From Coffea arabica (taxonomy: Eukaryota > Streptophyta > Magnoliopsida > Gentianales > Rubiaceae): DNA of 64,000 bases. A program made the position numbers and the translations under genes. The stretch covers positions 6,078,501 through 6,142,500 of the forward strand of contig NC_092317.1 in assembly GCF_036785885.1 (NCBI RefSeq). Reading direction: 5' to 3'. The first letter of the stretch is position 1, and each line of letters begins with the position of its first letter. Under the pieces are notes generated by a model. That model searched no databases. It worked only from the letters and a program-made list of their open reading frames with translations, and was not told where the DNA came from. This document shows positions 1 to 64,000 of the stretch, one piece after another.

Positions 1-295
1 AATGTTTTCTCTCTTGGAATAACTAGACGAGAAATGAATTTCCAATGTACAAATCTACACAAGAAAGAACTGTCAAGCTTCAATTTTGCTTGCAGGCAGC
101 AATCTTGATGCACCTCTCAAGATTAGTATAACAGATATTGCACAGTTTGCATAAAGAAGAAGTGATAATGACATCCAAACGAAACATAATAATTAATACT
201 AATAGGACTAGTCTCCTGATATTTAAGAAGTACATTGTCGAGATGATAACAGTCCCATTAAAATCCCAGTAGGAGGCAAATAGTCCTGCTCTTAC

Positions 296-383
296 CTTTC
301 AAAGTTTTGAAGGCATTGTTGACACCCCAGTCCATCACATTCGCTGCTGCACTAGATTTCCCACTGACGGTTCCTCCCTGCAT
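296..383 (-). CDS. First coding exon of an unrecognised gene, rest beyond left edge
   Basis: Reading the minus strand, an ATG at 383 opens a 29-codon exon beginning MQGGTVSGKSSAAANVMDWG. It ends with AAAG followed by GTAAG, a good splice donor, at 295-291. Upstream at about 392-496 there is a likely intron inside the 5' untranslated region, with an acceptor-like TTAG just before the ATG and a CAG/GTATAT donor near 496. A GC-richer segment at 500-1080 fits the transcribed leader and promoter. I do not recognise the protein from 29 residues. The coding call rests on the clean start, open frame and splice signals only. The rest of the gene runs off the window to the left. Confidence 0.5.
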
Positions 384-2250
384 TTTAGACACTAACACAT
401 AAAAGTTTTTCAAGAACAGAACCATTACTTCAACACAATCACATGGTCACTCGTATACACTAGCCTGTATACACTAGCCTGTACAACAACATATACCTGA
501 AAATTCATGGGTTTTGGTTGGAAGCTGAATTGGAGCTAATTTCAAGCATCAAAATTGGATCTTGAAATGGTGAAAAGTATTGCCAAAGTTTTACAAGCAA
601 ATTCTTGATTAGCTGAGAAGCTCAGAAAAAACAAAGGGTAGAAGAGAAGATCATCATTGATTCATTTCATTTCTCTCTTGCAGTGTGCGATTTTGAAAGA
701 GTGGGAAGGAAAAGAAGTTGATGGAGGAGGTGAGGAAAAAGGGAGGGAAAGGGAAGGAAAGAGGAGGGGAATTTGAAGTTGGGGCTTGTTGGAAAGGGAG
801 CTGGAAGGATCAGTTGAGCTGAGCTGAGAGCGGAGTTAAGAGGGTAGAGTTGGGATCTGCAAGCTGTGGCTACTTCTGCTGCTGCTGCTGCCGCTGCTGG
901 GGACTGAAAACTGAGTCTCACTCTTGAGTGGTATTTTTGAGTTGAAATGAGCCAAAGCCGAAAAAGGGAAAGTGGTGTGAGCGAGTCGACTGAGACGAAA
1001 TCTGTGATTAGAGAGGAGAGATGTCTCTGGGAGAGAAAGAAGGGATCGGCGACGCTGTTGGGTTAGCGGAGCCGTGACGCCACTACTTAGACTAAGGCAA
1101 CCAAACCAAAGGGGATAATTGCAGTTTTTGCCCCCGCGACTTTTGCATCGGTTGTACTTTAGTCTCTTGTATTTTTTTCATTTGGACATTGCTCAAATTC
1201 TTTTCATTTTTCCCTTGTTCAATCTCACACTCCCGATGATTATGTTTCATTTGAATTTGGTTTTCTATAGTTACATAGCTTGTTGTTTCTAATATATAGT
1301 AGTTCTCAAAGATGATGAATGTAATTATAGAAATGTAATAATAGTGATATGAAATCAAATTATAAATAATCAAAGTGATTTGAATTGAAACATGAAAAAT
1401 CGAATTGAAATTAGTACAAAGCATATGGAATCAAAAGTTGAAAATTGTACATTTGTAATATTTTTCTTACGAAATCATGCAATATTTTTTAAGAAGTTTT
1501 TATCTTCAATTCGAATTCGCTGATATTATTCACAAAATCAATCTTTCTAATTTGCCTTTTACTCATGAACTCAATTTGCACAATTTTCTTATTCATTTAG
1601 ATTTTCTTCTTATCCTATGGTCGAGAGGATTCCACAAATTGTAGTTTCTTTTTTACTAAGATTCAGGCTTATAGTAACCAAATACTAACACCTATAGTTT
1701 AAAAGGTAAAAGTTAATAACATCTATAGATTCAATGGAAATAATTCAACTAAAATGAAATTTTCCAAGAAACTTTAATTTTCAAGGTCTTACATGTAAAA
1801 CTCGTTTTACTTTTTACTCCCTTACCTTGCACCTTCAGAATAGAGTAGTAACGCCTTTTGAAACGGCGGCTCAAACGACGTGTTTGGTAGGCGTTCTGAC
1901 GCCACTGGAAGATTAAAAAACAAGACAAAAAAAAAAAAAAAAGGAACAAAAAAGCCCAGCTGAGCTTGTTGAGTTGAGTTGGATGAAGATGGTTGGACCA
2001 TTTCCATTTGTGCATGTGGCTCTGGAAAATGCTCGGGCTTGAGTTGAGCTGAAGTCGAAAAACCATACAAGAGTTTATTCAAGCCGGCCTGAGGCGGCTG
2101 TTCCAGGCTTTTGTTTAATTGAGCCCCACGGTCCAGCTAGCCCACAAGCCCAGCTTAGTTGTTGAATAATTTCCAAAAAATGCAAATACTAAAAGCCTAA
2201 AACACCCCATGATTTTGCTGACCTAGTGATTTATCTCAACTCTATTTTTT
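384..2250. other. Leader and promoter of the edge gene, then AT-rich intergenic DNA
   Basis: 384-1080 is the probable 5' untranslated region and promoter of the minus-strand edge gene; it contains GCT/CTG-rich and GGAA-rich stretches near 700-900. From 1081 to 2250 I see AT-rich DNA with short chance frames only and a run of about 17 A at 1926-1942. No gene is supported here. Confidence 0.4.
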
Positions 2251-2257
2251 TTTTTGT

Positions 2258-2510
2258 CGATACGATATTCTTACACACTCGTTCGGATTTTTTAAGCAAA
2301 GCCACTTTTTAATGTGGCAAATTGGAGGGAGGCAAGATTTGAACCCTTGACTCCCACCCCACCAAACGTTAATGTATTGGTGGTGCCCACCAGTCCAAAG
2401 GATTCAAGTTTTTTACAATTTGTGCCACGTTATTCCACTCATACAGAAATTAAAGCTTTAAGTGAATTTCAGATACCATGTTTGATATTTGAAGCCTATT
2501 AGAATTTCAT
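2258..2510 (-). repeat. Possible tRNA-derived SINE remnant
   Basis: On the minus strand, 2335-2350 reads AGGGTTCAAATCTTGC, a close match to the RNA polymerase III B box. About 45 bases upstream, near 2386-2400, is TGGACTGGTGGG, which resembles an A box. That spacing is usual for tRNA-derived SINEs. No clear tail or target duplication is visible, so this is a weak call. Confidence 0.3.
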
Positions 2511-2586
2511 GATTACTTTAGAGGCTAGAAGACAATTTTTTACCTTCTACAATTATTTTTTCAAAATATTTCTAGCAAGGGAGGAG

Positions 2587-3033
2587 TAGGGTTGCAAACA
2601 AGTGAAGTCGAATCAAGTTTTGGTCTAATCAAGCTGAATTCAACTCAATTTTATCAAACTTAAACTCGACAAGTTTTCAGTGTAAAATTCAAATTCGATT
2701 TCAAATTCAAACCTAGTTGAACTTGAGTTCAAGCCTACTCAAGCTCAAAAAATTAAAAAAATAATTATTTTATTTTTAAAATGAATATAATAGATTTTTT
2801 TCTTAAAAAATAAAAATATTAAGGATATATGTGTAATTTTATGATTAAAATTATAAATATATATATATATATATATATTTGAGTTTGGTTGCGAGTTAAT
2901 GTATAGAGTTTCTATATGCTCGGTTCGAGTTTGACAGCTCAACTTAGTTGACTTGATTTTGATGTTGGCTGAGTTTGAGTCGAGTTTTGACCGAATTAAC
3001 TCGCAAGCAATTTGATTCGTTTGTAGCTCTAGA
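2587..3033. repeat. Decayed MITE-like element with imperfect terminal inverted repeats
   Basis: The left end begins AGGGTTGCAAACAAG. The right end, read on the minus strand, begins AGAGCTACAAACGAATC, giving an imperfect inverted pair. The interior is rich in repeated variants of TCGAGTTTGA and its complement and contains an AT run at 2856-2878. This style of GAGTTTGAG-rich element with a CAAAC terminus is common in plant intergenic DNA. It has no coding capacity, and the target duplication is not clear. Confidence 0.4.
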
Positions 3034-3588
3034 GAAGAGGTGAGATTTAAGAAGTGAAAAGGAGCAAAGACGTTAGAATCCAAGGCCTCTAATTCAAAAA
3101 AAAAAAAGTTAAAGCGAGAGTTTGTGCATAATAGAACTTTATTGTTGAGTTTCAATCTTGCCAAGTTTCTCTCATGAATTAAGCATTTTGACCTCAAAAG
3201 CAATAACTGAATAACCATGGCATTGTTTGGAATTCCAATTACACATTGCAATCTTTATGCCTTCATGTATTTCCTTCTAAAGCGTGAACTATAACTATTA
3301 CACTGAGGTAATCAACTACATCTAAGAATGATCCTTCTTGAAGTCCCTTGACCCCCCCCCCCCACACCACCTCCCCCAACCCAGAAATAGTGAAAGCACT
3401 TTTGGCTCTTTCCAGTTTCCATGCTTCCAATCACGCCTTCAGATCCCCTATGGAAGGCGCACCGAAGGGTAAATTCAAAGCGTGATCAAGTCACTCTTCC
3501 AATCCACGTCTAAGATACAAGTTCAAGCTGCTGCCACGATGAGACCTTCTCCAATCAGAAAGAGTGTGTTGAGTGCAAGCAGCTCTGT

Positions 3589-3628
<40 letters not shown>

Positions 3629-3710
3629 TTCTAGTTTCTATTTTCTATGTGCTGTGTGAGTCAACAACTATTACATCATCCGTCAGTTAACTATTTTGAA
3701 GAAGGAATGG
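3034..3710. other. Intergenic, 3' side of the USP-like gene
   Basis: Holds a C-run at 3351-3363 and an AT dinucleotide run at about 3592-3620 followed by T. No coding signal is seen. The part nearest 3711 is probably the 3' untranslated region of the USP-like gene. Confidence 0.5.
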
Positions 3711-6700
3711 TCAAATTTTTCTTCTTAAACTTCTTCTTGATCTTCTTGATCTCCATATAATTGCTGAAGGGTCTGGACAAAGCTGGTAAGGAATTTTTTG
3801 AGGAGGAATTTCTGGTATGCTGCAAAATAAGCAGTCTAATTTTGAGCAACATTATCAATAACATATCAAGAATCCCAACGTACCATCATTAACGTAAATC
3901 TTAGTCTGATGTTAGCATCCATTCTATTGTATGTGAATTTCCCTTGTTTCTTGTGGCCCAATAATTTCTACAAACGCCACCCAAAAAAACACCCCACCAA
4001 CCCAACCCCCCCAAACAAAAAAAAGGAGAAAAATGGATAGGTACAATTTATGCCACAAGTTGACCCGGACGTGGTGCTGACGTGTGTGTGACCACCTCAT
4101 TGAGGAGTTGGTACTTTAATTGACCTATAATAAAAGTATCCATTACATAAAGAAACACACAAACCACATTAAGTTCAAAAATAGAGTTCCTAATCAATGA
4201 GATCACTGTCGAATAGAACATGAATAATTTGGTTTAAAATATTGCAAAACTGAAAGAGCCCTAAGGATGTCTAAATTGAGTCCTACTGTAGTATTAGTGG
4301 TAACATGTCTTTTTTTTTTTTTTTCCGGTTTGACTAACAGGTACCCATTAGAATATATTTCAGGTGTTATATTTTTGAAAATATAAGATTAATTGGAAAA
4401 AGTAAATAAATATAAGGGAGGATAGGCAAGACTAAATAGGGAAAGTATATAAATATAAAAGAGAATAATAATTATTAAGATGTGTATGTCTAGAAGTATT
4501 AACGAGGCACTTGTTAGAAAAATCTTCTTTTTTTTTCCTTCAACGCTAGCCATCCCATTTTGGGTGACGGATAAAATGTAAGTTGTCATCCTTTAACTTA
4601 AAAAACTAAAATAAAAGACCCGTTAAAGTCCCCATAGAAATGTCAATTGTGCAAAATTAAGGTCACTTATTTAGTGTTGTTGACCATTGTCTGAAATCTC
4701 GAAGGCTGATCAAATCTAGTGAAACCTTGATCAGTGGAATCAGGATCTAATGGGGCATTTTGATGGATTATAGTATTAGATGTCCTTGAATATCAATGAC
4801 CATAGAGGTCCATTTTCACTGCCTGGAGCAGGTAAGAAACTTTATGCCATACCAAAAGATCAATAGAATTAGTTATATTACCTTAATGCAGAAATTTCAA
4901 TCTGGGAGAAGTCCATGTTGGTTGAACTATCCGGCACAGAAATAGTCCTTGTCGCCATTGATGTTGGGGCTTTGACGGCTAGGACTTTGCAATTCAAAGC
5001 GTTCACAACATTGTTGTGGTCCATTGCCAACCTAAACCCACATAATATATTGTCATTTTAGTGTTTCAGACAAAGAAGTTTCGGGTTTGAATGAAAGCTC
5101 CTCATTTCCATGAATGGATACAGTACCACACATAATTTTGACTGAGACAACTTTCTTGAATTTTCGTAGCCCGAATTGCATGAAGTAAAATGGGACAAGT
5201 AAAATTTCCAGGATAATTGATAAGGCTCATTGAATCTACGTTGCAATACACAACAACGAAAGTGGAGGACAACCAATCAAGGCATAGAGGTTCTTGATTG
5301 AGCAACATGCATGATGCAGAATCTTCCATACGAGAGAGAGTGTCTGAACTATCACGGTTGGATACAGGATACGTGCAAAATTAAAAACTTGAAATCTAAA
5401 TTCAAATTAATCGTTATATATCTAATGACGATAGTATATACATGATTAGTACATAAAAGATTGATCCATATGAGGAAGAATTACCTGGTCTGGGTGCAAC
5501 TCAAGTTCGTCCTATCCTCTAAAAAAATGAATTATGTATATGGCATTAGCCATCACACTCCATTCTTGATTCTTGCTGTCCATTTCAATATTTTAAAGAA
5601 GCTGGCAGCTGTGCAACTCTAATTAATTAAAAATGCATGAGAAATTTTGTTGAGTTTTAACATAAAAGCATGAGAAACCACATGCTTCAGGTTAGTAAGC
5701 ATCAAGATCAAAGTCCCGGTCAACATGACAGTTGAGGGCATTTGCATTTGGTAGCTAACCGAACCATTAATTTGTGTGAAGCTACTGAATTTGTAGGTCT
5801 CCCATATCGACCTTTTTTTTTTTTTTTTTTTTGGGGAAATGCTGCATTAAAAAGTTGTATTTTGATCCTTAAAGCTTAATCAATACATTCTTAAAATGTA
5901 TGAATTAAATTATAAACTAATGTCCATTTAAAGACGCCTATGGACCATACACTACATTAAGAAGCAACTATGGCACTACTCCTGCCATATCACGAAATTC
6001 TCATATGTGCTCCACATATTTCCTGTGAGCCAAAATTTTTGCACCTAATGCAGCCAGGCACAGAAATCTCACCCTTTTCTAGAAATTTTTTTCTTTTTCT
6101 TTTTCTTTTTAGACAAAAAAACAGAAAACCCATTACAGCTTATTGCTATAGTTTCTTTTTTCCTTCTTTTTTTTTTCCGTGTCATTTGCCTCTAAAGTGC
6201 AAATGTACAAAATTCCTGTAATTTAATGCAAAAATTAAATATAAGAAAGCATATTCTATTAAAGCCTAGCAGGTCAGCAACGTGCACAGAGCAAGTGTAG
6301 AAAACCGTCGTGTGAATCAATCTATGGACCGAAACAAGGAAGTGAATTGAACGTTGACCAATCAAGCTTTATGGCAGGCAGCCTTAACCAATCAATCATT
6401 CATCTCCATCAGCCACAGCTTTTTTGATCAGTTCAAACTTCGAAGATGCTTTCAATCTCATGATTTCCATCATCTATTCCTCAATCATTGTTATGATTCA
6501 ATTTCCAAGAAAGAATTTTTAACACTACTTACTTGTACAGAAAGCTCTGATCATGAAGCCCAACTACAAGAGTAGAAGCTCCAAGCTCTCTAACAATGGT
6601 CACAATCCTTCCTCCTTCTCGGTCCTCTTCAGTCACAACAATCTCAGTCTTGGTCTGCAACCATTATAATCCTAAATCATACACTTGGTCATTAATCATA

Positions 6701-6996
6701 ACCATACCAAATTATCTTCTACATCAATAAACAAAAAAAAAAAGGTACTGGAGGAATTTGATCTTGCCACTTACATTTGGGAAATTGTTGCAGATATCTT
6801 TGAAGGAAAGAGCCAAGTGGAAGCCCTTTAACCTGAGAAGTCTGAGCTTGTTCTTGTTCCTAGATCTTGTTGATGGGAAAACATGGAGCAGAGTAATCAA
6901 ATCCCCATAACGAAGAAGATTGTGTAAAGTCCACTGCAGGGCTGTTCTCGCCACATCTACATCTTCCACAACCACCACTATTTTTCTTGCATCCAT
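3711..6996 (-). CDS. USP-like (adenine nucleotide alpha-hydrolase fold) protein, four exons
   Basis: Four exons on the minus strand: 6996-6775, 6654-6533, 5031-4882 and 3819-3711, giving about 200 aa. All junctions are GT-AG and keep phase. The start is the ATG at 6996; the frame is open further upstream but without an ATG. The N-terminal beta strand (MDARKIVVVVEDVDVART) followed by a helix and LITLLHVFPS is the universal stress protein fold. Exon 2 adds TEIVVTEEDREGG and the STLVVGLHDQSFLYK strand-helix. Exon 4 encodes a basic tail with IPYQLCPDPSAIIWR, which I recall as the conserved C-terminus of a plant USP-like subfamily. The exact biochemical role of this subfamily is not known to me; nucleotide binding is inferred from the fold. 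Introns 2 (about 1.5 kb) and 3 (about 1.1 kb) hold only AT-rich DNA. Confidence 0.8.
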
Positions 6997-9900
6997 TGAA
7001 CTTAAATTCCTATGACTAGCTAGCAAGACTTCTTCTGTAGGGGTTAAAAAAAAAAAAGGTTTGCGAACTTCAATGATGGATGGATTGATTGGGAGGCAGT
7101 TCTTTTACCTTTGTTGTAACTTAGTTAACGTAGAAATTTCTGTCTGTAGCTGGTAAAAAGGGTAGCATATTTTTGGAGATTGCTTGCAGAAATATGAGAA
7201 ATGGACACCTGAAAATGACTCTAATGGGATCCTCTGATTATGAAAGGGTTTGCCAGAGAGGATAAGAGGAACAAGAAATGGACTTTATAGAATTGACTGG
7301 GATCCCTTTGTCAGATTTTGTCACCCTTTATACTCCAGCAATGTGTGTGTGTGTGTGTTTGGTTGTGCCCGAAGCCAGAGGGGATAGGCAGAGTTTAATT
7401 TGATACCTGCTGACTCCATTTAATCAATACATTAATCTAATCTAATCCCACTTCTATTAGGGGAAAATCAAGGCAGGGTGGTCTGCTAGCTTAAGACTAC
7501 CACTTGAAATTGAAGTGAAAGAAATTGTTGCATTACAAATTTAAATGCAGACAATTAATAAATATGCTATTATTGAAACATTGAACTCGAAGCAAGGGTG
7601 GAAGTTTTATGAGATTAAACATCTTACAAGTAAAATAAGAAAGACTACGGCCTTTCTTATTATGGAAAATTTGATTATGGAAAGTGATTATCAAAATCAA
7701 CTTGCTATTGCCTATTGAAGTTCCTTTTAATATTTTCAGCCTCTTAATGATTCTTTTTTTTTCTTCTATTCGGACAAGAAGAACTTAGCTTGAGATTTTT
7801 CCTTTTACAATCAAATCCCAAATTATGATTGGTTCAATTATCTGCTCTCTAGTTGTTAGACTAAGTATCAACATTAACTCTTTTTGTTTCTTCTTCTTCT
7901 TCTTTCTGTCTTGGACAGAAGATGAATGGACAGCCCTTTCTTTTAAACGGGTGAATGGACACTTTAACTGTCGTACAAAGGGTAAACCATAAAGAGTTAC
8001 CAGGCATAGAAAGAGGCAATTAATATGGACGGTGTGTTAGAAGACAAAAAGGACAACAAAAAGAAAAAGAACAGTAGTATTGTAGGGAAAAGGGGTCTTG
8101 AGGGATGCAACTACATTGCATGATAAAAAAGACAATAATCTTCTGTCATATCACACTCATGATTTTACAAATATTAATCGTACTCATTTCAAGAATTGTC
8201 TTTGCATGCAGAGATCATGCTGATTTAAGTACAAGAAGATGCAAATAAATCAATAAAATTGGTTGTGGTTTTTGATTGTGTCATCACCATTTTAAAATTC
8301 CCATTACTGCGCAGACAAAAAGATTTAATGTCGTCAAGTGATTTGGCCTGCTGGATTCTCTGTATTTTTGTTTATCCAAACAATTAGCCCAATTTTATTT
8401 TTTTCAGTTTAGTAATTGATTTAAGAGGGAATAAGTACATAAAAGTTTTCTGTCCTCTACGATCCCTTACAAAATTACACTCATTCTCAGGAACTGACAC
8501 CACGACGCTCCAATAACGCAGCCCACATCCCAAGCCACCACAGTAGGGAAGGAAGGTCTTGAAAGTCCAATATTCTGGACCTGGTGATTCTACAAGGATT
8601 AAGAATCCTTGAAGTTTTCCTGCAAAATGCTAAGTTCACATTCCTTCGTCTTAAATCGACATGTCGTATATATTTTAGTACTGATAATACATAGCATCAA
8701 TGCTCTAAAGATGTGGATTTACGATTGAGAGATGTAAATTTAGCCCCTCACTTGACTGTGTGGATGTTGAGGAGGAGAGAGAGATGAAAAAGAAAACGAT
8801 CCTTAGAGCCAATAATTAGCTATCCTACTTGTGGAATTAAAGCTAAATTGCTGTTCTAGCTTTTATGTGCTTTCTATGTACGGTATGAAACTTTTTACAA
8901 ACTACACAAAAAAGATAGTGAAAGGAGTTCAACAGAAAACAAATAGAATAGTTCATTTTTGTGAGAACAAGAATTGACAGGATGCTTTAAAAAGAGAAGA
9001 AGAAAACAAAAGAAAAGTATTAACCGGATGCATTGGTAGGCTACAGTACACTGTTGTAGATCATACTCCTTTTAGGAGGTTAAGGTGCAAGTCGATCGCC
9101 AAACTTCAGGGGTTTAATGCTCAAGGTAGAGGCTATTGAGTTATGAAACCAAAGGTTTCTCAGGTTATATGATGGCAAACGTTGCCCTCAGTCATATTAT
9201 ACATGTTTCAAGGAAGATACCCTGTAGAAAATGCACAACAACTCTGCTATCTGGTTCCCCATCAAAGAAACCAAGACAGGAGGAAAATAACCTCCACAAG
9301 ACTGAAAGAATTTGAGTATTCTTTCGGAATAAACGGAAGGATTTCTTACACAAAACCAATGAGATCCGGGGAGAATGTATTTCGAACAACGAGCAGGAAC
9401 ACAGAGATCAAACTAGACAAAGGATCTGCTCTTGCTTCAATCACGCACCTGTTTTCTGGTTCAGTAACTAGGAAAAATGCTGACCACGACCTCTCGGTGC
9501 CAAGAGCCCAGGACTCTCAAACAGTGTGACTGAATGTTAAGGACAAGCTTGGAATGATATATCAACTAAGACTCCAGTCAACTGACCTGTAACCCTGCCA
9601 TCTCAAGTAAGAACCTGCAACAGAACTAAAAGCAATTTGACGTGTTTGAACATCATCAAGTTCAAACAGACGTTCTTTACTTCACCTAAAATTGTCAAAC
9701 TTATATGACTAAATATATTACACAGATCAGCAGCCCTTTCATTTGTTCCTATAGGTCTAAATAACAACAGGCAGTTCTGTTTTATTGTTCCTGAGTCTTA
9801 CCTGCCCTTTAGTTATCATACATATTGTTCACAACAAAGTTTTGGGCATGGTTCTGACCCAGCTACCTAAGAGCAAAACCTGCCCTTGCTAACATTCATG

Positions 9901-10002
9901 ACAATACAAACATCACTGTACAAATTTGATGAGTTTCAATACAACACAAAATACTAAGGGCATGCTGCTTCTACAACCCACAAACAGAGCAAGCTAGCTT
10001 AT
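6997..10002. other. Intergenic between USP-like and DCP5-like genes
   Basis: The left part is the promoter and leader of the USP-like gene, with a GT dinucleotide run at about 7341-7359. The part from about 9500 to 10002 is probably the 3' untranslated region of the DCP5-like gene. Between them I see AT-rich DNA with no convincing coding exon. A 115-codon plus-strand frame at 9182-9529 has no recognisable domain and lies opposite the transcribed strand. Confidence 0.45.
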
Positions 10003-13000
10003 TTAAGTTGCACGGCTCCAAGCTGCTTTCACACGGCCTCTTCCTGCATTGTAATACCCCCTACCACGGTAGGAACCCTGTGAATTCCCTCCCCTATATG
10101 GCCCCTGAATGCCATGATCCCTTCGATGTTGCAGAATCTCGCCAATTTTCTGAAAGATTCAAATGCATGTATAATTCAGTAATTGACCATAAACAGATAC
10201 CAGAAGACTACTTCTATCTGAAACATGCATTACCTCGTCATCTGTCTTTCTAAGCTCTGAAACCTTCCCTCTGTAAGACTCACCATCCAGGGTAGGGCAT
10301 GAAAGTGAATCAAAGAAGTCATCCTTACAGTAAGCGCTCTGGAAAAGGAAGTGACAGTCTAGCTGGTGAAAGACTTCAGGAAACAGAAGTTATGGAGAAT
10401 AAGCAACGAGTGTAAAACTTTTTCTAATTAGGCAGACAATTGGCCCACCTTATTGTCTAGCTTCGGCAGTCCATTTCTAGATTCATCTACTGCTTCTTTT
10501 CCTTTACGCCCTATTTCATCTTCTTTGTTATCTTCTGATCCACCTTGCTTGGCTTTATCAAGAAGACCCCAGATCTCCTTTTTATTAAATTTGGCATTCA
10601 TTGCCTCAAAGTCAAAATCCTCAGTAAAGTTGGCGTCAGCCTACAGAACAAAAACAAAGAATGACATAAGTCAGCAATGAGGTAACTTGAACGGATTCTG
10701 GAATCTAAATTTGAATTGTAAAGTACTCCTACCTCACTGCTTCCCCATGCAGGACTCCCACCATGGCGGCGATAATATGGTCCAGCAGCATTTGGCTGGC
10801 CAAAAACATAAAATTAAACAGTACGAGCATGGATAAATCAGAAAAAACAAAGTTAGCTAGACATGAGTACAAGAACATAAGAGGAGACAGAAACTAACGT
10901 AAAAAGAGAAAAATAACAATTAAGCAGACTCTGATTATATATATATATGTATGTATGTATGTGAGAAGGAATGAAAATAAAATGCAACACAAAATTACCG
11001 CATTCGCTCTTCCCTGGCCTCTAGGAGCCTGGTGACGGTATGAAGCAGTGCCAATCAGCTGGAAGATTAGACATCCAAAAAACATTTGATTATGATACGT
11101 AGAGTATGAGCAAAATACTGAAGTTCATGATTTCCAATGCTTAACAGGAAATTAGGGAAAATTAGAAGGACATGGTATTTACCGGATTTCCTCTTCCAAC
11201 TGGATGACCTCTACAGGTCTGATAATTGTGTGAAAAAGCTCTATTTGGCTAACCAAATTGTAGAAGCACAAAAGACGTTATCAATATCACATATTTTTTA
11301 ATGAAAGAAATCAGTGGAAAAATGCATTACATTCCCCCAGAAAAAAAATTTTTGGATATGATAATTAACAAGGTTCAATATAACCAATCAACAGCATGAA
11401 GTCATTTTCTTTCTCTTCTCTGACCCTAGATATCTATCTATGAACTGCCTGCCTTCCTTTGACTTGTATATTGATGTTTTCAGTTAAGTTTGGGAAGTGT
11501 GCATAAATGCAGTAAGAGAAAGACATATGAATTTACCAAATTTCCTCGACCCCTTCCAAGCATACGATCTCTATTACTCTGGTACCGGAGATGCATATCT
11601 CCATAAATCTGCACAAGAGAAAATGCACAAAAAGAAATGTAAGAAAATCCTTCCAATTGTAGTATACGACATTCTCTATGAAAAGGAAAATCAATCAAGA
11701 AAGGCATAAAATGAACCAAATCTCCTCGACCCCGTCCTCGAACCTGTCCATGGTGCTGGCTACCATGGTGAGATGATGATGCAGGATCATACAGCTACAG
11801 TTAAAATCACAATCAGAAAAAAGTTTGATATCTCCCGACAATGAAATGAAGAAATCAACTAAAGAAACAATGAAGAGAAAATTTTCATGCACAGTACTCA
11901 AGCAACTCATGTTATTGCTACTTTTTATCACAAGGAAAATCAAATTCATGTCTTGTTGACTGTTGAATGAGAAATTTGACAAGCTATTGATTAGAGACAT
12001 GACAAAGTGAATTGGGTACATTTGATTTATAATTTAACTTGACAAAATTTCTCTCAGTCATCAAGTCTGAAATACCATCATTACAACATAAACTGCAATT
12101 TTCCTGATACAAGCTCAACATGATGGTCATGAACTGCAGCAACTGCTTTGGCCATACTAACTGCATGGGCATGTTGCTTGCCCTACGTGAGAAGATTATA
12201 CTAACTGCTGATAACTAATGCGAATTCAAGCTAACATCGTTATTTTCTCAAATTCTGATCATTGGACAATAACACCTATAGCACGGAAAATGAAGAGAAA
12301 TGTGCATGCCTATAAAGGAAAATTAAGTTAACTCCTAATAACTAATGTGAATTCATGCTAGCATCTTTATTATCTCCATTTCTGATCATGGCCAATAACA
12401 CCTTTAGCACCAAAAATGAGGAGAGAAGTGCATACCTTTCGAGCTGGTGATTTTGGCAGTTCTGTTGCTAGTTCTTCAATATTCTGCGAATCTGATGGCT
12501 GATGGTTGGATGGTGATCCTAAATTACTGTTCCCATCTGTACAATTGTGAGGAGACGATGCATTTACTGGCCTTCGCTCCCAAAATGAACCTGGGATTGC
12601 AGGAGATACATTTGATCCCCTCACATGAGGAGTGGTGGATGAACCCACAAAACTTGATGTGAATTTGGATATCAATGGAAATGGAGCAGGGCCAAGCAAG
12701 GACTGAGCTTGGTTGTTACATGGAGGTACAGCAGAGTTCACATTGGAAGCGATTACCAACGAAGGCTCTTTTTCAGAGCCAGAATCAACCACTTCCATCG
12801 AAAGGGGTTGATCTGTAGGAAGGGCATTGGAAATGTTACTTGACATTGGTGTGGAGGATAGATTGGAAAACAATGTAGAAAGAGGTATATGGCTATATTG
12901 CACAGTTGAAGGCAGTGGCGATGTAGATATTAAATTCACAGAACCAAAACAAGCAGGTGGCAACAAGTTCTGCGGAAGTTCAATGAAATTTAATGCATTC

Positions 13001-16000
13001 CCGGGGAAGGATGCGTTCACACTCGGATGTGGCAATTGCTGCTGAATTGAATTTGGTAACAATAAACCTTGGGGTTGCGGCGGATAAGTTATCTGCTGAA
13101 GATGAGATTTTTCCCCAGGCAACCCAGTAAATCCAGGCCAATAACTTTGCATGGTAGGCCCATTTATGTTTACTGGTGGAAGAGGAATTAATGAAGCCCA
13201 AGAGTCAGATAACTCCATGGATCGACGGGGAGCTGTATTTCCTTCAAGTGGCAGAACATTAACTCCCAAATGAGAATTGGAACTAGGATTTGAACCTACC
13301 AAGGCACTTGAAGAAGCCAAACTGATATTTGTAGATGGTGGGTGAGAATGATGTGGCTGCACCACAAATTTAAGTTACAGTTAAGATTCATTTGCAAGAT
13401 GCATCAAAAATATTAGTCCAATCATCCTGAACAGACATACCTGTATAATGGCAGGATCATCAGGTAAAGTTGGTGTACTCTGAACAGGTGGAAAAGAGAT
13501 AACCTGAAGATCCTGCAAGGTGAAGCAACAATAGTTACAATAAAAAGCATTGTAGCAGATAGAAAGAATATCAGCACCAAACAGGCTTGTGAATTTCATG
13601 ATGAAATGTTGCATGTAAAAAGCTTTCTCCTAATGAGCAGAGAGATCATATGCATGTACTCAGTCCTCGACTTCCAATTTACCTGAAGACAACCTTTCCT
13701 TTGATCAATGTAACTAAACTTTAACGCTAATGCAACTAAGAGGAAAATGGGCATACTAAAACTTTTTTTTTTTGGGCATACTAAATGTTGGTGCCTGCAA
13801 TTGCATATTTTATCATGAAAGTGAACTAAATGAACTCTAGTGTGAGGGAAAAAAAAGGAATATATGGAAATCCAATGATACAGATATTACTTCAGATAAA
13901 CTGTGCTTACTTATCAACAGAAAATCTCAGAAATGAAAGCCCCTGGGAAAAAGAATAAGTTCTCCATCCAAAAACCAGAGGGAAGACCAAAATAACTCTT
14001 TAGGAGTGAACAAATTCACCAGCTCGACTAAAAATCCAGATTCAAATCTTTACTCACACATTATTGACCACCCTTGATTCCTGTAATTTTTAAACATGTC
14101 GTGAAGTCTTATACCAGTCAAACATGTGAGGTGGATTTTCTTTCTTTAAGCCCAGTGCACGAAGCTTCTTGGACCTACACCGAGATAAAGCAAGGGGAAC
14201 AAGAGAATGCCAAATTGGAGATAGTGTGTTTATTTTTGCATTGTTCTTTAATTCTAAGCACAGAAGTCTTGAGTGTTAAAATGTACAGGCACTAAACTCT
14301 CAGGTCCAAATGAATCTAACAGGAAGAATTTCAGGTGAGGTCTCTTGACTCTTCCCCTTTAATTGGCTCTCCTGGACAAAAAGCAAGGAAAAATTCCAAC
14401 AAGTAGCGACTCTTCCAATCGTCCAAACCTTTCATTCTTGGGTGTAGTTGATAAAGGGCACTAAGGTCAGTCATATGAGCTTAATTAGTGATTATGCGGC
14501 ACTTGGAACTGCCTTACCGTTATCCAACAGCATAGCCAAAGCAAAACTAAGATTGTTACCAGTGTGAATGACGTTTCATGATTCCGAGAAAAGGAACTGA
14601 AATTTGTTAACATCTTCACAGCATCTTATTCAAATTCTAAACAGAAAACTTCAAGACAACTCACAAAACATCGAATATTTGTCCTAGACAACTGCTTAAA
14701 TCCATTAGGTATTGAAATAGGAAATGTAGTGTGTGAAAGATCCAGTCAAAATAAATTTTACCTTAATGTCGGTCCCTCGGAAGTATATGTATTCATAAAG
14801 TCTGTCACTGGGTGCAACCTGGGTACCATCCATCTTTTGTCTTTCCGTTCCAGAAGATTTTACTGCCAATAAATAAAGAAAAATCAGTATAAACGGAAAC
14901 TGAAGTTCATGAGATCAAGTAATAATGGGAAAGGACATCAACTAGATCAATCTTATAAACTGTGTCACAGATGGAAACAGAATCATATCATAAACACAGA
15001 AGACTCTTATAAAGTAACCAAATGAGTCTGAGACATTATATCACACATCTAGATCCTTCTCTACTTGTCAAGAGCATACAATCCAATCTTTAAATGTGTT
15101 TCCTGAAACAACTGTATTTGGTAGGAAAGAGTCATGAGACTGGATATTCTGAAGGATATATGTAAGGGAAAGTAGTTGAACCACTGATATGAAGATCCAT
15201 ATGCTTAACAAGTTAAGCAGCAACATATCTATCAGCAGATTGTTCAGTTCAAAACGATAAATGCATTGGAATGATGTGCTGAAAAATCGCATCAAAGTTT
15301 AGGAAGCAAGAAAAGAAATATGAGTAGTTAAAGTAATGCATCCACTCAAAGAAGTCTTAAACCAGAAAAATGAGACTGGCTTCCGACATGCATTTCGCGG
15401 TAGTATCCATGCATGCTACGTAAAACATCCAAAGGGTTGTGGAAAATTTTCTGTCTGCATTGATCAATATACAAATATGCATGCATTTCATGAGAGCTTG
15501 CCTTGACCTCATCCTCCCATTTCATATTTCTTCTTCTTCGTTCCCCTGAGTTAGGCCTTCATATCTCTCCTCTCAATCATTTTCTTCCACCCTTAAGGAA
15601 CTCACTGAAATCGATGACATTCTTTTGTCCTCCCCCCACAAACACCCTGGCGATGTCTTTTAAATTTTTTTCTTCTTTGAATTGGAATAATCCCCTTGTA
15701 TCTTCATGATTTCCTAATGACATAAAATGCATAATCCTGCCCTAAACAACTTACAGTGTACTTTCTAGTAGATCTATGAAAACCACACACATACAATATC
15801 TTTTCTGTATGGTCAGAGAGATACACGTGCTTTTCCACAACATTCAATACAGTAACTGAAAATCCACATACAGTCACTTATTCAAGAAATTTTACATATT
15901 TTTGAATTACTAATTCCCGTACAACTCCTATACTTGATTATAAAAAAAACATATGTCAAACAATCAATGTACTGTATGAAAATGCACATACATCTAACAA

Positions 16001-17189
16001 ATTAAAACATAATCTAAGCAAAAACAGTTTTTTAATCAATTATTGTACAGCATCAAAATGTTAAATTCATTTAATATATTAAACCATAATGTAAGCAAAC
16101 CAATGATACCCAAGAAATAAATAATTTTGCAAGCCTATGCAACTGCAAAATGTATAAAACACCAACTAAAGTACGGACAGAAAGCATAGCTGTATCTTAC
16201 AATTTGATTCTATGATTTGTTTTAAAAAAAATTTGCGACTTTATGTTGAAGAAAAAGTATAGAAATCATAGAATCAAATTGTCAGATACAACCATGCTTT
16301 CTGTCCGTACTTTAGTTGGTGTTTGATACATTTTGCAGTTGCATAGGCTTGCAAAATTATTTATTTCTTGGGTATCAAAGCACAGACTTTATGCTGAAGA
16401 AAAAATACTATATACGAGTACAGACATATTCAACATAAGTAGTTCTTCCATGATGATTAATCAAACGAAAAATGAGGGGAAAAACCAACAAAAAAAAATT
16501 AAAAAATACAAATTTCAAGGAAAAAAGAAAAGAAGAACTGTCAGTGGCAATGTGTATAAGGGTATGTAGGAGTATGTGTGAATTTTGCATGTAAAAATTA
16601 GCACATGCATACATATAGAAACACAAATTCGTATGTCGAAACGATTAAATTACGCAAGATTTAAAAAGTTTTACATGTGTGTTCAACTGAGTATCTGAAT
16701 TTTTTAATATACAAAAAAAAAAAAAAAAACTTTTTTGCATGATCACAGACTCACCAGTACATCAATCAATAAAACAACAAGCAAATCACATGAAATTGAA
16801 AAAAAAGAAAAGAAAAATCAAGAACTTCAAGCGTGTGAGTGCGTGTGTGTATGTGTGAACTGTTGCATGCAAGACTATACACAAAGATAAACAAGTACAA
16901 TTCAATGGCAATACACATTATAAACAGAGAAAATTAAAAAACGAAGAAAGAAAACCAAAAAAAAAAAAGGAAAAGAAAGGAATTAGAAACCATTTCTCAA
17001 GCCTATGATGGACTCCTGCGGGCTGAGATGAAACAAGAATCCTTCATATCGAATATCCGACTTTGTAATCAAGCTGATTAGACTTCCAATGTACGCTTCC
17101 ACTCCTCTCGCTGCATCGGTCTCCGTCTCCACTTTCTTCCCCTTGTCCGTCACCATCGCAGCCACTGAGGACGCCCCCGGCGCAGCCAT
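10003..17189 (-). CDS. DCP5: Decapping 5 / LSM14 (Scd6) family protein, 12 exons
   Basis: Twelve minus-strand exons: 17189-16991, 14862-14762, 13512-13441, 13356-12436, 11794-11717, 11608-11537, 11248-11183, 11058-10999, 10795-10733, 10640-10449, 10338-10234 and 10149-10003. They sum to about 691 aa with phase kept throughout. Domains in order: an LSm14 domain at about residues 28-100 ([49 protein letters not shown]); a long Ser/Pro/Asn-rich linker; five short exons with Arg-Gly motifs; an FDF box ([20 protein letters not shown]); an FFD-like box ([11 protein letters not shown]); and a C-terminal RGG tail. This family acts in cytoplasmic P-bodies, linking mRNA decapping with translational repression. 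The protein is longer than Arabidopsis DCP5, which is about 610 aa as I recall. DCP5 versus DCP5-like cannot be settled by eye. Confidence 0.9.
16104..16377. repeat. Near-perfect 115-bp-arm inverted repeat in DCP5 intron 1
   Basis: Left arm 16104-16218 and right arm 16263-16377 are exact-length reverse complements with only 4 mismatches in 115 positions; the loop is 44 bases. It lies inside intron 1 of the DCP5-like gene (14863-16990), so the pre-mRNA would form a long hairpin. On the transcribed minus strand two of the four mismatches become G-U wobbles. The loop segment at about 16232-16261 is repeated with changes just outside the right arm at about 16383-16412. It could be a foldback MITE or a young hairpin small-RNA locus. 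I see no clear target duplication. Confidence 0.9.
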
Positions 17190-17795
17190 TCTTTCTCCTT
17201 CTCACCAAGATAAAAAAAAGGAAAAAAAATTCCCAACCAAAGCCATTGACGGTAACAACTAGGAAGAAAGAACCAGAAGGAAAGAAGCGGTGGTGGGAAA
17301 CGTGAGAACCCTAGTAGGAGAAGAACAAGTGAGTAGTGGGGGAGGGAGAAATTGGGCAATGAGGAAAATGTAGGCAAAGTGTAACTGCCTTTGGGTCGTC
17401 AGCTGGCAAGGGAAGGAGGGAAGAAGACGCCTGGGTTTTTGCCCAGTGTTAATATGCATTTGTATTTATGCAGAGTTTGGGTGTGATTTTTTCGAAATTG
17501 ATTTTGCTCAAATGTTTGTTTTGCCCTTCTTCCCTTTGTCCTTTTGGCCTTTCTCCTCCGGGTTTTGGGTTTTTTTGCCTTCTTCATCATTTTGTCTCTT
17601 TTGAGTTTGGTGAGTAAAAGCCAAGATGGATAAAGGGGAAATGCATGAAGTTGCCAGGTAGGAAGTAGTTTGGTTTTGCTCACTCTGCTCATTTATTTGC
17701 ACCACTCTCATTTATTATTGATTGAGTCTCCTGTTTTTGTATATTGGCAAATTGGCAAAATCTTTTTTCCTTAAACTAGTTTCACTTCTTAAAAG
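17190..17795. other. DCP5-like promoter and 5' flank
   Basis: Upstream of the DCP5-like start codon. It is rich in GGGAGAA- and CTTTT-type runs on the plus strand and probably holds the leader and promoter. No other gene is seen. Confidence 0.5.
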
Positions 17796-18451
17796 ACTTG
17801 TGGGATCTGTTTGATAACATACAAAAGTGTTGAAACTGAATCTTCTCAGATATTCAGATATTTTGAGTGTTTGGTAAATGAAAATCCATCTACTGAATTT
17901 GTTAAACAGTGCTGAACTTGTGTGTATTTTTTTCAGCACAAAAATCCTAACTGAATGCTTAATTCTGATAAGAATCAATAGAATTACTTCAACTACTTTA
18001 TCTTATCTACCAAATCTACCCTTGTTTGTTAATTATGTTCAAAATTCTTATCCAATTAAACAATTTGATATTCTCTATTTAACGGTTTTTAGTTTCAATT
18101 TTCTTCCTTTTTAATGACTTTCACATCTTTTCCATACTCCTCATATAATATATTTCATCTTTTATATTAATTTGATTTAAAAATAAATATTGTCATTTTC
18201 ATACCTAATAATTTTAAGTTAATTAAATCATAAGTTCTATTTCTTTTTTGAATGAAAAGATATAAGGGCTAAATTGTCAAATTAAACTTATTAAGCATTC
18301 AGTTATAAATATTTATCAAACAGTATAAATAAGTTTAGCATTAAAATTCAAACATTCATATATTTCTTTTCAGTACTTAAAATTCAGCAAATTAATTGTT
18401 TCAGTATTCAGATTTCAGAATTCAGATTCAGTTTTGTCAAACGGAACCTTG
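17796..18451. repeat. Decayed hAT-type MITE
   Basis: The left end reads CTTGTGGGATCTGTTTGATA, followed by AACTGAATCT. The right end on the minus strand reads CCCAAGGTTCCGTTTGACA, followed by AACTGAATCTGAATTC. This CCGTTTGAC plus CTGAATC arrangement is typical of noncoding hAT-derived MITEs in plants. The interior is AT-rich and has many CTGAAT/ATTCAG motifs. No transposase is present. Confidence 0.5.
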
Positions 18452-19164
18452 GGCCAACATTGATTATAAGTTTCTATCCACAAAGAAATTAAGAGGTATG
18501 TATGATAATTAGTACTAATAATTACTATTGTATTCTTTTCATATTATTCATGATGCATGTAGGGGTACCATTGTATTCCAATTTTGTCGATATTTTGAAT
18601 TACATGTTGTACATTTCTTGTTTTTTAAAATTTCTGTTTTTATAACTATTTATTCATTTCATATATGAATGTACCATGATCATGTAGGAGCTAAGTCTTT
18701 CTTTTTTTTTTTAATATCAATATTTTGAGTTATGGTAATTGTGTTGTTTCTACCATTTTTAATTTTTACATTGATTGTGATGAATGTCGCATGCTTTGCT
18801 TGTAGTTATTTTAGGGTTTGGAAATAACTTTCTAGTAATTAGTTATATAGTAGGGTTGACATTGGAGAAGAAGAGTTAGGTTGACGTTCTTGTTCATTTA
18901 TTTAATCAGTTGATAGGATTAAATTAAGGGAAAAAATAACTTTTTTTTGTGTCTTTGTGATGGATAATGAGCAATGGTATAGCAAGATTACTTACTGATG
19001 AAAGATGACATAATTTAATTATCTGATGATTTACGTAATTCATGACCTATTAAGTTATTGAATCCATGAAAAGAACTTCTGATGAAGTTAAAAGACGATA
19101 TCATATAGAAACCCCCCCAATCAATAATGATAAATACAAAAGGAAATACGTTAGAAACTCCAAA
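18452..19164. other. AT-rich intergenic DNA up to the Helitron
   Basis: No coding signal. It does not continue the LINE found on the other side of the Helitron. Confidence 0.5.
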
Positions 19165-19180
19165 TCTATGCGTCTCTAAT

Positions 19181-22100
19181 TAACATATATAGTCTATGCG
19201 GGAATGGGGAGCTTTTCAATTGGGTTGTGATTGCTGACGTGGCATCCTTCCATTGGTCGAATTGGTGGTCGTCCGCTACGTGTGAATTCGCTCGCGTGAA
19301 TTGGTTGTCCGTCGATTGGTTCTTTTCTTTGTTGCTTGCTTGGACGTCTGGCTTGGAAGTGTGCAGCTCAATTCTGGTCCCACCTGCCTTTGGTTGGCTT
19401 TGCTTTGTTTCTTTTTCCTAAATAATTAACATATATAGTCTATGCGGGAATGGGGAGCTTTTCAATTGGGTTGTGATTGCTGACGTGGCATCCTTCCATT
19501 GGTCGAATTGGTGGTCGTCCGCTACGTGTGAATTCGCTCGCGTGAATTGGTTGTCCGTCGATTGGTTCTTTTCTTTGTTGCTTGCTTGGACGTCTGGCTT
19601 GGAAGTGTGCAGCTCAATTCTGGTCCCACCTGCCTTTGGTTGGCTTTGCTTTGTTTCTTTTTCCTAAATAAATCACAAATAATTATCAAGTTCTTGTAGT
19701 TGGCATGTGCTAATTATTAACACGTATTATCAAATTCAAGAGGGGAAAGCATTCACATATTATTTTTGGCTTGCCCAGCCATTTTGCCCAGCCTTTTTTG
19801 TAGTTTTTCCTAAATAAATCACAAATAATTATCAAATTCTTGTAGTTGGCATGCGCTAATTATTAACACGTATTATCAAATTCAAGAGGGGAAAGCATTC
19901 ACATATTATTATCAAATTCCCATTATTTTATTTAGTATTTATTCTACGTAAACAATCAGCAACGTAGTGCGCTTCCGCTGGTGTCATTTATCGTTTGTTC
20001 AGGCCATGCACTGCATTTAATTATCGATTCTCCGCTATTAATTGTTATAACAGGCTTTCATCTATTTCATTTGGATCCCTTTTTTTGACCCAATCAATCG
20101 CATTTAATTACCAATTCTTTGTGATTCATTGTTAATAACTATTATTTTTGGCTTGCCCAGCCATTTTGCCCAGCCATTTTTGTAGCTTTTTAACATATAT
20201 AGTCTATGCGGGAATGGGGAGCTTTTCAATTGGGTTGTGATTGCTGACGTGGCATCCTTCCATTGGTCGAATTGGTGGTCGTCCGCTACGTGTGAATTCG
20301 CTCGCGTGAATTGGTTGTCCGTCGATTGGTTCTTTTCTTTGTTGCTTGCTTGGACGTCTGGCTTGGAAGTGTGCAGCTCAATTCTGGTCCCACCTGCCTT
20401 TGGTTGGCTTTGCTTTGTTTCTTTTTCCTAAATAAATCACAAATAATTATCAAGTTCTTGTAGTTGGCATGTGCTAATTATTAACACGTATTATCAAATT
20501 CAAGAGGGGAAAGCATTCACATATTATTTTTGGCTTGCCCAGCCATTTTGCCCAGCCTTTTTTGTAGTTTTTCCTAAATAAATCACAAATAATTATCAAA
20601 TTCTTGTAGTTGGCATGCGCTAATTATTAACACGTATTATCAAATTCAAGAGGGGAAAGCATTCACATATTATTATCAAATTCCCATTATTTTATTTAGT
20701 ATTTATTCTACGTAAACAATCAGCAACGTAGTGCGCTTCCGCTGGTGTCATTTATCGTTTGTTCAGGCCATGCACTGCATTTAATTATCGATTCTCCGCT
20801 ATTAATTGTTATAACAGGCTTTCATCTATTTCATTTGGATCCCTTTTTTTGACCCAATCAATCGCATTTATTAACATATATAGTCTATGCGGGAATGGGG
20901 AGCTTTTCAATTGGGTTGTGATTGCTGACGTGGCATCCTTCCATTGGTCGAATTGGTGGTCGTCCGCTACGTGTGAATTCGCTCGCGTGAATTGGTTGTC
21001 CGTCGATTGGTTCTTTTCTTTGTTGCTTGCTTGGACGTCTGGCTTGGAAGTGTGCAGCTCAATTCTGGTCCCACCTGCCTTTGGTTGGCTTTGCTTTGTT
21101 TCTTTTTCCTAAATAAATCACAAATAATTATCAAGTTCTTGTAGTTGGCATGTGCTAATTATTAACACGTATTATCAAATTCAAGAGGGGAAAGCATTCA
21201 CATATTATTTTTGGCTTGCCCAGCCATTTTGCCCAGCCTTTTTTGTAGTTTTTCCTAAATAAATCACAAATAATTATCAAATTCTTGTAGTTGGCATGCG
21301 CTAATTATTAACACGTATTATCAAATTCAAGAGGGGAAAGCATTCACATATTATTATCAAATTCCCATTATTTTATTTAGTATTTATTCTACGTAAACAA
21401 TCAGCAACGTAGTGCGCTTCCGCTGGTGTCATTTATCGTTTGTTCAGGCCATGCACTGCATTTAATTATCGATTCTCCGCTATTAATTGTTATAACAGGC
21501 TTTCATCTATTTCATTTGGATCCCTTTTTTTGACCCAATCAATCGCATTTAATTACCAATTCTTTGTGATTCATTGTTAATAACTATTATTTTTGGCTTG
21601 CCCAGCCATTTTGCCCAGCCATTTTTGTAGCTTTTTAACATATATAGTCTATGCGGGAATGGGGAGCTTTTCAATTGGGTTGTGATTGCTGACGTGGCAT
21701 CCTTCCATTGGTCGAATTGGTGGTCGTCCGCTACGTGTGAATTCGCTCGCGTGAATTGGTTGTCCGTCGATTGGTTCTTTTCTTTGTTGCTTGCTTGGAC
21801 GTCTGGCTTGGAAGTGTGCAGCTCAATTCTGGTCCCACCTGCCTTTGGTTGGCTTTGCTTTGTTTCTTTTTCCTAAATAAATCACAAATAATTATCAAGT
21901 TCTTGTAGTTGGCATGTGCTAATTATTAACACGTATTATCAAATTCAAGAGGGGAAAGCATTCACATATTATTTTTGGCTTGCCCAGCCATTTTGCCCAG
22001 CCTTTTTTGTAGTTTTTCCTAAATAAATCACAAATAATTATCAAATTCTTGTAGTTGGCATGCGCTAATTATTAACACGTATTATCAAATTCAAGAGGGG

Positions 22101-22739
22101 AAAGCATTCACATATTATTATCAAATTCCCATTATTTTATTTAGTATTTATTCTACGTAAACAATCAGCAACGTAGTGCGCTTCCGCTGGTGTCATTTAT
22201 CGTTTGTTCAGGCCATGCACTGCATTTAATTATCGATTCTCCGCTATTAATTGTTATAACAGGCTTTCATCTATTTCATTTGGATCCCTTTTTTTGACCC
22301 AATCAATCGCATTTAATTACCAATTCTTTGTGATTCATTGTTAATAACTATTATTTTTGGCTTGCCCAGCCATTTTGCCCAGCCATTTTTGTAGCTTTTC
22401 CTAAATAAATCACAAATAATTATCAAATTCTTGTAGTTGGCATGCGTTAATTATTAACACGTATTATCAAATTCAAGAGGGGAAAGCATTCACATATTAT
22501 TATCAAATTCCCATTATTTTATTTAGTATTTATTCTACGTAAACAATCAGCAACGTTGTGCGCTTCCGCTGGTGTCATTTATCGTTTGTTCAGGCCATGC
22601 ACTGCATTTAATTATCGATTCTCCGCTATTAATTGTTATAACAGGGTTTCATCTATTTCATTTGGATCCCTTTTTTTGACCCAATCAATCGCATTTAATT
22701 ACCAATTCTTTGTGATTCATTGTTAATAACTAATTAAAT
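19181..22739 (+). repeat. Nested, nearly identical tandem-repeat array at the Helitron 5' end
   Basis: A 246-bp unit starting TAACATATATAGTCTATGCG begins at 19181, 19427, 20191, 20872 and 21636. From the second copy on, each is followed by a tail holding two copies of a segment with AAATCACAAATAATTATCAA, then a segment ending near GACCCAATCAATCGCATTT. Full periods are 764, 681 and 764 bp; the 681-bp one lacks the last 83 bases. A final tail without the 246-bp head runs from about 22397 to 22735. The copies look almost base-identical, so the expansion is recent. Each 246-bp unit contains an identical 64-codon frame with no ATG start and no known domain. I treat that as a by-product of the repeat, not a gene. 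Confidence 0.9.
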
Positions 22740-23040
22740 GATGTCATTTGAAATATTTTTTTTCCCCAAAAAAACACATTTTGTTCATAATTTTTTTGCA
22801 GTTATAGCTTTATTTGGTATTGATTCTACATAAATAATTATCGATTCTCCGCTTCTAATTGTTATAACTATTTATTCATCTACTTTATTTGGATTCCTTT
22901 TTTTACCTAATCAATCATGTTTAATTGCCAGTTCTTTGTGATTCATTGATAATAACTAATTAAATGATGTCGTTTCAAGTTGTTATTTCTTTTACCCAAC
23001 AGATCGCATTTTGTTCATAGCTTTTTCGCAATTATTAACA
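22740..23040 (+). repeat. Older, diverged copy of the array tail
   Basis: 22800-23040 repeats, with many changes, the segment running from TTATTTAGTATTTATTCTACG through TAATTATCGATTCTCCGC to TTTGTGATTCATTGTTAATAAC in the array. The linking piece AACTAATTAAATGATGTC occurs at about 22727 and again at about 22950. This shows an earlier round of duplication before the recent homogeneous expansion. Confidence 0.7.
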
Positions 23041-25484
23041 AACTACATTCTTCTTGGCTGTTCCCCGAATCGGATTTAGTTACCTCTGTTTTTCCAGATT
23101 TTATTAAGATAATGTTCTCCTTTATCTTGTGTTGCCCAACAAATCAAGTCTAATTATCAACTTTTAAAAATTGTTTTTTTTAAATTGGGTCTGCAACTTT
23201 TTACCCAACAAGTCGCATTTAACTACCACCCCTGAGTTGTTGTTAGCCACAATTTAGCTTCTTTTTTGGGGTTTGCAGATCGGGTCATATTGCCTGCCCT
23301 TTTTTACAATTGATTGCTAACTGATTAATTAATATTGTTACTCAATTAGTTACTTTGTTATTCATTGTTAGTTAATTAATATGTCTACGTTGCTCTGTCT
23401 TGAGAAGAGCGCTTTTCATTACTCTTGTCTTCCTTGCTTTTGGCGGCTAATTACAAACTAACATCCTTAATTACCAGGTCTTTGCAACGGACAAATTTTG
23501 TTTGTTTAGTTTAGCTACATCCTTTCTCGATTTCTTCATCCGCCGCTCACATTTCCCGTCATTAGCCTCCAGCCTCCTTTTGTTGACAGCTAATTGTACC
23601 TGAGCTGAACAATACCTGACTGGTTTTTATTATATTGCCCATCCTTTCTGCCTCCATTTACGCTTCCTCATAAGAGCCTCGTAGTCTTTTTTGTCGTTTG
23701 CCTGGGGTCATGTCTGTAAATCTACAAGCTGCGGTCGCCTCTTCTCGTTGTCGCCCATCAGCTCTGTTGTTCCCGGCGGTTGACGTTGCTTTCAGTTTCG
23801 CATTTGTACAATGGTTATAGCGTTTCTCCGCTTTTCCCCATCGGATCTTCTGCTGCCTACCATCATGAACAGTGGTAATTGTGCATCTACTCCTTTCTTT
23901 TGCCTTTTCTATTGCTCTTGTTTCTTTGCTAGAGAGAAAAAACTATCTCATAAACACTGTTCTCCGTTTCCTGGTAATATTTTGAACCTTCCTTTTCCTC
24001 ATTTATTTTTTGTCTTGGTTCCGATTTGCGCTGTGTTGTTGTTACTGTTTCTTGGTGAGCATGCTGATTTTCTACCGCTTGCTTTCTTTTGTTTTTCCCC
24101 TAATTGTTCAAACACTTTGCCATTGTTGTCATACTGCCCCTACTAAATTTTCATCACCGAATCAGCTCCTCTTTTTTTACTGCTCGTTTTTTCCCACCTT
24201 GCCTTACTGTCTTTTACTTGCTTGTTGTTTCTTTGATAGCTTCTGCTGTTATTCGTTTCTGTGGGATTGGGCCTCTTTGTACAAGCAGGTTAGTTACTCT
24301 TATTTTGTTCTCTTCTTGTTTTCCTCTTTTATCTGTATTTTATCTTTTAATTTGTACCATTTCGATGTGCAATTTCTAATGCATCGTTAGCTAGCTTATA
24401 CGTTCTATATACATGTTATTTTATTTAGTAATGCTGTTACGTTGCCACCGACAAAATACTTATTCCTTGCACTATAATTACCTGTCTGGCTTTTTTGTTC
24501 TTGTTAAATATGTGTTGTTTCCTCGGTTGTTGGACTATTGACTCATGAACAGTTGTAATTGTGCATGTACTGTTTTCTTTTCCCTATTCTATTGCTCTTG
24601 CTTCTTTGCTTGGAAGAAAGAGCTACCTCATAAGCAGTATACTTCGTTTTCTTTGGCTCTTTTAAACTTTATTTTCCCGATATATTGCCTTGGTTTTAAT
24701 TTGCACTGGTGTTGTTGTCACTGCTTCTTGGTGAGCATGTTGATTTTTATAGTTTCATTTCTTTTGTTCTTTCCTCTACTTGTTCAAATATTTAAGCATT
24801 GCTGTCATGCTGCTTTGTTTTAAATCTCTTCCTTGCTTCTCTACTTTGTTGTGTGCTGGATCGACCATTTTTACTTTTCCCCTGTCTCTGCTAAATTTTT
24901 ATAGCCAAATCAGCTCTTTTTTTTGCCGCTCTTTTTTCCCCCACCTTTTCTTGTTGCCTCTTACTTGCTCGTGGTTTCTTTGATAGCTTCTACTGTTATT
25001 TGCTTCTGCGGTGTTGGACCTCTTTATACAAGCAGGTTAGTTATTCTCATTTTGTTCTCATTTTTTTAACTCTTTCCTCTGCATTTTATCCTTTAATTTG
25101 TGCCTTTTTGCCATGCATTTTTTGATGCATCATTAGCTGCATGTTGCTCTAATCTTACCTTTTTTTATCCTTTACCTGACTTTTTTTAACCTTTTGTGAC
25201 CTCTATCCATTTTATGTCCATGCTATTCTATTTTCCTGGTGCTGTTCCATTGGTGGTGACAAAAATCCTATTTCCTGCACTATAATTACCTGCCTAACTT
25301 TTTGGTTCTTGTTACATTTTTGTTGTTTACTCAGTTGTTGACTATTTACTCCTATACCTCTCTGCTTTTTTTTTTTAACTCGCTCTGTTTTCTGTCATTT
25401 TTTGTTTACGTTTTTTTCACTAAGTTAGGTATTCCTTTCTTTACATAGCCCTTTGGCATTTTTAGAACTCTTAGTGAAACTCGA
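23041..25484 (+). repeat. Pyrimidine-rich Helitron leader with a diverged 0.7-kb tandem duplication
   Basis: This T/C-rich stretch lies between the repeat array and the RepHel start codon and has no convincing protein. Two diverged copies follow each other: one from about 23863 and one from about 24544, both starting TCATGAACAGT-GTAATTGTGCAT. Both later contain TTCTTGGTGAGCATG, then CTTT-TACAAGCAGGTTAGTTA, then TGCACTATAATTACCTG. The repeated CAAGCAG/GTTAGT looks like a splice donor, so part of this may be an untranslated exon and intron of the RepHel transcript. Confidence 0.6.
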
Positions 25485-28400
25485 ATGGATAGAAATGCCG
25501 CTCGCCGCAAAAAGTATGCAGAAATGCCACCACTGAAAAAAAAACAACTTCTGCAACGACGAAGAGAGAACAGATCTGCCAAGAAAAAAGATGCACGTTT
25601 ACTGCCACGTATTCGCAAGGTTCCTCTGGGTTATATAGAATCAGGTGTTTGTTTCCCTGATTCGCATCCTGAAAAATTCGATGGTGCGAATGACCCTTCT
25701 ATGCATAGTGAAATCTTAGGAACCGAAGCGTTAAAGACCGATCATAACAGTGTTGTTACTGAGGCATTGCAATATATGTCTTCTCGTGAGTCTGCTTCTT
25801 TTGTTCCGCGTGTTCATTTTGCTTCTACTACTCAGATAGCAAACGACATGCCGAATGCAAGTGTTCTTGCAGGTATAGTTGATGATGCCCTTCTTCCTTC
25901 TTATTCAGTGGGTGTTTTTTTAAATCACCTTCACTACCCTACCTACTGGTTCCTGTATTAGCATATCAATTCTTTGTAAATGGGTGCATCTTCGTTTGCA
26001 ATCTGCAGAGTCTCCGCTTGCTGCTAAGGCTGATCTTACGAACTGCAAAGGAAAATTCCTTCCAGAAAAAAGAAAAAATTTGACCCTTTCTTCTCCTTCT
26101 GTTGAATCTGATTTCTGCCTGCCTAGGAGGAAAATTAGTAACTCTGTGCCTGTGGCGTTACATGAACGACCAAGCAATTGCTTTGCTCGTTCTCGAAGCG
26201 TTATCCAAGATGTTAACTCTGCCAAAGAGGATTTGCTTATGAACGGTCTTTTTGAAAATTCAATAGAATACTGCTCTTCTGACCATGTTTCTGTGAAGTC
26301 TGAAAAATTTTATCCCCTCAGAGCTACTGTTCATGCGGATCCATTTCTACAGCAAAAAAATGCATCTGTTGAGAAGCAAACTTTTATGCTTAGATCTGCT
26401 TGCTCTGTTCCTGTGATGTCCATTGACAGGACCACCGGTTCTTCTCATCTTTTTGAAAACGTTATTAACTATTCTCCTTTGGCCAAAGTTTATATACAAT
26501 CTGGTCATCCACGGTTTTCTTCTGCTTATGAGCAGCAAAAACTTCATTTTGAAAAAATTGTATCATCCTCTGAGAACCCAGCTTTCGATCCAGCTTCTAC
26601 ATCTGGAGGTATATTTTTTAGCCAGCAGTTATTTCCAATGCAGTCTTACTGACTATTCTTTCCTTCCTACCACATCCTAATTATGTTCATTGGAATGACA
26701 CTATCCTATTTTGGTTAGCTTATTTCTTTATACGATTGCAGAAACCACCTCTATTCAGGTCAGCCGCCCTACCGATCCTATTGAAAAAAATGATTCAGCC
26801 GTGACTGCAACAGAAAATGCACACTTTTCTGCCTTCTCATCTAAAACACGGCCTTTTACTCGAGCACCTTCTTCTCGTCGTCGTGTGAGGAAGCAGACTC
26901 CGGGTTAACATTTTATTTCTCAATAACTATTTAGATGCCATTACTATATAGCCTAATAGAGGCACAACTTAGTCCGCTTCTCACCCATAGTTTTAAAATA
27001 AATGCAGCTGCACCTAAAAGGGGGAGGCAGCAACGCATTTTTCCAATCACTGAAATCCCACAAGAAGCTTTGACTCTTCCAGACGCTCCTGATTGTGAGC
27101 ACTGTGGAGCCAAGAGGTTCCATTTAGAACCTCCTAACTTTTGCTGCTCTGGAGGAGAGATTTCTATTGTGGCTCCATCTATGCCTTATGATCTTAAACG
27201 CCTATTTATCGAAAATGATGAGGAAAGCGCTCATTTTAGGAATAATGTTAGGACCTATAATAACAACTTGGGCTTCACATCCTTCGCTGCAAGATATGAT
27301 CCAGAGCTGACCAAGAACACAAAAGGTGTTTACACTTTCCGTGTTCAAGGTCAGGTCTACCATTTTCTTAATGGTTTACTACAGTCAAGCGAAAAACCTT
27401 CTGGAATTCAGTTTTACTTTTTTGATTCTGATGAAGAATTAGCAAAAAGAGTTGGAAGTTCTGATAAGTTGCGTGGAGGCGTTTTAAAATTACTTATGCG
27501 TATCCTGTCCAACAATCCTTATGCCAAATTCTTTAAGAATCTCAGAAATGTCCCGAACATTGACAACTATAGGATTGTTTTGAATTGCTATCCTGGTTTG
27601 GACCAGCGCGTCTATAACCTACCTACAGCCTCTCAAGTTGCTGCCATATGGACTGAGGATGACGATGAATCAGCGGATAGGAATGTCCATATTCAAGTTT
27701 ATACTCACTCTAATACCAGCCATAGAATTAAGCATTACTATGGCTGTTATGATCCTTTACAATACCCTATTCTCTTCCCTCAAGGTGAATGTGGATGGCA
27801 CCATGGTGTTAAGAAACTTCACAAGAGGAAGAGAAATGCAGATTCCTGTGAAGCTGATTTCAGCGTTGATCCTTCCACTGTTGATGACCCTTCACTTTTA
27901 CTAGATTTGGAACGTAGAGGCAAGTGTTTTTCTTGCTGTCTTTGACTATTAGAAACAAGCATCATAAGCTGTATCGACATTAGTTTGACCTTTTTATTTG
28001 TTCTTTATAGCCGTTGACCATGGAAAGAGTGAAGAGGACACTGTATCGGCAAGAGAGTATTATTGTTATAGGTTTCAAATAAGGGAAAACGATGAGTCGA
28101 TGTTACTGCACTGTCTCAGACTTCTACAACAATTTTCGGTTGATTCCTATGTGAAGATAGAAACTTCTAGGCTGGACTTTCATAGGCACCGACAAAATGT
28201 AGTTAGATCAGAAATTCTTCAAGGGGTATTGGACAGTGTCTCTCTAGGCCAGGCTGAAGGTTCTAAAGTTGGACGTAGGATAGTGCTACCTGCTTCGTTT
28301 ATTGGTGGTCCTAGGGACATGAGGCGCCGCTATCTTGATGCAATGGCACTCGTACAAAAGTACGGAAAACCAGACATTTTTCTTACCATGACCTGCAATC

Positions 28401-31400
28401 CGGCATGGAAAGAAATTCAGTGCAACCTGAAGTATCATGAAAAGCCTCAAGATAGGCCTGATCTTTTAGCTAGAGTTTTTAGAGCTAAATTCGATATGCT
28501 TAAGCATGAGCTCTTGAATAAACAGATTTTTGGTGAAGTAGCAGCCTGCGTGTATGTCATTGAATTTCAAAAGCGGGGATTTCCACACGCTCATTTGTTA
28601 CTCATTTTAAAGCCTCAATTTAAGCTGCTCAATCCGGAATCTTATGACAAGGTAGTCTGCGCTGAATTACCTGATCCGCTTCAATATCCTCACCTCTACT
28701 CTCTTGTTGTAAAACATATGCTCCACGGTCCCTGTGGCGATATGGATAAAAGTTGCCCTTGTATGAAAGATGGTTCTTGCAAGAGTCATTATCCAAAAAA
28801 TTTCTGCCCTCATACAACCCATGGTGAAGATAGCTATCCATATTATAGAAGAAGGGATGATGGCAGGAAAGTGAAAGTTCGCAGATTCACTCTTGATAAT
28901 AGGTGGGTTGTGCCTTACAGTCCCTATCTCCTTGCTTTATTCGATTGTCACATGAACGTGGAGATTTGTTCTACCATTAAATTGGTCAAGTACTTGTATA
29001 AATATGTGTTCAAGGGGCATGATCTGGTTTGCTTTAGAATTATGGCAGATGATAGTGCTACTGATATTGATGAGATTAAAGAATTCCAAAAGGGTCGATA
29101 CATCTCGCCTCCGGAAGCATTTTGGCGCATCTATGAGTTCCGTTTAAACGAGATGACCCCATCTGTTTATACTCTCCAGGTTCATCTTCCAAATCAACAG
29201 TTTGTTTCTTTCCCGAAGAACTCGGACTTGCTGCAATTGTTAGCTAAAGTAGATTTTTCTAAAACCATGCTGACTGAGTTCTTCAAAATGAATGCGACCA
29301 ACGCAGCTGCTGAGAACCTTAAATGCTTTTATAAAGATTTTCCTCAGCATTTCGTTTGGTCTTCTAAGTATAGACACTGGACAGAAAGGAAGCGTCGAAA
29401 GGTGATAGGTAGACTCGTCAGTGTTAGTCCACGAGAGGGAGAACGGTACTATCTGAGGCTGCTCTTAAATCATATTCCAGCACCGATATCATTCGATGAT
29501 CTCTTGACTGTTAATGCTAAAAAAATGAAGTCGTTTAGAGAGGCTGCTCTGGCACTTGGGTTGCTGCAATCTGATACGTACATAGAAGAAACGCTTGAGA
29601 AAGCTGCTACATTTCAAATGCCGTCTTCACTCAGATTATTATTTGCAACTCTTCTTGTCTATTGTTCTCCAACTGATCCAGCGATGTTATGGAGAAAATT
29701 TGAATTGGACTTTACTAGAGATTATGAACGGCAAAAACAATATCATGCCTACTCTCCCGCTCAGATTAGGGGATTGGTTCTAGCTGATATTAACAAATCA
29801 CTTCAGCAGATGGGTACATCCATTGCTGCCTATCAGTTGCCATTAGATGACCTTGTTAGTGTGGATCATGTTCATTTGACAAAGGAGATAGAAGCTGAGA
29901 AAAACATAGACATACCGCCAGAAGATCTATTGATGTCTTTGCAACTAAATGTCCAGCAAAAATATGCTTATGACACCATCTTACAGACGTGCTTTGCTTC
30001 CCAAGGGCATTCATTTTTTATTGATGGTCCTGGTGGTACCGGCAAAACCTTTTTATACCGGTCGCTGCTTGCTACTTTGAGGTCACAAGGTTATATAGCC
30101 ATTGCAGTAGCAACCTCTGGAATTGCAGCGTCTATCCTGCCTGGAGGAAGAACTGCACACTCAAGGTTCAAGATACCTCTTGACTTCTCAAAGAACAGAA
30201 CCTGCCAGCTTAGCAAACAAGGCAGTGTTGCAAGGCTGCTCTCGGAGTCAAAACTGATCTTGTGGGATGAGGCTTCCATGGCAAAACGAGAAACTATTGA
30301 GGCATTTGATGATTTGCTTAGAGATATCATGGAATCTGAACTGCCTTTTGGGGGTAAGGTTGTTGTGTTTGGTGGGGATTTTCGCCAGACGCTGCCTGTT
30401 ATTGAGCAAGCAACAAAGGAAATCCTTTTGCAGTCGTGTTTTCTCAATTCTCCATTGTGGTATAAACTTCATAAACTGAAGTTGACGGAAAACATGCGAG
30501 CTATATTAGATCCTCAGTTCTCCGAATTCTTGTTAAGAGTTGGCGAAGGGCATGAACTTGTGGACTTCAACGGTGAAATAACTTTGCCTAAAGATTTAGT
30601 TATTCCTTATTACGATAAAGAAGAGTCCTTAAACAGGTTACATTACTTAAAAAATTCTGGTCTATCTATCTACTCTTTAGTATATACAGCTTCTAATTAA
30701 ACTTCTTTATTAACAGGTTGCTACAATCTGTATTCCCAGATTTAGCTCTCTATTCCTTGGATCCATATAGGATGATTAACAGGTGTATTCTTACCCCTAA
30801 AAATAGCTCAGTTGATGAGCTAAATGATATACTAATTAAAAGGTTCCCTGGAGAGCTGCACACTTTCATTAGCTCTGACAAAACTGTTGACCAGCGGCAC
30901 CAGGGGGATTATGAGGATTTTCTTAATTCTCAGAATCCAAAAGGCCTTCCTCCTCACAGGTTAATGTTAAAAGAAAATTGTCCGATTATACTGATAAGGA
31001 ATCTAAATCCTGTTGAAGGCCTGTGCAACGGCACAAGGCTTATATGTAGAGAGCTTGGCCGGCATACTATCTCCGCTGAAATTGTCTTCGGCCAGCATAA
31101 AGGAAAGAGGGTTCTCATTCCAAAGATACCCTTACAAACTCCCGACAGCCAGAAGAATTCTATTGCATTTATAAGAACTCAGTTTCCTGTTCGACTCTGT
31201 TTTGCGCTGACCATTAATAAATCTCAGGGACAAACTCTCGATTACGTTGGCATTTACTTGAGAGAACCTGTCTTTTCTCATGGACAGTTATATGTAGCCT
31301 TGTCCAGAGTTAGAACTTCGGCTGAGCTGAAAATACTTATTGTACCAGGAACTTTTGATGGTATAAAAACGGACTGCAAAACTAGAAATGTTGTGTTCGG

Positions 31401-31428
31401 TGAAGTTTTTGAATTGAGCCAGCAGTAG
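25485..31428 (+). CDS. Helitron RepHel: HUH replication initiator plus Pif1-type helicase
   Basis: Six exons: 25485-25872, 26009-26608, 26742-26903, 27008-27919, 28011-30636 and 30717-31428. Together they give exactly 1,800 codons with every junction in phase. The N-terminus is very basic (MDRNAARRKKYAEMPPLKKK). A Cys motif (DCEHC ... FCC) lies near residues 410-430. The Rep nuclease has IFLTMTCNPAWKEI, the metal-binding HUH motif PHAHLLL at 28583-28603, and the tyrosine motif KYLYKYVFKG at about 28988-29017. The helicase has Walker A GPGGTGKTF at about 30026, Walker B LILWDEAS at about 30252, GGDFRQTLPV, and NKSQGQTLDYVGIYL with YVALSRVR near the C-terminus. It nicks and unwinds DNA for rolling-circle transposition. 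Intron 4 appears to use a GC donor (AGAG/GCAAGT). No disruption is seen; the length is normal to long for plant RepHel. Confidence 0.92.
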
Positions 31429-31543
31429 AACTTTCTTATAGCCAGGTATACTTGTACCGGTCCATGCTGTGTTTACTTATTGGTAAAGGTCTTGTGTATA
31501 CCCAAGCTTGTACATTATAATCATTTTTCCTTTTTTTACAGGA

Positions 31544-33828
31544 ATGTCTAACCTCTTGCAAATTGAAGAAATCGTGCCTGATATGAAAAACTGGTCCTGT
31601 GTGATCACGGTCCAAGAAAAGCAACAGGTCACAGATTCGTTGGGAACACCAACCAAAAAGCAAAAGTTTGTCTTCTATGATTCAGAGGTTACATTTTTAA
31701 ACCTGAATAATTTGAACTCTTTCTTTGTTTGTCCATCATAATTCTTATGTGTACTTTTTTTTTGTTTTCTGATAGGGCTCTAAAGTTGAAGGGATAATCT
31801 TCAATGCTGATATTCCAAGGATGAGTCCTATGTTGCAGGTTTATAAAAGATATAAGATTTCAAATGCTGATGTGAGGACTATTCCGCAAAAGTTTCAAAG
31901 TGCTGGATTAATCAAACAGTGGGTGATCACTTCAAAAACTGTCATTGAAGAAGTTGATGGCAATGAAGACATTATGCCTGTTAAATTTGCGTTCACTGAC
32001 TTTGCTGATTTATCTGACTACATGGATGATAAAAACAAGTCCGTTGGTGAGTATGTAAACAGTCTATCATTCATATTTTTGTCACACAATCGTTCTTTTC
32101 TCAGCCTGTCTTCTTTCCCCTTGCAGATGTCCTCGGAGTGGTGATCAGTTCATTGGCCATGAAGACAATCACTAGAAACTCCAGACAGTCAAATGTTCAG
32201 AAATTTGTCCTCCTAAATGAAGAGTGCGCAGTATTTTTATCATTGTTCACGCTCTTTTACTGGTCTTATCGCATTTTTCCTATAGCTTTGAAACTTTTTT
32301 GTCCTGCCTTTTATGCCAACGTTAGGTCTCAAACTGTCCTGCTATCTTTATGGGATGATTTTCTGAACAATGAAGGTCAGATACTGCTGAATAACATGCA
32401 CAGCTATCCTGTTATCATTGGTCGAAGACTGAAAGTTAACAACTACAATGGTCTGTTAACATGCTTTTTTTTTTTTGTATTATAACCTTTATTTGTATAT
32501 CAAGGTTCTCAGACATAGCTCAGCGTTCATTCTGTTGTTTATTCGGCAGGTGTTTCTCTCTCAACCTGGTTCGATTCTGCATTGCTTGTTGATCCACCGA
32601 TACAGGAAGCGAGACAGCTCAAGAATTGGTGCAATGGCATTAACTAACATTTTTTTTATGCACCTCAGTGTCACTTATATCGTTCTTCCCCATATTTCAC
32701 TTACATCATCTTTTTCCTTGTAGGGCAATGAGAAATGCTAAGTCAATTGCAGAAATCATTGATGCAAAAAGTTACATTAAATACAATCCTGCGCTTTCTT
32801 TAAAGAGAGACCAGAAAACTACTCTAATTTGCAATGTTACCGCATCACAGAAGGTGATCAGATGATATTCAGTTATGTTATTTTACAGCTTCGTACCTAT
32901 TCAGATTTCCATCTAATAAATGTCTTTCTTTTTAGACTGCTTGGGTCAAGGCAAAACTCTCTTTTGAACAGATCTTCCAGAAATATTGGTATATGAGCTG
33001 TGCAAGATGTTATCGAGCTACTGCAGCAGACTATGGAATGGAGTTTACTTGTAATTCGTGCAAAGAGAAGGGCGCTGCTATGCCTAGGTCCTATATTACT
33101 ACATCATTAGCTTTAATTTAGCTGCTTAATTCCTCTTAATGTTAATGTTATGCAGTGTATCGCCTAAGCACTTGTATACTTATATTTTAGGTGCCGCTTT
33201 GACGTTGATTTGATCGATGACAGTGGAGTTATACCTGCTTCTATCTTTGGAGATCTAGCAGAAAAAATTCTCACCTTCACTGGCCTTGAAGCAATGGACC
33301 ACTTTAATCAGGTTATTTTAATCGGTCAGATTTAATAATAAGTGCAGTATTTCCTTCTGACTCTTATATCGTCTGTGCTTCGTCCAGAATCTTGAGCTGC
33401 CACTTCAGTTTGTCCACGAACAGCTTAAAACAAAGACATTTCTGGTTCACATTAAACCAGTCCAAACACAGCTCGCTGATACCAGACAGCGGTATACGAT
33501 TTTATATTGCTCTGAACTTGAACCAAAAATGAGTCATGCTCAACTAACACATGAACCAGAATCTGTCTCTCTTTCATGTGACCAGCAGGCTGAAAATGAG
33601 CAGCTATTGACAGCAGGTTCGTGAATATACTTGGAGTAGTGATGCATCCCTATGTTTTCTTTCGATGAACTATTAACTTAACTGAATGTTGCACTCATAG
33701 GACATGGTGGTTCTAGCTCGAAAGTGCGTCTTCGCCTAAGTCAAAAGTTTGATGAAACAGAAACTGTCAGCACCAATGAGTTTGATAGTCCACATGCTGA
33801 TTCCAAGAAGAAAGCAAAATTAGGCTGA
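31544..33828 (+). CDS. Helitron-encoded RPA70-like single-stranded DNA-binding protein
   Basis: Ten exons: 31544-31687, 31776-32046, 32127-32223, 32326-32450, 32550-32628, 32724-32853, 32936-33087, 33191-33311, 33388-33616 and 33701-33828. They total 492 codons with all phases matching. The OB folds resemble the DNA-binding domains of replication protein A large subunit: FVFYDSEGSKVEGIIF in the first, and NNYNGVSLSTWFDSALLVDP in the second. A third has a four-cysteine zinc ribbon (CARC ... TCNSC) near residues 305-330, as in RPA70 domain C. The tail is basic (DSKKKAKLG). It starts 116 bp after RepHel on the same strand. Plant Helitrons are known to carry RPA-like genes, and the expected role is coating the displaced strand. 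It looks intact. Confidence 0.88.
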
Positions 33829-35043
33829 ATTGTTGTCACTGCGTTTGGCATTGCTCGAGCATTAATATGTTTTGGGGTGGTTCTGTAATCTGCACTCCTA
33901 TGCTTAGACAGATTGTTAGCGTTTTTTGCAAATACTGCTCGTCCATTCACAATTCCCTGGCTTTTGTGCGTAGTTACCTACTAAACTTCTTTTTGTCATG
34001 CCCATTGAACTTTGATTATGGCACCTGTATCAGAGTTCTTGCCAGGCTTTCAAAGATTAACTGAAATCCTACAATGTTGGTTAGCATAAGGATTTTCACA
34101 GATATCTTTGGATTCCTGGCGATGAACTCCCTTTGTGTAAAACTGATAGCTTTATAAGCTATACAATGTGGGCTTCCTTTCCATTTGTTTATAGTTTTTT
34201 AAAATTACAATTGCTGCTATCAATTTCGAACATGTTGGACTATCTGCTCTGGCTACATATTTAGTTCCTGTTACTTATATGCTGGACTATCTGCTCTACT
34301 TAGCATGCTGAGTACACGTTGCATAATAATTTTCCCTTCAAACCATTAAAGCATTGCAGATGCATTACTTTCCATGCTATCAATTGACAGCTCCTACTTA
34401 ATATTTTGCAGAACTAGCAGCTTTATAATCTATATAATTTGAGATTCTTTTCCGTTTCTTTATATTTTGTCCAGTAGAGTTGTTATTATGCATTTACAGC
34501 CTCCAGCTTTGTACGCATGCATTTATTGCGAATGGCAACATTTTTTACAAATAAAACTTATATATTCAGGTCCATTAAAGCATTACAGGCCATTAAAGCA
34601 TTACATAATGAATTATGATCTTGCCTTCAGGCCATTAGAGCATTACAAATGCATCCTTATCACATGCAGTCGGTTGACAACTCACACTTAAATGTTTCAC
34701 ATTGAATTGTCTTTTCTATTCATTGGTCCTTACCTTCCTCTACAACTAATTCAACTGTGGTAGGAGAAGACTTGCACTTAGCATTAACAGCAATGAACAG
34801 TATACTCTTTTTACATTGATCCTTTCTTTATATATATGCTCTTTGCCATTTACAAAATCATCCATAACAACTCTTAACCATAGATTTGCATTACCGCTTT
34901 TTCTGCATAAGAACTTGCCAGCAGGTGAGTTGCTCTACAATGTATTTGTAATCCTTGTCATATGATATAGCCTTGTACTCGCATTTTCTATTAGTAAACC
35001 ACTTGTCTGATTTTCCAGCATCGATTTTCCTCCTGGTAGTTCA
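33829..35043 (+). other. AT-rich spacer inside the Helitron with internal duplications
   Basis: No coding exon is convincing. A segment beginning AACTGATAGCTTTATAAGC at 34141 recurs, diverged, as AACTAGCAGCTTTATAATC at 34412. A segment starting CATTAAAGCATTGCAGATGC at about 34344 recurs at about 34632 as CATTAGAGCATTACAAATGC. Short CATTAAAGCATTACA units recur at 34572 and 34592. The spacer therefore grew by local duplication. It presumably contains the promoter of the B3 gene. Confidence 0.55.
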
Positions 35044-36115
35044 ATGGCAGCAACAATCTTAACATCTCCAACAAATTTTCAACCGACAAATAGTTGCTTA
35101 TCAGCTTGCTGTTTTCTACTAAAATGCATCCACAGAGGACAGGTTAACTTTTACCTCCTTCACTTACATTGCAGCATTTAGTGTTAAATAGCATGGTATT
35201 CTTTGACAATATTTTCCTACTGCATTTCTTAAAGGTATTACCTGCTCAGTTTGAATCATTGTTTCATCAGCACCACAACAATAGAATTATTCTAAGGTTT
35301 GGACTGCGGCAATGGCCTATCACAGTCACGGACCATGCATTCGCACAAGGCTGGGATGCTTTTTGTGAAGACAATATTGTCAAAAGGCATGACACACTAT
35401 TACTTCGACATAGCGGAAATCTAATATTCGATGTCATTCATTTTTGTGAACTACAGAAACAAGTTCTTTTGCCTTGGACCGTTCCCCTGCCAGACCTATT
35501 GCACATGAATCCTATTGCATCAAGAGGTAAACATATCATTGTATCTATCTCGCATCCACATCTATATCATCTATTATTTTTAATGTAATGCATAGTCACT
35601 AATTACAGATGGTATCCAAATAGCCGCTGGACAACAAGAAGTTTCTTCCTCGCTAAGGCCAGATTTCTGTCAAGATCTATCTGATTCGGTTTGCTTTTAT
35701 CAAGTCTTTAACTCGGCGACTCCAAACAGTTTGGTAAGCTATTCTATGCTTAACTGCATTTTCTTTTTCATCTCAACTTTCTCACAAGCAATTGCCTTTT
35801 CTTTCTATATATCTTCTAATCTGCACCTCTTGATGATAGAAAATCCCGCGCTTTATTGATCACTTCATCAATGGTATCAAGACTCCCATGTTACTTATCA
35901 ACACTGGACACAGAAGTACTCAAGTTGGTGTAAAGCATAAACGCCTTCACCAAAACTGGAGAGATTTCGTTCTTCAACATGAATTGCAGCACAATGAAAC
36001 TCTTGTCTTTATTCCGGAATCTGAAAATATATTCACAGTTTTGATCTTTGATGATACCGGAGTTGAGAAACTTTTTCCTTGGTTTCACACATTCAATGTT
36101 TATTCGGATGCTTAA
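35044..36115 (+). CDS. Tandem B3-domain DNA-binding protein carried by the Helitron
   Basis: Best model has four exons: 35044-35142, 35175-35526, 35609-35733 and 35840-36115, 284 codons with phases matching. The last three exons are well supported; the first exon and start are uncertain, and an ATG at 35193 in exon 2 is an alternative. The first B3 domain reads FLKVLPAQFESLF, RIILRFGLRQWPITV, FAQGWDAFCEDN and DTLLLRHSGNLIFDVIHF. The second reads FYQVFNSATPNSLKIPRFI, TPMLLINTG, RLHQNWRDFVLQHEL and ETLVFIPESENIFTVLIF. B3 domains are plant transcription-factor DNA-binding folds of the REM/ARF/ABI3 class; this resembles REM proteins in having two copies. The gene lies between the RPA gene and the 3' hairpin, well inside the element. 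Whether it serves transposition, silencing escape or is captured cargo is unknown. Confidence 0.75.
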
Positions 36116-36283
36116 TAAATTTACCTGAATCATGCAGTGTAATTTACCCATCAATTGAATACATTACTGGTAGTTTTCACTTCTTTCTAGCTAAACTAAT
36201 CTACATTACTTCTTCTTTGAATTAACTAATTTTACAAAATTTTTTATTCAGCTTGGGCATTACTGGGCATCATTACATTCACC

Positions 36284-36314
36284 CACCGCGCAACGCGCGG
36301 TGATTCCCTCCTAG
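36284..36314 (+). other. Helitron 3' terminal hairpin and CTAG end
   Basis: A perfect 8-bp GC-rich stem (36284-36291 with 36295-36302, loop AAC) is followed 8 bases later by CTAG and host T. In Helitrons the subterminal hairpin signals the end of strand transfer, and the element ends in CTRR. Confidence 0.92.
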
Positions 36315-36317
36315 TAT

Positions 36318-37075
36318 ATCTCTATGTTACTATGTACATTGCTGAACAGGGATTTGACTACCACCCAAAGTGCAACCAGTTGGGACTTACCCATGTTGCC
36401 TTCGCAGATGATCTCTTTATCTTATCAGCAGCCATGGAGGAAGACTGCAAGTTATTAAATCTGCACTTGCTGGTGTTCAAATATATTGGTCGAGTCGAGT
36501 GCATTTATTCCGCCGCCTAAAGAGAGTCATTAGAAGAAGAAGAATAGAAAGCTTATATATATAGTATCTTCCTTTCTCTGGTCGGGTGAAATAAAGCAGC
36601 AGTATGGAGCCAAAGTTAGCTGGTATCATATATGTAAGCCAAAAGAAAAAAGGAGGTGGCCTGGGTGTGCATGACTTGACTCTATGGAATCAATGTTTGG
36701 TCCTCAAGTTAAGCGGATATGGAATATTTGAGCCAAGAAGGATACATTATGGGTGAAGTGGGTACGCATAATTCAGCTTAAATCATCATCAGACTGCTCT
36801 TGGAGTTTTAAAGCTGAGAACGATAGCTCCAGGCTTCATCAAACAGGTGGTTGGAAATGGTCAAGATACCAACTTCTGGAATGACCAATGGCATCCGCTA
36901 GGGCCATTATACTTGCACTTTTCTGAGAACTTGCTTACTGGATTCAATCTGTCAAAATTGGACTCTGGTTTGCTATGCAAAAACTCAGACCAGTATCACC
37001 TGAAGTCACCTGGTACAAACTGGGATTGGTAGATTTCGTAGAACAGCCTTGGCTGTCTCAAATTACTGCATCTGT
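36318..37075 (+). pseudogene. Truncated LINE: end of reverse transcriptase plus zf-RVT region
   Basis: The frame at 36332 encodes FDYHPKCNQLGLTHVAFADDL, the catalytic FADD region (36401-36415) of plant non-LTR reverse transcriptases. Later frames give FLWSGE, KKDTLWVKWVR, and VGNGQDTNFWNDQWHPLGPL (from 36847), matching the C-terminal part and zinc-binding zf-RVT domain. The coding parts are in several frames with stops, so it is dead. The endonuclease and most of the RT are absent, and its left limit coincides with the Helitron end. No LINE sequence is seen left of the Helitron. Confidence 0.75.
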
Positions 37076-37978
37076 GTTGGTTTTTTGGGGGCATAAACTA
37101 AGAAACAACACCTTAGTGTTGCAAAAAAAGCTTATAAGAGACTTCCATTGAAGGTGGAAAATGAGCTTATATTCTACATTCATCAACTCACTATTTATAG
37201 TGATTACATGAAACAAACTAGCAAAATATCCAACTAACAATTATCCTAAAAATCTCAACAAAATATAATCTTCTACTACTAGCAAATCTTATCTAAAATA
37301 TCTGTTAACAAACCAATATGATCTTTGGTTAACAAATATCCTTATTTTTCTAATAACTAAATTATTTTGATATTAAACATAATCTAGCAAAATATGTAGG
37401 AAAAGTTGCATATTCCAACAATCTGGAAAGCGAGAAATCGAGTGATTTTCCAGCAAGAAACGGCATCCTCTGTGAGAAATAATAGTTGCTCAAATTATTA
37501 ACACTATCAGGCATGTTGGTGCTTCGTGGAGACAGGTACCAAAAACCCATGACAACTGGAGATTGATTGCAGAGTGGGGAATCCCGGTAGTATGTTTTGA
37601 TAGATAGTGAAGTATGTATGGACAAGACAGGATCAGTAAGAGTACATAGCTAATGCAAAGATGGCCTTGATTCTTTCCATGAATAGAAATTGAACAGTTT
37701 TGCTCTCAAAAAAAGAAAAAAGAAAAAAAAGAGAGAGGTAGATATAACTCAATATGAATGGACTTTCCGGTACCTTCTTTATGAGTTTTTCCAGCTAATA
37801 ACATAACTTTAAGAGTAAGTAGACAATGGCAATAAAAGACGATCTTGAGCATAAGGAAATAAGAGAAGAAAAAGAACTCTTTAGCAAATAATTGAAGTTT
37901 AACAAGCTAGAAAGATTAAGCAAGAAACAAAGTTTAAGGTGTAGCTAGCTCTATAACGACTCTATCAATTCAACATAT
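37076..37978. other. Intergenic, AT-rich
   Basis: No gene seen. A purine run (AAAAAAGAAAAAAGAAAAAAAAGAGAGAG type) lies at about 37708-37738. Confidence 0.5.
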
Positions 37979-38266
37979 ATCCCTTCAATCAATTTAATCT
38001 TCAACCCATTTGATTTGAGTATTTACATCATGACGGCATATGCCCGTCTTTCCCGATGTTGTGTAGCATGAAGAAATTTTTTTTAATTTACTTGGAATAC
38101 TATACTCATATTTTGCTTTGACATCCCTTCAATCCATTTAAACTTCAATTCATTTGTTTTGAATCTTCACACATGAGGACATATACCGCCTTTCCCAATG
38201 TTGTATAACACGAAGAAATTTTTTGAACTTACTTCGAATACTATACTCGTATTTTGCTTTGACATG
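37979..38266. repeat. Two-copy tandem repeat, 144-bp unit
   Basis: Copies at 37979-38122 and 38123-38266 share the frame ATCCCTTCAATC-ATTTAA ... AATACTATACTC-TATTTTGCTTTGACAT, with roughly 80% identity by eye. Noncoding. Confidence 0.8.
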
Positions 38267-39368
38267 TGAATTATAAATTTGAAGTAATTTACTTGAATTT
38301 TTAACTTAAAAGTTAAGTAATAATAGGAGTGTCGATATAGTGATTTTTTTTGGATAAGTGGGAGGTCTTGAATTCAGACCTCCTACTTACAACTACGGGT
38401 GTTCATATTTCAGAAAAAAATCTAAAAATCAGCCGATCTAATTTAAATAGAATTTTCGAACAACGGAATTCAAAAAAATTGAAATATAATATTCGGTAAA
38501 ATGGTTTGGGAACAGATATTAAAAATATATTACTGAATTACCGATTACCAACCGAATTATTAAATTATTTATAATATTATATTATATATTTATTTATTAC
38601 TAAATATAAGATTAAATCTTAATCCTATTACTAAATACTGATTTGTAATTACTAATTAGCTAACTTAATTATAATTATATTTGGAATACAAATTTTGATG
38701 GAAGTTGGCATGTTGGACTTTAGTTTGACAATTAAATCTAGAATTCTTGTTCATTTCAATGTTGTTTAAGAATTGAGATTATGAGCTAGGGTTTAGGATT
38801 ATAAACCCCTTTTTTTTTGGCATATCATGTTTGTTTGAATTAAGTTGATTGAATTTTATTAAAAAATTCATGGGATATTATTTTGTTACAACAATTTTTT
38901 AGAAAAAAAATTAAAATATTTTAATTCACTATTGACATTTTTTATTTTAGATATTAACGAATTACTGATTTTTCGATCTAATTTACCAAACTAAAGTTTG
39001 AAAGATAATCAAATATTGGTCTTAAACAATCAAGTCCTTAAAAATTGGAATTTTTTTTAATCAAATTCAGGATTACTGGCTGATAGACATCCCTACTTAT
39101 AATTCCTGTCATTTTATTACCTCACTCAACCCTCCCCCTATCAATATAGTCTTCAATTTATTTTAATGGAAATTTTATGTGACTAAAATTGGCCCTTTCT
39201 CCAATCAAAATGGAATTAAATTGCTATTTTTAATTCACTTAAAATGTTAATTAACAGCTTTTTCAATTAAATATCCTTTATGCATTTGCAAAAATTGTTA
39301 AAGATAACTTAGATGAGAGACAAATATGTTTTGGCAAAATCATAACTCAATAAGGACCAAATTCGTAT

Positions 39369-39400
<32 letters not shown>

Positions 39401-39408
39401 TTTTTTTT
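38267..39408. other. Very AT-rich intergenic DNA
   Basis: No coding exon seen. The stretch ends in a TC dinucleotide run at 39371-39394 and a T-run to 39408, next to the MULE. Confidence 0.5.
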
Positions 39409-39980
39409 GAACGAATTGCGCGAAATGTCACTAAACTATTTCAAAGTGCCGGTTCTGGTCACTAAACTTTTTTATTAGCGCGAAATGTCACTGAACTAGT
39501 AAATCTATGCCGTTTTGGTCACTCCGTGTATTTGTGCCGTTAGGAGAGACGAAAAATCACTTTTTAAGGGGTAATTTCGTCTACACAATGGTTAAAAAAT
39601 TTATGCCCTCATTCTTTTTCACCCACAACCATCCATCACCTACATTGCCACCCACCGCCATCACCTCCACCTCCACTCTCCTTCCTTTCCCTTTTTCTTT
39701 CTTCTTCCTCCTCCTCCCTCTTTCACCATTTGTAACAAAGAACACCCTTTATCATTACTTACCTTTCCTTACATTATTTATCATTACTTACCCTTTATCG
39801 GTCAAGAGCACGAAACTAACCTTTCATTGGATGATCGATGGACAGTATATGCACAGGACTCACGAAACTAACCCACAAGAAAAACGGCAGCAAAGCAGAA
39901 ATTCAACTAGACAGGATTATTGCTCTGATGCAGAAAGGTCAAGAGCCAGGACTGAAAAAACGAGGGTGCAAATTACTAAC

Positions 39981-40262
39981 CTCAGTTCTGATTGTCCGCC
40001 TATTCAGGAAAGGGCCAAGAGGGAAAGGAAACCCAGTGATATTGAAGTAGAACCTTCCGCCACTGCTACCACTCGTGCTGCTGATGGCTTTTCCGGAAGC
40101 AACTACCAAATTGACATTCTTGATTACTTTGGGTTTTAATTGAAAAGATAAGCCATTTAAAGGTGACCCACCAAGGAAAGCAGTAGTGTTTGATTCTCCT
40201 GAAGATGAATGATTTAGCAATAAAGTGGACTTCGGCGAGGTCAAATTGATGCCTGCCACCAT
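39981..40262 (-). pseudogene. Captured exon 1 of a plastid-type DUF4336 protein
   Basis: The minus strand opens with MVAGINLTSPKSTLLLNHSS and runs 94 codons to GSSGGRFYFNITGFPFP, then LGPFLNRRTIRTE. It ends exactly at a splice donor, GAG/GTTAGT, at 39980. The FPLGPFLNRRTIRTE block is, from memory, the start of the plant DUF4336 family, and the Ser/Thr-rich N-terminus fits a plastid transit peptide. The downstream exons are missing: intron-like sequence continues to about 39800 and is cut by the MULE end region. This is the signature of a genomic gene fragment captured by a MULE. The frame is still open. Confidence 0.6.
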
Positions 40263-40379
40263 TTTCAAATAAAATTTCCTCCCACGCTCCCACTCCCCAA
40301 ATTAGTGCCAAATTAGCGTCAGCTCAGGTGAGGCAACGCAAGAGTTGCAAATCTAAATTGTGGCCGGATACAGAGTAAG

Positions 40380-40900
40380 GAAGGAAAAAGCTTCGGATAG
40401 AAAACTTGAAAGAGGGCCAGAGGTTTTTCAGCTAAGAAGAAATGGGAAAAACGAACGAAGTAAAAACAAGAAAAGCAGAGGAGGAGCTGCGGAGGAATTG
40501 GAAAACAGAGGATGAAGAAAAGAGGTCTGGACGAAGGACGAGAGAAAGAGGGGAAAGAGCATCAGCGCATCTCTTTTGCCGCTGCTGTTCGTTTTTGCGC
40601 TCACCGCCACTGAAGCCGCCGCCGCTCGAAGGAAGCCGCCATCACCTCCCCAGAATCCTCCATCATCGTCGTCTGCAAATCTTCAATCGAACAGATGTGG
40701 TAAGTCCTCTTTCCCCTTCAACCGAACAAATTCTGTTTTCTCCTCAAGCTTAGACCTATAAGAATCTCAAAACCGAGATTAGCTTATTGTGATTTGTATG
40801 TTGATTGTACGCAATTTTGTGTATACATGCTTTCTGTGTTGTTTGGGATTGAATGTCTTTATGTTTCTTACCAATTCTTGGGCTGATTAACTTCAAATTG
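40380..40900 (+). other. Leader-like segment inside the MULE
   Basis: On the plus strand this is purine-rich, then a CCGCCGCC/CATCACCTCC-rich stretch, then CAGATGTG followed by GTAAGTCC, a strong splice donor, at about 40698. It looks like an untranslated first exon with the start of its intron, a second captured fragment or the leader of a transcript running toward the mtSSB gene. No protein is recognised. Confidence 0.35.
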
Positions 40901-41443
40901 AACAAAAGAATCGGTGAAATTTCTTATGCTCATTTGGTGTTCGACGAAATGCCTAGCTAAAAGTTCTTATTGAAAGATGCTTTATTTGCAATTTTTTTTC
41001 TTTCCTCGTGGAAAAAATCGGTTAAGTTGGTCAATTCGCTTCCTCACGTTTGAGAAATTTTGATGCATTGCTGTCTTCCGTTTTTCCGTCTCTCATGATT
41101 ATGTAAAAGCTTCAAGGAAAAGGCTGTGCAGACAAATTTGCCCCTCAAAAAGTTGATTTCCGTCTCTCCTAACGGCACAAATATACGGAGTGACCAAAAC
41201 GGTATAGATTTACTAGTTCAGTGACATTTCGCGCTAATAAAAAAGTTTAGTGACCAGAACCGGCACTTTGAAATAGTTTAGTGACATTTCGCGCAATTCG
41301 CTCTTTTTTTTTTGGTAAGGTAAAAAAAAAAAAAATTATTAAGATAAAAAATAAAAGGGTTTAAGAATAGAAGGGTTAAAGGGATAAGGATTTCATTTCA
41401 ATTTCCCCCAAATTTTAGCAGATCATTTCTTTTCTCTTCATCA

Positions 41444-43957
41444 ATGGCGTCTTCACTCTCAAGGACACTTTGCCGTAGACTTCTTCTCTCAAACCCCAGA
41501 TCAAAGCCCTCGACTTTCTCTTATTCCTTCTGCTCAAAAAGCTTTTCTTTTGTGGACGCCTCCTCAGAGTCGGACGAACCCTCCACTGTCAATTCGGCCC
41601 ATTCCGATGCTGAGTCAGCGGCCCCCTCTTCATTTTCTGTTTCTTCCTCAGACTCAACTAAGCAGCAGCGCGTCATTCGGAGTCGTCCCCTCGAAAATGG
41701 GTTGGATGTTGGCATTTACAAGGTCCAATTTTTGCTGAACATTTCTGAATTTGTTTTTTTTTTGGAATTTATTGTCATGGTAATAACTGTTAGAATAGTT
41801 TCAAAGTTTAATTTGTTTTTACATGTCGACAGTAATCTTGTCTTCTTGTTTTTTCTGTAATGTATAAAAATTGTTGTGCGTTTTTGGTGGGGTTACTTTG
41901 CACAAAATTTTGTTAGACAGGATGAAATTCTTATTAGTTTATAATGAAAATTACTAGCAGGTCAAAGATTAGAATTTTATTAGGATCTGACTGAAAGTTT
42001 GTGTCAGGGCAAGATTGAACTTTTATTATGTTCTAACTGATATTTTTTGTTTGTTTATACGGGGAAATTTTGAAAATTTTTTTTGTTTCTTTTCAAATTT
42101 GGCGTGTGTTTCCCCCCGCCCCCCCCCCCCCCCCCCCCCCCCCCAGATTGATCAGGAGTTTAGTTTGTAAGGGAATTTTTTTTGAAAAAAGCTTATAAAA
42201 TGTTCTTTTGAATTCTTTGGATTAAGAGGAATTTTGCATGTACAAAACGAAGCTGATTTGCATCCGTAACTCTATGATGTATGTGGAACAGGCTGTATTG
42301 ATTGGTCTGGTGGGGCAGGCTCCTCTTCAGAAGAAGTTAAGGAATGGGAAGGCAGTCACTATGCTGTCACTTGGGACAGGTGGGATTCGGAACAATAGGA
42401 GGCCATTTGATAATGAGGAGCCTAGAGAATTTGCAGATAGGTGTGCAGTTCAATGGCACAGGGTTGCAGTTTACCCTGAGAGGTTAGGAGCGCTAACTGT
42501 GAAGCATGCAGTACCAGGGTGAGCCTGTTTGGATTTATTTAGGCTTCTGTGATTGACATTTTGCAAAGGTTATGGCTCTTAAGTGTTGAAATTCTAAAAG
42601 TTATTGCATATAACATGTCAAACTCTTGTGTATACTAACATGAACTTTTAATTCAATTGAAAGTGGTGAAAAGAGACTTAGAATCCAAATTAATGAACCT
42701 TGGATTATGTCCTGCGTTCTGCTGGTTTCTGAGAAATGACAATCTCATAATTGGGAATTTAATACTAAAGTGAGTCAGTTCTGTAGATTACTTGGCAGAC
42801 CACCAAATTAGATGGTTTATGTTGCGGTTCAAGAATTTCACTTTTTTTTTTTTCAATTTGTTGGTGTTTGTACACCAAATCCTGCTCCGTAAGTCTTACC
42901 CCTTTAGTTGTACTATTTGTATTGATACAAACTGGTGGTCCTTGGGCATTGTTACTATGTTTAATCAGTCTACTTTCTTATCATAGTTGATTTATTAAAG
43001 ATTGTAGCCTATGGAGATATACATTGGCTGTTTTTCTCTGTTCTCTCTCTCTCTCTCTGTGTTTCTTTCTACTGAGTTAGCTTTGAGCACGATTTGCCCT
43101 GCACTTATACTCATCAGCATGCACTGTTCTTCACTTAACAACCATGAGCATCCCTTGCTCCCACGTGTTAGTGCATCAATCAATTGCTCACTTTCTTTTG
43201 AGTTATGGTTATATCCTTAATGTTATTGATGTTTGCATCACCTCACAGATCAGTCTTGTACGTGGAAGGAAATCTGGAGACTAAGATATTTAATGATCCG
43301 ATAACTGGTCTAGTTCGACGTATACGAGAGATTGCAATACGCCGAAATGGTAAGTTTATCACCGTGTTCCCACATACTATCATAATTGCACTGTTGTTAG
43401 TTATAGTGCTTGTCTCCAGAAACAAGAAACTATGTTTATTGAAGGTACAGTATCAATTCAATCTGTTTTATTTTCTGATTTCATGTTGGTAAACTACATA
43501 TTTCTGTACTTATATTGATGCTGTTTTTTCAGCTATTTGCCGCTTGGTGATTTTTTTTTTAACGATGTTTGAAAGAAATTTTATGTATGTTAGACTATGG
43601 TGTCTCATCTCTTCTGATGCCAAAATATGAAAGCATTTGGTCACTTGAAAACCTGACTAGACTGTTTGCATGACTGCTTAATGAATAGGATATACAGTAT
43701 CTGTTAACAGATACAAATGGAGCACTCCAATTTTGCTTTTCAATTGATCTATTCCTATAAAGTTACATGTATAAAGCTTGTTCTGTCAATGAATTTTTGG
43801 AAGTTTCATTTAGTACCCAAAAAAAAAATGGTGAAACACTGATAATATGGTGAACTCTGGTTATGTGGGTCTTGTAGGTCGGCTGGTGTTTTTGGGACAA
43901 GGAAGTGATAACCAGAAACCATCACAAGGAGATCTGAGAAGTGTTGGCTATTATTAA
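41444..43957 (+). CDS. MTSSB: Mitochondrial single-stranded DNA-binding protein
   Basis: Four exons: 41444-41722, 42292-42518, 43249-43349 and 43878-43957, giving 228 aa with all phases kept. The N-terminus (MASSLSRTLCRRLLLSNPRS) is Arg/Ser-rich, as in mitochondrial presequences, followed by a Ser-rich linker. From residue 94 the OB fold of bacterial-type SSB runs: AVLIGLVGQAPLQKKLRNGK, VTMLSLGT, CAVQWHRVAVYPERLG, LYVEGNLETKIFNDPITG, IREIAIRRNGRLVFLG. The C-terminus is DLRSVGYY. The product coats single-stranded mitochondrial DNA in replication and recombination. Intron 1 contains a run of about 28 C at 42117-42144. The start codon is only about 140 bp from the right end of the MULE, so the promoter may lie within that element. 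Confidence 0.92.
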
Positions 43958-44740
43958 AGCGAATCAAGTGTGAAAGCAATGGGAGGCTCTTTGAGAGAGT
44001 ATTTTAAAACACTCTTGTAATTATGTTTGAGCATTGCTTAGGGAGGAGATTTGGGATGGCCAGATCAAGTCTGATTAAGAAATTGTACTATTTGTCTTGC
44101 TAATCTTGATGTCCCTTGCTGAAGTAGTCTGTGGTTGTTAGTGGGAGAATATATTCCGAGCATTGCTTATGGTCGCGTTTGATAGCCAGTTTACTTGTTA
44201 GTTGGAAAAGTACTTGCCTTGGAATATTGAAGTAGCTCTCTCTGTCTCTCGTTTATTGATGCTGGTATTTCTTATGCTCATAGATCGTTTAACTGTGTTA
44301 TTCCGCAAATCAATAGGGATATTCTTGCAATAATCTGTTGGTGTTACTCCCAAGAGGGAGAGAAGTGGTGAATGTGGTAGAGACATTAGAATGGTAGAAG
44401 AAAGCAATGATGTCTGGAACTAATTTACGAAGGGGCAGCCATTCTTTCTGCTGTACTTGTTGTTCCTTGTGTGTTGTGTGTTATACATTGTTGGGGAGAT
44501 GGAGAGACTTATTTAGCAGTATACCTGGCAATGGAGTAATCTTATTGTGATATCAATTCATTGTCATATTTTAGCTCGATAGTAGACTGGATTCTAATAA
44601 TCAGATCCAAATGAAGTTGAGTTCTAGTTTCAAGAATGGACAATAGGCAAGCGCACAAGTATTTGGAATTCAGGTGTTCAGTTTTTCGAGCCAGCTTTGA
44701 TGGCAGTCGCACTCTTTTAATGCATATAATTGCACTCAGT
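43958..44740. other. 3' region of mtSSB and U6 upstream flank
   Basis: Probably contains the mtSSB 3' untranslated region; nothing else recognised. Confidence 0.5.
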
Positions 44741-44783
44741 TCCCACATCGCCTGCGATCAGAAAAGCCAAGCAGGTTATATTT
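44741..44783 (+). promoter_or_regulatory. Plant snRNA promoter: USE and TATA
   Basis: USE core TCCCACATCG lies at 44741-44750 and a TATA-like TTATATTT at 44776-44783. The transcript start is at 44805. The 25-bp gap between the two boxes is the spacing plants use for RNA polymerase III snRNA genes; polymerase II snRNA genes use about 10 bp more. Confidence 0.85.
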
Positions 44784-44804
44784 GCTCTTCATGCAGCTTT
44801 GGAC

Positions 44805-44909
44805 GTCCCTTCGAAGACATCCGATAAAATTGGAACGAAATAGAGAAGATTAGCATGGTCCCTTGGCAAGGATGACACGCACAAATCGAGAAATGGTCCA
44901 AATTCTTTT
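44805..44909 (+). ncRNA. U6: U6 spliceosomal snRNA, variant copy
   Basis: Begins GTCCCTTCG and contains ACATCCGATAAAATTGGAAC, AGAGAAGATTAGCATGG, CAAGGATGACACGC and ACAAATCGAGAAATGGTCCA; it ends in a TTTT terminator at 44906-44909. Against plant U6 as I remember it, there are changes in the 5' stem (CGAAGAC for CGGGGAC), in ACAGAGA (ATAGAGA here) and in the internal stem region (GTCCCTTGGC for GCCCCTGCGC). The AGC triad is kept. The promoter is complete, but changes in catalytic and stem positions suggest a diverged or non-functional copy. Standard U6 genes are dispersed singly, as here. Confidence 0.85.
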
Positions 44910-45044
44910 GGGCTATTGTGCAGTCAGTGTCGAATTCAATTACCCGGCTCTTCTGTGATGATCGTGGGCCATGATGCATTGTGTCATATGTTCTGCCACT
45001 TTGGACCGCTCTGTTCATCAACACTCTTTGCATGCGCCAAATTC

Positions 45045-45079
<35 letters not shown>

Positions 45080-45355
45080 TAGAAAAACTAAGTTTTGCCT
45101 TAATCAACAGAAAGAGTTATTGAATTTCACTGTCGATGTGAGAATTATATCAGTGAGCTAGTCGTAAGAACTCTTGTAAGCGATTTGTAATATCAAAAGC
45201 ATGTTTTATGGCGACTTCAAGTTTGGACTAAAAAGCATGAGCCAGTTAGAATTGACAAAATGGACTATCATTAGCAATAGCTGAAGTGGCAATAGCAGGA
45301 ATTATCCCACTGCAAATTTGAAAGTCCTCATGTAGTTTTCAATGTGCAAAAACTG
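44910..45355. other. Intergenic with a long T-run
   Basis: Contains an uninterrupted run of about 30 T at 45049-45078. No gene seen. Confidence 0.5.
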
Positions 45356-45356
45356 T

Positions 45357-47140
45357 CATCATGTTAAGTTAAAAGCTAGATCAAGTCCCTTTGAATCTCA
45401 TTCTGGTGCATAACAATGGGTACTCACATGCAAGGAGTGGAGTAAATATTCTATAGCACTTATATAGCTTCACCCTCAAAAAATAAAAACCTTCCACAGG
45501 ATCAAGCAAACATAGAAAACAAGCTGATTTATCATTCACTTGTTTAGCAATTCTTTTTCTCAACAACTGTAAAAAGAGGGAAAATAGCCCAGCTACGGGA
45601 CGTCTCATAGCCTGTTCTGTATTGAAGCCAATGAAAAGTTGTACTATTGAGAGAACTGACCAAACTTGAGCAGAAAAAATTTCCCTTCATCCCATCATTG
45701 CGATACCAAATACCCAAACGGATTTTATCTTAATCATTTAACTGACGAAATTTGTAGATTAAGCAAAACAACAATTATAATAATTAATCAAGAAATAAAT
45801 GATATAAACCTGATTTATTCACCACTGCCACTACTCTCAGAGTCTTCTGGGACAAAGGAACACTTTAATACACTTGATATCTTCATACTTAACAACTGCT
45901 GGAGACAAAGAATGGAGCAGGAACAATAATTGCTCATTTGAGGACAAAAAGTTTTCTTCAGCAAAATAAGTCAAGGGGTTTTATTTTCCTTCCCATGAAC
46001 ATACCTCATTTGCCTAACATTCAAATAATTGCTCTCAAAGGTAGAAACTAATATACCACCTATATCCTCTATCAACCACACAAAAACAGAATTGCTATAG
46101 ATAAATAGAAAAACTGAATTCAAATACAAAATTTATTAAAAAAAAAGTGATACGTACCACTTAAAAAGCCATATAAAATCAATTCCCCAAATAGAAATCA
46201 ATCAAAGATTAAACTCAAATTTTAAAAATTCAATGAAAAAAAAGAGAATCTTTGAGCACAAACACCAGCTACAAAAGTGCTCACAATCTAGAAAACAAAG
46301 AAATGAAAATTTGAAAGAAACAAATAAGACAAAACTTAGGGTAAGAACAAAATTTTGTAAAATACAAGAGAGGAAGTAATGAATCTGGGTAGTCTCGCCA
46401 AGATGCATGCCCATGTGTCTGTGAAAGTGAACGAAGGGTGGTGCGATTGAATAGAAGAGGCAGGAATTGCTAGATAATTGTTGATGAGCTGAGGGAATTT
46501 TTTGTCTTTTAACCATCGGCTCTCTACGCTCTATTGTTGTCCCAGATTAACACTAGAGCTGTGAAAGATGAAGATGATGACACAACAGGTAAATTTACCT
46601 CCATGCTTGGTCTGTGCAGAAAAGGAGTATACAATGGAAGAGAAGCAATTTGTGGACAATTGGGAGATCGGAGTGGGGAGACAGAGTGACAACAATGGAA
46701 GGTTAGAGGAGAGAATGGAATTGCTAGGATGTTTGTCAAGTTCACGGCAAAAGCCACTGGAATTGTTAAAACTTACAAGATAACCAGTCCATTATCTAAC
46801 CAAAAGATGAAGATGCCCCAAAAAATTCAACAAATCCACAATAATACCGCAACAGTCTCAGCAGCCAACCAGAGATCAAATTAGATGATGAAATCAATTG
46901 ATAACCAAATAACCACAGCAACTGCTTTAAATTACCAAATAACCAAATCCGGTCAAAATAAGTGGCCCAGTCAAAATAATTGAGCATCTAAATTGGAATT
47001 CAATTGACAATCCAATTCCACTCATTCTCATCTTTACAATATTAAGGATATATATACTAGTTATTGAGCATCATGCCTAGACAGTGTGGAATGGCATATA
47101 GATTTATAACCGCAAACTGCAGAAACATACAACTAAAAAA
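45357..47140. other. Unassigned part of duplication copy 1
   Basis: Several short minus-strand frames (45381-45608, 46202-46516, 46524-46757, 46796-46987) are present and repeat in copy 2. None shows a known domain. Splice-like signals near 45920-46095 leave open a small unrecognised gene. Confidence 0.4.
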
Positions 47141-48322
47141 TTACTGTGCAAAGCCACAGCTTCTCCATTCTGGCTTGCTAATCTGCTTTAACTGCAGCTT
47201 TAAAGCTATTCAACATGTATTGCAAGAGATGCACAAACTTCATGTAAAAACTACAATCATAACCAAAAGCAAAATTACATTGTCATTTCAAAATTTCTCC
47301 TTATCCATTAATCCATGTAAGCAAGAGCAGGATCCTTGTAAATCTCCTCTATAACCCATTTTGGGGGGAGAAAATCTAAACAACGAAATGCCAGACAATA
47401 ATTTGTAAACGTACCTCATTTGGTCCCCGTCTGGTGTTCACGAAGGCGCCGACGGCGAATACAGCGGCTATGAAGAGTAAAACCCCATATATCGTTAAAT
47501 CTTTGGTTGCAGTTGTTGATCTTTTCCTGCAACTTTGTAACCTCAAGCTGCATTTCCATTTGCTTGGCGCTCAAATTGGCAACTTCCAACGCTTTAACTG
47601 CCGTGGCACGGGCCTCCCTATCCAGCATCTGCTCCAATTTCTTTTGCAATAACACGAGACCTGTGGCGATTGATCCCGTGACGACCGATGATAAAGCTAA
47701 ATCGCCAAGGTTAATGTCAGTCTCGCCTGGGGCTGAGGTTGGGGTTTGGGTTGCAGGGGTCGGGGTCCCGGTCCCGGTCCCGGACCGGGATTGGGTAGGG
47801 GTCGGGGTCGGGGTCCCGGTCCCGGACGTAGGGGTCGGGACCGGGAATTGGGTAGGGATCGGGATCGGTGTGGAGGTCACGGTTGGGGTCGGGTCAGCCA
47901 CAGAAATGGGGGTGGATTGGGACTCGACGGTTGAAAACCGTCTTCTCACCTCTGTAAATCTGGGAACAACATTTGGATGGCAGTAAATGATACTGGTAGC
48001 GAGAAAAATAGGCGTGAAAACAAGATTTAACAAGTAAACTAAACTTATAACAAGTTTTCATTTGATGTCCGGAACTCTAATTTTAGTAGGTTTAAAGCGT
48101 GACCGATGTCTTCCATCACATATTTGCTTGCTGTAAATATAATATGAATGAGACTTTGCATCTCTGTACACCGATCGTGTAATCTTGAACTCTTGATTAC
48201 TTGAACTAAACAAATGAAAACTTGTTCTGAGTTTAGTTTACTTGTTGACGCTCCGCAGAAATTTAATAGCTTAGAGAAAGTTGTGCAGACATTTACCTGA
48301 TTTTTGCTTTGCCAATCCACAT
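47141..48322 (-). pseudogene. Mitochondrial coiled-coil membrane protein gene, copy 1 (frameshifted)
   Basis: Model on the minus strand: exon 1 48322-48297, exon 2 47992-47415, exon 3 47191-47141 (exon 3 tentative). The N-terminus MWIGKAKISIIYCHPN followed by RRRFSTVES looks like a mitochondrial presequence with a cleavage site. Then come a Pro-Thr repeat tract, a short hydrophobic helix (VVTGSIATGLVLL), a coiled coil (KKLEQMLDREARATAVKALE onward, to about 60 residues) and, in copy 2, a membrane segment. Exon 2 here has one extra A in GTAAAACCCC (near 47482) relative to copy 2. That shifts the frame and replaces the membrane segment with a short basic tail. Exon 2 also carries 48 extra bases in the Pro-Thr tract. 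The gene family is not recognised. Confidence 0.6.
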
Positions 48323-51300
48323 TTGGATTTCGGGGATGTTTTGGATTGTAAGGATGGGAGCTCTGGCCGGAAACGGAAACGGATTTTAATCCACCAAGAA
48401 CGGTTAGAAGTTAAATGGAGGCCTGTGTCTTTTGCCCTAATAAGTAATAAGTAGCAGCGATTTTTATTTTTCTTTTAAATGAGGAGGGAGGCTTGCTTGT
48501 TAAATTGAGAGTTTAAATTACCAAGCCAATTTATGAATGTCCCATTACAAGAAATTGCAAAGGCAACTTATAACAGCAAATCTTAAAGATTAATTCTCAC
48601 ACATGGCATACTTCCTTATATTGCAATTAAACAATTTCATTATCAAGAGAAAAGCATAAAGCCATTCTAGTTCTAAACACTAAACCATAGGCATGGAACC
48701 CTGCGTTTAGCATCACTATGAATTCATCAAGATAAATGTATCCAGCCAACCGTAACACTACAAGAGAAAAATAAGTATCCAGTCAATCATAACACTACAA
48801 ACAAAAGTAACCCATGCATAGCATACGTGTTTAAACAATTTTCATCACTAAAGTTGCACAACAAGCTCAGTTTATATTAGCTTAGAGGGCTCTAAAACAT
48901 CACCAACAGCAGATATCCAGGTCTGCCTTCCATATTCCCCCTACTTAGGTTTCATCATATCTGCAGAAGAAGAAACAGAATTTCAATCAGGAGTGCAATC
49001 TCATGCAGTAGAATAAGAAAACAAGTACTCTTATGAAACTCAGAAGGCCAAAGGAGGTCATGTTGCCTCACCTTTGTCACGGCCAATACAAGGCTGACAC
49101 ATTAACCTTCATATTCACAACCAAGATATTACTGTAAAAGTTGAATGCATACCATGAAGCACAGTTAAACATGATGGAACATTACAAGGACCATATTGTT
49201 ATCGACTGGTACCACATTATGCAGAATGCAGAACATTCCTACAATATCTTTTGAACCTGTGGAGTAGGAGGATAAACACAAGCACACACCTATGCAGGCA
49301 CACAACTGAACTCATCCAAATAGAAATTCAAAGACATTGCTCATATTTTTCCAATTAAATTAAATGACTAGAAACTTGAGTTTGCCATCCAAAAAAAAAA
49401 TTGAAAGAAGAAAATAAAACATGATTACCACTAAAAAAATTGAAAGAAGAAAACAATGATAATCACTAAAAAGAAATTGAAAGAAGAGAAAAAAATTGTT
49501 ATCACTATAAGGTGCAACCTTCAACGATTAGAACCTCAAAATACTCAATGCAAGAATTCACCTTAGGATTTTGAAGACCTTCAAGCACCCATCATCAATC
49601 TTTTAGAATCAACAACCATCTAATCCCATTCTCATCAAAACGGTCCAATGTCCAAGAATTGAAGGAAAATGACGTATCTATTTCTTCCTAAAAAGAAAAG
49701 GCGAAATCTTCTAATAATTACTGTATAAATGTACATTTGCCTGGGGGATTCTACATTATAAAAGTAACCAATGAAAAAGGGAGGATTAAATATCGTTGTC
49801 TTCTTCTGAGCATAGGAAGAAAAAAAAAACTGAAATCCAATCTACAATACTGCAAAATTACCATTGAATAAAAACTTCACCTTGAACAACATGTCCAGTT
49901 TCTCTCTATTATTGAAGGAGAGGGTGATACCCAGTAGCTCTGGTTAAAACAATTTTTTTTGAGAAGCTAGTTCCAAATGGTAAAGATTGAGAGTAACTAA
50001 AAGTTATATAGCCACCCAAACTTAACAACAATTGGATGTAATGACAGGTAAGTCAGGTGCACACTGTGCAGCGGAGAAGGACGACCAAGAATCTTGGCAA
50101 AATTGAGAAGAAACCCAGAAGCAGGAGCAACAGGTGCAGCCATTGAGAGGAAGAACAAAGGCACAACCAGTATAGAGATTCCTCAGTGATGTGGCAAAAA
50201 AAACTAACTGAAATACCAAGATGCAAATATGGTGTTCTAGTATTCAAAAGAATAGAGAAGACAATTAGTTGCAAACTTTTTTTCAATCCAAAATGTGTAC
50301 ACACACAAACATGTATATATGTGTATGTATGCATTTACGTATATACAGGGAGGTGTATATAGCCATATATACATATATGTATAGTTGCATATATGTATAT
50401 ACATGAATATCCATACATACATATGTACTAGTTTATCTGTTGCCACACATTCGCGTGGCTTTTCCCAGATTTGAGTGCAGGAAATGGTTAATCTAGACCT
50501 ATGTATATATCTGTAAAGTTAATTATCTGCCGCACTGTTCTAGGAGCTAATTGGAAGAATGTAAAAATATTGATTATAATCAACAAACAGTATGAATTCC
50601 TGAAGTGAGAAGAAAGTTTCAATAAAGTCTATTATATTACAGTGTGAATACTTCGTCAACCATACCACGGGCTGAAAAACAAGCAAGCAATTTTCAATGA
50701 ATGCCACAAAAGGTGAAGCCAAGCAGGGTGGTCATTGCTGCTAGAAAAGGCACGCCACTGCTAAGCACAAAAAGAGAGAGATTTACATTATGAAAATTTG
50801 GAAAAAGGAGTTGCTCATCTAGTGCTTTTTGTTACCTATTCTCTTGCTAGTAAATAGGACCTACGTTGAGAATGTAGCACAAGTATTTGATAAGGACAAA
50901 AAACTCACATCCATACAAGACTAATTAGCAAAATTAGAAAATCAAATGCTGAAATTTAGTTGGGAAATATAGACCATTGCTGCTTTGGCTCTGAACTTAC
51001 AAAGCCTAACATTCAGGTATTCAAATTTGTTCATCTCAGTATTGCAGTTTAGGTTTTGGACTTTCATTTCCTAACCAACAATTTAGCAAATATGATCAGA
51101 ATGATGATAAAATTATGTCGATGCAAGTAAATAAAATACTTGCATAAAGTACAAGAAGCCAAGGAACTCTCTTATCATCCAATTTAAGCAAATTCTCAAG
51201 CTCACAACATTCTTGGTGTCAAATATACCCGCAGCATTTGCACTTCTATTTGTATGGACTGCCATTTAAACTATCCTCCTCTAGGTTGCCATTATGTAGA

Positions 51301-51884
51301 CTACACACCTTAGCCTTTCCATCTTCCCACCACCGCATTCCTTCTCTCTCGTGTTACCAAGACAGGACTGTCTTCATGCATATTTCACTGATACATAACC
51401 TTATGAATGCAATGAATAACTCACATTCAATTCAATTGAGACATAATCTTGTGAATGCAACGTGTTCACAGCACATACATAGCTCACAGGAAATTCTAAA
51501 TATCATTCCGATCTAGATTTGCCATAGGTAAATGCCAACAGCACCATGCCACCATTTTAAAACTTCATCATAGAAAGAGAAGAGCTCCCTGCTCCTACGT
51601 AATATATGAACTTCAACAGCATCGGGAAACACATATGAAAAATATCAAATAATTGATATGTCTCTAGATTCAACCTCCCAGGGTTAAAGCTAAATACTCC
51701 GAATGGTCGACAGTAAGTCATATATACTCGATAAAAACACCCATCTTCAGCACCACTACTTAAAAAAATGCACATGCAGCATTCCTTAGATGATGGTTAC
51801 TCATCTAGAATTTAAGCTGCAGTTCATTTAATAACCAGAAGCATTATATCAAAGAAGCAACAATCAGGCTATCAAAGCCATAAC
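48323..51884. other. Unassigned part of duplication copy 1, right side
   Basis: Promoter side of the coiled-coil gene followed by AT-rich DNA. A TATATG/CATATA-rich microsatellite lies at 50294-50425 and generates spurious frames. A minus-strand splice-flanked fragment at about 48940-49100 may end another gene. Otherwise nothing recognised. Confidence 0.4.
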
Positions 51885-53671
51885 TCATCATGTTAAGTTA
51901 AAAGCTAGATCAAGTCCCTTTGAATCTCGTTCTGGTGCATAACAATGGGTACTCACATGCAAGGAGTGGAGTAAACATTCTATAGCACTTATATAGCTTC
52001 ACCCTCAAAAAATAAAAACCTTCCACAGGATCAAGCAAACATAGAAAACAAGCTGATTTATCATTCACTTGTTTAGCAATTCTTTTTCTCAACAACTGTA
52101 AAAAGAGGGAAAATAGCCCAGCTACGGGACGTCTCATAGCCTGTTCTGTATTGAAGCCAATGAAAAGTTGTGTACTATTGAGAGAACTAACCAAACTTGA
52201 GCAGAAAAAATTTCCCTTCATCCTATCATTGCGATACCAAATACCCAAACGGATTTTATCTTAATCATTTAACTGACGAAATTTGTCGATTAAGCAAAAC
52301 AACAATTATAATAATTAATCAAGAAATAAATGATATAAACCTGATTTATTCACCACTGCCACTACTCTCAGAGTCTTCTGGGACAAAGGAACACTTTAAT
52401 ACACTTGATATCTTCATACTTAACAACTGCTGGAGACAAAGAATGGAGCAGGAACAATAATTGCTCATTTGAGGACAAAAAGTTTTCTTCAGCAAAATAA
52501 GTCAAGAGGTTTTATTTTCCTTCCCATGAACATACCTCATTTGCCTAACATTCAAATAATTGCTCTCAAAGGTAGAAACTAATATACCACCTATATCCTC
52601 TATCAACCACACAAAAACAGAATTGCTATAGATAAATAGAAAAACTGAATTCAAATACAAAATTAATTAAAAAAAAAAGTGATACGTACCACTTAAAAAG
52701 CCATATAAAATCAATTCCCCAAATAGAAATCAATCAAAGATTAAACTCAAATTTTAAAAATTCAATGAAAAAAAAGAGAATCTTTGAGCACAAACACCAG
52801 CTACAAAGTGCTCACAATCTAGAAAACAAAGAAACGAAAATTTGAAAGAAACAAATATGACAAAACTTAGGGTAAGAACAAAATTTTGTAAAATACCGGA
52901 GAGGAAGTAATGAATCTGGGTAGTCTCGCCAAGATGCATGCCCATGTGTCTGTGAAAGTGAACGAAGGGTGGTGCGATTAAATAGAAGAGGCAGGAATTG
53001 CTAGATAATTGTTGATGAGCTGAGGGAATTTTTTGTCTTTTAACCATCGGCTCTCTACGCTCTATTGTTGTCCCAGATTAACACTAGAGCTGTGAAAGAT
53101 GAAGATGATGACACCACAGGTAAATTTACCTCCATGCTTGGTCTGTGTAGAAAAGGAGTATACAATGGAAGAGAAGCAATTTGTGGACAATTGGGAGATC
53201 GGAGTGGGGAGACAGAGTGACAACAATGGAAGGTTAGAGGAGAGAGTGGAATTGCTAGGATGTTTGTCAAGTTCACGGCAAAAGCCACTGGAATTGTTAA
53301 AACTTACAAGATAACCAGTCCATTATCTAACCAAAAGATGAAGATGCCCCAAAAAATTCAACAAATCCACAATAATACCGCAACAGTCTCAGCAGCCAAC
53401 CAGAGATCAAATTAGATGATGAAATCAATTGATAACCAAATAACCACAGCAACTGCTTTAAATTACCAAATAACCAAATCCGGTCAAAATAAGTGGCCCA
53501 GTCAAAATAATTGAGCATCTAAATTGGAATTCAATTGACAATCCAATTCCACTCATTCTCATCTTTACAATATTAAGGATGTATATACTAGTTATTGAGC
53601 AACATGCCCAGACAGTGTGGAATGGCATATAGATTTATAGCCGCAAACTGCAGAAACATACAACTAAAAAA

Positions 53672-56600
53672 TTACTGTGCAAAGCCACAGCTTCTCCATT
53701 CTGGCTTGCTAATCTGCTTTAACTGCAGCTTTAAAGCTATTCATCATGTATTGCAAGAGATGCACAAACTTCATGTAAAAACTACAATCATAACCAAAAG
53801 CAAAATTACATTGTCATATTACTGAAGAGCTCCAACCTTAGGAAGCTTGCACATTCTATCTTTCTCAAGATAAGAAGGATAGCAAAGCTCACTAAGAGAA
53901 GCAAGTCCAACTAGTATTTATTGATATCATGACATGGTACAAGATTAAATTATAACTCATTCAGAGATTATACTCCTAATTCATTTATTCCGGTGTAAAA
54001 TATGCTAAAAATATGTTCTTCGAAGATGGTATCTCCCAAGAGATACTCAAATTTGTCCCTAAAAGCAAGCATAAAACCAAAATAACAAGTGTTGTTCCTT
54101 TGAGTACCGGCATGAAGCCATGAATGTAAAAACTTTGAAACAACTTTCTTTGAATGTAAAAAACCATGAATGATTGAATGGTCTATACAAAAAAGCACGA
54201 TACCATGCCATTTTATAATCTTGATAAGTAAATCCATCTGGAATGAATCTGACTGAGAAAGATTTCTTTGAATAAAGAGAAGTCCATTCATTGGGAGAAC
54301 AAACTTTCTTTATAATGCATTTTGAATGACTAACAATTTCAGGGTTCTTTTGATCAGGAATAGGAAAAATTTCCACAGATTGAGTATCTGGAAAGATCAA
54401 TTCATAATAATCCAGATTTTTAGACGGATCGTCTGGTTGCCAAAAACATTTTGAAGGAAAGATTCTTTGAGTAAAGGAATTAAGAGTGTTATAAAGAGGA
54501 ACTTCTTGGAATCTAGTCAAAGTAATATGTTGAGTGAATGGTTTAGTAAAATATGAATTTTCTTTGACTTTTTCTGAGGTTCTTGGAATCTGTTGAATGG
54601 GTCTTATTTGAGAAGAAATTGGGGTACGAGCAGCTTGACTATAAGTCAATGCTGGAAAATCTTGCAATAATTGGAATCGATTTTGAGTTACAGGAGTAAG
54701 ACTCATCTCATAGTCTTGAGGAGTCTTAGGTCTTCCTGCTTTTGAATCCATGATCCTGCAAAATTCAAAGTCAAAAAATAAAGTTGTTGAGTTTCTCTCG
54801 AAGCTGTTTAATTTGTTGGTCATAATATTGAATCTCTTCTTGAGGATGACCGGCTTTTTTGAGGACATCTTTAAAGATAATATTGGAATTAATTTGTCTT
54901 GTGAGAAGAAAGGCTTTTTCTTTTGGAGTCTGAACAGACCAAAAACTTGGTCGAATATAAACTGGGGAATGATTTTGAATCTGATGATGAGGAATAGGCT
55001 GAATTTGTCCTTGTGAATTTTTAATATAGTAAGTATGATATCTATGGGAAATGTTTTTATCTTTTCTTTGAAGAATAGGATCGTCCCTTTCTTTTCTCCG
55101 CCTGCGAATATATTCTTTGTGGGTTTCACGTTCCATTTCCCTGTAAAAATTCTCTAGTCAAGAAGTCAGGGAGAGAATTATTTTCTCCTTTAATAAATTC
55201 TATTTCGAAATCAAATACAGATAGAATTGCTTGCCATCTAGCAAATATTTGTTTTGAAACAATATTTTGAACATCTTTTTGTAAAACTTCTTTTGCTGAT
55301 TTACAATCTATTCTAAATAAAAAATTTTTATTATATAAATCATCTTGAAATTTTGATATACATAGTACTATAGATAAAATTTCCTTTTTGATAGTGAAAT
55401 AATTCTTTTGTGGACCGGACCAAGTTTCTGAATGGAATCTAACTAATTCTTCTTTTAGATCATCTATTTTTTGTTTTAGAATTCCTCCATATCCTAATTC
55501 TGATGCATCTGTTTCGACTATCATAAAGGCTTTAGGATGAGGAAGACATAAACATGGTAATGATTCAATTTTCTCTTTAAGATATTTAATTTTTTGAGTA
55601 TGTTCTTCAGTCCATGGTTTAGGGTTTTTCTTTAATCTATCAAACAATATAGCACATTCTTGTCTTAATTTAGGAAAGAAATCTGCAATGTAATTTAAAC
55701 ATCCTAAAAATCTTTGTAATTGATTTTTCTCTTTTATTTCATCTGGAAATTTACTTGCAAATTCTAAATCTCTATTTATTGGTTTTATTGTTCCTTCATT
55801 TATATCATATCCTAAAAATCTTACTTTAGTTTGGAATAGTTTCATTTTTTATGCTGAAACAAGTAACCCATTTTTCTTAACTACCTTTAGAAATATATTT
55901 AAATGTTTAAAATGTTGTTCTAATGATTCTGAAAAGATTAATACATCATCTATATAAACTATGCTAAATGAACTATAAGGATTAAATATATCATTCATTA
56001 TATTTTGAAATTCTGAAGGTGCATTTTTTAATCCAAATGGCATTACCTTCCATTCATAGTGTCCAAAGGGTGTTGTAAATGCTGTTTTATATCTGTCTTC
56101 ATAGGCTATTAATATCTGCCAATATCCTGACTTCATATCAAATTTTGAAAATATTTTTGCATTATGTAATCTATTTAATAAATTCTTTTTATTTGGAATT
56201 GGATACCTAATCCATTGCAAAACTTTATTTAATGGTTTATAATTAATAACTAATCTTGGAACTCCTCTTTCTTTCTCCGCTTGATTCATGACATAAAACG
56301 CAGCACAACTCCAAGGTGATTTTGAAGGTGTTATTAATCCTTTATCCAGTAATGCTTGTATCTCTTAAAGCTAGATATATAGGAGCATCTACTCCTAGAT
56401 GGAATAAAGGTTTTACTGCAACTTGAATTAAACCTATATGAATATATCTATATCCTTTACTAAGATATTTCTGAATTGTATTATGATTTAATAACGGAAT
56501 TGTTTGATATTCTTCTTGAATAGAAATCGTTTCCTCATGAGTTTTAACTGATAATGCTGTTTTGAAATCTAATGGGTCTATTCTATAAATATGTTCTATT

Positions 56601-59600
56601 TTTTCTTCTGGAATAGTCCAATCTGAATTGTTTACAGGCATATGATATTCATGACTTTGTACTGTATTTACTTGTTTTGAATTAGGTCCTATCCTAAATT
56701 GTCTACGAAATGCAGCCATGGTTAATATTTTATTTAGTCTTTTATCTTATCAGGAACAATCGAGCTTATGCGTGGAACATCCTATCCTGGACTTACCAAC
56801 CGACTTACAAAACTTCAAAATCTTACCAATGATAGGATAAAATCGTAAATGAAATATATAACTTAAAAGCATAAATTAGAAATTTAATATAGGAAATAAT
56901 TCAAAATTAGCAATATCTATGGTCTGGCTCTGATACCAGAACCTACCCAGGCATATGAAAGCATATATGAATGCATATAAAGTTTAGAGAAATCAGACTT
57001 ACAATTAATCAGAGTGATATTAGCAATGGAAGCTTTAAATTTCAGAGGCTTTTGGATGAGATCAAACTTCGAACTTCTATTGAACTTCTTGAATTAAAGG
57101 GCGTACAAAGAAATATAAAAACTGGAAGAGGAAGGTTTACAGAGAGAAATTCTTAAATTGGCTAAAAGACTCGATGCCCTTTCCTTTGATATTGAATCCT
57201 ATTTATAGAGACTTCTTTCTGTGAATTTCATTTGCATTTTCATGCCGACACTTTCATGCCGACACTTTCATTTGAATGTTATTTACTTTTCTTGCCGACA
57301 CCTTATCTTCTTGTAATTGGTCCTTTTGAGATTCTTATCCTATCTTGAAATCGATATCTTTGAGATTGGCCGACAACTTTATTAAAAGTCTGTCGGGTCT
57401 TGAGCGCATGGGCCACCAAAAGGATCAAAAGTGGATTCTGATGATGATCCGGCTGACTCATCTTTTTTGTCTTCTTCCTTTTTGTCTTGATTTTGCAAAT
57501 AATTCAGATATTCCTTGAGCATTTCTGGATTTTGCATCATCTTTTTCATCAGGAAATGATTTGCAACTGTTTTCGTTGTTGAGCAGTTTTCTTTTTCTTT
57601 CTTTTGTGGGGTTGTTGGAATGTTAACTCCTTTGGTATTTTGCTGATTTGGATTTATCCATTTGAGCTTCTCTCCTGTTTCCAAGAATCTTAAAACATTT
57701 CTCTGGTCACAGAATTCTTGATTGAATCCTATCCACCATTTGATCTTGAATTCTCGAACTAGTGACATTGGAAGTGATTTTTCAAGTTCTTGATGAATTT
57801 TGAAACTCTAGCAAAAAATTCATGGTACTTTGAATTCCATATGGAATAATATTGGTCTTGTCCAAAAGTAATATTTTCGAATGAAATAACATCTGTTCCC
57901 ATTTCTTTTTGTAAATTATCCCTTATTCTTTGTGAAAATAAATTTGGTAATCCTGTAATAAATCTTTCTTTCCAAAATGAAGCATTACAATCTGGTCTTC
58001 TTAATACATTTGTTAAAAACATATCTTTATACCATCTAAAATCTGACAAAGTTGGACATCTTAAATTTGTTAAAAATGTTTTATTTGCATTTAACTCTTC
58101 TTTTGGATTTCCTACAAAATACATTACTATAGTAACAATTAAAAATTCTGCAGCATCTGATTGTACTTGAATATTACCTTGATCATCTTCTACTTCTATT
58201 GTATGATCTAATATTGATAATTTATCTTGAAATGTTAAAGCATTATCCTACCAATTTTTTAATTGTCCGGTAAATCCTGATACTAGTAATGTTGCAATAT
58301 TTCTTTCTTGAATATTTTTTAACTTATAAGCTAGTCTTGCCATTCCCATTTCTTGTAAAGTGTTTAATACTTCATATTCTGCTCTTCCGTTTATATTTCA
58401 TTCATAAATTGAATCTCCATCATATTTTGTGGTATGAAATTTTGATCTTTCTTCATATTGGATATCTGGGGGACTAGGTCTTGGATAATAATTTCTAGTG
58501 CTTACTATTTGCCAATCTTTTTTATTATTTTTAAAAGGTCTTTTTCTTCTTATTTTATTTATTTGATTGTTATCTTCTTCTTTAAATTGCTCTTCTATAG
58601 GTAAAATTATATCTTCATTATTTTTCGAGTAGCTTGATTCTTCTGATGATATTTCTTCGTTTATTATATTATCTAATGTATTTATTCTAGGAGTTTGAGT
58701 CTGAGCTTCTGTTGTTAGACTTTGCAATGTTTGAGATATTCTATTTAATATATTATCTGTATTATTTATTCTTTGAGTATTAACGCTTTGAATTAATTCT
58801 TGCTCTCTATCTCTTGTTAAGCTTCTAGGTTGAAAATGTGGTGCTGAAACATCATTAGGAAATTTTGTAACTGGTTTCTGAATACTGTCTATTTTAGTAC
58901 TTATTACTTCTATATGTTGTGATATAGTATGCAGAATTTGATTTGTGTAATTATTTTGTTGGTATAATTTTTTAATATCATCTAGATTCACATTATTGCT
59001 AGTACTACTTGCTTCTGCTTCGCGTCCTTTTTTGAAAGGGGATGCAATAACTTCTCCTTGTCCTAAATTAATTTTTACTTCTTGTAATGGAGGATGAATT
59101 AAGGTTACTATTTGATCGTCTTTTAATTTTCATTTTTTATATAAACTAGTTTGAACATTTATCTGTGGTGTATTATATATATCAATTATTCCTGTTTTTG
59201 AAATGTAAAATGATAACCAAGTAAAGAAGGGAAAATCAAATTTTCTATTTTCTAATTCTTTTTTCCATTCTAATATTAATTTTTCTTTACACTCTGGCGA
59301 CAATTGAAAAAATCAAATTCTTTTTTCTGTATTTTCTTCATCATCAAAATCTTCTTGTAAATATTTATGATTTATTTTATATTTTTTACTTATTACATTT
59401 ATTTCACCTCGCATTTGAGAATGTGTTGGGGAATATTCTGATTTATTTTGATTAATTACTTCTAGAACAGGAGTTTTAAATTTAAATGTTGAGGAACTTT
59501 CTGGAATAAAAGTTGTATCACTTGATTCATAACTAGATCTTCTAGCCGGAATCCATGAATGACTTGAAGTTGAAGATCTTTCTCTAAATGAAGAAAATCT

Positions 59601-61268
59601 TAACAAAACTTTTCCATCAGGTTCTTCTATAATATCTTCTACATTTGTTTGCTCTATGTTTCTTGGTGCTTGTGGATTTTGAATTATAAATTCATTAGGT
59701 ATACTTATTTCGTTCCATTTTAATCTTTTGGGAGTATAAATAGTAGGCCTATCTGCATCAACTTGCAATAATGTTGTTTCATCTTTTAAAGTTGGAGTCA
59801 TGATAAATTTTGGATTTAGTTGAGAGGACAATGGTCTATAATACATTTTATAGATTATAGCAAAATTCTTAGTATGTTTTTCAAATTCATCACCTTGTAA
59901 ATGAATATCTAATATGACTGAATTCAGAACATGTGGATCTGTTAAGTCTACTGAAAAATTTGGAGCACAGTTAAAGTAAATTGGTCCATTACATACATTT
60001 GTTTGAATCATAGATAAAAGAGAGGTTTTATATCTTTTGAGTCTTGTATCTCTTAAAGTTAGATATATAGGAGCATCTACTCCTAGATGGAATAAAGGTT
60101 TTACTGCAACTTGAATTAAACCTATATGAATATATCTATATCATTTACTAAAATATTTCTGAATTGTATCATGATTTAATAACGGAATTGTTTGATATTC
60201 TTTTTGAATAGAAATCGTTTCCTCATAAGTTTTAACTGATAATGCTGTTTTGAAATCTAATGGGCCTATTCTATGAATATGTTCAAAATTTCTCCTTATC
60301 CATTAATCCATGTAAGCAAGAGCAGGATCCTTGTAAATCTCCTCTATAACCCATTTTGGGGGGAGAAAATCTAAACAACGAAATGCCAGACAATAATTTG
60401 TAAACGTACCTCATTTGGTCCCCATCTGGTGTTCACGAAGGCGCCGACGGCGAAGACAGCGGCTAAGAAGAGTAAACCCCATATATCGTTAAATCTTTGG
60501 TTGCAGTTGTTGATCTTTTCCTGCAACTTTGTAACCTCAAGCTGCATTTCCATTTGCTTGGCGCTCAAATTGGCAACTTCCGACGCTTTAACTGCCGTGG
60601 CACGGGCCTCCCTATCCAGCATCTGCTCCAATTTCTTTTGCAATAACACGAGACCTGTGGCGATTGATCCCGTGACGACCGATGATAAAGCTAAATCGCC
60701 AAGGTTAATGTCAGTCTCGCCTGGGGCTGAGGTTGGGGTTTGGGTTGCAGGGGTCGGGGTCCCGGTCCCGGACGTAGGGGTCGGGACCGGGAATTGGGTA
60801 GGGATCGGGGTCGGTGTGGAGGTCACGGTTGGGGTCGGGTCAGCCACAGAAATGGGGGTGGATTGGGACTCGACGGTTGAAAACCGTCTTCTCACCTCTG
60901 TAAATCTGGGAACAACATTTGGATGGCAGTAAATGATACTGGTAGCGAGAAAAATAGGCATGAAAACAAGATTTAACAAGTAAACTAAACTTAGAACAAG
61001 TTTTCATTTGATGTCCGGAACTCTAATTTTAGTAGGTTTAAAGCGTGTACGATGTCTTCCATCACATATTTGCTTGCTGTAAATATAATATGAATGAGAC
61101 TTTGCATCTCTGTACACCGATCGTGTAATCTTGAACTCTTGATTACTTGAACTAAACAAATGGAAACTTGTTCTGAGTTTAGTTTACTTGTTGACGCTCC
61201 GCAGAAATTTAATAGCTTAGAGAAAGTTGCGCAGACATTTACCTGATTTTTGCTTTGCCAATCCACAT
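53672..61268 (-). CDS. Mitochondrial coiled-coil membrane protein gene, copy 2 (in frame)
   Basis: Minus strand: exon 1 61268-61243, exon 2 60938-60410, exon 3 53722-53672 (tentative). That is 606 bases, about 201 aa. The presequence-like start and RRRFSTVES are as in copy 1. The Pro-Thr tract is 16 residues shorter. The coiled coil leads into IWGLLFLAAVFAVGAFVNTR, a good membrane span, then WGPNE at the donor GAG/GTACGT. Exon 3 would add 16 residues (LKQISKPEWRSCGFAQ). The layout (presequence, coiled coil, one membrane helix near the C-terminus) suggests an inner-membrane protein, but I recognise no family. Intron 2 holds a 6.5-kb viral insert, which may hinder splicing, so expression is doubtful. 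Confidence 0.55.
54059..55129 (-). pseudogene. Fossil caulimovirid additional open frame
   Basis: Part of the endogenous pararetrovirus. The encoded stretch is polar and contains aromatic-rich blocks such as YQDYKMAWYRAF and NHSWFFTF. I associate these with a non-polyprotein frame of florendovirus-type elements, though function is unknown to me. Treated as a fossil. Confidence 0.5.
55126..56341 (-). pseudogene. Fossil caulimovirid reverse transcriptase and RNase H region
   Basis: Part of the endogenous pararetrovirus. RT motifs such as FDMKSGYWQI, AFTTPFGHYEW, MPFGLKNAPSEFQ and the catalytic YIDDVLIFS are visible, as are RNase H motifs TDASELGYGG and LPDFLTREF. These are diagnostic of reverse-transcribing viruses and closest to Caulimoviridae. 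The region is broken. Confidence 0.85.
56342..56719 (-). pseudogene. Fossil movement-protein region, first occurrence
   Basis: Part of the endogenous pararetrovirus; contains YLSKGYRYIHIGLIQVAVKP, typical of the 30K-superfamily movement protein. Similar sequence recurs at the right end of the insert. Confidence 0.65.
57382..58991 (-). pseudogene. Fossil coat-protein-like and neighbouring regions
   Basis: Part of the endogenous pararetrovirus. The 57759-58124 stretch has a gag/coat-like block (WKERFITGLPNLFSQRIRD). 58398-58991 is Asn/Gln/Ser-rich with a helical start, and 57382-57768 is a charged, Glu/Lys-rich end. The assignment to coat protein is by resemblance and position only. Broken. 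Confidence 0.5.
59313..60281 (-). pseudogene. Fossil movement-protein region, second occurrence
   Basis: Part of the endogenous pararetrovirus, at the right end of the insert. It holds movement-protein-like blocks (for example YFNCAPNFSVDLTDPHVLNS) and a Ser-rich stretch. About 240 bp at its right edge repeats sequence found at about 56345-56600. Broken. Confidence 0.6.
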
Positions 61269-64000
61269 TTGGATTTCGGGGATGTTTTGGATTGTAAGGA
61301 TGGGAGCTCTGGCCGGAAACGGAAACGGATTTTAATCCACTAAGAACGGTTAGAAGTTAAATGGAGGCCTGTGTCTTTTGCCCTAATAAGTAATAAGTAG
61401 CAGCGATTTTTATTTTTCTTTTAAATGAGGAGGGAGGCTTGCTTGTTAAATTGAGAGTTTAAATTACCAAACCAATTTATGAATGTCCCATTACAAGAAA
61501 TTGCAAAGGCAACTTATAACAGCAAATCTTAAAGATTAATTCTCACACATGGCATACTTCCTTATATTGCAATTAAACAATTTCATTATCAAGAGAAAAG
61601 CATAAAGCCATTCTAGTTCTAAACACTAAACCATAGGCATGGAACCCTGCGTTTAGCATCACTATGAATTCATCAAGATAAATGTATCCAGCCAACCGTA
61701 ACACTACAAGAGAAAAATAAGTATCCAGTCAATCATAACACTACAAACAAAAGTAACCCATGCATAGCATACGTGTTTAAACAATTTTCATCACTAAAGT
61801 TGCACAACAAGCTCAGTTTATATTAGCTTAGAGGGCTCTAAAACATCACCAACAGCAGATATCCAGGTCTGCCTTCCATATTCCCCCTACTTAGGTTTCA
61901 TCATATCTGCAGAAGAAGAAACAGAATTTCAATCAGGAGTGCAATCTCATGCAGTAGAATAAGAAAACAAGTACTCTTATGAAACTCAGAAGGCCAAAGG
62001 AGGTCATGTTGCCTCACCTTTGTCACGGCCAATACAAGGCTGACACATTAACCTTCATATTCACAACCAAGATATTACTGTAAAAGTTGAATGCATACCA
62101 TGAAGCACAGTTAAACATGATGGAACATTACAAGGACCATATTGTTATCGACTGGTACCACATTATGCAGAATGCAGAACATTCCTACAATATCTTTTGA
62201 ACCTGTGGAGTAGGAGGATAAACACAAGCACACACCTATGCAGGCACACAACTGAACTCATCCAAATAGAAATTCAAAGACATTGCTCATATTTTTCCAA
62301 TTAAATTAAATGACTAGAAACTTGAGTTTGCCATCCAAAAAAAAAATTGAAAGAAGAAAATAAAACATGATTACCACTAAAAAAATTGAAAGAAGAAAAC
62401 AATGATAATCACTAAAAAGAAATTGAAAGAAGAGAAAAAAATTGTTATCACTATAAGGTGCAACCTTCAACGATTAGAACCTCAAAATACTCAATGCAAG
62501 AATTCACCTTAGGATTTTGAAGACCTTCAAGCACCCATCATCAATCTTTTAGAATCAACAACCATCTAATCCCATTCTCATCAAAACGGTCCAATGTCCA
62601 AGAATTGAAGGAAAATGACGTATCTATTTCTTCCTAAAAAGAAAAGGCGAAATCTTCTAATAATTACTGTATAAATGTACATTTGCCTGGGGGATTCTAC
62701 ATTATAAAAGTAACCAATGAAAAAGGGAGGATTAAATATCGTTGTCTTCTTCTGAGCATAGGAAGAAAAAAAAAACTGAAATCCAATCTACAATACTGCA
62801 AAATTACCATTGAATAAAAACTTCACCTTGAACAACATGTCCAGTTTCTCTCTATTATTGAAGGAGAGGGTGATACCCAGTAGCTCTGGTTAAAACAATT
62901 TTTTTTGAGAAGCTAGTTCCAAATGGTAAAGATTGAGAGTAACTAAAAGTTATATAGCCACCCAAACTTAACAACAATTGGATGTAATGACAGGTAAGTC
63001 AGGTGCACACTGTGCAGCGGAGAAGGACGACCAAGAATCTTGGCAAAATTGAGAAGAAACCCAGAAGCAGGAGCAACAGGTGCAGCCATTGAGAGGAAGA
63101 ACAAAGGCACAACCAGTATAGAGATTCCTCAGTGATGTGGCAAAAAAAACTAACTGAAATACCAAGATGCAAATATGGTGTTCTAGTATTCAAAAGAATA
63201 GAGAAGACAATTAGTTGCAAACTTTTTTTCAATCCAAAATGTGTACACACACAAACATGTATATATGTGTATGTATGCATTTACGTATATACAGGGAGGT
63301 GTATATAGCCATATATACATATATGTATAGTTGCATATATGTATATACATGAATATCCATACATACATATGTACTAGTTTATCTGTTGCCACACATTCGC
63401 GTGGCTTTTCCCAGATTTGAGTGCAGGAAATGGTTAATCTAGACCTATGTATATATCTGTAAAGTTAATTATCTGCCGCACTGTTCTAGGAGCTAATTGG
63501 AAGAATGTAAAAATATTGATTATAATCAACAAACAGTATGAATTCCTGAAGTGAGAAGAAAGTTTCAATAAAGTCTATTATATTACAGTGTGAATACTTC
63601 GTCAACCATACCACGGGCTGAAAAACAAGCAAGCAATTTTCAATGAATGCCACAAAAGGTGAAGCCAAGCAGGGTGGTCATTGCTGCTAGAAAAGGCACG
63701 CCACTGCTAAGCACAAAAAGAGAGAGATTTACATTATGAAAATTTGGAAAAAGGAGTTGCTCATCTAGTGCTTTTTGTTACCTATTCTCTTGCTAGTAAA
63801 TAGGACCTACGTTGAGAATGTAGCACAAGTATTTGATAAGGACAAAAAACTCACATCCATACAAGACTAATTAGCAAAATTAGAAAATCAAATGCTGAAA
63901 TTTAGTTGGGAAATATAGACCATTGCTGCTTTGGCTCTGAACTTACAAAGCCTAACATTCAGGTATTCAAATTTGTTCATCTCAGTATTGCAGTTTAGGT

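Follow-up and report, generated by a model that had tools for sequence, protein, structure and literature searches.

Does a Helitron of Coffea arabica carry a gene of its own for a tandem-B3 protein, or did a fragment of a host gene become trapped within it? Plant Helitrons are usually described as encoding RepHel plus, often, RPA. In the 64,000-nucleotide stretch of DNA analysed here (contig NC_092317.1, hereafter the window), a further gene lies between the RPA-like gene and the 3' terminal hairpin. The original prediction left two branches open: a gene kept in related elements could be a targeting, regulatory or anti-silencing factor, while one found only here would be cargo captured from a REM-type gene. 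Our analysis indicates that B3 is very probably conserved as a functional element gene of this coffee Helitron lineage.

The element can be recognised as a Helitron by its RepHel gene (Helitron_like_N and PIF1 helicase) and by a 3' hairpin, CTRR ending and host T, seen in the window and at 25 other loci. Outside the B3 gene its features are as follows.

19180 to 22732, forward strand: 5' region with the probable 5' terminus and its reiterations (boundary from two copies plus junctions)
27989 to 30700, forward strand: RepHel main exon, Helitron_like_N (PF14214, E 2e-56) and PIF1 helicase (PF05970, E 6e-68)
30697 to 31428, forward strand: RepHel C-terminal exon, Pif1 2B domain (PF21530, E 6e-15)
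31776 to 33624, forward strand: RPA-like gene, several exons with approximate borders (homology to P0014)
36284 to 36302, forward strand: 3' terminal hairpin with 8-bp arms, read in the sequence and kept in copies
36311 to 36314, forward strand: 3' terminal CTAG, then host T (CTAG/T at 26 of 30 loci)

The order of the element is 5' end, tandem repeats, RepHel, RPA-like gene, tandem-B3 gene and hairpin with CTAG, B3 being a conserved third gene. Pfam gave no name above cut-off for the RPA exons of the window, where PF16900 alone was seen, below threshold; the RPA call is made by homology to P0014, a C. arabica NCBI isoform in which an RPA part (PF08646, above cut-off) is fused to B3 domain 2. 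The 5' end was placed at TTAACATATATAG from two copies plus junctions, with a TC 13 bases further inside. TTAACATATATAGTCTATGCGGG marks the start of the 246-bp repeat units, five of which occur in the window (at 19180, 19426, 20190, 20871 and 21635). Because this unit opens with the apparent 5' terminus, the array resembles a series of repeated 5' ends. On C3, a sister copy (L047) that is 97–98% identical over the compared stretch contains one such unit, and the copy number of the 5' array varies between near-identical copies. The sister element on C3 (L039) has a deletion within RepHel equivalent to window positions 29325–29911. Elsewhere in the window, positions 47804–51054 and 60750–64000 form a 3.25 kb direct duplication of 99.7% identity that reaches the window end.

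The gene had been predicted, on the strand of its neighbours, to have exons that join in phase and encode two B3 folds. This is what was found: four exons join in phase between 35044 and 36115 on the forward strand to encode 263 amino acids, and a structure model predicts a B3-like fold for both halves of the protein.

35044 to 35142, forward strand: B3 gene exon 1 (GT donor; border identical in copies and in P0001)
35235 to 35526, forward strand: exon 2, core of B3 domain 1 (AG/GT; Pfam B3 20.8 bits alone)
35609 to 35733, forward strand: exon 3, linker and start of domain 2 (AG/GT, in frame)
35840 to 36115, forward strand: exon 4, core of B3 domain 2 and stop (AG acceptor, TAA; Pfam B3 21 bits alone)

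The complete protein scores 38.7 bits with Pfam PF02362 (B3) against a cut-off of 30.1, and the family call stands up to the HMM search proposed as its check; exon 2 and exon 4, each taken alone, fall below this cut-off. The structure used is a model from 13 sequences, an earlier model from nine sequences being weak (pLDDT 45). Foldseek returned At1g16640 and VRN1, which we take to be REM-type B3 members, as the two best structural matches, and both were already at the top with the weak model. Sequence searches of the PDB gave nothing significant: one placed nuclear receptors at the top with At1g16640 at E 0.7, the other returned At1g16640 alone at E 0.94. One relative, P0004, is named REM8-like by NCBI. 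It is the nearest structures to the model and this NCBI name that point to a REM subfamily likeness of the element B3. The start of exon 3 differs in subfamily II, hence the intron borders are not all fixed. A chance open frame is ruled out by the Pfam score, the fold and the conserved junctions.

Counts of B3 copies rest on a DNA search and on reading beside RepHel. The DNA search, with a query running from the B3 ATG to the Helitron end, gave at least 42 matches (40 of 118 candidates scored); 19 of the 42 listed, the window included, cover the entire query from ATG to terminus. Thirty loci (L009–L038) were taken for reading. Of these, 26 show the hairpin and CTAG with a T directly after it, L022 has CCAG as its terminus, and no terminus was found in L032, L037 and L038 within the stretch read. 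Apart from pairs that are probably homoeologous or nested (L011/L012, L015/L016 and L024/L028), the copies have different flanks. In L011, L012, L015 and L016 the element start, TTAACAT..., directly follows CTAG, giving head-to-tail or nested elements. By simple alignment to the window, an open frame of the usual length survives in nine of the 30 (L009, L010, L013, L015, L017, L021, L022, L023 and L030), with an altered exon 3 acceptor in L013 and a GC donor in L030; the other 21 have none. A tandem array on C9 (G000, 5100212–5144394) comprises twelve B3 matches, one every ~3995 bases, each with one TAG and one TAA.

The association of B3 with the other element genes was followed from RepHel. 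With the RepHel main exon as query there were 1615 candidates, of which the best 50 were scored and 30 of these 50 checked. B3 lies downstream on the same strand at 27 of the 30, and RPA sits between RepHel and B3 wherever the intervening stretch was read. Ten of the best 50, the window included, have a known B3 copy downstream on the same strand by coordinates, at a distance of a few kb in nine and ~9.6 kb in a C8 copy. All eight RepHel loci without a known B3 match contain the RepHel C-terminus, RPA-like exons and tandem-B3 in the same order and on the same strand, at 85% to 68% RepHel identity; B3 exon 1 was undetected in L053–L055, and L051 is truncated where the fetched stretch stops. The hairpin/CTAGT end is present in L048, L049, L050, L054 and L055 and was not seen in L051–L053, with L054 and L055 combining a different hairpin with a retained B3 gene. 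For 12 further RepHel loci a 1.7-kb slot was read, and nine have B3 on the expected strand (partial in L058, and cut by the slot end in L062, L063 and L067). B3 is absent from the surroundings read at the remaining three: one passes directly from RPA to the hairpin/CTAGT end, the second has RPA with no B3 within 8.8 kb, and the third has neither RPA nor B3. An element copy can therefore exist without B3, perhaps served in trans. The divergent L041 on C8, at ~70% DNA identity, has RepHel, RPA, B3 and terminus in unchanged order. Among these elements divergence extends to 68% identity in RepHel and ~45% in B3.

Selection on B3 was estimated with the Nei-Gojobori method only, using 18 codon-aligned copies; 12 of the 30 loci were dropped because they were incomplete, differed in length or contained more than three stops, and the 18 include copies with one or two stop codons, which were skipped, or a lost start codon. 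The median pairwise dN/dS in this near family is 0.25 (151 of 153 pairs), and the one pair above 1, L015/L016, is probably homoeologous. Internal branches carry ~117 synonymous and ~118 non-synonymous changes (N/S 1.01) and terminal branches 74 and 138 (N/S 1.87), compared with a neutral expectation of 2.55–3.64 non-synonymous changes per synonymous one. The departure from neutrality is strong on internal branches (binomial P 2e-12 or less), and terminal branches also lie below neutral (P 0.02 to 6e-6 depending on the assumed neutral ratio). The lower N/S on internal than on terminal branches shows that selection acts during propagation and fades after insertion. Such purifying selection with post-insertion relaxation is the pattern expected of a gene serving the element. 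Conservation is higher in exons than in introns, and among codon positions it runs 2 > 1 > 3 for all three group means.

Across subfamilies, the median dN/dS is 0.215 for B3 (48 of 105 pairs usable), 0.150 for the RPA exon (12 of 55) and 0.095 for the RepHel C-terminus (14 of 55), making B3 the fastest evolving of the three genes; in the subfamily alignment (A4), the joined-exon splice borders of L050 and L052–L055 were set by eye. For a given pair, dS is similar across genes where unsaturated, and it is saturated for the most distant pairs. Values for B3, RPA and RepHel are 0.53, 0.42 and 0.51 between L050 and L051, and 1.01, 1.59 and 1.25 between the window and L048. Furthermore, B3 distances track RepHel distances (Spearman 0.75 and 0.78; 45 pairs, 10 loci), a comparison from which RPA2 rows were excluded because query bounds differed and four loci were missed. 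Given the similar per-pair dS and the correlated distances, B3 appears, within these copies, to have been part of the element for about as long as RepHel and RPA and to be co-inherited with them. Probable homoeologous pairs have a dS of 0.03–0.05 and the two near-family clades one of 0.5–0.6; on this measure we infer that the clades are roughly ten times older than the homoeologous split.

Two of the proposed checks, a B3 frame at the equivalent place in other copies of the genome and dN/dS between copies, favour the gene kept in related elements: B3 accompanies RepHel at 27 of 30 loci, and selection is purifying (0.25 in the near family, 0.22 when rounded across subfamilies). The same two results speak against a gene found only here. 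Since related copies kept B3 under selection, it probably aids the life of the element in the plant genome and is not accidental cargo. That it is functionless passive cargo from a host REM gene is highly improbable. According to the accessible part of PMC13317346, transposons often contain captured gene fragments, which are mostly pseudogenes, and the 21 of 30 loci without a normal-length open frame would fit such an origin, but the frequency of B3 beside RepHel, its RepHel-like dS and the purifying selection on internal branches do not. Nor did any of the 30 loci read resemble an intact host parent, less surely so for L037 and L038 (no terminus in the stretch read). One-off capture of a host gene is ruled out by selection together with presence at these RepHel loci.

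Plant Helitrons that combine RepHel with an RPA-like gene are already known (PHRPA; PMC4683698, available in part). The coffee element shares the RepHel helicase, RPA-like gene and 3' hairpin with PHRPA Helitrons and differs from them in the conserved tandem-B3 gene after RPA, B3 being unmentioned in the accessible text of that paper. We found no report of a B3-encoding Helitron in the literature searched, which was mainly open-access and partly available as excerpts, a few co-mentioning papers falling outside its scope. The element protein has the B3 fold and two B3 domains of REM-type B3 transcription factors, but it is encoded within a Helitron and its named matches are from Coffea only. 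Maize Helitron gene capture, as outlined in the excerpts of PMC13317346, likewise places a host-type domain inside a Helitron; the coffee B3 is instead an old, selected and co-inherited gene rather than recent fragments.

An analogy is offered by VANC of the Arabidopsis VANDAL elements, for which the accessible portions of PMC10398659, PMC5735166 and PMC13317346 describe an extra retained element gene and non-coding tandem repeats. In the first of these, VANC binds non-coding regions of its own elements at tandem-repeat targets and removes silencing marks. The fast evolution of B3 and the copy-number-variable 5' array recall the fast-diverging tandem-repeat targets that the same text reports for VANC. 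VANDALs are MULE DNA transposons, unlike the Helitron, and VANC is set beside B3 by description only. Retention under purifying selection, which is our expectation of a VANC-type gene rather than a published definition, was observed for the coffee B3.

Taken whole, our explanation is that B3 is a conserved element gene with an activating or anti-silencing role in self-recognition, and we consider this probable. The tandem-B3 protein would be translated from a spliced mRNA and enter the nucleus, where its two B3 domains would recognise a site, bipartite or repeated, within the element's non-coding DNA (5' tandem repeats or termini). Bound protein would keep or make the element transcribable, acting in trans; its likeliest mode would be to displace RdDM-type silencing or work against it, much as VANC does for VANDAL elements. 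We count against this explanation the three of 30 loci without B3, the open frames at only nine of 30, the below-neutral terminal branches and the named homologues all being from Coffea.

For the role itself we tentatively favour, by analogy, an activator or anti-silencing factor for its own element, which B3 could well be. Next in our ranking is a transposition cofactor that binds termini or sub-terminal repeats and helps RepHel and RPA to find or process ends, or steers insertion. The fixed order with RepHel and RPA, the co-inheritance and the reiterated 5' terminus agree with it; we nevertheless regard it as unlikely, since the B3-bearing elements use differing hairpins and the B3-less element has a normal hairpin end, even if the latter could be mobilised in trans. 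Still more doubtful is a decoy or competitor of the host REM proteins that occupies or poisons the REM-GDE1 route recruiting Pol IV and so lowers siRNA-directed methylation. In the accessible text of PMC12270911, host REMs use GDE1 to bring CLSY3/4-Pol IV to tandem motifs, thus acting oppositely, and a REM-like element protein could compete with them. The two best structural matches of the element protein are indeed REM-type B3s, but no GDE1-binding region was identified in it. Returning to the favoured activating or anti-silencing role, a bolder version, which we hold as possible with more reserve, is that B3 is the Helitron lineage's own REM-type tandem-B3 regulator, which would recognise the fast-changing 5' tandem termini and protect or activate the element in trans as an independent counterpart of VANC, with SPC12-B3 host uptake of at least one copy perhaps having occurred.

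A third long-retained gene, with a predicted sequence-specific DNA-binding protein as its product, would give these Helitrons a recognition factor of their own. Helitron escape from silencing and recognition of Helitron ends become testable questions, and host genes could draw new B3 proteins from such a transposon. If the mechanism is true, it adds another, independent kind of transposon-encoded sequence-specific regulator.

Searches of ~5.8 billion proteins gave 6, 9 and 13 relatives at the limits used, and the named organisms are all Coffea. Transposon genes are often masked from annotation; given this masking and a search needing shared words, Coffea-only matches are no proof of absence elsewhere. 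Sequence records and gene models provide hints of expression only. P0010, a full-length relative of 265 amino acids, is encoded without intron breaks on a 997-bp contig that looks like a spliced transcript; P0014 joins RPA to B3 as described above, and in P0006 B3 exon 4 is fused to segments that match the Helitron 5' region.

A Helitron remnant with only B3 and the 3' end is located ~1 kb after an SPC12 gene at L022 (C18) and L023 (C17), which are probable homoeologs, and in the NCBI isoform P0002 SPC12 is fused to B3. The frame is open in both copies, with a dN/dS of 0.23 between them (7 non-synonymous and 8 synonymous changes, P 0.007–0.035), consistent with possible host domestication of this B3.
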